A stretch of DNA of 43,365 nucleotides, taken from NCBI GenBank assembly GCA_000752675.2, contig LM994625.1, positions 593,012 to 636,376 of the forward strand. The letters run 5' to 3'. The DNA comes from a bacterium OL-1. Its GTDB lineage: Bacteria; Actinomycetota; Coriobacteriia; Coriobacteriales; Atopobiaceae. The translations under genes and the position numbers were made by a program. A model generated the notes under the pieces. That model was not told the origin of the DNA. It searched no databases and saw nothing but the letters and a program-made list of their open reading frames with translations. Positions 1 through 43,365 of this stretch are shown here, one piece after another (position 1 is the stretch's first letter; each line of letters begins with the position of its first letter).

Positions 1-1882
1 CCACGGGCGGCTCTGGAGCGGGCGCGGGCTGCCCCGCAGGCGCAACGGGGTCCCACGGCATGGGGTACGACGTTGGCGCCTGCTGTGGCGCAGGTGCAGG
101 TACTGGCTGAGGCGCAGGAGCGGGTACCGGGCGCGGAGCCGTCGCGGCTCGGTCGGACTGGGCTATTGCCTGGCTGGAGAGGCTCGACTCAACAAAGATG
201 ACTTCGCGTGGCCCAAAGACGCTCGCAACAATGGGCAGGTAGAGCTCGCGGACATCCGCACGCTCGAGCATGCGGGCCGCAAAGTGCGAGCCTGTAGGCA
301 GCGAGACGGTGAGCTTTGCACCATCGTCCGAAACGATGCTGGAGTTAAGGAGCAGAGAACCCCTGGACGCCGACTTGGTCATGAGGCCTTCGGTGACGCG
401 CTTCCAGTTGCGCTGCAGTGTGGCGCCATCGGTGATGGGAGCGCCAGCGACGGGTGCGGCGGCCGACCGTGGTGCGCGCTGCGGTGCCGGCTCTGAATGC
501 GGGACAGGAGCCGAGACAGACGCGGGCTGCGATGCCGTACGAGGCGCCGGGGCTGGCCGCGGCGCCGGAGCGGGGGTCGGCCTTGGCGCAGGCGCTGGAC
601 GCGGCGTGGGGGCCGCCGGCTGCGGAGCCGGAGCTGGCGCCGAGACGGGCGTGACGACCGGGGCGGACGCGGGAGCTGGTGCTGGCGCAGCCGGCGCGGG
701 CGTCGGCGTCGCCACGCGGCCAGGCACCGAAAGCGCGGCAACCTGTCGCTCAAGATTTCCGATCCTCTCGGCAAGCGACTCCAGCGTAAGGTCAGATTCT
801 GGCCGGGCAATTCTCGTAAGCGCAATCTCAAGAACGAGGCGCTGGTTGGTGGCCGTGCGCATCTCGCTTGAGGCCTCGCCCAGGATGGTCAGCACGCGCG
901 CGATGCGGTCCGCAGAGCCGAATGCCGTTGCCTCGGACGAGAGGTTCGCAAGCTCCTCCGGCGACGCCGCGATAACCTTGGACGGGTCGCCAACCACCGC
1001 AGTCACGTACACGTCGCGCATGCGCGACGCAAGCTCACGCGTGAACTGCAGCAAGTCGCGCCCTTCGGAAGCAAGTCGCGAGACCTCCTCAAAGAGCGAT
1101 GCCACGTCCCTCTCGGCAATCGCCGTTGTAACGTTGCCCAGAACGGCACCGTTTGCCTCGCCAAAGAGGTCCTGGGTGGCCGAGAGCGTAATGGCCCCGT
1201 CGCCAAAGACCGAGACCTGCTCGAGCGAGGTGAGGGCGTCTCGCATGCCACCGCGGGCATGGCGAACGATAAGCTCGAGCGCGGCATCCTCGTAGGTGAA
1301 GCCCTCCTGCGTGCAGACGTACGCAAGGTGGGCCTGCATCTCGTTGGGGCCAATGGCGTGGAAGTCAAAGCGTTGGACGCGCGAGAGGATCGTGGCCAGG
1401 ATCTTCTGCGGGTCGGTGGTGCACATGATGAAGACCACGTGGCTCGGGGGCTCCTCGAGCGTCTTGAGCAGCGCATTGAACGCCGCCGGCGTGAGCATGT
1501 GGACCTCGTCGATGATGTAAACCTTGTAGCTGCCGCGAACAGGCGCATAGTTGACGCGGCTGATGATCTCCTCGCGGACGTTGTCGACGCCCGTACGCGA
1601 GGCAGCGTCCAGCTCAAGCACGTCCGGGTGCTCGCCCGCCGCAATGAGCTGGCACTCCTCGCAGGTGCCGTCGGGCAGGTGACCTGCGCCGCGTTGGCAC
1701 ATGAGGGCCTTTGCCAGGATGCGCGCCATGGTGGTCTTGCCGGTTCCGCGCGGTCCGCAGAAGAGGTACGCATGGCTCACCTTGCCCTCGAGAACCGCGC
1801 GTTTGAGGGTCTCGACCACGTGTTCCTGGCCAACGACCTCTTCGAACGTCTTTGGGCGGTACTTCGTGTAGAGCGATTCCAT
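1..1882 (-). CDS. dnaX: DNA polymerase III gamma/tau subunit, 3' end outside window
   Basis: ATPase of the clamp loader, which loads the beta sliding clamp at the replication fork. The frame opens with ATG at 1882 (MESLYTKYRPKTFEEVVGQ), preceded by GGAGGT, and stays open to the window edge, giving about 627 visible residues. Visible are the AAA+ Walker A GPRGTGKTT, a zinc-binding cysteine cluster (C..GTCEEC), and the DEVHML segment. After roughly residue 370 comes a long Ala/Pro-rich linker (about residues 385-470), then a globular segment (WKRVTEGLMTKS...), then a second Ala/Pro-rich tail running off the edge. No slippery A-rich site for a gamma frameshift is visible. The family match is certain; only the C-terminus is missing. 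Confidence 0.96.
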   Translation of the reverse strand, partial: MESLYTKYRPKTFEEVVGQEHVVETLKRAVLEGKVSHAYLFCGPRGTGKTTMARILAKALMCQRGAGHLPDGTCEECQLIAAGEHPDVLELDAASRTGVDNVREEIISRVNYAPVRGSYKVYIIDEVHMLTPAAFNALLKTLEEPPSHVVFIMCTTDPQKILATILSRVQRFDFHAIGPNEMQAHLAYVCTQEGFTYEDAALELIVRHARGGMRDALTSLEQVSVFGDGAITLSATQDLFGEANGAVLGNVTTAIAERDVASLFEEVSRLASEGRDLLQFTRELASRMRDVYVTAVVGDPSKVIAASPEELANLSSEATAFGSADRIARVLTILGEASSEMRTATNQRLVLEIALTRIARPESDLTLESLAERIGNLERQVAALSVPGRVATPTPAPAAPAPAPASAPVVTPVSAPAPAPQPAAPTPRPAPAPRPTPAPAPRPAPAPRTASQPASVSAPVPHSEPAPQRAPRSAAAPVAGAPITDGATLQRNWKRVTEGLMTKSASRGSLLLNSSIVSDDGAKLTVSLPTGSHFAARMLERADVRELYLPIVASVFGPREVIFVESSLSSQAIAQSDRAATAPRPVPAPAPQPVPAPAPQQAPTSYPMPWDPVAPAGQPAPAPEPPV

Positions 1883-1914
1883 GGGACCTCCGCGCCTTCT
1901 TGCCTGAGGTTCCC

Positions 1915-1920
1915 AGTATA
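1915..1920 (-). promoter_or_regulatory. probable -10 box for dnaX
   Basis: TATACT on the minus strand, 32 bases upstream of the dnaX ATG, preceded by GGG. No convincing -35 hexamer lies 16-18 bases further upstream, so the assignment rests on the -10 alone. Confidence 0.4.
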
Positions 1921-2007
1921 CCCGCGGGCATCGGCGATGGGCCATGCTCCACCGCGTCACCTTGAACGACGGCCGCACGCGGCCACTGCCCCACTCGACA
2001 CCACCAT

Positions 2008-2112
2008 CTCGGTAAAAACGCGCTTCCGCGAGAAACTGACGCCCGAGCAGGCGTTTCGTACGGGGTCCCGATTCCGCCGGAAGCAGGCCTTCTCGCTGTC
2101 ATTTATTGCGCG
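2008..2112 (-). repeat. intergenic hairpin repeat array, locus A
   Basis: Read on the minus strand this stretch holds two degenerate copies of a unit resembling CGGGCGTCAGTTT..CGGAAGCGCGTTTT, separated by CGTACGAAACGCCTGCT. The same building blocks occur at 23.2-23.4 kb and 41.6-41.75 kb. It lies in the 474-base gap between the dnaX start and the GH3 stop. Apart from this array, the dnaX -10 box and the GH3 terminator, I see no supported gene in that gap; a 92-codon minus ORF at 1957-2235 overlaps the array and has no recognisable protein. Confidence 0.6.
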
Positions 2113-2290
2113 AAATTTCTTGATACGAACCCTCTTAACTGGTGTAATACACTGCTTTCCAGGAAAATCGCGCAATAATGGCGGGCAAAAAGACCACTGG
2201 CCAGACCGGGTGACGGCGCATACGGCAACCGGCATGATGGAATCCTCCCGTTATTGCTGTCAATAAAAATATGAACACCCGCCACGCATC

Positions 2291-2326
2291 GAGAAAAGCG
2301 GGCCCACCCACATGGGGCGGACCCGC
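2291..2326 (-). terminator. Rho-independent terminator of the first GH3 gene
   Basis: Minus strand: 12-bp stem GCGGGTCCGCCC / GGGTGGGCCCGC (two G-T pairs) with a 4-5 base loop, followed by TTTTCTC. It lies about 30 bases after the stop codon of the GH3 gene. Confidence 0.85.
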
Positions 2327-2356
2327 CATGCCAAACGCTATGCGAGCAGCACGAAG

Positions 2357-5300
2357 CTACTTCTCGCCACCGTCGCCCGTAGCAGCAGCGTCTGCCGCCG
2401 CGGCAGCCCTCTCGGCCGCGCGCTTCTTGTGGTTGCGCCAACCGGTCCAGAACACCAGCGCAATCACTGCGGCGCCGCCGGCGGTCACGCCAATGCGAAC
2501 CTTGTCGACCGCCTGCAGGCCCGGAGCATAGGCGCTACCAGGCATCGCGCCCTCCATGGCCTTGGAGTTGGCCGTGACGTACAGCAGGTGATGAATGGCC
2601 TCTCGCGCGTAGTGATACTCGGCGGAGTTATTCTCGTCGTACTGGTAGTTGTTCTCGTTTGAGCGCAGACGCGAGTCACCGCCGGCGCGAATCATCTGGC
2701 TGCTGTCCATATACGGAGCGGCAGAGTTTGCGGAGTCGGTAACAATCCACCCATTAAAGCCCCACTCATTGCGAGCCAGACCGGTCAGCAGGGCGTAGTT
2801 TCCGCCTGCCCACGTGGCGCCCACGCGGTTGAAGGCGCTCATGATTGCCTGGCAAGCATCAACCTTGGTCGTTGCCATGGAGTAGGAGCCATCCGCGCCC
2901 TGCTCAACATAGTTCTCGTCGACGGTACCCACGTGCATGCAGATGTCAAAGGGCTTGACGTAGATCTCGCGAATCGCCTGCTCGTTTGACCACGTGGCGC
3001 ATCCCTGCTCAATGCCACCGTCGCCACGGTGGTTCTCTTGATCGTTAAGAGCAAAGTGCTTGATGGTGGAGTAGACGCCCTTCTCGGCAGCACCCTTGAT
3101 CTCAAGCGACGCAACGGTTCCGCTGATAACGGGGTCCTCGGAGTAGTACTCGCCGTTGCGACCGGTGAAGGGCGTGCGGTGGATGTTCATCGAGGGCGCG
3201 TACCACCCAGTAGTCCCACCGATGTTCGCCTCGTTGCCAATCATCGCACCGTAAGCCGAAGCGAGGTCCTGGTTCCAGGTCTGTGCCATCACGACTGGCG
3301 AGCAGAACATCATCCCTGTACCACCATAGATAAGACCAGCTGCGGTATCGGCATCGATGTTGAACGGCTTTCCAATAGATTGGACAAAGTTGGAGCCGTA
3401 CCCAGAATGGCCGACAAGCTCGCGATAGTCCTCGGCAGAGAGCTCGTCAAGCAGCTGGTTCCACATCGGGTCGTTGTAGTCCTTGCCACGCAGGTCGATG
3501 AGCGAAATGCCGTTGTTCTGGCCATAGACCGGCGTGTCGGTAATTGTCGCATCGCTCACGGGGTTGCCAGAGTCAAGGCCCTTGAGGCGATCGATTAGCT
3601 CGGGGCTGGCGACCTTCCCCCATGCGTACGAGACGGGATTGCCATTCTCGTCCACGGCATTAATCTCTGCCCCCCAGGTGGACACATCGCCCTCCAGCGG
3701 CGTTCCGTCATGCTGAGGGAAGGTGCCCTCCCAGTCCGCACGGGTGAGATAGGTGACGTCGCCCTTGGCGTCGTCGAAGAGGTTCGTTATCTCGGCGCCG
3801 CTCTTTGCATCGGTAGCATAGGTGGTGGTATCGACATCCGTGTTGCTCGGAACGTAGGTGCTCACGCGGGAGGCGTCGCCCGCCACGTTTGCACCCTTGG
3901 CGGCAAGCACGTTGTTCACCGCATCATGGGAATCGTGAGCAGCGGTAACGTAGTAGGTGCCAGCATCCAGGATGTAGGTCTTGGCTCCGTTGGCGTCATA
4001 GGCCTTGAGCATGTCCTGGTCAAACGTGACGGAAACCGTCTGGGTCTCGCCAGGCTCAAGCAGTTTTGTCTTTCCATAGTTCACCAGCTGGACCGCGCTC
4101 TTCTCGACCCCATTCGCGCGGTCGTAGTCGGTGTAGGGACTCTGTGCGTAGACCTCAACAACGTCTTTGTCCGCAACATCACCCGTGTTGGTAACGTCTA
4201 CAGACACGGTGCACGTGGTGCCATCCCAGCTGGCCTGATAGTTGCTCCAGTCAAAGGTGGTGTAGCTCAGGCCGTAGCCAAACGGGTATACAACCTCGCT
4301 GTCGTAGTCAAAGTCGCCAGCGTTGCCCTGGCCAAGGACAGCATCCTCGTATCGGGTCTCGTAATAGCGATAGCCAACATAGATGCCCTCGGCATACGAG
4401 ACGTACGAATAGCCGGTAAGGTTTCCATCGCCATCGATGTACTGATAGTCGCCGTAGTTCTGGGCAGCTGGGGAGTTGAGCGAGTTAGCCTCAAACGTGT
4501 CGACGGTCTTGCCAGAAGGGCTGACCTCGCCGGCAAAGATGTCCGCCAGAGAATCGGTACCATACCTGCCTGTCGAGGGAACAAACAGGACACTCTTAAT
4601 GTTAGGGAACTGCTCGAGCCAGCCCAGGTTCAGCGCCGAGGCGGTGTTGAGAATCACTACGCCATTATCAAAGTTGTCATTGATGTACTGAAGGATCTCC
4701 AGCTCGGTAGAGTCGGGCTCGAGATAGGTCTTTGCCTTATCCTCCGCGCTTGTAGCGTGGTTGTACATGGAACGCGGCATGTCGCGTCCCTCGCCCGCAA
4801 CGCGGCGCATCACAAACACGGGCACGGTGTCCTTCGTAGAATCGAGCACCCCATCGGCAGACTCAAGCTCGCTGAGCGGGCACTCGTTGATGCGGAAGTC
4901 CTCAGCTGCGCCAAAGTTGATTGAACCGGTACCCATGGTGTACTTGCTGCCCGCGCCCTTGGTGTAGAAGTCCATGAGGGTCTGGTTCACTTCGAACCCG
5001 CGGCTCTCAAAAGAGTCCTTGAGCTGGTTCGAGTTACCTTTGGCACCGGTAAACTGCGTGAGGACGCTCTGGGTTGCGGTGAGGTTCTTGACGGACTCGC
5101 CAAAGAAGCTGAACGTGGTGCCCTGCTCAAACGGCATCGTATTGCCGTCATTCTTGAGCAGCACGTATCCTTCGTTGGCAATCTGGCGGTCAAGCTGCTT
5201 CTCCGCGTCGCCAATGCTGTCCTTGTCGTAATCTGCCTTGTAGTAGTCCAGGTCAAGTCCTGCGGTGTTCGCCTTGGAGTTATCCCAGGACTGCTGGTAT

Positions 5301-5488
5301 CCGGCAATGTTGTTGACCATGCGGGAAATCATGCTGTTGGGCAGCATGACATTCACGCCCACCATCGCCACCGCAAGCACCACAACCAGCACAGACTTGA
5401 GGATGGTCTTGATGACCCTCCCCACCTTGCGGGCGCGGCTTACGGTGCGCACGCCGCTGGCGCTTCCACCGGCCTTCTTCTTTCCCAT
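2357..5488 (-). CDS. Membrane-anchored GH3 beta-glucosidase-like protein, inverted domain order
   Basis: Glycoside hydrolase family 3 protein of 1043 aa, likely hydrolysing beta-glucosides or related oligosaccharides at the outer face of the membrane. Domain order is reversed from classical GH3: an N-terminal hydrophobic anchor (about 27-47), then the GH3 C-terminal-type domain (begins near NEGYVLLKNDGNTMPF, about residue 105), then a fibronectin-III-like domain (after VVYPFGYGLSYTTF), then the catalytic barrel (about 620-990) with FTGRNGEYYSEDP, KHFALND and GFNGWIVTD. Asp918 in VTD is the likely nucleophile. A second membrane segment (about 997-1017) and a Lys/Ala-rich tail close the protein. 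Start at ATG 5488 after GGAGGG. Inverted order is known in some rumen GH3 enzymes. Divergent from the LytTR regulator gene; substrate is not known. Confidence 0.9.
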   Translation of the reverse strand: MGKKKAGGSASGVRTVSRARKVGRVIKTILKSVLVVVLAVAMVGVNVMLPNSMISRMVNNIAGYQQSWDNSKANTAGLDLDYYKADYDKDSIGDAEKQLDRQIANEGYVLLKNDGNTMPFEQGTTFSFFGESVKNLTATQSVLTQFTGAKGNSNQLKDSFESRGFEVNQTLMDFYTKGAGSKYTMGTGSINFGAAEDFRINECPLSELESADGVLDSTKDTVPVFVMRRVAGEGRDMPRSMYNHATSAEDKAKTYLEPDSTELEILQYINDNFDNGVVILNTASALNLGWLEQFPNIKSVLFVPSTGRYGTDSLADIFAGEVSPSGKTVDTFEANSLNSPAAQNYGDYQYIDGDGNLTGYSYVSYAEGIYVGYRYYETRYEDAVLGQGNAGDFDYDSEVVYPFGYGLSYTTFDWSNYQASWDGTTCTVSVDVTNTGDVADKDVVEVYAQSPYTDYDRANGVEKSAVQLVNYGKTKLLEPGETQTVSVTFDQDMLKAYDANGAKTYILDAGTYYVTAAHDSHDAVNNVLAAKGANVAGDASRVSTYVPSNTDVDTTTYATDAKSGAEITNLFDDAKGDVTYLTRADWEGTFPQHDGTPLEGDVSTWGAEINAVDENGNPVSYAWGKVASPELIDRLKGLDSGNPVSDATITDTPVYGQNNGISLIDLRGKDYNDPMWNQLLDELSAEDYRELVGHSGYGSNFVQSIGKPFNIDADTAAGLIYGGTGMMFCSPVVMAQTWNQDLASAYGAMIGNEANIGGTTGWYAPSMNIHRTPFTGRNGEYYSEDPVISGTVASLEIKGAAEKGVYSTIKHFALNDQENHRGDGGIEQGCATWSNEQAIREIYVKPFDICMHVGTVDENYVEQGADGSYSMATTKVDACQAIMSAFNRVGATWAGGNYALLTGLARNEWGFNGWIVTDSANSAAPYMDSSQMIRAGGDSRLRSNENNYQYDENNSAEYHYAREAIHHLLYVTANSKAMEGAMPGSAYAPGLQAVDKVRIGVTAGGAAVIALVFWTGWRNHKKRAAERAAAAADAAATGDGGEK

Positions 5489-5560
5489 CTCTTCCCTCCG
5501 TCGCTACCACGGGCGAGCCACATCTCCCGCCCTAATTCAAAACCAAAGGTCAAGGTAGTT

Positions 5561-5602
5561 CAGCTAAGCTGGAGAAACTCAAAAGGTGACCAATTCCGTC
5601 AC
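5561..5602. promoter_or_regulatory. candidate operator palindromes between divergent GH3 and LytTR genes
   Basis: The 151-base divergent gap holds a perfect palindrome CAGCTAAGCTG (5561-5571) and, 15 bases on, an inverted repeat GTGAC-7-GTCAC (5586-5602). They sit where both divergent promoters must lie. I do not see a clear consensus -35/-10 pair on either strand, so their role is inferred from position only. Confidence 0.3.
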
Positions 5603-5639
5603 TCGCGGGACAGATTTGGAATGAGGGGGGAGACGCCCG

Positions 5640-6356
5640 TTGACCACGTACAAGGTGCTCATGGTCGAGGATGACGACAAGGCGGCTGCGACGCTTGCCG
5701 AGCACCTCGAGCGCTTTGGTACCGAGCAGGGCGTCCGCTTCCTGGTGACACGTCTGGCAACGGCCTTTAATCTCTCGGAAGCTGGAGCCGTTGACCTTAT
5801 CTTCATGGACATAGACCTGCCGGGCATCAACGGCATGGAGGCCGCCCAGCTGCTGCGCGAGGAGAACGCCTCCACGCCGCTTATCTTTGTGACCAACCTC
5901 GCGCAGTACGCCGTAAAGGGATACCAGGTGGACGCGCTGGACTTCATGGTCAAGCCGGTAAGCTACGGCGACTTTGCCATGCGAATGGGGCGCGCGATGC
6001 GCGTAATGGAGAAGAACGCCGCGCACACCATGGCGCTTCCCACTGCTAGCGGCACGCGCGTTATCAACGTGAACGATATCACGCACGTCGAGCTGGCAAA
6101 GCACGACCTTCTCTACCACGTAGCAGGCTTCGAACAGCCGCTTCGCCGGCGCGGCAGCATTAGCGGTGCGCGAGAACAGCTCCCACAGGACCTCTTTATC
6201 ACCGTGAGCCAGGGATGCCTCGCCAACATGGCACACGTAACCACAGTACTCAGCGATTCCGTGCGTTTGGACGATGGCACCCAGCTCTTCTTTAGCCGCT
6301 CGCGCAAGAAGCCCTGCCTCGAGACGCTTGCGCGCTACTTTGGGGGCACCATATGA
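5640..6356 (+). CDS. LytTR-family response regulator
   Basis: Response regulator of 238 aa. The receiver domain (1-120) has the acidic pocket VEDDD (9-13), phospho-acceptor Asp57 in FMDIDLPG, and Lys105 in VKP. The C-terminal half (about 145-238) matches a LytTR DNA-binding domain (INVNDITHVELAKHDLLYH ... FITVSQGCLANMAHV). The start is TTG at 5640, with a GAGGGGGGAG Shine-Dalgarno region just upstream; no ATG fits. Its stop overlaps the kinase start by four bases (ATGA), so the two are translationally coupled. It is divergent from the first GH3 gene, which is a plausible target. AgrA-like by architecture; no AgrB/AgrD genes are nearby. Confidence 0.9.
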   Translation: MTTYKVLMVEDDDKAAATLAEHLERFGTEQGVRFLVTRLATAFNLSEAGAVDLIFMDIDLPGINGMEAAQLLREENASTPLIFVTNLAQYAVKGYQVDALDFMVKPVSYGDFAMRMGRAMRVMEKNAAHTMALPTASGTRVINVNDITHVELAKHDLLYHVAGFEQPLRRRGSISGAREQLPQDLFITVSQGCLANMAHVTTVLSDSVRLDDGTQLFFSRSRKKPCLETLARYFGGTI

Positions 6357-7753
6357 TGCCTGGCGCCGAAGCGCTTGCCTTGGGACTGAAGTACGCTGTA
6401 GGCGGCTCCGCGCTGTTTGCCGAGGTCCTAATTGCGGCGTGCCTGTTCGCTCACGGACAGCCCACCAGGCAGCATCCCATAGCAAGGGCGGTCGCAGCTG
6501 TCGGGCTACTTTTTGCCACCGAACTTTTAACGTCTTTCCTCGCAGGAACCAGAAGTACTGACGACGGCTCTTTGGTTGTCCTCAACATCGATGCCAGCTA
6601 CCCGCTTTCGCTGGGCATCATCGGAGGGCTCGTTACCTGCACCGCATTTCTCCTTGTCACCATCCCGACGCTTCTTGCCTGCTTCGAGATGAGCCCCTGG
6701 GCGGCAACCTTCTGCTCCACCGCAGGCTACGCGCTCCAAAACCTGGCAAGCAGCATCGGAGAGACTGTGGGGCTCATCCTTAGCGCGGCAGGTGTCCCCG
6801 GCATCGTGACAGGCGGAAACGCATGGCTTACCGCCATTAGCTGTACCGCAGTCTATGCCATAGCCTACCTGCTCTTTATTAGGCGCATCGAGCCGAAGGG
6901 GCTCGAGGGGCGCGGCAACCCCGCCATGCTTGCTATGGTCGTGGTGGTGGTCTTTGGCATCATCGAGTTCGACCTCATTCTCAAGTACGTGGTGACCGGA
7001 AGCCTGGCGCTGCCCGTGACGCTGTGCATGCGCGCGTTCCATGCGCTTATCTGCGTCTTTGTGATCATTGCCGAGGTTGAGCTGGTCGTGGTGCGTCAGC
7101 TCTCCTCCGAGAAGGCCGCCGCCGAGCTGCTCTTGGCAGAGCAGGAGCGCCAGTACCAGCTCTCGCGCGAGAACATCGAGGCCATCAACATCAAGTGCCA
7201 CGACCTGCGCCATCAGATTCGCTCGCTTGCGGCGGGCGAGAAGGTCGTGGACAAGAGGGTGCTCGAGAGCGTCGCACGCGATATCAACGTCTATGACTCC
7301 AAGGTCCGCACCGGCAACGACGCCCTGGATACCATCCTCACCGAGAAGAGCCTGCTGTGCGAGAGCCGCCACATCACGCTCATCTGCGTGGCAGATGGCG
7401 CGGCGCTGGACTTCATGGCACCGGCGGACCTCTACGCCCTCTTTGGCAACGCGCTCGACAATGCTATCGAGGCCGTAGAGCACCTGGACGATGCGGCAAG
7501 GAGGTCCATCTCGCTCATCGTGCGCAGGCGCGCCGGAACCGTGACCATCCACGTGGAGAACTACTACGACCCCACTGCCAGTGCAAAGAGCTTCAAAGGC
7601 GACGTGCCGGCAAGCACTAAGGGCGACCCTCTCAACCACGGCTTTGGCACACGCTCGATGAAGGCGATCGTCGAGCGCTACGGTGGCACGCTTGCCTTCT
7701 CGGCAAACGGGACGACCTTCTGCGTGGACGCCGTGATTCCAGAGCGCGCATAG
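6353..7753 (+). CDS. GHKL (AgrC-type) sensor histidine kinase
   Basis: Sensor kinase of 466 aa, partner of the preceding response regulator. Residues 1-245 are strongly hydrophobic, consistent with six or seven membrane segments as in AgrC-type receptors. A coiled linker (about 250-275) leads to the phosphorylation segment NIKCHDLRHQI with His283 as the likely phospho-site, then a GHKL ATPase domain with N-box FGNALDNAIEAVE and G-box GFGTRSM near the C-terminus. Two adjacent ATGs occur; the first (6353) overlaps the regulator stop as ATGA. Signal is unknown: the large membrane sensor suggests a peptide or envelope cue, but no candidate processing transporter or AgrB is present. Confidence 0.9.
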   Translation: MMPGAEALALGLKYAVGGSALFAEVLIAACLFAHGQPTRQHPIARAVAAVGLLFATELLTSFLAGTRSTDDGSLVVLNIDASYPLSLGIIGGLVTCTAFLLVTIPTLLACFEMSPWAATFCSTAGYALQNLASSIGETVGLILSAAGVPGIVTGGNAWLTAISCTAVYAIAYLLFIRRIEPKGLEGRGNPAMLAMVVVVVFGIIEFDLILKYVVTGSLALPVTLCMRAFHALICVFVIIAEVELVVVRQLSSEKAAAELLLAEQERQYQLSRENIEAINIKCHDLRHQIRSLAAGEKVVDKRVLESVARDINVYDSKVRTGNDALDTILTEKSLLCESRHITLICVADGAALDFMAPADLYALFGNALDNAIEAVEHLDDAARRSISLIVRRRAGTVTIHVENYYDPTASAKSFKGDVPASTKGDPLNHGFGTRSMKAIVERYGGTLAFSANGTTFCVDAVIPERA

Positions 7754-7807
7754 GCGCTCGTCCACTGCTATCACCTGGCGCGATAGCCAGTCAACGCGAA
7801 TAACGAT

Positions 7808-7836
7808 TTGAGATTCAGCCAGACGCTAGCTACAGT
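7808..7836 (+). promoter_or_regulatory. sigma-70-type promoter ahead of the metNIQ leader
   Basis: TTGAGA (7808-7813), 17-base spacer, TACAGT (7831-7836). The expected start point, 7-9 bases after the -10 box, falls on 7843-7845, i.e. at the ATG of the short ORF at 7845. This predicts a leaderless transcript reading into metN. Confidence 0.65.
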
Positions 7837-7844
7837 GTTGGACC

Positions 7845-7922
7845 ATGAACACGACGAGCAGCACATACACCTTTGCGCTCATGCGCCAGCAGATGCCCAA
7901 GCCCGGGCACCCTCGCCGCTAG
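7845..7922 (+). CDS. candidate leaderless 25-aa leader peptide upstream of metNIQ
   Basis: Short ORF beginning MNTTSSTYTF and ending MPKPGHPRR, with three Met codons in 25 (positions 1, 13, 17). It has no Shine-Dalgarno sequence but its ATG coincides with the predicted transcription start. It ends 120 bases before metN. Downstream sequence allows exclusive pairings: GCCCGG (7901-7906, inside the ORF) or CCCGG (7938-7942) with CCGGG(C) (7966-7971), and GCCTGC (7925-7930) with GCAGGC (8015-8020), close to the metN ribosome site. Seen: ORF, promoter, pairings. Inferred: a methionine-responsive leader. It matches no protein I know. Confidence 0.4.
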   Translation: MNTTSSTYTFALMRQQMPKPGHPRR

Positions 7923-8042
7923 CAGCCTGCCGCATCACCCGGCACGGGCCGCCAGCGCGAAGGGACCGGGCGTCTTACCAGCACGGCTTTTGCACAGGGT
8001 CGTGCACTTTACCAGCAGGCGGCATCGAGCGGAGCGCACGTT

Positions 8043-8789
8043 TTGATTTCTCTGGAACATCTTTGCAAGACCTTTGAGGGGGGCAGCGAGGTCCACGCCC
8101 TAAACGACGTGTCCCTCACCATCCCCACCGGCGACGTGTTTGGCATCATTGGTATCTCCGGTGCCGGCAAGTCAACGCTGGTCCGCTGCCTCAACCTCCT
8201 CGAGCGTCCCACCTCCGGACGCGTGGTGGTTGATGGTACCGACGTGACCAACCTCAAGGGCGCCGCACTTCGCGAGTACCGCCGCCATGTGGCGATGATC
8301 TTCCAGGGCTTTGGCCTTCTCGCGCAGAAGACAGCCCTCGAGAACGTCTGCTTCCCCTACCTTGCGAGCACGGGCAAGGTCACGGCAGAGAACCGCGAGG
8401 AGGCCCTGGGCTACCTGGACCGCGTTGGCCTTGCAGACCGTGCCAGCTCCTATCCGGCGCAGCTCTCGGGCGGCCAGAAGCAGCGCGTGGCCATTGCCCG
8501 TGCGCTTGCCTGCCACCCGGACTACATCCTCTGCGACGAGGCCACCTCGGCCCTCGACCCCGCAAGCACGGCCTCGGTCCTGCACCTTTTGCGCACGATC
8601 AACGCCGAGACGGGCGTCACAATCATCGTAATCACCCACTCCATGCAGGTTGTCGAGGACATCTGCAAGAACGTGGCAGTGCTTGTCTCGGGCAAGGTCG
8701 TTGAGCAGGGCAGCGTTGCCGAGGTCTTTGCCAACCCGCAGCACGAAGTGACCCGTCAGCTTCTGGGAAAGGAGAGCTGGGATGAGTAG
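8043..8789 (+). CDS. metN: Methionine-type ABC importer ATP-binding protein, short form
   Basis: ATPase of a MetNIQ importer for D/L-methionine or related compounds, at the cytoplasmic face. Walker A GISGAGKST, signature LSGGQKQR, Walker B YILCDEATSALD and the switch His in ITHSMQ are all present in 248 aa. Typical MetN is about 340 aa and has a C-terminal NIL/ACT-like domain that binds methionine and inhibits transport; here the protein ends soon after the nucleotide-binding domain (LLGKESWDE), so that sensor is absent. Start is TTG at 8043 with GGAG at 8031-8034. It overlaps metI by eight bases. The substrate call rests on the MetI/MetQ neighbours. Confidence 0.88.
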   Translation: MISLEHLCKTFEGGSEVHALNDVSLTIPTGDVFGIIGISGAGKSTLVRCLNLLERPTSGRVVVDGTDVTNLKGAALREYRRHVAMIFQGFGLLAQKTALENVCFPYLASTGKVTAENREEALGYLDRVGLADRASSYPAQLSGGQKQRVAIARALACHPDYILCDEATSALDPASTASVLHLLRTINAETGVTIIVITHSMQVVEDICKNVAVLVSGKVVEQGSVAEVFANPQHEVTRQLLGKESWDE

Positions 8790-9453
8790 CCTTGCATCCT
8801 TCTTCGCCCAGTACGGCTCTCTTCTTGGCGAGGGGATGGCCGATACGCTGGTCATGCTCTTTGTGTCCACGGCCTTCTCGTACGTCATAGGCATCTTCCT
8901 GGGCGTTGTTCTCTGCGTCACCGCACCGCGCGGGCTTCACCCCATGCGCACCCTGAACGCCGTGCTGGGCTGGGTGGTGAACATTGGGCGCTCCATCCCG
9001 TTCATCATCCTTTTGGTCTCGATGTTCCCGGTCACGCGCGCCCTGGTGGGCACCACCACCGGCGTGCAGGGCGTGATTCCTCCCCTGGTGCTCTCCACCA
9101 CGCCGTTTGTGGCGCGCATGGTCGAGCAGTCCCTGGCCGAGGTCCCGCGCGACGCAATCGAGGCAGCAGAGGCGTGCGGAGCGTCCATCCCGCGCATCGT
9201 GGTCTCTGCCCTGCTCCCCGAGGCCCTACCCTCCATTGTCCGCGGCATCTCGATCACGCTTATCGCGGTCCTGGGCTACACGGCCATCGCAGGCGCAGTT
9301 GGCGCGGGCGGCCTGGGCGACATCGCCATCCGCTACGGCTACTACCGCTACCAGGACGAGGTCATGATCGCCACTCTCGTGCTCATCATCATCCTGGTGC
9401 AGGTGATCCAGAGCACCTGCGACGCCATCGCAAAGAAGATCGACCACCGCTAG
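8782..9453 (+). CDS. metI: Methionine-type ABC importer permease
   Basis: Inner-membrane permease of the importer, 223 aa with about five membrane helices. The cytoplasmic coupling loop is visible as EAAEACGASIPRIVVSALLPEALP (roughly residues 129-152), which docks onto the MetN ATPase. The conserved MetI opening (DTLVMLFVSTAFSYVIGIFLG) and AIAGAVGAGGLGDIAIRYGYYRY are typical of the family. ATG at 8782 lies inside the end of metN, indicating translational coupling; metQ follows 74 bases later. Confidence 0.93.
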   Translation: MSSLASFFAQYGSLLGEGMADTLVMLFVSTAFSYVIGIFLGVVLCVTAPRGLHPMRTLNAVLGWVVNIGRSIPFIILLVSMFPVTRALVGTTTGVQGVIPPLVLSTTPFVARMVEQSLAEVPRDAIEAAEACGASIPRIVVSALLPEALPSIVRGISITLIAVLGYTAIAGAVGAGGLGDIAIRYGYYRYQDEVMIATLVLIIILVQVIQSTCDAIAKKIDHR

Positions 9454-9527
9454 CAGGAACGCGTTGCGCTTCTCGGCAGCGCTCCTACCACCACTCTCAT
9501 CATTTTTCCAACAGAAAGGAACCCGTC

Positions 9528-10385
9528 ATGCTCACCAGAAGGAACTTCATTGGCACCGGCCTCGCCGCACTTGCCGCAACCACCCTCGCTGCCTGCGGGA
9601 ACTCCGGTTCCAGCTCGTCTTCCAGCAGCTCTGCCGCCAGCGACTCGGCGCAGAGCCAGACGCTCACGGTTGCCGCGTCCCCCTCACCCCACGCGGAGAT
9701 CCTCAACAACTTTGCCGCGCCCAAGCTCAAGGAGCAGGGCATCGACCTCCAGACCAAGGAGTACACCGACTACATCATCCCTAACCAGGTGACCAGCTCG
9801 GGCGAGGTCGATGCCAACTACTTCCAGCACATCAACTACCTCAACAACTACAACGACGAGAACGGCGCAGACCTGGTGGGTGTGGCCGCCATCCACTACG
9901 AGCCGTTTGGCATCTACGCTGGCAAGTCCTCTGACCTGGCCAACATCGCAGACGGCGCGCAGATTGCCGTTCCCAACGACCCCACCAACGAGGGCCGCGC
10001 GCTCCTTCTCCTCCAACAGGAGAACCTCATCACGCTCAAGGACCCCGACAACCTTGAGGCCACCCCGGTCGACATTGCCGAGAACCCCCACAACCTGCAG
10101 TTTGTTGAGGTCGAAGCAGCTGCAGTGCCGCGCCAGCTCCAAGATGTTGACTTTGCCGTCATCAACGGCAACTACGCCATCGAGGCCGGCTTCCACGTGA
10201 AGAACGCCGTTGCCGTGGAGTCCAAGGAGGGCAAAGCCGTCGAGCAGTACGCCAACTACATCGTGACCACGCCGGACAAGAAGGACGACGACCGTATTGC
10301 CGCGCTGGTCAGTGTCCTCACAAGCGATGACTTCAAGCAGTACCTCTCTGACACGTACGGCCAAGACGTCCTCCCCGCGTTCTAA
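9528..10385 (+). CDS. metQ: Methionine-type substrate-binding lipoprotein
   Basis: Solute-binding protein of the NLPA/MetQ family, 285 aa, membrane-attached by a lipid. The N-terminus MLTRRNFIGTGLAALAA carries a twin-arginine-like TRRNF motif and a lipobox ending LAAC, so Cys23 is the likely lipidation site, followed by a Ser-rich linker (about 26-45). The mature domain has the family segments PHAEIL, QHINYLNNY, YEPFGIYAGK, IAVPNDPTNEGRALLLLQ and VINGNYAIEAG. ATG 9528 is chosen because AGAAAGGA lies 7 bases upstream and it starts the signal peptide; an in-frame extension upstream would overlap metI. A strong terminator follows. Confidence 0.93.
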   Translation: MLTRRNFIGTGLAALAATTLAACGNSGSSSSSSSSAASDSAQSQTLTVAASPSPHAEILNNFAAPKLKEQGIDLQTKEYTDYIIPNQVTSSGEVDANYFQHINYLNNYNDENGADLVGVAAIHYEPFGIYAGKSSDLANIADGAQIAVPNDPTNEGRALLLLQQENLITLKDPDNLEATPVDIAENPHNLQFVEVEAAAVPRQLQDVDFAVINGNYAIEAGFHVKNAVAVESKEGKAVEQYANYIVTTPDKKDDDRIAALVSVLTSDDFKQYLSDTYGQDVLPAF

Positions 10386-10409
10386 GGCGAGAAGGCACTT
10401 CACACAACG

Positions 10410-10445
10410 GCGGCCCGCCCCCACCCGGGGACGGGCCGCTTGCTT
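10410..10445. terminator. Terminator between metQ and the second GH3 gene (convergent)
   Basis: GCGGCCCG...CGGGCCGC (8 bp) extended inward by CCCC/GGGG with a short loop, followed on the plus strand by TTGCTTTA. It lies between convergent stops and may serve both directions. Confidence 0.7.
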
Positions 10446-10466
10446 TATGCGAGTAGAACTGCCTTG

Positions 10467-13418
10467 CTACTTCTCGTCAGACGCCTTCTTGTCGCCCTTC
10501 TTGACCTCGGGGACATCGGCAGCCTTTCCGTCCTTGCCCTCGGCGCCCATGAGCTTGTGGTTCTTCACGGCCTTGTAGCCAAAGAACGCCGCCAGCGCAA
10601 CGAGTGCCGCCGAGCCGCCCCACACGCCGTACTGCCACGGGGCAACACCGTAGGTAATCTTGGAGCCCGGCACCATCTCGTTCATCGCGTTGGAGTTGGC
10701 AACGGTGTAGAGCACGCGGTGCATGGACTCGCGCATCTCAGAGACAACGGTCGTCGTGTTGGTGCCCTGGTACTCGCCGGTCATTGCCGAGTAGGTGAGC
10801 TGAAGGTCGGTGCCGGCATAGATGGCCTGGTTCTTGTTCATGTAGTCATAGAGCTCGAAGTCCGTGATGACCATGCCCTTGAAGCCCCACTCGTCGCGCA
10901 GGACGCCGGTGCACAGGCTCTTGCGGCCACCGGCCCACTCGGCGCCAACGTAGTTGAACGAGCTCATCACACCGGTGCAGCCGGGCATGGTCTTGGTCGA
11001 GACTGTGCCCTTGTCGTCCGAGATGTACTTCATCTCGTACGTGGCCTCCTTGACGGTGGTCTCGAACGGACGCAGGTAGATCTCGCGCGCAACCTGCTCG
11101 GTGGCCCAGGTGCAGACGTGCTGCACGCGGTAGGACTCCTGGTCGTTCATCGCGAAGTGCTTGATCATGGCATAGCAGCCGTTCTCGGCGGCACCGCTCA
11201 CCACTGCCGCGCCAATCTTGCCGGCAAGCAGCGGGTCCTCGGAGTAGTACTCGAAGTTGCGGCCGGCGAAGGGCGAGCGGTGCGTGTTCATGGCCGGCGC
11301 GTACCAACCGTTGTACGCAGAGGCCAGGGCCTCCTGGCCAACCATCTGGCCCATGCGGTGCATGAGCTCCACGTTCCAGGTCTGCGCCATAACGACCTCG
11401 GAGCAGTAGGAGCAGTTGCCGGTGGGACCGGTGAGCGAGGTGAAGCCGGCAGGGCCGTCGGGCTCTACCGTTGCGGGCTTGCCCACGGACTCGACCTCGG
11501 GGGTGTTGTAGGCATCGTCGTTCAGGCAGGCGGCCATCTCCTCAACGGAGAGCTGGTCGAGAATGTCATTCCACGCCTCGGAGTCAAAGTCCTGGCCGCG
11601 CATGTCAATGAGCTGCAGGCCGTTGTCCGCCCCGGTGGTTGGCATCGTGGCGTTGGGGTCCTCGTGGTCCTCGAGCTTCCACTCCACAAGCTCCACGCCG
11701 CAGTCCGCCGCGCTCTTGTCGGCGGCCTCCTCGGGGAAGGTCCCCTTGAAGTCCTTGCGGGACATGGTCTTGACGTTCTTCCCCATGTACTCCGTCATGT
11801 CGTCGAACTTGTTGGTGATCTGCGCCTCGGTGGCGGAGTCGGTCGTGTACTTCTTGGCCGAGAGGGACACGGTCTTCTGGTCCACGACGGTGTGCGAGTC
11901 GGTGCGGAGGCTGATGACGTAGTCGCCCGCGTCGAGCACGTACGCCTGCTCGTCGGAGCTGTAGGAGGCCATGTCGCGCACGGGGAACTCGATGGTGACC
12001 TGCTGGCTCGCACCAGGGTCAAGCGCATCGGTCTTGGCAAAGCCGCCCAGCACGACGGCTGCCTTCTCGAGCCCACCTGCGATATAGGGGGCCGAGTAGT
12101 ACACCTCCACGACGTCCTTGCCGGCAACGGAACCCGTGTTGGAAACCGTGACCTCAACCTTGACCTTCTCGTCGTCCGCATTCACGGAGTCGAGCGTCTG
12201 GGAGAACGTGGTGTACGAGAGACCATAGCCAAACGGGAACACAACGGCCTTGTCGTAGTCAAAGCCGTCGTAGTTGCCCGCCTCGGCCTCGGCGGCCGCA
12301 GTCTCGTAATAGCGGTAGCCATAGTAGAGACCTTCGGCGTACTCCACGAAGTACGCGTTGCCCGTGGACTTCTCGGGGTAGTAGCCCTCGATGTCGGTGT
12401 AGCGCTTGCCGCCAAAGTTCTTGAACGTGGGGTCGGCCGTGAAGTCCGCGGCCCAGATGTCGGTGGTCTTGCCGGAGGGGTTCACGGTACCAGCAAGGAC
12501 CTGGCCAAGGGCTGCCGCACCAGTGGCGCCAATGGAGCCAACCTCGAGAATGGCATCGACCGCATAGTCGCCAGAGACCAGCGGCCCAAGCTCCATGGTC
12601 GTGGAGAGGTTGAGCACCGCAATGACCTTGGTGCACGCCGACTTTGCAGCCGCGATGACGCTCTTCTCCTCAACGGTGAGCTCCAGCTCGTGCTGTCCGT
12701 CCTCGTAGTTGGCCGTCTCACTGTTGGCGGTGAAGTTCTCGGAGACGCCAGACTCCACGTCTGCCTTGAGGTCACGGGAGAGGTCGCCGCCCTCGCCGCC
12801 GCCGCGGCCAATGAAGACCAGGCCAACGGTGCCGTTGATGGAAGACTGGGCGTCAGAGCTGTAGTCGGACCAGGGAATCTCGCCAATGTAGTAGGACGCC
12901 GTGGACGGGTTGTCCATGGTGATGGCGGCCTTGGCGTAGTTGGAGTAGTTGTTGTTGATCCAGTCGTAGGCGGTGTCGTTGATGGTGAAGCCCGCCTGGC
13001 TGATGCCCTGGTAGAAGTTGATGCAGGAGTTGGCGTCAACGGTACCGGAGCCAGCGCCGCCATAGACCGGATCTGCCGCGTAGCGGCCGAGCATACTCAC
13101 TGTCTCGGACGTGGAGAGCGGCAGCGCGGCGTTGTCGTTCTTCATGAGGACGATGCCCTCGCCCTCGATTTCGGTGACCAGCTCGTTTGCAGCCTCGGTC
13201 GCCTGGTTGCGGCCGCGGTAGTCCGCTGTATAGTACTCCGCGTCCCAGTCCTCGGAGCCCTCGACCTTCTCGACCGTTGCGGGGCGACCGCCCACGTAGT
13301 GGTCGAGAAGCGAGCTGAACTTGTTCGCCGCCACGTTGGCCGCAGCGGTGACGCCCAGAAGGCCCACCGACGCGATGGTAGAGCCGATGAACTTCCTTCT
13401 CGTGGTGTTCTTAGCCAT
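10467..13418 (-). CDS. Tat-signal, membrane-anchored GH3 beta-glucosidase-like protein, inverted domain order
   Basis: Second GH3 protein, 983 aa, divergent in sequence from the first but with the same layout. The N-terminus MAKNTTRRKFIGSTIASVG carries a twin-arginine motif and hydrophobic stretch. The GH3 C-terminal-type domain comes first (EGEGIVLMKNDNAALPLS, about 85), then a fibronectin-III-like domain (VVFPFGYGLSYTTF), then the catalytic barrel with FAGRNFEYYSEDP, KHFAMNDQE and GFKGMVITD; Asp853 is the likely nucleophile. A C-terminal membrane helix (about 932-949) and a Lys-rich tail follow. Start ATG 13418 after GGGGAG. Likely an extracytoplasmic glycosidase; substrate unknown. Paralogous in architecture to the gene at 2357-5488. 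Confidence 0.9.
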   Translation of the reverse strand: MAKNTTRRKFIGSTIASVGLLGVTAAANVAANKFSSLLDHYVGGRPATVEKVEGSEDWDAEYYTADYRGRNQATEAANELVTEIEGEGIVLMKNDNAALPLSTSETVSMLGRYAADPVYGGAGSGTVDANSCINFYQGISQAGFTINDTAYDWINNNYSNYAKAAITMDNPSTASYYIGEIPWSDYSSDAQSSINGTVGLVFIGRGGGEGGDLSRDLKADVESGVSENFTANSETANYEDGQHELELTVEEKSVIAAAKSACTKVIAVLNLSTTMELGPLVSGDYAVDAILEVGSIGATGAAALGQVLAGTVNPSGKTTDIWAADFTADPTFKNFGGKRYTDIEGYYPEKSTGNAYFVEYAEGLYYGYRYYETAAAEAEAGNYDGFDYDKAVVFPFGYGLSYTTFSQTLDSVNADDEKVKVEVTVSNTGSVAGKDVVEVYYSAPYIAGGLEKAAVVLGGFAKTDALDPGASQQVTIEFPVRDMASYSSDEQAYVLDAGDYVISLRTDSHTVVDQKTVSLSAKKYTTDSATEAQITNKFDDMTEYMGKNVKTMSRKDFKGTFPEEAADKSAADCGVELVEWKLEDHEDPNATMPTTGADNGLQLIDMRGQDFDSEAWNDILDQLSVEEMAACLNDDAYNTPEVESVGKPATVEPDGPAGFTSLTGPTGNCSYCSEVVMAQTWNVELMHRMGQMVGQEALASAYNGWYAPAMNTHRSPFAGRNFEYYSEDPLLAGKIGAAVVSGAAENGCYAMIKHFAMNDQESYRVQHVCTWATEQVAREIYLRPFETTVKEATYEMKYISDDKGTVSTKTMPGCTGVMSSFNYVGAEWAGGRKSLCTGVLRDEWGFKGMVITDFELYDYMNKNQAIYAGTDLQLTYSAMTGEYQGTNTTTVVSEMRESMHRVLYTVANSNAMNEMVPGSKITYGVAPWQYGVWGGSAALVALAAFFGYKAVKNHKLMGAEGKDGKAADVPEVKKGDKKASDEK

Positions 13419-13576
13419 TCCCCACTCCCCTTACGTTCCCTCCGGCCCCAAGGGCCGCTTGTTCGACGATAAGGGTAGGCAGCAGGCGTGCGCGGCACCA
13501 AAGAGGGTCGCATCCGGTCAATTATTCGTCGCAAACTGCATCTGCGGGCCAGCAGCGGCGCCCACTGGCAGCGGCG

Positions 13577-14596
13577 TCACTGGTCTACCTGGAACTCCGA
13601 GCCTATGACCTCGCTGGTCTTGGAGCGAATCCACTCGCCTGGGTTGTCGAGGTCCGCAAGCAGCTCGTTTGCGGAAGCCATGTCATTGGTGTAGTCGCGC
13701 GCCAGGTAGACCGTGTCAACGTCACCCTCCGCGTGCTCGATGAGCGTGTGCCACGCCACGTTCTGGATTCCCACTATTCCGTCTTCGCCACGGACAAAGT
13801 CGCAGCTAAGCATGCCCGAGAGAACACAGTCAGGCTTGTGGTATCCCGAGACAAAGTCCCCCAGTCCATAGGCCACAAGCGTGGAGCCAGAGCCGTCCGA
13901 GCGCTGGAGCCACGCCATGGACTGAATCACGTGCGCGTGGCTGCACAGGACCAGCCCCGCACCGGCATCCGCACGCGCCTGCACGGCTTCTACCTGCTGC
14001 TCGTTTGGCGTGTTGGTGTACTCGGTGCCCATGTGGAGGTAGACGACCACAAAGTCTGCGTCGGAAACCGCCTGAGCCATGGAGTCCGGCGTGTTGTAGC
14101 TGGGATAGCCCGCATAGCCGTGCCCCTGGTAGACGCCAAGGGTCGTCTCTTGGTTCGTAAAGGCGATGTCGTAGCCGGAGATAGCATCGCGAACGTGGTT
14201 GTAGAGCGGGCAAAAGTCATACGTGAGGTCGCCCGTGGTGTCCGACCACGAGTCCGCGTAGGCAAGGGCATTCTCGTTGGCAAGGTTGTCGCCAACGGCA
14301 CAGAAGCTCACGCCATCCATGGGCTGCGGGGCTACTTGGTCATCCATGGCCTGCTGGGCATCGGCTTTCGCCTGGCCCGATGCGTTGTCCGTGGCGCAAC
14401 CCCGTACGGCGAGGGCGAGAACAACCACCAATGCGGCTACCAAAGCAATGGCGAGTAGGACTTTGGGCTGCGGCCTGCCACGGCGCGCGTTTTGGTTTGC
14501 GCGCGGCGTGCCGCCACGCGGCGTAGCAGCACGTGCGTGCGGCTGACATGACCGCGAGTCTTTGCGGCCATGGTGATCGGGGCGGCTGGGACTCAT
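13577..14596 (-). CDS. CapA/PgsA-like metallophosphatase-fold protein with central deletion
   Basis: PGA_cap family protein, 339 aa from ATG 14596 (AGGGGGAG just upstream); an in-frame extension to 14797 would run into the IS element and is not used. A basic N-terminus and one membrane helix (about 46-64) precede the domain. Family segments seen: VGDNL (101-105), YDFCPLYNHV (126-135), FTNQETTL (146-153), YPSYNTPDSMAQAV (164-177), then directly SDADFVVVYLHMGTEY (178-193), SHAHVIQS and YGLGDFVSG. The roughly 100-residue block that normally follows the YPSYNTP segment, including the LANNH metal-site motif, is missing. The frame is intact, so it may be translated, but activity is doubtful. Confidence 0.75.
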   Translation of the reverse strand: MSPSRPDHHGRKDSRSCQPHARAATPRGGTPRANQNARRGRPQPKVLLAIALVAALVVVLALAVRGCATDNASGQAKADAQQAMDDQVAPQPMDGVSFCAVGDNLANENALAYADSWSDTTGDLTYDFCPLYNHVRDAISGYDIAFTNQETTLGVYQGHGYAGYPSYNTPDSMAQAVSDADFVVVYLHMGTEYTNTPNEQQVEAVQARADAGAGLVLCSHAHVIQSMAWLQRSDGSGSTLVAYGLGDFVSGYHKPDCVLSGMLSCDFVRGEDGIVGIQNVAWHTLIEHAEGDVDTVYLARDYTNDMASANELLADLDNPGEWIRSKTSEVIGSEFQVDQ

Positions 14597-14693
14597 GGGC
14601 TCCCCCTGCGATGCCTGTGGTTGCAGCTGTCGCACCGTAATGTAGCGCTTCTTCACGCGTGGAGCGCGCAGGCGCGGACGTTCGAGCAAGAGA

Positions 14694-14731
14694 AGAAAAG
14701 TGGGGCTCCGGATGCGCGGCCGGGGCCCCAC
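14694..14731 (-). terminator. Terminator separated from its upstream unit by the IS21 insertion
   Basis: 12-bp stem GTGGGGCTCCGG / CCGGGGCCCCAC with an 8-base loop; on the minus strand it is followed by TTTTCTTCTC. It lies 7 bases outside the left IS end, so on the minus strand the sequence it once followed now lies across the IS, beyond 17253. Confidence 0.7.
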
Positions 14732-14733
14732 TC

Positions 14734-14738
14734 GCTCT
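14734..14738. repeat. IS21 target site duplication, left copy
   Basis: GCTCT directly abuts the left IS end TGTGTTTG; an identical GCTCT abuts the right end at 17253-17257. Confidence 0.85.
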
Positions 14739-14902
14739 TGTGTTTGATAGCCTCCTAATTGCACAAAAGAGCAGAGCGGCTTTTCACTCGTGAGCATGAA
14801 ATAGTTTCACAGATAAGCAAGAGGGACACGTCCTGGCACCGCAAACATTGCCATGCTCGATTCGCAGGGCCCAACCCACGGATCGAGAGGCAGGAAAGGA
14901 AG

Positions 14903-16402
14903 ATGCTGGACATGTCCCAGATAGAGAGGATACGCGACATGCTCGCGGATGGCTATACGCCGACGGAGGTGAAGGAGACCCTCGGCGTGTCGTACCCAAC
15001 GATCAGGAAGTATGCTCAGGAAGACGACTTCTCGCCCCAAAGGCCCAAGGCCTCGGAGCGCCCGAGCAAGCTCGATCCCTACAAGGCCCTCATCGGCGAG
15101 ATGCTCGAGGAGGACCGCCACTGCTACCACAAGCAGCGCCACACGGCCAAGCGCGTCTTCGAGAGGCTGCGCGCAGAGCATGGCTTTAGCGGCAGCTACT
15201 CCACGGTGCAGCGCTACATGAAGGAGATTCGCTCTAAGGGGCCGAGGGACGAGTCGGTGAGGCTCGGATGGGACCCGGGCACCATGCAGGTCGACTTCGG
15301 GCAGGCCGACTTCGATTATGCCTTCGGCGGCGGCAGGGCAAGGATGCACTACCTGCCGATGTCCTTCCCGTACTCCAACCACGAGGTGTGCGAGGTCTTC
15401 GCGGACGAGAAGGACGTCTGCGTCTGCCAGGGGCTCAAGGACTGCTTCGAGCACATCGGGGGCGTTCCCCCCGTCATCGTGCTCGACAACGCCACCGAGG
15501 CCGGGAGGAGGTGGCGCGACGTGATCGTGGAGTCCGACCTCTTCCGCCGGCTCAGGCTGCACTACGGCTTCACGGCACGCTTCTGCAACCCGAACGCCGG
15601 CAAGGAGAAGGGAAACGTCGAGGGCAAGGTCGGCTACACCAGGAGGAACTTCTTCGTGCCCGTGCCCGAGGTGGACGACCTTCAGGACTACAACCGAGGG
15701 CTTGCCGAGACGCTTGATGCCCACTCCGAAAAGCGGCTCCACTACGAGAAGGGACTCAGCTGGGCCGACCTCTTCCAGGCTGACAAGGCGCATCTTCTGC
15801 CTCTTCCAAAAAAGCCCTTCGACGTCGTCAAGTGGGCGTCGTGCACGACCGACGGCTACGGAAGGATCACCTTGGACGGCTGCCATCGCTACCTGGCGTC
15901 ACCCTCACTCGCATGTGTTTCGCTCACGGTGGGCGTGCGCGCCTTCACGGTGGAGATAGACGCCCCTGACGGGACGCCGCTAAGGACCTACCGCAGGCGC
16001 TCCGGCAAGCTCTTCACCTCCGACGAGGACCCGCTGGCACTGCTCGAACCGCTTTCGATGAAGACACGCGCCTTCACGCAGTCCAGCGTGTGCGCGCTGT
16101 TCGACGAGGATGTGAGGGACGCCTTCGGCTCCATGGCGACCGACGAGCTGAAAGGCCAGGTCAAGGTGATCTCGAGGCTCGCACAAGCCTATGGCATGGG
16201 GATCACCGCCCAGGCGTTCTCCGAGGCGCTGCGGGCCACCCGCAAGATGCGCCCCGCTGATGTCGAGATGTGCTGCGCCAGGATCCGCGCGCAAGGCACC
16301 GGAACCAAGGCAGCGCGTGAGCTGGGCACCAGGCTCGCCGACTACGACGTCTTCATGCTCAGGGGAGGCGATCGGGATGGCCAGGCTGCCGCAGAAGGTT
16401 GA
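14903..16402 (+). CDS. istA: IS21-family transposase IstA
   Basis: DDE transposase of 499 aa that cuts and joins the IS ends. An N-terminal helix-turn-helix is seen (YTPTEVKETLGVSYPTIRKYA, about 19-39), then the integrase core with Asp in MQVDFGQADF, Asp in VIVLDNATEA, and Glu in GKEKGNVEGKVGY. ATG 14903 is chosen over the longer frame because AGGAAAGGAAG precedes it and the upstream part of the frame covers the end repeats. The 3' end overlaps istB by 26 bases in another frame, the usual coupling in this family. No frameshift or stop interrupts it. Confidence 0.95.
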   Translation: MLDMSQIERIRDMLADGYTPTEVKETLGVSYPTIRKYAQEDDFSPQRPKASERPSKLDPYKALIGEMLEEDRHCYHKQRHTAKRVFERLRAEHGFSGSYSTVQRYMKEIRSKGPRDESVRLGWDPGTMQVDFGQADFDYAFGGGRARMHYLPMSFPYSNHEVCEVFADEKDVCVCQGLKDCFEHIGGVPPVIVLDNATEAGRRWRDVIVESDLFRRLRLHYGFTARFCNPNAGKEKGNVEGKVGYTRRNFFVPVPEVDDLQDYNRGLAETLDAHSEKRLHYEKGLSWADLFQADKAHLLPLPKKPFDVVKWASCTTDGYGRITLDGCHRYLASPSLACVSLTVGVRAFTVEIDAPDGTPLRTYRRRSGKLFTSDEDPLALLEPLSMKTRAFTQSSVCALFDEDVRDAFGSMATDELKGQVKVISRLAQAYGMGITAQAFSEALRATRKMRPADVEMCCARIRAQGTGTKAARELGTRLADYDVFMLRGGDRDGQAAAEG

Positions 16403-17144
16403 TGCTCGCTACGAGAGGCTGAAGCGCGCCGAGCGCGAGGGTGGCTCCATCCTGCTGTCGAAGGCGACGATGCGCCACGTGGCCGAGACGGCCACCGATG
16501 GGCAGTTCGCGTTCTTCGAGGATGCGCTCGCAAGGGAGTACGCGCTCAGGCACCAAAGCCGGATAGCGCGCCTCAAGCGGCAGGCGAACTTTCCCTCGCA
16601 GAAGGGCTTCGATGGCTTCGAATGGTCGGGAATCGTGTTTCCCCGCGGCTTCACGAGGGACGACATGCTCTCGCTTGCCTTCATCGACGCCCACGAGGAC
16701 CTGGTGCTCTTCGGAGGATCAGGCAATGGAAAGACCCATACCGCGATAGCGTTGGGGCTGCTCGCCTGCGGTGAGGGCAGAAAAGTCGCGTTCTGGTCGA
16801 CGGCGGAGCTGGTAAGCGAGCTGAGGCGTGCGAATAAGGAGGGGACGACACAGGACGCGCTCAGGAGGCTCGACAGGTGCGACCTCATCATCCTGGACGA
16901 GTGGGGGTACCTTCCCACCGATCCCGACGGGGCAAGGCTCCTGTTCCGGGTGGTGTCGATGTGCTACGAGCGGATCGCGCTCATTCTCACCACCAACATC
17001 GAATTCTCCAGATGGGGTGAGATCTTTGCCGACGACGACATGGCCAAGGCGATGATGGACCGCATCGTCCACCACGGCAGGCTCATCACCTACGACAGGG
17101 AGTCGTACAGGGTCAAACACGCGCTCATGCGCGGGGAGTTGTAG
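16377..17144 (+). CDS. istB: IS21-family transposition helper ATPase IstB
   Basis: AAA+ ATPase of 255 aa that assists IstA in target capture, DnaC-like. Walker A is GGSGNGKTH (near residues 118-126), Walker B LIILDEWGYLP, and the sensor segment LILTTNIEFSRW is present; the C-terminus DRIVHHGRLITYDRESYR is typical. The start is ATG 16377 within the end of istA, with GGGAGGC upstream; the open frame continues upstream but that part is the istA gene read in a different frame. Length is normal for IstB. Confidence 0.95.
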   Translation: MARLPQKVDARYERLKRAEREGGSILLSKATMRHVAETATDGQFAFFEDALAREYALRHQSRIARLKRQANFPSQKGFDGFEWSGIVFPRGFTRDDMLSLAFIDAHEDLVLFGGSGNGKTHTAIALGLLACGEGRKVAFWSTAELVSELRRANKEGTTQDALRRLDRCDLIILDEWGYLPTDPDGARLLFRVVSMCYERIALILTTNIEFSRWGEIFADDDMAKAMMDRIVHHGRLITYDRESYRVKHALMRGEL

Positions 17145-17252
17145 GAGAAGAAAGGATTGGTGCCAGGGCGACGCTCGTGCGTGAAGAATCTTCACGCTGA
17201 CGTGTGAAACGAACGGATGCTGTTTTGTGAAACGAGAGGTTGACGAAACACA

Positions 17253-17257
17253 GCTCT
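17253..17257. repeat. IS21 target site duplication, right copy
   Basis: GCTCT directly after the right IS end (..GAAACACA). It matches 14734-14738. Confidence 0.85.
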
Positions 17258-17572
17258 GGCGCGTCCGGGCCGTAAACGGGAGGGAGAGCCCCGGACGTTG
17301 GTGCAAGACGGCATAGGGAGGTTGTCGTCTGAACATACGGTACGACCCCGCGTGCGTCACATCCCCTATTTGGCGCAAGTGGTCGTCTAGCTGTCACCAT
17401 TGGTGAATGGCGGGGTCTATCCACCAGCTCCCCATTTGTGCCTGCCACTGGCTGACTACCGCCACTAACGCTATGGGGAAGATATTCGATAGATAACGGT
17501 GTTCTCAACGGCTGGAATGGCGCTTTTCTTCTCGTTTGTACCCCTGCCACCCACACGAGCGCCGTCAGTCAC
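17258..17572. other. Gene-free intergenic stretch right of the IS
   Basis: No supported coding frame. It contains a palindrome TCACCATTGGTGA (about 17395-17407) and a hairpin GTCCGGGC..GCCCCGGAC just beyond the IS end. Before insertion it was contiguous with the terminator at 14694-14731, so it may be the 3' part of an unrecognised minus-strand transcript. I could not match it to tmRNA, RNase P RNA or 6S RNA by eye. Confidence 0.4.
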
Positions 17573-17605
17573 AAAAAATGGGGCCCAGCTACAGCGCCAG
17601 GCCCC
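17573..17605 (-). terminator. Strong Rho-independent terminator, minus strand
   Basis: Stem GGGGCCTGGC / GCTGGGCCCC (10 bp with two G-T pairs), 6-base loop, then ATTTTTTG on the minus strand. No protein gene ends just upstream, which points to an RNA product. Confidence 0.75.
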
Positions 17606-17720
17606 TCGCGGGATGCATCCGGAGGGAATGGGAGAAGAGCCGGATGCCGCGGCGGCGCCTATGGGATGTGGGAGAGGTGCCGCTACAGCCTGAGAATAGA
17701 ACTTGGCGGTTAAGGCCTTG
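17573..17720 (-). ncRNA. candidate structured small RNA (5' end undefined)
   Basis: Directly upstream of the terminator at 17573-17605 on the minus strand lies a strong stem-loop at 17607-17651: CGCG/CGCG plus GCATCCGG/CCGGATGC around a 17-base loop. There is no coding frame with a ribosome site. A small RNA is the simplest reading of a terminator without a gene, but no promoter was identified and the 5' boundary given is arbitrary. From 17721 to 17872 I see nothing definite. Confidence 0.3.
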
Positions 17721-17872
17721 TTCTCTCGTCGTAAGATGCATTTCAAAAGGCACAAATGGCAGGTTGTGGTCTTTGTCGGTCCAACCAATGGCTCACTGAA
17801 GCTGTGGGTCTTTGAATGCCGGGTTGCACACGCTTGGGGCCAAAGACAGCCGCCCACGATCTTCCGGCCAAT

Positions 17873-18002
17873 GCCGCGAATTCTCGCCATTTAGGAAAAA
17901 TCCGAACGGTTAGACCCGCCTAAACGTTCAGGGAGCGCGGCAGCGAGTCAATGCCGCGAGATTTCGCCAGTTAGGTCACCCTAAACGTTCGAAAAGCGCG
18001 AC
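17873..18002. repeat. Tandem nested palindromes (two units, 80-base offset)
   Basis: Unit 1 (17873-17941): GCCGCG ... TTTAGG ... CCTAAA ... CGCGGC. Unit 2 (17953-18002): GCCGCG ... TTAGG tcac CCTAA ... CGCG. Both share ATGCCGCGA, TTCGCCA-type and CCTAAACGTTC segments. They lie downstream of the DedA stop (minus strand). The family differs from the CGGGCGTCA hairpin arrays. Confidence 0.6.
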
Positions 18003-18060
18003 AACGGCTACGGGGGGTGACAATCCACCGCAGCAGGCGGCGCCAGCGGCCCCTGGCCCG

Positions 18061-18720
18061 CTACTCCGCGTCGGCCGCCTTCCGTGCGTTGACGTGCGCG
18101 CGAATCGCTCCGGCAACGGCCGGAATCACAGACACCAGGATGATGCCCACAACGACCAGCTCGAAGTGCTCCTGCACGGCAGGAATGCCGCCAAAGAAGT
18201 ACCCAAGCAGCGTGAACAGCGTGGACCACGTGATGCCACCCAGCACGTTGAAGATCACGAAGTTGCGCCAATGCATGCCGCCCATGCCGGCGATGAAGGG
18301 CACAAACGTGCGGATGAACGGGAAGAAGCGGCCCAGGAAGATGGCTAGGTGCCCCCACTTGTCCAGGAACTTCTCGCTCTTCTCCATGCGCTCTGGGGTC
18401 ATGGCCTTGACCTTGCCCGAAGCCACAATCCGCGTCCCAAAGAAGTGCCCAATCATGAAGTTGCACTGGTCGCCCAGGATGGCAGCGACCCAAGCCACGC
18501 CGAGAAGCGCAAAGATGTTGAACCCGCCGCCCTGCGCAAAGAACCCGGACGCAAACAGCAGCGAGTCACCCGGTAGGAACGGGAAGAACACGACACCCGT
18601 CTCGACAAAGATGATGAGAAACACGAAGCCGTACGCGGTGAGAGGGCCGGCGGCGATCCAGCTCGCAATGGCGGCACGCGGGTCGCGAAGCAGGTTGGCA
18701 ATGAAGTCAACGAATCCCAT
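18061..18720 (-). CDS. DedA-family membrane protein
   Basis: DedA/SNARE-associated (VTT) family membrane protein, 219 aa. Members are thought to move lipids or lipid carriers such as undecaprenyl phosphate. Seen: hydrophobic segments throughout, the re-entrant motif FFPFLPGDSLLFASGFFA, and the conserved amphipathic/second re-entrant segment GRFFPFIRTFVPFIAGMGGM with its Arg and Pro residues. ATG 18720 is chosen (GGGAG 7 bases upstream); a TTG two codons earlier is too close to that site. It follows the SRP RNA terminator on the same strand. Confidence 0.92.
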   Translation of the reverse strand: MGFVDFIANLLRDPRAAIASWIAAGPLTAYGFVFLIIFVETGVVFFPFLPGDSLLFASGFFAQGGGFNIFALLGVAWVAAILGDQCNFMIGHFFGTRIVASGKVKAMTPERMEKSEKFLDKWGHLAIFLGRFFPFIRTFVPFIAGMGGMHWRNFVIFNVLGGITWSTLFTLLGYFFGGIPAVQEHFELVVVGIILVSVIPAVAGAIRAHVNARKAADAE

Positions 18721-18771
18721 AGACAAACTCCCTGTTCAGGCAAAGTAGGCCAGGCACGACAATCGGTCTAC

Positions 18772-18812
18772 AAAAAAGCCCCAGCGGCCGTGGCAGCCAC
18801 GACCCATGGGGC
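18772..18812 (-). terminator. Terminator of the SRP RNA gene
   Basis: GCCCCA ... TGGGGC outer stem enclosing CGTGG/CCACG, followed by TTTTTTG on the minus strand, six bases beyond the mature SRP RNA 3' end. Confidence 0.85.
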
Positions 18813-18818
18813 ATGACA

Positions 18819-18923
18819 GCGCGCTCGATGGGAACGGGTGCCCGCCAGAGGCCCCTTATGGCTGCTGCCTCCCGGCCCTGACCAGGTTCGAGGTGTTGCG
18901 TCACCCGCACCCATCCAACGCGC
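18819..18923 (-). ncRNA. ffs: Signal recognition particle RNA, small bacterial type (4.5S)
   Basis: About 105 bases. The apical helix 8 motif is read on the minus strand as GGTCAGGGCCGGGAGGCAGCAGCC, with the conserved GGTCAGG, GGGAGGCAGCAGCC internal-loop sequences. The ends pair over about 20 bases: GCGCGTTGGATGGGTGCGGGTG with CACCCGTTCCCATCGAGCGCGC, with two mismatches. A terminator follows at once. It scaffolds Ffh for co-translational membrane targeting. No Alu domain is present. Confidence 0.93.
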
Positions 18924-18931
18924 TGGAGAAC

Positions 18932-18937
18932 ACTGTA
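18932..18937 (-). promoter_or_regulatory. -10 box of the SRP RNA gene
   Basis: TACAGT on the minus strand, 8-9 bases ahead of the SRP RNA 5' end; the -35 region is not close to consensus. Confidence 0.5.
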
Positions 18938-19160
18938 CCAAAGAAGGCGCCGCACTACTCTCGCGCCACGAAAACGCGACAAAGCGAGGGGGCGAGAATG
19001 TTCCCGAATCACCCATCGCCGCCAGCCATCGCCACGCTTCTATTGACCGAGTAATAGCTTTGCTTTGGGCGTTAATTCAAGAAGCGGGCGTTTGTCACAG
19101 CTGCTAGAGGCAGGCACTCGGTTTACAGTTGACATGTCTATTACCGAGAGGGGCGAGAAC

Positions 19161-19880
19161 GTGCTCAAGTATCAAATCGTCATCGATGACCTGCGTCAGG
19201 CAATAAAAAACGGGACGTATCCCGCCTATTCTCAGCTTCCCTCGGTAAGCAAGCTGTGCGAGCAGTACGACGTGAGCAAGATCACCATCAACAAGGCGCT
19301 TGGCGAGCTCGAGGCGCAAGGGCTCATCTCGCGCAGGCGCGGGTCTGGCTCGTTCGTGAAGAAGGTCGAGACCTCGTCCGCGGCGCCCGACACCAACGAC
19401 ATCTCTGGCCAGATGACGGGCTTCCTCGCCGAGCACCAGGCGCGCGGCGAATCCGTGAGGACCGACGTCTATGACTTCTCGGTTGTGCGCCCGCCCCACC
19501 ACGTTGCCGAGGCGCTCGACGTGGATGACGATTCGTTTACCTACCACGTGTGCCGTGTGAGGTGCGCAAACGAGAAGCCCCGCGTTATCGAGTACACCTA
19601 TATGCCCATCGACGTGGTGACGGACCTCAAACTCAAGAACGCACAGACCTCGATCTATTCGTTTATCGAGAAGGACCTTGGTCTCAAGATCGCCAGCGCA
19701 CACCGCATCATTCGTGCCGTCATGCCCTCGGCAGAGGAGCGCAAGCGGCTCAACGCCCCCGAGGGCGAGCCGCTGCTCGAGGTCGAGCAGGTAGGATACC
19801 TCGATGACGGCCGGCCGTTCGAGTATTCGGTCTCGCGGCACGTCCACGACTACGAGTTCCACTCGATCTCGACGAAGTAA
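19161..19880 (+). CDS. GntR-family transcriptional regulator (HutC/UTRA subfamily)
   Basis: DNA-binding regulator of 239 aa. An N-terminal winged helix (VLKYQIVIDDLRQAIKNG ... LPSVSKLCEQYDVSKITINKAL ... GLISRRRGSGSFV) is followed by a UTRA ligand-binding domain (about 85-239; VIEYTYMPIDVVTDL, LEVEQVGYLDDGRPFEYSVSRHV). GTG 19161 is preferred because GAGAGGGGCGAG lies just upstream and this start matches the family; an ATG at 19134 would add nine residues. UTRA members usually sense sugar phosphates or amino-acid metabolites, but no obvious target operon adjoins it. A terminator follows. Confidence 0.9.
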   Translation: MLKYQIVIDDLRQAIKNGTYPAYSQLPSVSKLCEQYDVSKITINKALGELEAQGLISRRRGSGSFVKKVETSSAAPDTNDISGQMTGFLAEHQARGESVRTDVYDFSVVRPPHHVAEALDVDDDSFTYHVCRVRCANEKPRVIEYTYMPIDVVTDLKLKNAQTSIYSFIEKDLGLKIASAHRIIRAVMPSAEERKRLNAPEGEPLLEVEQVGYLDDGRPFEYSVSRHVHDYEFHSISTK

Positions 19881-19909
19881 GACACGAGGTTCTCGGCAAT
19901 AATGGACGA

Positions 19910-19948
19910 GGGCCCACGGATTGATCAGATCCGAAGGCCCCCACTTTT
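19910..19948 (+). terminator. Probable terminator after the GntR gene
   Basis: GGGCC...GGCCC with an inner GGAT/ATCC stem separated by a symmetric 3x3 internal loop, followed by CCCACTTTTGG. The remaining 19949-20200 shows no gene or clear structure. Confidence 0.6.
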
Positions 19949-20223
19949 GGCAGCTGCCAAGCTGTTTAAAGCTCACGCAGGTCGCAGCGCAAGGCCTTTG
20001 CCAGTCACACCGCGCTCCTCTGCTCGCTGCATATCATTCCCCATTGCGGCTATCTCAACCATCCCGCGGGCGCGAACGGCGCTTTTCATCGGAGAAGCAC
20101 ACGCAGCAGACAATTCGCCCACAACCCCAGGCCCAGTCCGGCAAACCACGTACGGTGGCGACCGCCTTGCGTGCCCCGATGCGCTACCATGCTGCACGTA
20201 TGCGAAGGCAGCAAGGAGGACCC

Positions 20224-20817
20224 ATGGCTAAGAAGCCCAGCGCAAAGGCTCGCAAGGCAAACGAGGAAGCCGTTCGCCAGTCAAAGCTAGACGAGAAGTA
20301 CGGCAAGCCGCTCTTCTCTCTCACCTATGATATGAACGAGTACGAGCTGGCTCGCGCAGCCAACCTCTATGGCCCCGACCGCATGAAGGACATCTTCAAC
20401 GGTGCCGCGATTCTCTCGCTTGCCCTGCTCATCCTGGTTCTGGTTACCATGAGCGAGAACATCGTGCTTACCATGGCCCTGCTGGTCATTGCCGTTATCA
20501 CGTCCTCCATCACCACAAGCTGGAGCCGCTTTGCAACCTTCCTTGCACGCAAGAGCACGCTGGGCCTTATGGGCGAGGACAACCGTCGCCACATTGTGGT
20601 GACCGAGGACAAGGTGGTAGAGGAAGGGCCCGACGACCGCGTGGTCGAGTACCCTCTCTCCGAGCTTAAGCACTCCCGCTCGAGCAACGAGGCAACCGTT
20701 GTCGACTTTGGCAACAAGCGCTGCGTCTACATTCCGCGCGCACCCATGAGCGAGGGCCGCTACCAGGCGCTTGTTCGCTTCCTTCTCGACCACGAGCCCA
20801 AGAAGGGCAAGCGCTAG
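20224..20817 (+). CDS. Two-helix membrane protein, YcxB-like C-terminal domain
   Basis: 197 aa. A Lys-rich cytoplasmic N-terminus, then FSLTYDMNEYELARA, two closely spaced membrane helices (about 60-98), and a soluble C-terminal domain (RHIVVTEDKVVEEGPDDRVVEYPLSELKH ... VVDFGNKRCVYIPRAPMSEGRYQALVRFL). That pattern matches the YcxB-like domain. Start ATG 20224 after a perfect AAGGAGG. Function of the family is not established. It stands alone, 108 bases ahead of the AmmeMemoRadiSam genes on the same strand. Confidence 0.7.
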   Translation: MAKKPSAKARKANEEAVRQSKLDEKYGKPLFSLTYDMNEYELARAANLYGPDRMKDIFNGAAILSLALLILVLVTMSENIVLTMALLVIAVITSSITTSWSRFATFLARKSTLGLMGEDNRRHIVVTEDKVVEEGPDDRVVEYPLSELKHSRSSNEATVVDFGNKRCVYIPRAPMSEGRYQALVRFLLDHEPKKGKR

Positions 20818-20925
20818 GAAGCGCCTCCACGCCTTTGGCGGCACTGGGCATCCAGATGCCGAAACTGGTGAGCGCCAGCCGCCACAACGGGTATTGACTC
20901 TGGTAGCGACCAAGGAGGTCCTGCC

Positions 20926-22329
20926 ATGAGCATTGTTGCCGCATTCGCCGTACCGCACCCACCGCTCATCATTCCGGGGGTGGGATCTGGCAAGGAGAAG
21001 ATTTCTGCCACCATCGCCGCGTATGACGAGGTGGGGCGCTGCATAGCCGAGCTTGCGCCAGACACGGTGGTCATCTCGAGCCCGCATGCCATCATGTATG
21101 CGGACTACATCCACATCTCCCCCGGACGTGGGGCGCAGGGTGGCTTCTCGATGTTTGGCGCGCCGCAGGCCCGCTACGAGGCGGTCTATGACCAGGAGTT
21201 TGTTCGCGCCCTGGCGCACGCCTGCAAGCAGGAGGGTCTCTCGGCTGGCTGCGAGGGCGAGAGGGACCCAACCCTCGACCACGGCACCATGATTCCGCTC
21301 CACTTCATCCAGCGCCACACCAAGGACTTCCAGGTGGTGCGCATGGGCATCTCGGGCCTCTCGCCAGCAGACCACTACCGTATGGGCATGCTGGTACAGC
21401 GCGTGGCCCGTGAGCTTGGCAGGCGCGTGGTCTACGTGGCCTCCGGCGACCTCTCGCACAAGCTGCTGGCGAGCGGCCCGTACGGCTTTGCGCCAGAAGG
21501 CCCGCAGTTTGACGAGAAGGTCACGCAGGCCTTCTCGACCGGCAATCTGCTGCTCCTGCTCACTATGGACCGCGGCTTTGCCGAGCGCGCAGCCGAGTGC
21601 GGTTTGCGCAGCTTCCAGATAATGGCGGGCGCGCTTGACCGCACCGCCATCAGGCCTGAGCTTCTCTCCTACGAGGGACCCTTTGGCGTGGGCTACGGGG
21701 TTGCTGCATTTACGCCTGTGGGCGAGGAGGGCGCAGATGAGAGCCGCGCGCTTCTCGAGCAATACGAGGCCTTCCACAGGGCAGACCTGGCCCGTCGCAA
21801 GGCAGCGGAGGACCCCTACGTCTCGCTGGCTCGTCTCTCGCTCGAGACCTACGTGCGCGAGCGTCGTCGCATCACGCCAGACGAGAAGCCCGACCTGCCT
21901 GCTGAGCTGCTCTCTGCCCGAGCAGGTGCGTTTGTCTCGCTCAAGAAGGACGGCGAGCTGCGCGGGTGCATTGGTACCATCGCACCGGTGCAGGACAACC
22001 TTGCCGAGGAGATCTGCGCGAACGCCATCTCGGCCGGGCGGCATGATCCACGCTTCCCGCCGGTCACGGCAGGCGAGCTAGATGAGCTTGTGTACGACGT
22101 AGACGTGCTGAGCGCGCCAGAGCCCGTGGAGTCCGCAGACCAGCTTGACCCCAAGCGCTACGGCGTCATCGTAAGCACAGCAGACGGCCGGCGCGGACTT
22201 CTCCTGCCAGACCTCGACGGCGTGGACACGGTATCTGAGCAGCTGCGCATTGCTGCCGGCAAGGGGCACATAGACCTCAGGCGCGACGATTGCACGCTTG
22301 AGCGCTTCGAGGTTGTGAGGCACACGTGA
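20926..22329 (+). CDS. AmmeMemoRadiSam proteins B and A fused (Memo-like + AMMECR1)
   Basis: 467-aa fusion. Residues 1 to about 275 match the Memo/class III extradiol dioxygenase-like (LigB) fold: AVPHPPLIIPGVG with His11, SPHAIMYADY with His54, LDHGTMIPLHF and ASGDLSHKL, the His set of that family. Residues about 300-467 match AMMECR1: YVSLARLSLETYV, GAFVSLKKDGELRGCIGT with the LRGCIG motif, DPRFPPVTAGEL and EVYDVDVL-like LVYDVDVLS. ATG 20926 after AAGGAGGT. It overlaps the radical SAM gene by four bases (GTGA). These three modules recur together in prokaryotes; the reaction is not firmly known. Confidence 0.9.
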   Translation: MSIVAAFAVPHPPLIIPGVGSGKEKISATIAAYDEVGRCIAELAPDTVVISSPHAIMYADYIHISPGRGAQGGFSMFGAPQARYEAVYDQEFVRALAHACKQEGLSAGCEGERDPTLDHGTMIPLHFIQRHTKDFQVVRMGISGLSPADHYRMGMLVQRVARELGRRVVYVASGDLSHKLLASGPYGFAPEGPQFDEKVTQAFSTGNLLLLLTMDRGFAERAAECGLRSFQIMAGALDRTAIRPELLSYEGPFGVGYGVAAFTPVGEEGADESRALLEQYEAFHRADLARRKAAEDPYVSLARLSLETYVRERRRITPDEKPDLPAELLSARAGAFVSLKKDGELRGCIGTIAPVQDNLAEEICANAISAGRHDPRFPPVTAGELDELVYDVDVLSAPEPVESADQLDPKRYGVIVSTADGRRGLLLPDLDGVDTVSEQLRIAAGKGHIDLRRDDCTLERFEVVRHT

Positions 22330-23171
22330 GCCGCAGCGCAACATGCGATGTCTGCTGGCGCCACTGCGTGGTTCCGGAAGGCAGCACGGGCTTCTGCCGT
22401 GCGCGCACCTGCCAGGACGGGGACATGGTGCCGGGCAACTACGGCCGGCTCACCTCTGTGGCGATTGACCCTGTTGAGAAGAAACCGCTGGCAGAGTGGC
22501 ATCCCGGCGCGCACGTGCTCTCGGTGGGGAGCTACGGGTGCAACATGCGCTGCCCCTTCTGCCAGAACTTCGAGATATCGCAGGAGGGCGAGAACGGCGT
22601 CCCCTGGCGCGAGGTCTTACCTCAGGAGCTGGTTGACCTAGCGCTTGAGTGCGCCGAGCGCGACCCAGGCGTCATAGGCATTGCGCACACCTATAACGAG
22701 CCCCTGGTGGGCTGGGAGTACGTGCACGACTGCTCGGTGCTGGCGCACAAGGCTGGCCTTGCCAACGTGCTGGTGTCCAACGGCTGTGCCAGTGCCCACG
22801 TGATCGACGCGCTGGCTCCGCTTGTGGATGCGGCGAACATCGACCTCAAGTGCTTCTCGGCAGAGGGCTACCGCGAGCTGGGCGGCAGCTTTGAGGACGT
22901 GCGGCGCACCATTGAAGCGCTAGGGACGAGCGGCACGTGCCACCTTGAGGTGACCACGCTTGTGGTGCCTGGGGTTAGCGACTCCGAGGCCGTCATGCGC
23001 CAGGAGGCGGCATGGCTCGCCAGCGTGAACGAGAAGATCGTGCTGCACGTCACGCGCTTCTTCCCACGCTGGCACATGGCCAATGCGCAGCCCACGCCGG
23101 TGGCAACCGTAATGCGCATGGCAAACGTGGCACGAGAGTACCTCTCGCGCGTCCACGTGGGGAACTGCTAG
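22326..23171 (+). CDS. AmmeMemoRadiSam system radical SAM enzyme, short C-terminus
   Basis: 281 aa, GTG start overlapping the upstream stop. The radical SAM cluster CNMRCPFC (Cys72, Cys76, Cys79) binds the 4Fe-4S cluster and SAM. An N-terminal Cys set (Cys7, Cys10, Cys14, Cys24) could bind a further metal, as in the pyruvate formate-lyase activating-like group. HTYNEPLVGWEYV and NIDLKCFSAEGYREL are typical. From memory, family members are about 330 aa and end in a YCPxCG-type motif; this one stops at VHVGNC, so that second motif is absent. Likely acts with the fused Memo-AMMECR1 partner; substrate unknown. Confidence 0.9.
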   Translation: MSRSATCDVCWRHCVVPEGSTGFCRARTCQDGDMVPGNYGRLTSVAIDPVEKKPLAEWHPGAHVLSVGSYGCNMRCPFCQNFEISQEGENGVPWREVLPQELVDLALECAERDPGVIGIAHTYNEPLVGWEYVHDCSVLAHKAGLANVLVSNGCASAHVIDALAPLVDAANIDLKCFSAEGYRELGGSFEDVRRTIEALGTSGTCHLEVTTLVVPGVSDSEAVMRQEAAWLASVNEKIVLHVTRFFPRWHMANAQPTPVATVMRMANVAREYLSRVHVGNC

Positions 23172-23215
23172 AGCGAGAGGGGCCACGCAGCGCGCCGCGG
23201 CTGCGGAAACACGCG

Positions 23216-23385
23216 CTCGAGCGAGAAAACGACGCCCGAAGGGCAATCCCGTACACGATTGGCACAAAAAGAGCCTCTCGGGCGCAAAAATGACGCCCGA
23301 GGGGCCACTCTATACGTAATTCCTGCTAGAACGATCCTTCGGGCGTCAGATTGACGCCCGAAGCGGAGTTTTGGTCGCGGCCCGC
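23216..23385. repeat. intergenic hairpin repeat array, locus B (three units)
   Basis: Three phased hairpins. 23216-23241: CTCGAGCG..CGCCCGAA. 23274-23304: CCTCTCGGGCG / CGCCCGAGGGG, 9-base loop. 23337-23363: perfect 11-bp CTTCGGGCGTC / GACGCCCGAAG, 5-base loop. Start offsets are 58 and 63. Linkers carry GTAC- or TACGTA-type motifs. Lies between the convergent stops of the radical SAM gene and pgi, so hairpins could also end transcription, but no T-run follows. Confidence 0.75.
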
Positions 23386-23392
23386 GCGCCGT

Positions 23393-25087
23393 CTACTCCC
23401 TGTGAGCGCGATAGAACGCGATGAGCGCCTGGGTCGACGGGTCCTGCTGCGCCAGCGCCTCGTCGTCGTGGAAGGCAGGCGTAATCTGCTTGGCAAGCTG
23501 CTTGCCAAGCTCAACGCCCCACTGATCGAAGGAGTCGAGCCCCCAGACCGTACCCTCGACAAACACGATGTGCTCGTAGAGCGCGATGAGCTCGCCCACC
23601 GCATGCGCGTCGAGCTTGACGCCAAAGATGGACGTGGTGGGGCGGTTGCCAGAGAAGCAGCGCGCGGGCACCATCCACTCGGGCGTTCCCTCAGCGCGGA
23701 CCTCGTCGGCAGTCTTGCCAAAGGCGAGGGCCTTGGTCTGCGCTAGGAAGTTGGAGAGGAACAGCTCGTGCACGTCCTGCTCGCCATCCTTGGCGGGGTT
23801 GGGCGTGTTCACAAAGGCGATGAAATCTGCCGGGATAAGGTGCGTGCCCTGGTGAATGAGCTGGTAGAACGAGTGCTGCCCGTTGGTGCCCGCCTCGCCC
23901 CAGAAGATCTCGCCGGTGGTGGAGGTGACCGGCGTGCCATCCCAGCGCGTGGACTTGCCGTTGGACTCCATCGTGAGCTGCTGGAGATAGGCCGGGAAGC
24001 GGTGCAGGTACTGGTTGTACGGGAGCACAGCGTGGCTCTCGGCGCCAAAGAAGTCCGTGTACCACACGTTGATGAGGCCCATGAGCGCCACAACGTTCTT
24101 CTCGAGCGGGGTCTCGCAGAAGTAGCGGTCAACGTCGTGGAAACCTTCGAGGAACTGCTCGAAGACCTTGGGGCCAAAGGCAATAATGAGCGAGAGACCC
24201 ACTGCAGAGTCCACGGAGTAGCGCCCGCCAACCCAGCTCCAGAAGCCGAAGGCATTCTGCGGATCAATGCCAAAGTCCTCGACGAGCTTGAGGTTGGTGG
24301 AGACGGCCACAAAGTGGTGCTTCACGGCTTCTGCCACGGAGGCGTCCGAGCCGTCGATGGCACCAGATGCCTTAAGGCCGTTGAGCAGCCATGCCTTGGC
24401 CTCACGTGCATTGGTCATGGTCTCGAGCGTGGTGAAGGTCTTGGAGACAATGATCACCAGCGTGGTCTCGGGGTCAAGCCCCTTGACCTTCTCGGCCATG
24501 TCGTTGGGGTCGATGTTGGAGACGTAGCGCACGTTGATGCCAGCGTCCGCGTAGGGCTTCAGGGCCTCGTACACCATGACCGGGCCAAGGTCGGATCCGC
24601 CAATGCCAATGGAGACAACGTTCTTGATGGCCTTGCCCGTGACGCCCTTCCACTCGCCGGAGCGCACGCGCTCGGCAAAGGCGTACATGCGGTCGAGAAC
24701 CTCGTGGACGTCGGCAACGCAGTCCTGCCCATCCACCACGAGCTTGCCGGTGTCTGCGGCGGGGCGGCGCAGCGCGGTGTGCAGCACAGCTCGGTCCTCG
24801 GTGGTGTTGATGTGCGTGCCGGCGAACATCGCATCGCGGTGCTCCTCAACGCCCACCTCTCGCGCAAGGTCGCACAGGAGCTTGATGGTCTCATCGGTCA
24901 CAAGGTTCTTGGAGAGGTCAAAGTGCAGGTCGTTGAGGTCGTAGGAGAACTTTTCCACGCGGTCGGCGTCCTCGGCGAACCACTCCTTGAGGCTAATGCC
25001 GTCAGAGACCAGCTCATCGTGATGGTCCTGCAGCGCCTTCCAAGCTGCGGTCTTTGTGGCGTCGACAGGTGCGGGAATGTTTGGCAT
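23393..25087 (-). CDS. pgi: Glucose-6-phosphate isomerase
   Basis: Interconverts glucose 6-phosphate and fructose 6-phosphate in glycolysis; 564 aa, the long bacterial/eukaryotic type. Family segments: [64 protein letters not shown], and the C-terminal [12 protein letters not shown]-like [16 protein letters not shown]. The SIS fold and catalytic Glu/His/Lys set are therefore present. ATG 25087 is chosen (MPNIPAPVD) with AAGGAG 7 bases upstream; the frame extends further but would overlap the next gene. Downstream of the gene at 25156-25713, 68-base gap, possibly one transcript. Confidence 0.97.
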
Positions 25088-25155
25088 GGCGTAGCTCCTT
25101 GTCGCAATGGACAGCATACGGTTCAAGGATACCGCGTCTGGAGGTTGTCTGAACG

Positions 25156-25713
25156 CTAGAAGGGCTCGCCAAGGGGAGGTATCTGCTTGAGCCGAGCCCA
25201 CATAAGCTGCTTCTGGCGCTGGTCGCTCAGGGCGGACGCAAACCCGCCAAGAGCAAGCACGCGCACCCCGTGCACAGAGACAACATAACCAGGTTCAAGC
25301 ATGGCTTCCTGAAAGCTCTGGAGCTCCGCAAGGTCATCCGCGTAGGCGTCACGCACGGTCTGCGCCGCCGCTTCGTCGCAGCATACAAGGGTTGCGGGGT
25401 CAAGCGCCGCGAGCGCCTCTCGCACAAGAGGGGCAGGCAGCGCACCAGGACTTCCCGGCTCCGGAAGGCAGATCGTGCACCAATCCTCCGGCTCGTAGCC
25501 CAGCTTGGCCAGCGACTTTCTCAGCGCCACACCGTCTGGGCCAGAAAGAAGCTCTGCGCCAGCCTGTTCCTCGGGAGAGAGATCTCCCTTGGCGAGAACA
25601 ACCGCAGAGAAGGCGTTGCCACCCATGCGCACGCCGCGCGCCGCTAGGCCAGACAGCTCGGCCCTGGCCTTCTCAACGTACGCCTCGCGACGCCGGTCCC
25701 GCTCCGTTGCCAT
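25156..25713 (-). CDS. Conserved unknown protein, possible distant uracil-DNA-glycosylase-like
   Basis: 185 aa from ATG 25713 (GGGGAGG 6 bases upstream). Charged N-terminal helix ([19 protein letters not shown]), then [69 protein letters not shown], and a C-terminal [20 protein letters not shown]. The order 'publication-ready' segment, accumulated Ala/Asp helix, then VRVLALGGF is vaguely like uracil-DNA-glycosylase-superfamily relatives, but I see no catalytic motif I would rely on. Upstream of pgi on the same strand. Treat as unknown function. Confidence 0.6.
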
Positions 25714-25788
25714 TGCATCCTCCCCAAGGCCGCTCGCCACGGCAAGTGACCGTTCACATGTGATAATGGAGATAGCATTTTGCGCCCC

Positions 25789-25818
25789 ATGTCACACCCA
25801 GTGTAAATCGGGTATAAG
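25789..25818 (+). promoter_or_regulatory. probable promoter of trxA
   Basis: ATGTCA (25789-25794, 4 of 6 consensus), 18-base spacer, TATAAG (25813-25818). It implies a leader of about 48 bases before the thioredoxin ATG. Confidence 0.45.
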
Positions 25819-25872
25819 CCGTCTCGACACGAAACCGCGGGCGAAGGCGTCCGCATCCGCTGGGAGGCAGAC

Positions 25873-26193
25873 ATGGCTACAACCCCTATCACCACCGACA
25901 AGTTCGATTCCGTTGTTACTAGCTCCGCAAAGCCCGTCCTCGTTGACTTCTGGGCCTCTTGGTGCGGCCCCTGCCGTGCACTTGGCCCCGTGGTCGAGGA
26001 GATCTCTGGCGAGCTGAGCGACAAGCTCGACGTCTACAAGTGCAACGTGGACGAGGAGGCAGACCTTGCCACCAGGTTCCGCATTGTCTCCATCCCCACG
26101 CTCATCCTGTTCAAGAACGGCAAGCCCGTCCACACCATGGTGGGCAACATGCCCAAGGCCGAGCTCAAGAAGGAGCTTGAGGCCTACCTGTAA
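25873..26193 (+). CDS. trxA: Thioredoxin
   Basis: 106-aa cytoplasmic thiol-disulfide oxidoreductase. Active site WCGPC with Cys31 and Cys34 in VLVDFWASWCGPCR; the cis-Pro loop SIPTLILFKNGK and the C-terminal helix KAELKKELEAYL complete the fold. Length is normal. ATG 25873 after GGGAGG. It stands as its own unit, with a recognisable promoter and a strong terminator 70 bases downstream. Confidence 0.97.
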   Translation: MATTPITTDKFDSVVTSSAKPVLVDFWASWCGPCRALGPVVEEISGELSDKLDVYKCNVDEEADLATRFRIVSIPTLILFKNGKPVHTMVGNMPKAELKKELEAYL

Positions 26194-26264
26194 GGGTTAG
26201 CGCTGGGCGCGTGGCGCGTTACCGCCTGGCAGGGCGCCACATGGCCTAGACTTGTACGTAACGC

Positions 26265-26298
26265 GGGGCGGATGCCATTGCGGCATCCGCCCCTTTTG
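26265..26298 (+). terminator. Terminator after trxA
   Basis: Perfect 12-bp stem GGGGCGGATGCC / GGCATCCGCCCC, 5-base loop, then TTTTG. Confidence 0.9.
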
Positions 26299-26324
26299 TA
26301 CCCTGTACTCGGGAAGGGACTTGC

Positions 26325-26993
26325 ATGGCCAAACAGCTGGCAGAGAAGGGACACACCTTTAGGGGGCTGGTGCGAGAGAACCTTCGCCTGGTCCTCGCGG
26401 CGGTGGCGGCATGCATCTTTATCTGGCTTCTGGAGGAGGTTGGCGAGGGCGAGCTCACCAAACTAGACGCCGGAGCCTACCAGCTCTTTGTTCAAACGCT
26501 GCGCCAACCGTGGCTCACGCCGTACATGGAGTCTATCTCCGAGCTGGCCCAGCCCGTGGTGCTTCTCGTCATGCTTCTGGCGGTGGAGGCGTTTGCTCCG
26601 GGCCGCAGGCCGGGCGCCTGCGCGGCGGTCAACCTTGTGTGTGCCGTGGCGCTCAACGTCCTGCTCAAGCAGCTGGTGCAGCGACCCAGGCCGGACGGCT
26701 TTCGCCTTATCGCCGAGACAGGCTACAGCTTTCCCTCTGGCCACTCCATGGTAGCTATGGCGTTTTACGGGCTTCTCGCCTGGATGGTGTGGCACTATGA
26801 GCGTGACCGCTTTGTACGCTGGCTCTGCGTGATCGGTTTTGGCCTGGTGATTGCCCTCATCGGCATCAGCCGCATCTACCTGGGCGTCCACTACGCCTCC
26901 GACGTGATTGCCGGCTTCTGCGTTTCGCTCATCTGGCTTGTGCTCTACACCAAGCTCGTGGTGCCACTGATGTTGGACGAGAAGAACACGTAG
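26325..26993 (+). CDS. PAP2-family membrane phosphatase
   Basis: 222-aa integral membrane phosphatase, probably acting on lipid phosphates such as undecaprenyl pyrophosphate or phosphatidic acid at the outer membrane face. The three PAP2 signatures are intact: K115-QLVQ-R120-PRP, PSGH (137-140) and S182-R183..H189..D193 (SRIYLGVHYASD). Hydrophobic segments at about 20-36, 75-90, 98-118, 142-157, 165-180 and 194-212 fit a six-helix topology. ATG 26325, with GGAAGGG upstream. The stop lies 27 bases from the convergent YfcE-like gene. Confidence 0.93.
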   Translation: MAKQLAEKGHTFRGLVRENLRLVLAAVAACIFIWLLEEVGEGELTKLDAGAYQLFVQTLRQPWLTPYMESISELAQPVVLLVMLLAVEAFAPGRRPGACAAVNLVCAVALNVLLKQLVQRPRPDGFRLIAETGYSFPSGHSMVAMAFYGLLAWMVWHYERDRFVRWLCVIGFGLVIALIGISRIYLGVHYASDVIAGFCVSLIWLVLYTKLVVPLMLDEKNT

Positions 26994-27020
26994 ATTAATA
27001 GATAGCTGGCGATACGGCGC

Positions 27021-27482
27021 TTACTCGCCCTCATCCAGAGGAATGATGCGCGCCGAGACGACCTTGCCCTCCTCGCAGATGATCCGTCCCATGCTGGGGC
27101 CACCGGAGCGCGGGTAGGTAGGGCTGCCGGGGTTCATTACCAGCACGCCTGTTGCACGATCCCTCTCGACAAACGGGCGGTGCGTGTGGCCGCAGATGGC
27201 AATGTCGCAGAGCTTGAGATCAAGCCGCTCGCGATAGTGGCAGACCTCCCAGCGCAACCCGCTCGAGAAGAAGATCTTGACACGCTTGACCTCGGGGCCA
27301 AAGTCGTATGACCAGTCGTTGTTACCCAGGCATAGCTGTATCGGAGCAATCTGGCCGAGCGCGCGGTAGTCGGACGCGGAGCAGATGTCACCCGCGTGGA
27401 CTATGGTATCTGCGCCCTGAAGCTCGTCGAGCAACCTCTTCGAGAGGTAACCATGCGTGTCCGAGATGATGTCGTAGCGCAT
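27021..27482 (-). CDS. YfcE/MJ0936-family metallophosphoesterase
   Basis: 153-aa calcineurin-like phosphodiesterase. Metal ligands are visible in order: SDTHG (7-11), HAGD, GNNDW, and GHTHRPF, with NPGSPTYPRSG near the C-terminus as in YfcE. Members hydrolyse artificial phosphodiesters or 2'-type cyclic/diester substrates in vitro; the native substrate is not known. The frame starts with ATG 27482, 47 bases after the LytR-type regulator stop on the same strand, so it may be the distal gene of the glycosyltransferase-kinase-regulator operon. Confidence 0.92.
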   Translation of the reverse strand: MRYDIISDTHGYLSKRLLDELQGADTIVHAGDICSASDYRALGQIAPIQLCLGNNDWSYDFGPEVKRVKIFFSSGLRWEVCHYRERLDLKLCDIAICGHTHRPFVERDRATGVLVMNPGSPTYPRSGGPSMGRIICEEGKVVSARIIPLDEGE

Positions 27483-27529
27483 CCTAGCCTTGCTCTCTCT
27501 TGCCCTGTCGCACCGCTGCCCGCCAGGCC

Positions 27530-28249
27530 CTAGAGACCAAGCGCGCGCTTGAGGGCAACCACGCGGCGACGCGAGACCGAGATCTTCTTGCCCTCGATGC
27601 CATTGATGCCCAGCTGAAGGATGCCGCTGGAAACCACCTCGACGTCCTCGACGTACTCGAGGTTCACGATGTAGCCGCGGTGCACGCGGAAGAACCCGTG
27701 CGGCGCGAGCTTCTGCTCGAGCTTGGCAAGCGAAATCGTGGAGAGGTAGCGGTCGTCGTCCGTGTAGATGCAGGAGTAGTCGTCCTTGGCCTCGATGTAG
27801 CGAATCTGGTCGACGGGGACGAGCACCTTGCGGCCGCTCTTCACCACGGGGATGCGCTCTACCGAGGAGTGCGACTGGGGCTGCGGCTTAACGCGCGACT
27901 GCACCTTGTCCAGGGCCTGGTTGAGGCGGTCCGTCTCGACAGGCTTCATGAGGTAGTCGATGGCGTCGACGTCAAAGGCCTCGAGTGCATACTCGCTGTA
28001 GGCGGTCACAAAGACTACCGCAGGCGGGTTCTTAAGCTTGTGGAGCGCCTCTGCGAGCTGCATGCCGTTGGTCTTGGGCATCGAGACGTCAAGGAAGATG
28101 ACGTCCGCACGCGCCTCCATGAGTCGCTCGACCGCCTCGCGTGCGCTTGACGCCTCGGTGATGGCATCCACGCGCCCGGTCTCCTCGAGGAGGTAACGCA
28201 GCTCGGAACGGGCGGGAGCCTCGTCATCGACAATCATCGCACGCAGCAT
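27530..28249 (-). CDS. LytTR-family response regulator (LytR/BtsR type)
   Basis: 239 aa. Receiver domain with DDE (8-10), phospho-acceptor Asp54 in FLDVSMPKTNG, and LMKPVE; C-terminal LytTR DNA-binding domain (about 140-239) with VPVDQIRYIEAKDDYS, LAPHGFFRVHRGYIVNLEYVEDVE and GKKISVSRRRV. LytTR proteins bind direct repeats upstream of surface, nutrient or bacteriocin genes. It lies 85 bases downstream of its cognate kinase and differs clearly from the LytTR protein at 5640-6356. Confidence 0.94.
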   Translation of the reverse strand: MLRAMIVDDEAPARSELRYLLEETGRVDAITEASSAREAVERLMEARADVIFLDVSMPKTNGMQLAEALHKLKNPPAVVFVTAYSEYALEAFDVDAIDYLMKPVETDRLNQALDKVQSRVKPQPQSHSSVERIPVVKSGRKVLVPVDQIRYIEAKDDYSCIYTDDDRYLSTISLAKLEQKLAPHGFFRVHRGYIVNLEYVEDVEVVSSGILQLGINGIEGKKISVSRRRVVALKRALGL

Positions 28250-28334
28250 TGCAACAACCTACCTTCCGCTGCGGCACGCATCCCGCCGCAGACACGCAAA
28301 GAAGCATCTTTGCCTACCGTTTACCGTTAGTATG

Positions 28335-29678
28335 CTACCCCTTGGACCCGTTATGCAACGTCAGGGCCGCCTCGCCCAGTCGCAGGGTCACGCAGGTTCC
28401 CTCTCCTGGCTTGGAGATGATCTCCACGCCGGAACCCGTGCCATAGAAGCGCTCCACGCGCTCGGCAACGTTCTTGAGGGCAATGCCGGTGCCCTTCTCC
28501 TCGCCAGAGGGCTTTGAGGCCGCGGCCAAGAGCCTGTTGGCCGTCTTCTGGTCCATGCCAAGGCCGTCGTCTGCCACTGCCACCAGCACGTCGTTGCCGT
28601 CCACGGCAACGTGAATGTCTATGTGGAGCGCGCCCTCCTCGCGCATGGCGTGGCGCACGGAATTCTCAACAATGGGCTGCACCAGAAACGAGGGCACGGG
28701 GAGGCTCTCGCAGCCGGGCTCCACGAACTCCTCTTCCACAATGCGGTCCTCGCCAAAGCGGGCCTTCTCGATCTTGAGGTAGCGCCGCGTCTGCTCGAGC
28801 TCGCGCGAAAGTGGGATGAGCTGATCGGACCCCTCGAGCGTGCGGCGGTAGAAGATCGAGAACTCGCGGAGAAGGTCGCGCGCCTTGGTTGGGTCTGTGC
28901 GCGTGAGTGACGCGATGGTGTTGAGCGTGTTGAAGAGAAAGTGCGGGTTGATCTGCGCCTGGAGCGCCTTGACTTCGGCGCGTGCGAGAAGCTCGGCTTG
29001 GCGGTCAAGCTCGTAGGACGAGAGCTGCGTCGAGAGGAGCTCGCCAAAGCCCTTGGCGATGGCCAGCTGCGTGCGATCGATGTCTGTGCCGCTGCGGTAG
29101 TAGAGCTTTATGGTGCCCATGGGCTCGTCCTGCACCAGGAGGGGCACGATGATGCCAAAGGCGCGACCAGAGCGGTTCTGGACCAGGTTGAAGTGGCGCG
29201 TGGTCTGGTCACCGTCGTCCATCGATACAAACGTCTCCATGCGCTTGCTCTCGAGGACCTCGAGCGTGGGAACGGTGTTCTCGCTGCCAGCAGGCGTGCC
29301 TACGCTGTGCTCGCCCTCGTAGGCAAGGACCTTCTTGGTGTTGGTTACGGCAATGCCCACCGCTGCCGTCTCGGGAAGCAGCAGGCGGCAGATGCGCGCG
29401 GCGTTATCGGGCGTGAGGCCATGGTTGCAGCTGCGAAGGGTCTCGGAGGCAATGGCAAGGGTCCTCTCGGTTGCCTCGGCGCGCATGGTGTCTGGCACCA
29501 GGTTGATGGTGCCAAAGGCAACGATGACCACGGCAAGCCCCGCACCCGCGAGCATGGAGGCCGTGACGTTACCCTCCGCGACGCCCCACGCCACAAGAAG
29601 CAGCAGGAATGCCGTCACGGCACTAAGGGCGATGTTTATGACGCTTGGCGAGAGCGAGGCCGAGTTGTCATCACTCAT
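28335..29678 (-). CDS. LytS-type sensor histidine kinase (pfam His_kinase)
   Basis: 447 aa. Two N-terminal membrane helices (about 15-31 and 39-58), a GAF-like sensing domain (about 75-215; LLPETAAVGIAVTNTKKVLAYEGEH), then the His_kinase segment QINPHFLFNTLN with His246 as phospho-site, and a HATPase with N-box VQPIVENSVRHA and DDGLGMD, GTGIALKNV. Shorter membrane part than classic LytS, closer to BtsS/YpdA-like kinases with a soluble sensor. ATG 29678 lies inside the end of the upstream glycosyltransferase gene (8-base overlap), so the two are coupled. Confidence 0.93.
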   Translation of the reverse strand: MSDDNSASLSPSVINIALSAVTAFLLLLVAWGVAEGNVTASMLAGAGLAVVIVAFGTINLVPDTMRAEATERTLAIASETLRSCNHGLTPDNAARICRLLLPETAAVGIAVTNTKKVLAYEGEHSVGTPAGSENTVPTLEVLESKRMETFVSMDDGDQTTRHFNLVQNRSGRAFGIIVPLLVQDEPMGTIKLYYRSGTDIDRTQLAIAKGFGELLSTQLSSYELDRQAELLARAEVKALQAQINPHFLFNTLNTIASLTRTDPTKARDLLREFSIFYRRTLEGSDQLIPLSRELEQTRRYLKIEKARFGEDRIVEEEFVEPGCESLPVPSFLVQPIVENSVRHAMREEGALHIDIHVAVDGNDVLVAVADDGLGMDQKTANRLLAAASKPSGEEKGTGIALKNVAERVERFYGTGSGVEIISKPGEGTCVTLRLGEAALTLHNGSKG

Positions 29679-30894
29679 GGGAGCTTCCTTTCGCGGGCGA
29701 GCCCGTGCTTAGGAGCTCACGCTGGAGATATCGACTGTTCCAGATGGACGAGGCAATGCTCGGCCAGATAGTTGCAAACGAGAGGTAGCGCGTGGTTGCT
29801 ACCTGCGCGTATCGATCCGCCTCACGGCAGCCGGTGCGCAGGATACGCAGGTAGTCTGCACGGTCGCGCCCCACAAGGGCCCGTCGGGCGGCCGTGCCCC
29901 TCACGCGCGAGCGCACCTGTGGGGTAAGCCATGGTCCCGGGTACGGCATGAGCGACTCGGGAGTGACGGTGCGCAGGTCTCGGCGCCCGTTCATGGCCTC
30001 GAGCTTGCGGTACTCGTAGAACCACCTGTAGACGTCCTGCATGAAGATGGATGGCGTAGACGCCATCTCCTCCGGAGGCTGCATGCGCACGTGCCATGTG
30101 TTGTCAAACCACACGTCGATGCCATTGGCACGCAGGTCAAGAAGGTAGTCGAGGTCTTCTCCGCGCGTTATGTAGGGGTCGAAGGGCACCCGCGTGAACG
30201 CGGAGGCGTGGATGGAGCAGCACCCGCCGCAAAGATAGCTCGAGCGGAGAATGCGCGTTGGCGAGGTGAGGTAGCGCTTCATCATCTCGTTGAAGCCAAC
30301 GTGCTTGGACCACAGCCGCTCGCACCACTCCGTCTGGACGGGCGCGTAGGGGGAACTGCGCACGTCTACGTAGCAGCCGCTCTTTGCAAGGATGGGCAGG
30401 TCCTGACGGGTAAGCGAGTCAAGGCCGTAGACGGCGTCGATGAGGTAGTCCTCGTTGAGCGCCACCTCGTCGTCATCAAGGAAGACCGCGGCGTCGTGGC
30501 CAAAGGCCGAGGCAACCGCCAGGCCCATGTTGCGAATGGCACCGTAGCCCCGCAGCGCGATGGGGTCGCCCTGCAGCTTGGCATACATGCCGGAGCACTG
30601 CTCCTGAACCGCCGATGCCTCCTCGTCACCAATGACGATGGGGTTCAGGTCCATGTGATTGCGGCAGATGGAGTTCACGCGGGCGCGCGCGGACTTGGCA
30701 CAAGACGGGGCGGCAACAAGGAGGACTATGACACGATCCACGCCGCGAACCTGCTCAAGCGACGAGAGGCATATCTCGAGCTCTGGCAGCGGCTTGGTGA
30801 TGGGCGTGGAGTAGTCGTAGGAGCCGCGCTCCCCCAGCCGGCCGTGAGATTGGCTCTCGGCCCAGTACGAGGGAATCACGATGACGGGATTCAC
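29671..30894 (-). CDS. GT2-like glycosyltransferase
   Basis: 407 aa from GTG 30894 (VNPVIVIPSYW), GGAGG 6 bases upstream; the longer frame has no ribosome site. GT-A fold features: N-terminal beta strand NPVIVIPSY, GAIRNMGLAVASAFGHDAAVFLDDDEV with the metal/nucleotide Asp motif at 138-143, and a late acidic ITRGEDLDYLLDLRANG block that resembles the catalytic ED motif of GT2 enzymes. No membrane helix; probably a cytoplasmic or membrane-associated sugar transferase. Its stop overlaps the LytS-type kinase start (ATGAGTGA), an unusual coupling. Sugar donor and acceptor are unknown. Confidence 0.82.
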   Translation of the reverse strand: MNPVIVIPSYWAESQSHGRLGERGSYDYSTPITKPLPELEICLSSLEQVRGVDRVIVLLVAAPSCAKSARARVNSICRNHMDLNPIVIGDEEASAVQEQCSGMYAKLQGDPIALRGYGAIRNMGLAVASAFGHDAAVFLDDDEVALNEDYLIDAVYGLDSLTRQDLPILAKSGCYVDVRSSPYAPVQTEWCERLWSKHVGFNEMMKRYLTSPTRILRSSYLCGGCCSIHASAFTRVPFDPYITRGEDLDYLLDLRANGIDVWFDNTWHVRMQPPEEMASTPSIFMQDVYRWFYEYRKLEAMNGRRDLRTVTPESLMPYPGPWLTPQVRSRVRGTAARRALVGRDRADYLRILRTGCREADRYAQVATTRYLSFATIWPSIASSIWNSRYLQRELLSTGSPAKGSSHE

Positions 30895-30973
30895 GGCAGC
30901 CTCCGGTTGGACAGACGTTTGCCACAGCCTTGCAGAGTGGTGTGTCCCATGGTACCGCACGCGGGCGGTCCTC

Positions 30974-31094
30974 TGCCGGCCGGTCCGCCGGCACCCCACA
31001 GTCCCATTCTCGTTCTTTATCGGAATTTGAGAATCGAACCCCATGTTTGCCCAGTTGGCGAGCAGCGTAATTCTCAAATGCCGATAAGGAACGA
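30974..31094. repeat. Long inverted repeat and GC hairpin upstream of the glycosyltransferase operon
   Basis: Arm 1 31010-31034 and arm 2 31070-31094 are 25-base inverted copies with two mismatches (TTATCGG.ATTTGAGAAT core) around a 35-base centre; similarity continues outward through GTCCC. Beside it, 30974-30993 forms TGCCGGC-6-GCCGGCA. The 306-base gap (30895-31200) holds these, the terminator at 31126-31157 and presumably the operon promoter. Confidence 0.7.
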
Positions 31095-31125
31095 AGGGGA
31101 CGAGAGAAGCTAGGCTGTTCACAAG

Positions 31126-31157
31126 AAGAGGCCCCCGCCGTAGGGCAGGGGCCTCTT
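31126..31157. terminator. Bidirectional terminator after the pyruvate:ferredoxin oxidoreductase gene
   Basis: GAGGCCCC.GCC / GGC.GGGGCCTC stem; T-rich on the plus strand (CTCTTTCG) and TCTTCTTG on the minus strand. 43 bases beyond the gene stop. Confidence 0.75.
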
Positions 31158-31200
31158 TCGCTGCGCGGACTAGCCGGCAGCGGGTCTTGCTAGAAGGGCA

Positions 31201-34200
31201 CTACGCGTCGGCGTACATGTCCTTGAGCTTGAGAAGGTGCGCGTAACGAGCCATTGCGGCCTCCTCGTTCTCGGCGAAGAGCTCCTGAGCGCGGCCGGGG
31301 AACTCGTTGACGAGGCGAGCATAGCGTGCCTCGTTCATCAGGAAGTCCTGGTAGCCACCCTTCGGCTCCTTGGAGTCGAGCGCGAACTTCTTGCCATCGG
31401 GCGCAGCAGGATCGAAGCGGAAGAGGTTCCAGTAGCCGCAATCGACGGCGCGCTTCATCTCCTCCTGGCAGTGCATCATGCCGCCCTTCTTGATGGAGTG
31501 CATCTCGCAGGGGCTGTAGCCGATGATCAGCGACGGGCCGTTGTAGGCCTCGGCCTCGCGGATGGCCTTGAGGGTCTGCATGGGGTTGGCGCCCATAGCG
31601 ACCTGAGCGACGTAGATGTAGCCGTAGCTCATGGCAATCTCGGCGAGGGACTTCTTCTTGGTGGTCTTGCCAGCAGCAGCGAACTGCGCGACCTGGCCGA
31701 GGTTAGAGGCCTTGGAAGCCTGGCCGCCCGTGTTGGAGTAGACCTCGGTGTCGAAGACAAAGACGTTGACGTCGCGGTTCTGAGCCAGGACGTGGTCAAG
31801 GCCGCCAAAGCCGATGTCGTACGCCCAACCGTCGCCGCCGAAGATCCAGAAGGACTTCTTGGTGAGATAGGACTTCTCGGCCAGGAGCTTCTCGGCCTCC
31901 GGGGTACCAGCAGCCTCAAGCGCCTTGACGAAGGCAGCAGCTGTGGTCTTGGAGGCATCGGCGTCGTTGCGGGCCTCGAGCCATGCGGTGGCAGCGGTCT
32001 TGAGCTCGTCGGAAGCGCCGGACTCAAGCATGGCCTCGGTCATGGCCACAACGCGGTCACGCTCGGCCTCGTAGCCAACCTCCATACCAAAGCCGTGCTC
32101 GGCGTTGTCCTCGAACAGCGAGTTGTTCCACGCGGGGCCGTGGCCCTCGGCGTTCGTGGTGTACGGGCAGGTGGCCGCGGGGTTGCCCCAAATGGAGGAG
32201 CAGCCGGTGGCGTTGGAGATGAACATGCGGTCGCCAAAGAGCTGGGTCACGAGGCGAGCATAGCTGGTCTCGGCGCAGCCGGCGCAGGAACCGGAGAACT
32301 CAAGCAGCGGCTTGTGGAACTGGGACGCCTTGATGTTGGCATCGCCGGCGAGCTCGCTCTTCTCGGTAACCTTGTTGACGGCGTAATCCCAGACCTCTGC
32401 CTGATCGGCCTCGGCCTCCTGGGGCACCATCGTGAGGGCGCCGCCCTCCTTGACGTCGCTCTTGGGGCACATGGCAACGCAGTTGTAGCAGCCCATGCAG
32501 TCAAGCGGGGACACGGCGATGGTGAACTTGTAGCCGGTGCCCTTGGGGAGCTTGAGGTCGGTGGTACGCATGGCCTCGGGGGCAGCAGCGGCCTCCTCCT
32601 CGGTCATGGCAACCGGACGGATGGTAGCGTGCGGGCACACATACGAGCAGGTGTTGCACTGGATGCACTTCGTGGGATCCCAACGCGGCACCATAACGGC
32701 AACGCCACGCTTCTCGTATGCGGAAGCACCGAGCTCCCACTGACCGTCGGCGTGATCCTCGAAGGCGGAGACGGGCAGGCTGTCGCCGTCCATCATGTCA
32801 ATCGGGGTGAGCAGCTCCTTGACCTGCTTCACGATGGCCTCGCGACCCTCGAGGGTGAGGGTGGAGGGCTCGTCGGTAGCGTTGGCCCAGTCAGCAGGCA
32901 CCTCGAACTTGCGGTACGCGCTGGCGCCGGCCTCGATGGCCTTGTGGTTGGCGTCGACGACGGCCTGGCCCTTCTTCATGTAGGACTTGGTCGCGGCGTC
33001 CTTCATGTACTTGATGGCGTCCTCGGGCGGAAGCACCTTGGCCAGCGAGAAGAACGCGGACTGGAGCACCGTATTGGTGCGCTTGCCCATGCCAACCTTG
33101 GCGGCGAGGTCAATAGCGTCAATCAGGTAGACGTTGATGTTGTTCTGCGCGATGTAGCGCTTGCCGGCGGCAGGCATCTTCTCGGCGAACTCGGCGTCGT
33201 CCCACTGGCAGTTCACGAGGAACGTGCCACCCGGCTTGACGTCGCGGACCATCTTGAAGCCCTTGACGATGTAGCTGGGGTTGTGGCAAGCCACGAAGTC
33301 GGCCTTCGTGACGTAGTAGGGCGAGCGGATGGGAGAATCACCAAAGCGCAGGTGGCTGATGGTAACACCGCCGGTCTTCTTGGAGTCGTACTGGAAGTAC
33401 GCCTGGACGTACTTGTCGGTGTGGTCGCCGATAATCTTGATGGAGTTCTTGTTGGCGCCAACCGTGCCGTCGCCACCAAGGCCCCAGAACTTGCACTCGA
33501 TGGTGCCAGGAGCAGCGGTGTTGGGAGCATCGGGGTCCATGGGCAGCGAAAGGTTGGTGACGTCGTCCACGATGCCGATGGTGAACTCGCGCTTGGGGGA
33601 ATCCTTCTTGAGCTCGTCGTACACGGCGAAGGCTGCCGCGGGCGGCTCATCCTTGGAGCCAAGGCCGTAACGGCCACCAATGACGGTGATGTTGGAGAGG
33701 CCAGCCTCGTACAGAGCGGAGATGACATCCTCGTAGAGGGGCTCGCCCACGGAGCCGGGCTCCTTGGTGCGGTCGAGGACGGCGATCTTCTTGGTGGTCT
33801 CGGGCAGGACGGCCACGAGGTGCTTGATGGAGAACGGACGATACAGGTGAACCTCGATCAGGCCGACCTTCTCACCCTTGGCAACCAGGTAGTCGATGAC
33901 CTCCTTGAGCGTGTCGCAGAAGGAGCCCATGCAGACCACGACGCGATCGGCATCAGGAGCGCCGTAGTAGTTGAACGGCTTGTAGTCCGTGCCGATGCGC
34001 TTGTTGATCTCGTCCATGTAGGACTCGACGACGTCGGGAAGCTCGTCGTAGAGGGTGTTGCAGGCCTCGCGGTTCTGGAAGAACGTGTCGCCGTTCTCGT
34101 GCGAACCACGGGCGTGCGGGTGCTCAGGGTTGAGTGCGTGGTCACGGAAGGCCTGAACGGCGCCCATGTCGAGCATCTCGCCCAGCTCGTCGAAGTCCCA

Positions 34201-34755
34201 CGTAGCGACCTTCTGAATCTCGTGGGAGGTACGGAAGCCGTCGAAGAAGTTGAGGAACGGGGTCTTGCCCTTGACGGCAGCAAGGTGCGCGACAGGGGAA
34301 AGGTCCATGACCTGCTGGACGTTGCTCTCGCAGAGCATGGCGAAGCCGGTCTGGCGGCAAGCCATAACGTCGGAGTGATCACCAAAGATGTTCAGCGACT
34401 GCGTAGCAACCGTGCGAGCGCTCACGTGGAAGACCGTGGGGAGCTGCTCTGCAGCAATCTTGTACATGTTGGGGATCATGAGGAGCAGGCCCTGGGATGC
34501 GGTGTAGGTGCTCGTGAGGGCGCCCGCGCCAAGAGAGCCGTGAACGGTGCCTGCGGCGCCGGCCTCGGACTCCATCTCAACGACCTTTACCGGAGTACCA
34601 AAGACATTCTTCATGCCCTTGGCGGCCCACTGGTCGACATGGTCGGCCATGGGGCTAGACGGCGTGATCGGGTAGATGCCCGCCACCTCCGTGTAGGCAT
34701 ACGACACCCAAGCCGCAGCCTCGTTGCCGTCCATCGACTTGAATTTTCTCGCCAT
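31201..34755 (-). CDS. nifJ: Pyruvate:ferredoxin (flavodoxin) oxidoreductase
   Basis: 1184-aa single-chain enzyme converting pyruvate and CoA to acetyl-CoA and CO2 with reduced ferredoxin, the key step of anaerobic sugar fermentation. Order: pyruvate-binding alpha domain (ITPSSPMADHVDQWA, about 30-45), domain II/III (FWGLGGDGTVGANK), a two-cluster ferredoxin domain (CIQCNTCSYVCPH near 694; CMGCYNCVAMCPK near 750), then the TPP-binding beta domain with GSCAGCAETSYARL, FGGDGWAYDIGFGGLDHV (about 972) and TEVYSNTGGQ. Length is normal for the fused form. ATG 34755 after AAGGAGAGG. Monocistronic: own terminator and leader. Confidence 0.97.
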   Translation of the reverse strand: MARKFKSMDGNEAAAWVSYAYTEVAGIYPITPSSPMADHVDQWAAKGMKNVFGTPVKVVEMESEAGAAGTVHGSLGAGALTSTYTASQGLLLMIPNMYKIAAEQLPTVFHVSARTVATQSLNIFGDHSDVMACRQTGFAMLCESNVQQVMDLSPVAHLAAVKGKTPFLNFFDGFRTSHEIQKVATWDFDELGEMLDMGAVQAFRDHALNPEHPHARGSHENGDTFFQNREACNTLYDELPDVVESYMDEINKRIGTDYKPFNYYGAPDADRVVVCMGSFCDTLKEVIDYLVAKGEKVGLIEVHLYRPFSIKHLVAVLPETTKKIAVLDRTKEPGSVGEPLYEDVISALYEAGLSNITVIGGRYGLGSKDEPPAAAFAVYDELKKDSPKREFTIGIVDDVTNLSLPMDPDAPNTAAPGTIECKFWGLGGDGTVGANKNSIKIIGDHTDKYVQAYFQYDSKKTGGVTISHLRFGDSPIRSPYYVTKADFVACHNPSYIVKGFKMVRDVKPGGTFLVNCQWDDAEFAEKMPAAGKRYIAQNNINVYLIDAIDLAAKVGMGKRTNTVLQSAFFSLAKVLPPEDAIKYMKDAATKSYMKKGQAVVDANHKAIEAGASAYRKFEVPADWANATDEPSTLTLEGREAIVKQVKELLTPIDMMDGDSLPVSAFEDHADGQWELGASAYEKRGVAVMVPRWDPTKCIQCNTCSYVCPHATIRPVAMTEEEAAAAPEAMRTTDLKLPKGTGYKFTIAVSPLDCMGCYNCVAMCPKSDVKEGGALTMVPQEAEADQAEVWDYAVNKVTEKSELAGDANIKASQFHKPLLEFSGSCAGCAETSYARLVTQLFGDRMFISNATGCSSIWGNPAATCPYTTNAEGHGPAWNNSLFEDNAEHGFGMEVGYEAERDRVVAMTEAMLESGASDELKTAATAWLEARNDADASKTTAAAFVKALEAAGTPEAEKLLAEKSYLTKKSFWIFGGDGWAYDIGFGGLDHVLAQNRDVNVFVFDTEVYSNTGGQASKASNLGQVAQFAAAGKTTKKKSLAEIAMSYGYIYVAQVAMGANPMQTLKAIREAEAYNGPSLIIGYSPCEMHSIKKGGMMHCQEEMKRAVDCGYWNLFRFDPAAPDGKKFALDSKEPKGGYQDFLMNEARYARLVNEFPGRAQELFAENEEAAMARYAHLLKLKDMYADA

Positions 34756-34779
34756 ATCCTCTCCTTCTCAGCAATACCG

Positions 34780-34791
34780 CCGTCATGACGG
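34780..34791. promoter_or_regulatory. palindrome in the pyruvate:ferredoxin oxidoreductase leader
   Basis: Perfect 12-bp CCGTCATGACGG, 24 bases upstream of the ATG. A GC hairpin (CGGGG/CCCCG, about 34815-34835) and AACTGC-5-GCAGTT (about 34846-34862) lie further upstream. Possible operator or leader structure. In the rest of the 359-base gap I see a hairpin GGCGAT..ATCGCC (34996-35016) and no gene. Confidence 0.3.
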
Positions 34792-35064
34792 AAGTTGCCA
34801 AACTTTGTGACCCGGGGACTGGCTGGCCCCGAGACTTATGCCTTGAAAACTGCGAAAAGCAGTTACCCAGACAATTTTATGATACCGCAACACACCCAGC
34901 TTCACACAGCAACGAGAGCGTCGCAGGTCATCGAACAGCAGAGCTCAAGTTGACTTAAATACCCTGGTCTAGCTAGGGATTCATTGAACTGGGGCGATGC
35001 GGTCCGTATCGCCTCGTAGGTTTTGGAGGCGCCGCTGCTGCGTATCAGGAATTTGCCAAACCCC

Positions 35065-35104
35065 CTTACCGCTTACCGCAATTATTGAACCGTTTACCGC
35101 AATG
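35065..35104. repeat. TTACCGC direct repeats
   Basis: Three TTACCGC copies; two extend to (C/T)TTACCGCAAT at a 21-base offset (35072 and 35093). They lie just downstream of the stop of the minus-strand gene at 35115. Confidence 0.5.
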
Positions 35105-35114
35105 TGGGGTGCAC

Positions 35115-35774
35115 CTATCGCTTTTTCTTTTGCGCGGCGAGAAGCCTTGCGTAGCCATCGGCAAGCTTGGTACCACGCGGGCCGGTGGCGTCTGAGGCGC
35201 ACACGATGCCATGCTCATCTGAGACGAGAAAGACCTCATCGTAAGCAAGTGTGCTGGCAAGAAGACCCTGGGCAACCCCCTCTTCACACGCAACGGCAAT
35301 GCCAACTGTATTGGCAAGGCCTCGTACGAGCGTAACAGCACCCGAAGCATCGGCCGAAGCGTCCATTCCACAGACGAGCGTGTCTCCGCGTACCACCCAC
35401 AGGGTCTCCGGTGCCACGCCGGTCTCCTCCGCCTCTCGCGATGCCTCAAGCGCACGGTTAGCGAGAACGGATGCAGTAGGTGTCTCTAGGGGTACGTAGG
35501 GTCCCACGGTCATAGCCGCCTGGCCCTTGTCGTCAAGCACAAGCATGAGGACGCCGTCCGGATTACGGGCAGAGCCGTCTTGCAGGGTCCACTCTATGTG
35601 CTGCTTTGCCCAAGCAACCAACTGTGTAGAGACCGCGCGGCCATTGACCACTCGTTTAGAGAGCGCGCGTAGGTGACGGTTCTCCATGGGCAGCTTGCCT
35701 GAGGCCAAGCGCCACCGGCATACGAGTACTGGACGTCCCAGGGTGAAGTCCTGATCTGGCCCTTTGTCACTCAT
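35115..35774 (-). CDS. Degenerate class-IV aminotransferase-like protein
   Basis: 219 aa from ATG 35774 (GGAAGG 9 bases upstream). The C-terminal half matches class IV PLP aminotransferase/aminodeoxychorismate lyase layout: SVLANRALEASREAEETGVAPETLWVV, GAVTLVRGLANTVGIAVAC, then YDEVFLVSDEHGIVCASDATGPRGTKLADGYARLL. Where family members have the Schiff-base Lys (K-T/S ahead of the xVLAxREA segment) this protein reads VPLETPTASVLANRA, with no Lys. The N-terminal domain is also shorter than usual (family about 280 aa). Probably not a working aminotransferase; a binding or regulatory role is guesswork. Family assignment is by pattern, not certain. Confidence 0.55.
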   Translation of the reverse strand: MSDKGPDQDFTLGRPVLVCRWRLASGKLPMENRHLRALSKRVVNGRAVSTQLVAWAKQHIEWTLQDGSARNPDGVLMLVLDDKGQAAMTVGPYVPLETPTASVLANRALEASREAEETGVAPETLWVVRGDTLVCGMDASADASGAVTLVRGLANTVGIAVACEEGVAQGLLASTLAYDEVFLVSDEHGIVCASDATGPRGTKLADGYARLLAAQKKKR

Positions 35775-35957
35775 AGTTGCCATCCTTCCGGCGCATTTCC
35801 CGCGCCGCATACACGAACGTCCAAATTCCATCAGGAGCGCCGGCCAAGAGGGCCGCGGTCTCGCAACGAGCATGGTACCCGATGCATTGCCAACGGTACT
35901 GTGAGAAGATGTGACGCTATATGAAGCTAATCCCAAGACTCAGAGAGGTGCAGGTAC

Positions 35958-36710
35958 ATGGTGTGGCGTGAGGAACGCACATGTGACGGGAAGGCCAGGC
36001 ATACCCAGGAGCTGACACTTGAGCAGCCAACGGAACGAGCGTTGTCTGCAGCTGCAAAGCTCGTAGGAAAGACCTGGTACCCCGACGAGCCAGCCAAATG
36101 TGATGGCCTCTGCGAGAAGATAGAGCTTGCCCATCACCTCGAGCATGCAACCTATGTGCGCGCGGCAATGCTCGGCGACCGCTTTGCCGGCATCGTCGCC
36201 GCCGGCCCCGCGCAATCGGAGGCTGGAACGGCCCGCGCAGACGCAGGTGCCCTCTGGTATCGCAACCACATGCGCGCCTACGCACCCTGGGTGTTGGGGA
36301 CCCCAGACGAGCCGCGAATTGGCCTCGCGCTTGTCCCCATTACCGCCGAGATAGCCCTCACGCAGGAGCTTGTGGAGCGCGGGGACGCCCGCTCTGCCTG
36401 GGAGATCACGCTTTTGGCCGTTGACCCAGCATGCCATGGCCACGGCATTGGACGTACGCTCTTTTCGGGCGCCCTTGACTACCTGCGCGCTCAGGGCGCG
36501 CCGGGCTTCTTCCTCGCCACGGATGACGGCTGCGATTTTGGCTTCTACGACCATCTGGGGCTCGAGCGCATAGCCTCAAGGGAGGCGGCCGCGTGTCCTG
36601 GCGTACCCCAGGGAGAAGAGGCCTTGGAGCTTGATGGCCCCAACGACGAGAAGCCCTTCCGGGTGTATCTCTACGGCGCATGGCTGGACGGCAAGCACGA
36701 TGTGCGCTAG
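35958..36710 (+). CDS. GNAT-family N-acetyltransferase
   Basis: 250 aa. The acetyl-CoA-binding motif A is clear near residues 150-170: WEITLLAVDPACHGHGIGRTLFSGAL, with the Q/R-x-x-G-x-G/A pattern as HGHGIGR, followed by GAPGFFLATDDGCDFGFYDHLGLERI typical of motif B. The N-terminal 90 residues are less typical. ATG 35958 with GAGAGGTGCAGG upstream. Its 3' end overlaps the gluQRS start by 11 bases, so the two are coupled. Substrate unknown. Confidence 0.85.
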   Translation: MVWREERTCDGKARHTQELTLEQPTERALSAAAKLVGKTWYPDEPAKCDGLCEKIELAHHLEHATYVRAAMLGDRFAGIVAAGPAQSEAGTARADAGALWYRNHMRAYAPWVLGTPDEPRIGLALVPITAEIALTQELVERGDARSAWEITLLAVDPACHGHGIGRTLFSGALDYLRAQGAPGFFLATDDGCDFGFYDHLGLERIASREAAACPGVPQGEEALELDGPNDEKPFRVYLYGAWLDGKHDVR

Positions 36711-37758
36711 CGCGAACCTCCACTACGCAAGCACGACGATGGCCTCGCTCGATGCCAACACGCGCACGGCCAAGCGTCAGGTGGTAGGGCGCTTTGCGCC
36801 AACGCCTTCTGGCCGGATGCATCTGGGCAATGTCTTCTCGGCCCTTATGGCGTGGCTCGGCGCAAGAAGCGCAGGAGGGCGCATGGTCCTGCGGATAGAA
36901 GACCTCGACCCCAGGGCACAGGACCGCTCGGTTGCCCGTCTTCTGATGGATGATCTTACCTGGCTTGGACTGGACTGGGATGAGGGTCCATACTTCCAAA
37001 GCGAGCGCGGAGACCTGTACGCCGATGCAATCGAGCATCTGGGCGAGCAGGGCCTCACCTATCCATGCTTCTGCACGCGTTCCGAGCTGCATGCCGCAAC
37101 CGCCCCACACGCCTCCGATGGCACCTATGTGTACCAGGGGACGTGCAGAAACCTCTCGCCCGAGGAGGTTGCGAGAAAGTCCATGGTGCGACGGCCCGCC
37201 ACCAGGCTGCGCGTGCCCGACGAGGATGACCCCGCGGGCACTGTTACCTTTGACGACGTGGTCTACGGCCGCTGCTCCGAGATGCTCGCACGCGAGTGCG
37301 GAGACTTTCTGGTGCGCAGGAGCGACGGCGTGGTTGCCTACCAGCTCGCCGTTGTTGTCGACGATGCGCTCATGGGAGTGACACAGGTGGTACGTGGCCA
37401 CGACCTCCTTGGGTCCGCGCCACGGCAAATCTACCTGCAACGACTGCTTGGCTTTGAATCGCCCTCCTACGCGCACGTCCCGCTTCTTGTAGACCCGGAC
37501 GGAAGGCGGCTCTCCAAGCGCGACCACGACCTTGACCTTGGCGTTATTCGCGACGGAGGCTTTTCGTCTCGCCAGGTTGTTGGGTTTCTTGCCTCCCTTG
37601 TGGGACTTGCTGAGAAAGGCGAGGAGGTCTCGGCAGACGAGCTTGTGCCACGCTTCTCCTGGGATGCGCTTCGCAATCACCGCGATGACATTATGATGAA
37701 CCACGGGGGCTTTCCTCCCTCCAAAGATGTGGCACACAAAGAGATGGGGAACGGCTGA
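36700..37758 (+). CDS. gluQ: Glutamyl-Q tRNA(Asp) synthetase
   Basis: GluRS-like paralogue lacking the anticodon-binding domain; attaches glutamate to queuosine-34 of tRNA(Asp). 352 aa. Seen: GRFAPTPSGRMHLGN (HIGH-type, about 30-44), IEDLDPRAQD, zinc-type CFC..Y...C cluster (PCFCTRSEL, GTCRN), TFDDVVYG, VVRGHDLLGSAPRQIYLQRLLG, and RRLSKRDHDLDL (KMSKS-type). ATG 36700 overlaps the end of the acetyltransferase gene; an internal ATG at 36739 is possible but has no ribosome site. Somewhat longer than E. coli GluQ (about 300 aa). Confidence 0.93.
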   Translation: MCASANLHYASTTMASLDANTRTAKRQVVGRFAPTPSGRMHLGNVFSALMAWLGARSAGGRMVLRIEDLDPRAQDRSVARLLMDDLTWLGLDWDEGPYFQSERGDLYADAIEHLGEQGLTYPCFCTRSELHAATAPHASDGTYVYQGTCRNLSPEEVARKSMVRRPATRLRVPDEDDPAGTVTFDDVVYGRCSEMLARECGDFLVRRSDGVVAYQLAVVVDDALMGVTQVVRGHDLLGSAPRQIYLQRLLGFESPSYAHVPLLVDPDGRRLSKRDHDLDLGVIRDGGFSSRQVVGFLASLVGLAEKGEEVSADELVPRFSWDALRNHRDDIMMNHGGFPPSKDVAHKEMGNG

Positions 37759-37784
37759 GGAACTTCCCAACTCGGAAAACTGGG

Positions 37785-37814
37785 TTGTGACAAGCCGGCT
37801 TTGTGGGGTATCAT
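37785..37814 (+). promoter_or_regulatory. promoter of tRNA-Ser
   Basis: TTGTGA (37785-37790), 18-base spacer, TATCAT (37809-37814); predicted start about 10 bases ahead of the mature tRNA. Confidence 0.6.
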
Positions 37815-37831
37815 GCTTGGGCACAACGTTC

Positions 37832-37922
37832 GGAGAGCTGACCGAGAGGCCGAAGGTGCTCGCCTGCTAAGCGAGTATTCCCTCCAAGGGAATCTGGGGT
37901 TCGAATCCCCAGCTCTCCGCCA
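37832..37922 (+). tRNA. tRNA-Ser(GCT)
   Basis: GGAGAGC acceptor paired with GCTCTCC; anticodon stem CTCGC/GCGAG enclosing CTGCTAA (anticodon GCT, reads AGC/AGU); long variable arm TTCCCTCCAAGGGAA as in class II tRNAs; TTCGAAT T-loop; encoded GCCA 3' end. Confidence 0.97.
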
Positions 37923-37982
37923 GAGTATTGACGTACAGGCTTGGCCCACAAGCAAGGGCCGTTAGTTTGGACGTGAGCATAG

Positions 37983-38019
37983 GGGACCGGAGGCGGTAGC
38001 GCCTTCGGTCTCTTTTTTT
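37983..38019 (+). terminator. Terminator after tRNA-Ser
   Basis: 13-bp stem GGGACCGGAGGCG / CGCCTTCGGTCTC (G-T pairs allowed), 3-base loop, then TTTTTTT. Confidence 0.88.
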
Positions 38020-38072
38020 GCCGGCCACGGATGTGGCGGCTTTGCGACAAGTATGTGTGCAGAGAAAAGTTC

Positions 38073-38103
38073 TTGACTGGCGCCCGCAATCGTGCCATAT
38101 TAT
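38073..38103 (+). promoter_or_regulatory. promoter of tRNA-Arg
   Basis: TTGACT (38073-38078) with CATATTAT starting 17 bases later (38096-38103), 10 bases ahead of the tRNA. Confidence 0.6.
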
Positions 38104-38113
38104 CTAACCGCAC

Positions 38114-38190
38114 GCGCCGTTACCTCAGCTGGATAGAGGACCTGACTACGAATCAGGGCGTCATAGGTTCGAATCCTATACGGCGCACCA
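38114..38190 (+). tRNA. tRNA-Arg(ACG)
   Basis: GCGCCGT acceptor with ACGGCGC; anticodon stem CCTGA/TCAGG around CTACGAA (anticodon ACG; needs A34 deamination to inosine); GGTTCGAATCC T-arm; encoded ACCA. Confidence 0.97.
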
Positions 38191-38200
38191 CGAACGCGCA

Positions 38201-38236
38201 GGCCAGACGAGTTTTTCTCGTCTGGCCTTTTCTTAT
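38201..38236 (+). terminator. Terminator after tRNA-Arg
   Basis: Perfect 11-bp stem GGCCAGACGAG / CTCGTCTGGCC around TTTTT, then TTTTCTT. It also lies 10 bases beyond the stop of the convergent gene at 38246. Confidence 0.92.
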
Positions 38237-38245
38237 CCGATAAGC

Positions 38246-38647
38246 CTAAATCTCCTCTGCTGCGGGCCGATACGTCACGCCCGTGGCGGGTCCTAGCGCC
38301 TGATACGAGTACGGCACGCCCTTGGCATCGCAAAGATCCATAAGGTCGATGAGGGCATGCCTACCACCCTGGAAGAACGAGCCAAGATGAGTTCTTATCT
38401 CCCCTTCTGCTTTGGCGCCATTTCCCAGGAGCTGGGCAAGTCCGTCCATGGCCTCTGGCGAGAAGACAACACGTACCTTATGCGAGGACTCCCCATACGC
38501 TACGCTTGCGGAGGGACCGCTAACCTCCTCGCTTACCATGAGGGACCCGTCCTCGGCGTAGCCGGACGTGACCACGGAGACATCCCCAAGCCGCTCCTCG
38601 CGGGCGACAACCTGCATCCCGTTCTTCTGCTTGTCCTTCGCTGTCAT
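38246..38647 (-). CDS. Small conserved-looking protein of unknown function
   Basis: 133 aa from ATG 38647 (GGGAGGGGC upstream). No membrane helix or signal. Seen: Lys-rich start (MTAKDKQKNG), SVVTSGYAEDGSLMVSEEVSGPSASVAYGESSHKVRVVFSPEAMDGLAQLLG, then EIRTHLGSFFQGGRHALIDLMDLCDAKGVPYSYQALGPATGVTYRP. The second block reads like a compact alpha/beta domain, but I recognise no family. Alone between tRNA-Arg and the patatin gene. Confidence 0.7.
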   Translation of the reverse strand: MTAKDKQKNGMQVVAREERLGDVSVVTSGYAEDGSLMVSEEVSGPSASVAYGESSHKVRVVFSPEAMDGLAQLLGNGAKAEGEIRTHLGSFFQGGRHALIDLMDLCDAKGVPYSYQALGPATGVTYRPAAEEI

Positions 38648-38833
38648 TTTTGCCCCTCCCCTTTGGATTGTGTGTTTCACTCAGTCTACCTCATTGGCAC
38701 CAAGAATGCGAACATATGTTCTTATCTGTCATTCACCGGCAATTCCCTTCGGCGAGCGGCATGCACCCAAGGCTACAGAGGGCGTTTTCTCCGGGTACCT
38801 TAGAACATAGTTGTCTTGTGGACGGAGGAATGC

Positions 38834-39799
38834 ATGAGCAAGGTCGACGGAGTGGGCGTTGCGTTCTGCGGTGGTGGCTTTCGCTCGTACGCCGAGGTCG
38901 CGGTTGTCGAGAATCTAGCCCGCGAGGGAATCACCATTGGCGCCGTTGCTGGAACCTCGATGGGATCGCTTGTCGCGGCCCTTGTGGGGGCGGGGCTCTC
39001 GCCGCAGCGGGTCGCCGAGCTTCTTGTGGAACTTGATCACCGGGTTGTGGAGACGGGCACCCTCAAGAACCTGCGCCTGCGCGTAATCAACATGGTGACC
39101 TCGAATGGCATTGTGGAGTCCGAGAAGATGCAGGAGCTTGCCCGTGGCGTTCTTGGCGAGGCGGGCATCCATACCTTTGGCGACTTCATCATGCCAGTGG
39201 CCATGCCGGCCGTAGACATTGTCTCGGGCGAGCTCACCGTGTTCACGAACGACCCGGAGCTCTTCAAGAGTACAGGCGCTGGCTGGACCTGCATCTCGGG
39301 CGATGATCTTGACGTGGCAAGCTGTGCCTGCGCCTCGGCCTCGTATCCCCTGGTCATTGCACCAACCACCTACAGGGGACACGTCTACATGGACGGCGGC
39401 TGCCGCATGAACCTCCCCACACCTCTATTCGACCGCAGCTCGGTCGACGCCGTGGTGGGCGTGGGAATGATTCGCCAGCTCGAGCCGCTCAACGACCTCA
39501 AGCCGCTTGCCATTGCACAGAGAACCATGTCGTGCGGCGCAAATCAGCTCGACCGTCTGCACGCTCAGGCCGCCGACATCTACGTCAACCTGCCAGTCTC
39601 GGGCGCAGACGCCTTCCAGGCGGGAACCGGTCAGCAGGTCATCGACGAGGCGCGTGAGATGCTCCGCGCCAATCCGGTTGACTGGAGCCCCGCGCGTCCC
39701 AGCGCCTTCTCGGCCATGCGACGCGCCGCCGTCGACGCCATCGCCAGCATGGTCCGCGGCTGGCAGAGCTCGCAGCAGAACTTCCAGCAGAACTCCTAG
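38834..39799 (+). CDS. Patatin-like phospholipase
   Basis: 321-aa serine lipid acyl hydrolase of the RssA/YchK type. Oxyanion GGGFRSYAEVAVVENL (13-28), nucleophile elbow GTSMG with Ser42, and the catalytic dyad Asp187 in YMDGGCR; SCACASASYPLVIAP precedes it as in the family. No signal peptide. ATG 38834 is chosen because GGAGG sits 5-6 bases upstream; an ATG at 38816 lacks a ribosome site. Gln/Ser-rich C-terminus. Convergent with serS across a strong hairpin. Confidence 0.93.
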   Translation: MSKVDGVGVAFCGGGFRSYAEVAVVENLAREGITIGAVAGTSMGSLVAALVGAGLSPQRVAELLVELDHRVVETGTLKNLRLRVINMVTSNGIVESEKMQELARGVLGEAGIHTFGDFIMPVAMPAVDIVSGELTVFTNDPELFKSTGAGWTCISGDDLDVASCACASASYPLVIAPTTYRGHVYMDGGCRMNLPTPLFDRSSVDAVVGVGMIRQLEPLNDLKPLAIAQRTMSCGANQLDRLHAQAADIYVNLPVSGADAFQAGTGQQVIDEAREMLRANPVDWSPARPSAFSAMRRAAVDAIASMVRGWQSSQQNFQQNS

Positions 39800-39824
39800 C
39801 GCAGCAACGCATTGCAGCACAAGA

Positions 39825-39856
39825 GAGGGAGTGTCGCCACCAGGCGACACTCCCTC
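39825..39856. terminator. Hairpin terminator between patatin and serS
   Basis: Perfect 14-bp stem GAGGGAGTGTCGCC / GGCGACACTCCCTC with a 4-base loop between convergent stops. There is no long T-run on either strand, so termination efficiency is uncertain. Confidence 0.65.
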
Positions 39857-39884
39857 AATGAGACAAGGGGAAACTCCCTTTTTC

Positions 39885-41171
39885 TCACGCCAGAGGCTTG
39901 ATGACTTCCATGTCGCGCATATAGGGGCGCAGAACCTCGGGCACCGTGATGGAGCCGTCGGCGTTCTGGTAGTTCTCCATGATTGCGGCCATGGTGCGGC
40001 CAACGGCAAGGCCAGAACCGTTGAGGGTGTGGACCAGACGCGTACCCTTGAACTCCGCGGGGTCCTTGTAGCGGATGTTCGCGCGGCGTGCCTGGAAGTC
40101 CCAGCAGTTGGAGCAGGAGGAGATCTCCTTGTAGTTGTTGTAGCTGGGCAGCCAGACCTCGAGGTCGTAGCACTTGGTAGCCGAGAAGCCAATGTCACCA
40201 GTGCAGAGCGTGACCACGTGGTAGGGCAGGCCAAGGAGCTGCAGGCACCTCTCGGCCTCGGCGACCATGCTCTCGAGCTGGTTCATCGAGTCCTCAGGCT
40301 TGGCAAACTTGACCATCTCGACCTTGTCGAACTCGTGCACGCGGATGATGCCGCGCGTGTCGCGGCCGGCGGAGCCAGCCTCCTCACGGAAGCACGGCGT
40401 GAAGGCGGTGTACCAAAGCGGCAGCTTGTCACCGTCGAGAATCTCGTCCCTGTGGATGTTGGTGAGCATGACCTCAGCCGTAGGGATGAGGTACATTCCG
40501 CCGCTCACGTGATAGAGGTCCTCGTCGAACTTGGGCAGCTGACCCGTGCCAAAGAGGGAGTCATAGTTGGTGATGACGGGCGGCCACCACTCGGTGAAGC
40601 CGGCCTTCACGTGCGTGTCGATAAAGAAGTTGATGAGAGCGCGCTCCATGAGGGCACCCGCGCCACCAAGCAGGTAGAAGCGCGTGCCGGCAAGCTTGAT
40701 GCCACGCTCGAAGTCAATCATGCCGGTGGAGGGGCCAAGGTCCCAGTGCGCCTTGGGCTCGAAGTCGAACTGCGTGGGCTCGCCCCAGCGACGGACCTCG
40801 GGGTTGTCGGAGTCGTCGACGCCATACGGCACGGACTCATGCGGGATGTTGGGGATGGCCGCGACCAGGTCAAACAGGTCCTTCTCGACCTTGGTGCGCT
40901 TCTCGTTAAGCTCGGCGATGCGGTCCTTGCTGGCCGCGACCTTGGCCTTGGCAGCCTCGGCCTCGTCCTTCTTGCCCTCGCGCATGAGCTGGCCCACCTG
41001 CTTGGAGATGGAGTTGCGGTCTGCCTGCAGCTGCTCCACCTCGGCGATGACGGAGCGGCGCTCCTCGTCAAGCTCGAAGAAGCGCTCGCGATCCCAATGC
41101 GCGTTCTGGCGAGAGGCGCAGGACTTGTCAACGAGGTCTGGATTCTCTCGCACGAACTTAATGTCGAGCAT
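39885..41171 (-). CDS. serS: Seryl-tRNA synthetase
   Basis: Class II synthetase charging tRNA-Ser (and tRNA-Sec if present), 428 aa, normal length. N-terminal coiled coil (about 35-105; [14 protein letters not shown]-like and [27 protein letters not shown]), then motif 2 [28 protein letters not shown], and motif 3 [23 protein letters not shown] 41171 after AAGGGAG; upstream codons in frame are not used. The 147-base divergent region shows no T-box. A tRNA-Ser gene lies 2 kb away in this window. Confidence 0.97.
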
Positions 41172-41255
41172 GTGTGAACTCCCTTGCGTATGTGAGACGA
41201 TATGCCGCAGCGATGTCCGGCGCGCCAAAGCCGCAGCTGCAGCCCGACGGCGCTC

Positions 41256-41269
41256 CAAGTATATACTTG
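41256..41269. promoter_or_regulatory. 14-bp palindrome with divergent -10 boxes
   Basis: CAAGTATATACTTG is a perfect palindrome between divergent serS and the small membrane-protein gene. It contains TATACT on both strands, so one element may supply both -10 boxes; -35 matches are weak. Confidence 0.45.
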
Positions 41270-41318
41270 TGCGGTATCCGTTGGCCCCTTGCGGGCCCAA
41301 AGCCCGGGAGGCTTACGT

Positions 41319-41510
41319 ATGGACTTCTTCACCTGGCTCTTCAGTGATAGGACCGGCGTGGTGTGCCTGGTGATTGGCGGCATGCTGGTATGCCTGCTCA
41401 TCTCGTTTGTCCTTGAGCGCCGCACGCGCAAGGAATACTACAACCACGAGAAGTCCGACGACGACTGGGACCTCTTTGACGACGACGAGGACGAGGACGC
41501 TGACAAGTAA
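41319..41510 (+). CDS. Small single-helix membrane protein with acidic tail
   Basis: 63 aa. MDFFTWLFSDRTG, one membrane helix (about 14-32, VVCLVIGGMLVCLLISFVL), a basic stop-transfer stretch (ERRTRKEYYNHEK), then a very acidic C-terminus (DDDWDLFDDDEDEDADK). ATG 41319 after GGGAGG. Divergent from serS. I recognise no family; it resembles small membrane proteins conserved near housekeeping genes. A hairpin follows. Confidence 0.7.
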   Translation: MDFFTWLFSDRTGVVCLVIGGMLVCLLISFVLERRTRKEYYNHEKSDDDWDLFDDDEDEDADK

Positions 41511-41540
41511 CCTCATGGGGCTATAGGGCTGAAAAGAACG

Positions 41541-41580
41541 GCGGTACCGGTGCGACGAGCGACGGTACCGCTTGTTGTAT
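41541..41580 (+). terminator. Probable terminator of the small membrane-protein gene
   Basis: Perfect 9-bp stem GCGGTACCG / CGGTACCGC with a 13-base loop, followed by TTGTTGTAT. Confidence 0.55.
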
Positions 41581-41750
41581 GTACGAAACCCCAGCTCCGA
41601 CGCCATTTTGCCGCCGGAGGGCAGGTTTTAGCAGCAAGTTTGTACAAAAGGGGCTCTCAGGCGGCAATTTGTCTCCGGAAGGCGCGTTTTGGCAGCAGGT
41701 GCGTACAAAATCCTTGTTCCGGCGGCATTAATTCGCCTGAGTGCGCATTT
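41581..41750. repeat. intergenic hairpin repeat array, locus C (three units)
   Basis: Three imperfect hairpins at 41595-41619, 41657-41679 and 41718-41740, offsets 62 and 61. Shared parts include GTACRAAA before each unit, CCGGAGG/CCGGAAGGC after the loop, and GTTTTRGCAGCA linkers. Related to loci A and B, but with CCGG in place of CGGGCG stems. Confidence 0.7.
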
Positions 41751-41789
41751 CCGTGTTGCGCCGTGCGAGAGCCGACCGGGCAACTGAAA

Positions 41790-41826
41790 AAAGAGCTCCT
41801 CCGCTGGAAACCCAACGGAGGAGCTC
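41790..41826 (-). terminator. Terminator of tRNA-Leu
   Basis: 12-bp stem AGAGCTCCTCCG / CGGAGGAGCTCT with an 11-12-base loop, followed by TTTTTTC on the minus strand. Confidence 0.9.
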
Positions 41827-41836
41827 TGACATTTCA

Positions 41837-41923
41837 TGGTGCGGGCGAAAGGACTTGAACCTTCATGAGATTGCTCTCATACGGACCTGAACCGTACGCG
41901 TCTGCCAATTCCGCCACGCCCGC
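41837..41923 (-). tRNA. tRNA-Leu(CAG)
   Basis: GCGGGCG acceptor with CGCCCGC; anticodon stem TACGG/CCGTA around TTCAGGT (anticodon CAG, reads CUG); long variable arm (GAGAGCAATCTC type); TTCAAGT T-loop; encoded ACCA. Confidence 0.97.
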
Positions 41924-41933
41924 GTGCTGGGAT

Positions 41934-41962
41934 ATATTACAGCATCCGACCGAAAATGCCAA
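41934..41962 (-). promoter_or_regulatory. promoter of tRNA-Leu
   Basis: Minus strand TTGGCA (41962-41957), 17-base spacer, TAATAT (41939-41934), ending 10 bases before the tRNA. Confidence 0.75.
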
Positions 41963-41986
41963 CAGAAGTTTGGCAAAAACGTGTCT

Positions 41987-42634
41987 TTACTCGCCCATCT
42001 CCGCGCGGATCTCGTCGATGATGCGGCGCACCTCGGCGGCGTTCTTGGCGATGTCATCCGCGGAACCCTTGGTGAGCAGGCTCCCCATGCCGCAGGTGTC
42101 AACGCCGGCACGCACCCACTCGGCAAGGTTGTCGAGGTTGATGCCGCCGGAGGCCATGAGGGGCATCCAGGGCGTGGGGGTCTTGAACAGCTTCACGAGC
42201 TGGACGCCATAGGTGTTGGAGATGGGGAAGCACTTGATGAACGCGGCGCCCATCTCGAGACCCTTGTTCGCCTCGGTCATCGTGGTGCAGCCCGGCGCGT
42301 AGGGGACCTGGTAGAGGTTGCACACGCGGGCGACCTCCTCGGACTCCATGTTGGCCACGACGAACTCGGCGCCCGACATGATGGCGAGGCGGGCGGTGGC
42401 GGCCTCCATCACGGTGCCGGCGCCGACGCACATCTTGTCACCGTACTTTGCCTTGACGGCGGCGATCACGTCGCCGGCGTTGGCGTTGGTGTAGGAGATC
42501 TCCATTGCGGGGACGCCACCCCTGACCAGGCCATCCGCAATCTCGAGGCCGCGCTCGACGGTCTCGACCCTCACGACGGCGAACGCGCCGACCTGGGCGA
42601 GTCTCTCGGTGACCTTGGCCTTCTGCATCTTCAT
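41987..42634 (-). CDS. eda: KDPG/KHG-type aldolase
   Basis: Class I aldolase of 215 aa cleaving 2-keto-3-deoxy-6-phosphogluconate or 4-hydroxy-2-oxoglutarate to pyruvate plus an aldehyde. TIM-barrel segments: VVRVETVERGLEIADGLVRGG, Glu45 in PAMEISYTNANAG, VGAGTV, Schiff-base Lys134 in FIKCFPISN, and MASGGIN. The typical Eda text around Glu45 is EITLRT; here it is EISYTN, so the substrate-phosphate Arg is absent and the substrate may differ. ATG 42634 after GGGAGAAAC-type ribosome site. 32 bases downstream of the lyase gene at 42667, so an operon. Confidence 0.88.
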   Translation of the reverse strand: MKMQKAKVTERLAQVGAFAVVRVETVERGLEIADGLVRGGVPAMEISYTNANAGDVIAAVKAKYGDKMCVGAGTVMEAATARLAIMSGAEFVVANMESEEVARVCNLYQVPYAPGCTTMTEANKGLEMGAAFIKCFPISNTYGVQLVKLFKTPTPWMPLMASGGINLDNLAEWVRAGVDTCGMGSLLTKGSADDIAKNAAEVRRIIDEIRAEMGE

Positions 42635-42666
42635 GTTTCTCCCTCTTTCTCCCGTATGCTTGCGCG

Positions 42667-43365
42667 CTACTCGTGCGCGATGCCGTAGTGGTCGAGCATG
42701 GCGCGGACCTTCTCGTCCACCCCGGGCGTGGTCTCAGCCACGGGCCTCCTGGCGGGGCCCACGGGGACGCCGGCGAGCTCGAGGGCGCGCTTGAGGGTCT
42801 GGGGCGTGGAGCCCATGTGCAGGACGTCACGAATGGGCTCGACGTCTGCCTGGTAGGAAGCGGCGGCCTCGGCGTCGCCCTCCTCGAGGGCGCGCCACAG
42901 CGACACCACCACGTTGGTGATGAGGTTGGCGGTGCCGGCGATGGCGCCGGATGCGCCGAGCGCGTGGGCGGCGGAAATCTTGCCGTCAGAGCCCACGAGC
43001 ACGTCGACGTCCTTGCCCTCGGCGGCTTCGACGTAGGCGGCGAGGTTGTCCATGTTGCCGGAGGAGTCCTTCACGCCCTTGACGTTGTCGATCTCGGCGA
43101 CGCGCGCCACGACCTCGGGCGAGAGGTTGGTGCCCGTGGACTTGGGAATGTTGTACATGAGCACGGGAATCTTGACGCTCTCGGCGACAGCCTCGTAGTA
43201 GCCCTCGATCTCGGCGTCGGAGACCTTCATGAAGTAGGGGTTGATGACCGAGACGGCTGAGGCGCCGGCGTCCTCGGCGCGCTTGGACATCTCCACGGCC
43301 TCGCGCGTGGAGCAGGAGCCGGTTCCCACGTAGACGGGCACGCGGCCGGCGACCCTCTCGATCAC
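42667..43365 (-). CDS. Dihydrodipicolinate synthase/N-acetylneuraminate lyase family protein, 5' end outside window
   Basis: Schiff-base pyruvate aldolase, 233 codons visible; the family is about 290-300 aa, so roughly 60-70 N-terminal residues lie beyond the edge. Seen: VYVGTGSCSTREAVEMSKRAEDAGASAVSVINPYF, catalytic Tyr in PVLMYNIPKSTG, and Schiff-base Lys in VKGVKDSSGN, then LVGSDGKISAAHALGASGAIAG. Without the N-terminus I cannot separate DapA from 2-keto-3-deoxygluconate or other keto-acid aldolases. Its pairing with a KDPG-type aldolase favours sugar-acid catabolism. Confidence 0.85.
   Translation of the reverse strand: MIERVAGRVPVYVGTGSCSTREAVEMSKRAEDAGASAVSVINPYFMKVSDAEIEGYYEAVAESVKIPVLMYNIPKSTGTNLSPEVVARVAEIDNVKGVKDSSGNMDNLAAYVEAAEGKDVDVLVGSDGKISAAHALGASGAIAGTANLITNVVVSLWRALEEGDAEAAASYQADVEPIRDVLHMGSTPQTLKRALELAGVPVGPARRPVAETTPGVDEKVRAMLDHYGIAHE

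Follow-up and report, generated by a model that had tools for sequence, protein, structure and literature searches.

What AMMECR1 and Memo proteins do biochemically has long been a gap in knowledge, and gene-order evidence makes a specific test possible. The closest described system is AmmeMemoRadiSam, whose members are represented by the profiles TIGR04335, TIGR04336 and TIGR04337. In excerpts of one paper the Memo-AMMECR1 systems (Burroughs and colleagues 2019) are cited as recent, with the radical SAM domain as a distinctive element (PMC7159879). Excerpts of a 2019 paper place archaeal AMMECR1 among the top-priority candidates for experiment (PMC6393860). The AMMECR1 family PF01871 has also been presented as an anaerobic marker, with values of 3.38 and 50.66 in the excerpt that we read as the percentages of aerobes and anaerobes (PMC13386939). 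The name 'AmmeMemoRadiSam' itself occurs as an entry in a table in those passages of open-access papers that were checked. A search of the open-access literature found no paper in which AMMECR1 is joined with MiaA or with isoprenoid. In their 2019 abstract, Burroughs and colleagues reportedly connect Memo with the modification of nucleotide bases and isoprenoids, and the link to the mia genes described below may therefore not be new.

In this study we describe the operon of bacterium OL-1, which is a compact member of this known but unsolved system and in which the fusion of two modules is ordinary. The three-module unit is well supported; its substrate we infer from gene neighbourhood.

The fused gene and its radical SAM neighbour

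The window is the whole stretch of 43,365 nucleotides that was analysed. The following features of it are used in the text:

20224-20817: upstream membrane protein gene (no Pfam family at E<=0.001)
20912..20918, forward strand: Shine-Dalgarno-like AAGGAGG, 7 bases 5' of the ATG, read directly from the sequence
20926..22329, forward strand: fused LigB-type / AMMECR1 protein, 467 aa (profile matches and AlphaFold2 model)
20926..21729, forward strand: LigB-type domain, residues 1-268 (PF02900 match at residues 6-259, residue conservation, fold match)
21820..22317, forward strand: AMMECR1 domain, residues 299-464 (PF01871, TIGR04335, conservation, fold match to PH0010, 1vaj)
22326..23171, forward strand: radical SAM enzyme, 281 aa, GTG start (TIGR04337, conservation, predicted structure)

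The source genome belongs to a Tractidigestivibacter-like member of the Atopobiaceae, and the fused protein is 96% identical to its counterparts in T. scatoligenes and T. montrealensis. The first-pass annotation had placed all three AmmeMemoRadiSam modules in two overlapping genes. The two genes, the AMMECR1 module and the radical SAM module stand, but the half that had been called Memo is LigB-type. The LigB profile PF02900 scored 137.5 bits on this N-terminal half (cut-off 26.3), whereas a profile search for the Memo family PF01875 gave no match at E<=0.001 anywhere in the OL-1 genome and TIGR04336 (AmmeMemoSam_B) stayed narrowly below its cut-off on the fused protein (25.9 against 26 bits). 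Judged by these profiles the N-terminal domain is LigB-type, a relative of Memo rather than Memo proper. Since a LigB-type protein can occupy the place in which annotation expects Memo, searches for protein B by profile can overlook the system. The C-terminal half matched PF01871 with 144.5 bits, TIGR04335 (AmmeMemoSam_A) scored 118.6 bits on the fused protein (cut-off 99), and AMMECR1 has one match above cut-off in the whole genome.

The AlphaFold2 model of the fused protein, built from 30 aligned sequences, reached a pLDDT of 93.0 and a pTM of 0.88. The top PDB match of its LigB half was TK2203 (5hee; Z 31.9, 254 residues aligned, 19% identity), with Z scores of 28.2 (7txy) and 27.4 (3vsh) to aminophenol dioxygenases, 24.3 to LigAB (1bou) and 19.2 to MEMO1 (3bcz). 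The AMMECR1 half matched archaeal AMMECR1 PH0010 (1vaj) with a Z score of 21.6. The metal and catalytic positions of the LigB half are occupied by His11, His54, His178, Asp175, Glu224 and Cys225, to which we assign roles by analogy with what we take to be the sites of LigB and Memo. We surveyed these residues in all 71 genomes with AMMECR1-linked LigB, with the readable genomes as denominators. His178 (70/70), Asp175 (69/69) and His11 (69/69) were always kept, Glu224 was found in 69 of 70 genomes, Cys225 in 64 of 70 and His54 in 63 of 69. Because six genomes (families f24, f41 and f46) carry Pro or Ser in place of His54 and Asp in place of Cys225, one of them also without Glu224, the LigB metal site is not invariant among AMMECR1-linked sequences. 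All 19 Memo-type sequences have Met-Cys-Gly at the positions of Glu224-Cys225-Gly226, and by this column comparison the LigB half holds both a dioxygenase-type Glu224 and a Memo-type Cys225. All 117 AMMECR1 sequences compared, which cover both partner types, share Cys348, Asp374, Arg376 and Lys446. By analogy the LigB half would bind a metal, and we consider it likely to be an active metalloenzyme.

The fold of the LigB half and the complete 2-His/1-Glu set of the OL-1 protein would also fit an ordinary ring-cleaving dioxygenase of the extradiol type. However, AMMECR1, the constant partner of this half, appears as an anaerobe marker (PMC13386939, excerpt), in most sequences the Glu is followed by a Memo-type Cys-Gly, and the site is lost in the sampled lineages without AMMECR1 (see below). 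For these reasons ring cleavage was rejected as the main reading, and we regard it as barely credible. With AMMECR1 listed as a marker of anaerobes, the chemistry at the LigB site is probably independent of O2.

The radical SAM enzyme lies at the edge of its profile: TIGR04337 (cut-off 220) scored 219 bits on the protein and 222.2 bits in a six-frame genome search, and has a single match above cut-off in the whole genome. PF04055 scored 66.4 bits. The CX3CX2C cluster motif (Cys72/Cys76/Cys79) is identical in all 67 compared sequences, as are the N-terminal cysteines Cys7, Cys10 and Cys24, and Cys14 is kept in 65 of them. The predicted structure (pLDDT 94.4) has pyruvate formate-lyase activating enzyme as its best PDB match, which is weak evidence of function because many radical SAM enzymes share this fold. 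The GTG start at 22326 shares four bases (GTGA) with the TGA stop of the fused gene. An identical overlap is present in 16 of the 24 named Actinomycetota loci holding both genes; in three further loci (L042, L047 and L062, the first of which ends at a contig edge) no radical SAM gene was found.

The membrane protein gene upstream had been named YcxB-like. This name was not confirmed: relaxing the Pfam search to E<=1 gives two names for its product, both below cut-off and neither of them YcxB. Among the loci compared, the gene recurs strongly in the six nearest (L038-L043) and weakly in two others (L076 and L083). The gene was rejected as a member of the system, since among these loci it recurs just in near relatives, and it is no conserved partner of the two genes.

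Distribution and linkage of the modules

In an even selection of 296 Actinomycetota genomes we found AMMECR1 in 105 and the radical SAM gene in 111. Both are present in 95 genomes, AMMECR1 alone in 10, the radical SAM gene alone in 16 and neither in 175 (Fisher p 4e-48, without correction for relatedness). Phylogenetic co-occurrence had been suggested beforehand as a check, and with 95 genomes holding both genes, 26 one and 175 neither, it speaks for a connection. The modules are nevertheless divisible, as the 26 genomes with one of the two genes make plain; among our controls Haloferax volcanii has AMMECR1, with Memo and the radical SAM gene not found, and in Thermus composti Memo was the sole member of the three found.

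Loci around AMMECR1 were examined in 104 of the 105 genomes (G198 was left out), and the counts of fused and adjacent partners and of mia genes are based on mechanical ORFs and home-made profiles. LigB is fused to AMMECR1 in 38 loci and adjacent in 33, Memo is adjacent in 20 and fused in 8, three loci have no partner and two end at a contig edge. Hence LigB or Memo is fused to AMMECR1 in 46 loci and adjoins it in 53, together 99 of the 104. On a tree of 117 AMMECR1 domains the state fused or split changed at least nine times, partner type twice and gene context ten times. Fusion is therefore common and has been gained or lost repeatedly, Memo proper included; the idea that it is unusual was rejected, with 46 of 104 loci fused.

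Linkage of the radical SAM gene is rarer. It adjoins AMMECR1 in 21 of the 104 loci, and in the other 83, some of which are short, none was found next to it. This bears on the proposal of the first-pass annotation that all modules work in fixed stoichiometry. For LigB and AMMECR1 the proposal holds, because both halves are fused in one chain; for the radical SAM enzyme the gene overlap suggests it, and in most loci no such gene was found beside AMMECR1. The same 83 loci might be taken to mean that the fused protein and the radical SAM enzyme have independent functions and happen to share one transcript, and AMMECR1 alone in Haloferax volcanii would agree with this. However, genome-wide co-occurrence without linkage is a stronger sign of shared function, and independence seems to us very unlikely.

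Another possibility is that the radical SAM enzyme is an activase or modifier, similar to pyruvate formate-lyase activase, whose target would be the fused protein, for example its conserved cysteines. Its nearest solved structures are such activating enzymes, the two genes overlap, and Cys348 is present in all 117 sequences. But 6 of the 70 readable genomes have Asp in place of Cys225, and the scarcity of radical SAM genes next to AMMECR1 also stands against it. We consider this relationship improbable.

All 16 sampled AMMECR1 genomes of the Coriobacteriales have LigB fusions away from the mia genes, with the radical SAM gene adjoining in 14, elsewhere in one (G174) and not found in one (G260). 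In OL-1 itself miaB and miaA overlap directly with nothing between them, and the fused gene lies elsewhere. On the tree, the AMMECR1 of OL-1 falls into a set of 13 rows together with families f1 and f3 of the same order and a Bacillota sequence (an Anaerovibrio MAG) that has the same operon layout of fused gene and radical SAM gene. Family f2 of the order falls elsewhere, one member beside a Lachnospiraceae sequence, and family f4 of the same class, whose fused gene is located at mia, stands apart from OL-1. This branching suggests that the compact operon may have been exchanged between gut-type anaerobes.

The mia neighbourhood and degenerate LigB genes

Clustering the neighbours in one set of 104 loci gave a MiaB family (24 loci, median distance to the AMMECR1 ORF 41 bases) and a MiaA family (26 loci, 75 bases), and representatives of both families score above curated cut-offs. 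In the phylum sample, miaB and/or miaA stand beside AMMECR1 in 57 of the 104 loci, miaB before and miaA after it. These counts are lower bounds, as some loci comprise just 2-4 kb. The mia genes accompany 29 of the 33 LigB-adjacent and 22 of the 38 LigB-fused loci, 3 of the 20 Memo-adjacent loci, all three loci without a partner, none of the eight Memo-fused loci and neither of the two at contig edges. Mia genes and the radical SAM gene were never both found beside AMMECR1 (0/104), and 54 of the 57 genomes with mia-linked AMMECR1 carry the radical SAM gene elsewhere (the exceptions are G044, G116 and G202). Rv2728c of M. tuberculosis is presumably a LigB-like gene located between miaB and miaA as well.

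In the three genomes of family f23 it is Memo that sits between miaB and miaA (verified as Memo in one of the three), and the AMMECR1 of this family falls in a clade otherwise partnered by LigB. Going by this tree position, LigB may have been swapped for Memo in place at the mia site. The mia neighbourhood of AMMECR1 was seen within Actinomycetota only; none of 18 loci from other or unnamed phyla, many with short flanks, had mia genes. Co-occurrence with miaA says little, since miaA is near-universal (258 of 296 genomes, and 102 of the 105 AMMECR1 genomes as tallied by eye).

We also looked at 60 mia loci that do not hold AMMECR1, 9 from genomes with AMMECR1 elsewhere, OL-1 among them, and 51 from AMMECR1-less genomes; the latter were hand-picked from genomes with miaA coordinates, and two of them end at a contig edge. 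LigB was absent from mia in all of the first nine. In 16 of the 51 AMMECR1-less loci, a LigB-like gene is present next to miaA on the miaB side. (At one of these, L200, miaB was not found in the stretch examined.) A LigB-like gene is also present at mia in laboratory Streptomyces. The 16 genes were detected with profiles from AMMECR1-linked LigB at 31-82 bits; of two that were searched against Pfam, one matched no family and the other hit LigB below cut-off. None of the 16 keeps His178 or Glu224. One family still has His11, His54 and Cys225 in its aligned stretches, and in the remaining families these residues are mostly lost. Nor was a radical SAM gene found in any of these 16 genomes. According to the surveys of residues, AMMECR1 and radical SAM genes, these lineages therefore lack the LigB catalytic residues along with both genes. 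On a quickly built tree, whose branches are long, the 16 degenerate genes form one side of a branch, so that the catalytic decay may be a single evolutionary event and not 16.

That the modules act together, as had been suggested for this operon, is thus well supported by the 95 of 296 genomes with both genes, by at least nine changes between fused and split states and by the joint absence of partner genes and LigB catalytic residues. We are confident that AMMECR1, LigB or Memo and the radical SAM enzyme work in one pathway.

A candidate substrate and the relation to known systems

Our preferred reading, which we put forward tentatively, is one anaerobic enzyme system whose most likely substrate is tied to the products of MiaA and MiaB or to the prenyl donor. 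It is the mia gene neighbourhood that points to such a substrate, and the link to the MiaA/MiaB product or to its prenyl donor we consider quite possible, if still short of probable. As a mechanism, the radical SAM enzyme would make a substrate radical, and the fused LigB-AMMECR1 protein would handle the intermediate so formed. Its LigB half, with the full 2-His/1-Glu site and the adjacent Memo-type cysteine, would carry out chemistry without O2, and its AMMECR1 half might provide a second pocket built on the invariant Cys348, Asp374, Arg376 and Lys446. The substrate would be the prenylated adenosine 37 of tRNA, or the prenyl donor. We infer this order of steps.

In its most specific form this reading would make AmmeMemoRadiSam an O2-independent modification of tRNA position 37 or of prenyl-adenosine: MiaA would prenylate, MiaB would methylthiolate, and the radical SAM enzyme together with LigB/Memo-AMMECR1 would then oxidise or rearrange the prenyl group, with lineages that lack AMMECR1 and the radical SAM gene having kept at most a catalytically dead LigB at their mia locus. 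So detailed a proposal is rather doubtful. If it were true, the human disease proteins AMMECR1 and MEMO1 would gain an ancestral RNA or isoprenoid enzymology.

It might equally be that the three modules form one system with a substrate unrelated to tRNA A37, namely a metabolite or cofactor found in anaerobic bacteria and archaea alike, and that the mia placement is the inherited operon position of one phylum. All three parts are present in the archaeal controls M. jannaschii, S. acidocaldarius and M. acetivorans, in none of which miaA was found; the control genome of Thermotoga maritima carries the three parts and miaA as well. Since these archaea have the parts without miaA, prenylated A37 cannot be the substrate everywhere. 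Nor were mia genes seen in the 16 loci of the OL-1 order and in the 18 loci of other or unnamed phyla. Furthermore, the neighbours of 13 unlinked radical SAM genes (L177, with no ORF selected, was left out of this comparison) included no family common to more than three loci. However, the partner at the mia site was apparently swapped, and a LigB stripped of its catalytic residues has survived there, which suggests that this position is not just a passive one. An unrelated substrate is a real possibility, although we do not count it as probable. The fusion offers a handy route by which two of the three parts can be purified in a single chain.

Compared with AmmeMemoRadiSam as defined by its three profiles, the OL-1 operon is alike in that its AMMECR1 domain matches protein A, while its radical SAM enzyme matches the third profile right at the cut-off; here the parts lie in two overlapping genes. 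It differs in having, as protein B, a LigB-type domain that is fused to A and narrowly missed by TIGR04336, and in its short radical SAM enzyme (281 aa against the 349 positions of the TIGR04337 model). With Memo/MEMO1 (PF01875, 3bcz) the LigB half shares the superfamily fold, the AMMECR1 partner and the Cys-Gly at the C-terminal ligand position, but it has no PF01875 match, Glu224 stands where the 19 Memo-type sequences have Met, and the histidines occupy different alignment columns, although Memo histidines are nearby and the difference may be an alignment shift. TK2203, an archaeal LigB-fold protein, is the nearest solved fold, yet it is unfused and 19% identical. With the class III extradiol dioxygenases (PF02900), such as 2-aminophenol 1,6-dioxygenase and LigAB, the protein has in common the fold and the His/His/Glu set with a catalytic His; unlike them, most AMMECR1-linked LigB sequences carry Cys-Gly after the Glu, and the domain is found fused to AMMECR1 and in an anaerobic setting.

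Length classes of the radical SAM family and a possible variant system

In 16 genomes of the phylum sample (296 Actinomycetota) we found the radical SAM gene without AMMECR1; Memo is present in nine of these, and several of the 16 score above 600 bits against TIGR04337, the NCBIfam model of the AmmeMemoRadiSam enzyme. It may be that these genomes carry a variant system lacking AMMECR1. The radical SAM family itself falls into two length classes, with matches ending either near model position 290 or near positions 330-349, and the enzyme of the window (22326-23171) belongs to the class ending near 290.

LigB-type partners and a second LigB-family gene

Six AMMECR1-linked LigB proteins (loci L135, L137, L145, L147, L160 and L027) have Pro or Ser in place of His54 and Asp in place of Cys225, and in one of them Gln also replaces Glu224. 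Judged from these residues, they would represent a changed metal site inside the active group. The genome of the window encodes a second LigB-family gene:

G000:C2:745067-745768 (locus L033, 1495-2406, minus strand), LigB-family gene

There is no AMMECR1 in its ORF, and it is of a different type, by eye resembling 4,5-DOPA-dioxygenase/YgiD.

Surroundings of the fused gene

Upstream of the fused LigB-type/AMMECR1 gene and just 3' of the radical SAM gene we noted the following features:

14759-17144, two adjacent ORFs, putative IS21-type transposase and ATP-binding helper (read by eye)
18061-18726, minus strand, DedA/VTT-domain membrane protein
19065-19880, GntR/UTRA regulator
23207-23366, hairpin-forming 38-base repeat, three imperfect copies

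For the regulator the trehalose operon repressor model was nearest by score, yet the score lies well below the model cut-off. Copies 2 and 3 of the repeat match the first at 76% and 63%, with a spacing of exactly 61 bases, and a 60-61-base spacing recurs at a few further repeat sites in the genome. Searching the genome with the core pattern (at most one mismatch) gave 14 forward and 9 reverse matches; the backward control gave none. The repeat looks like a dispersed REP-type element.
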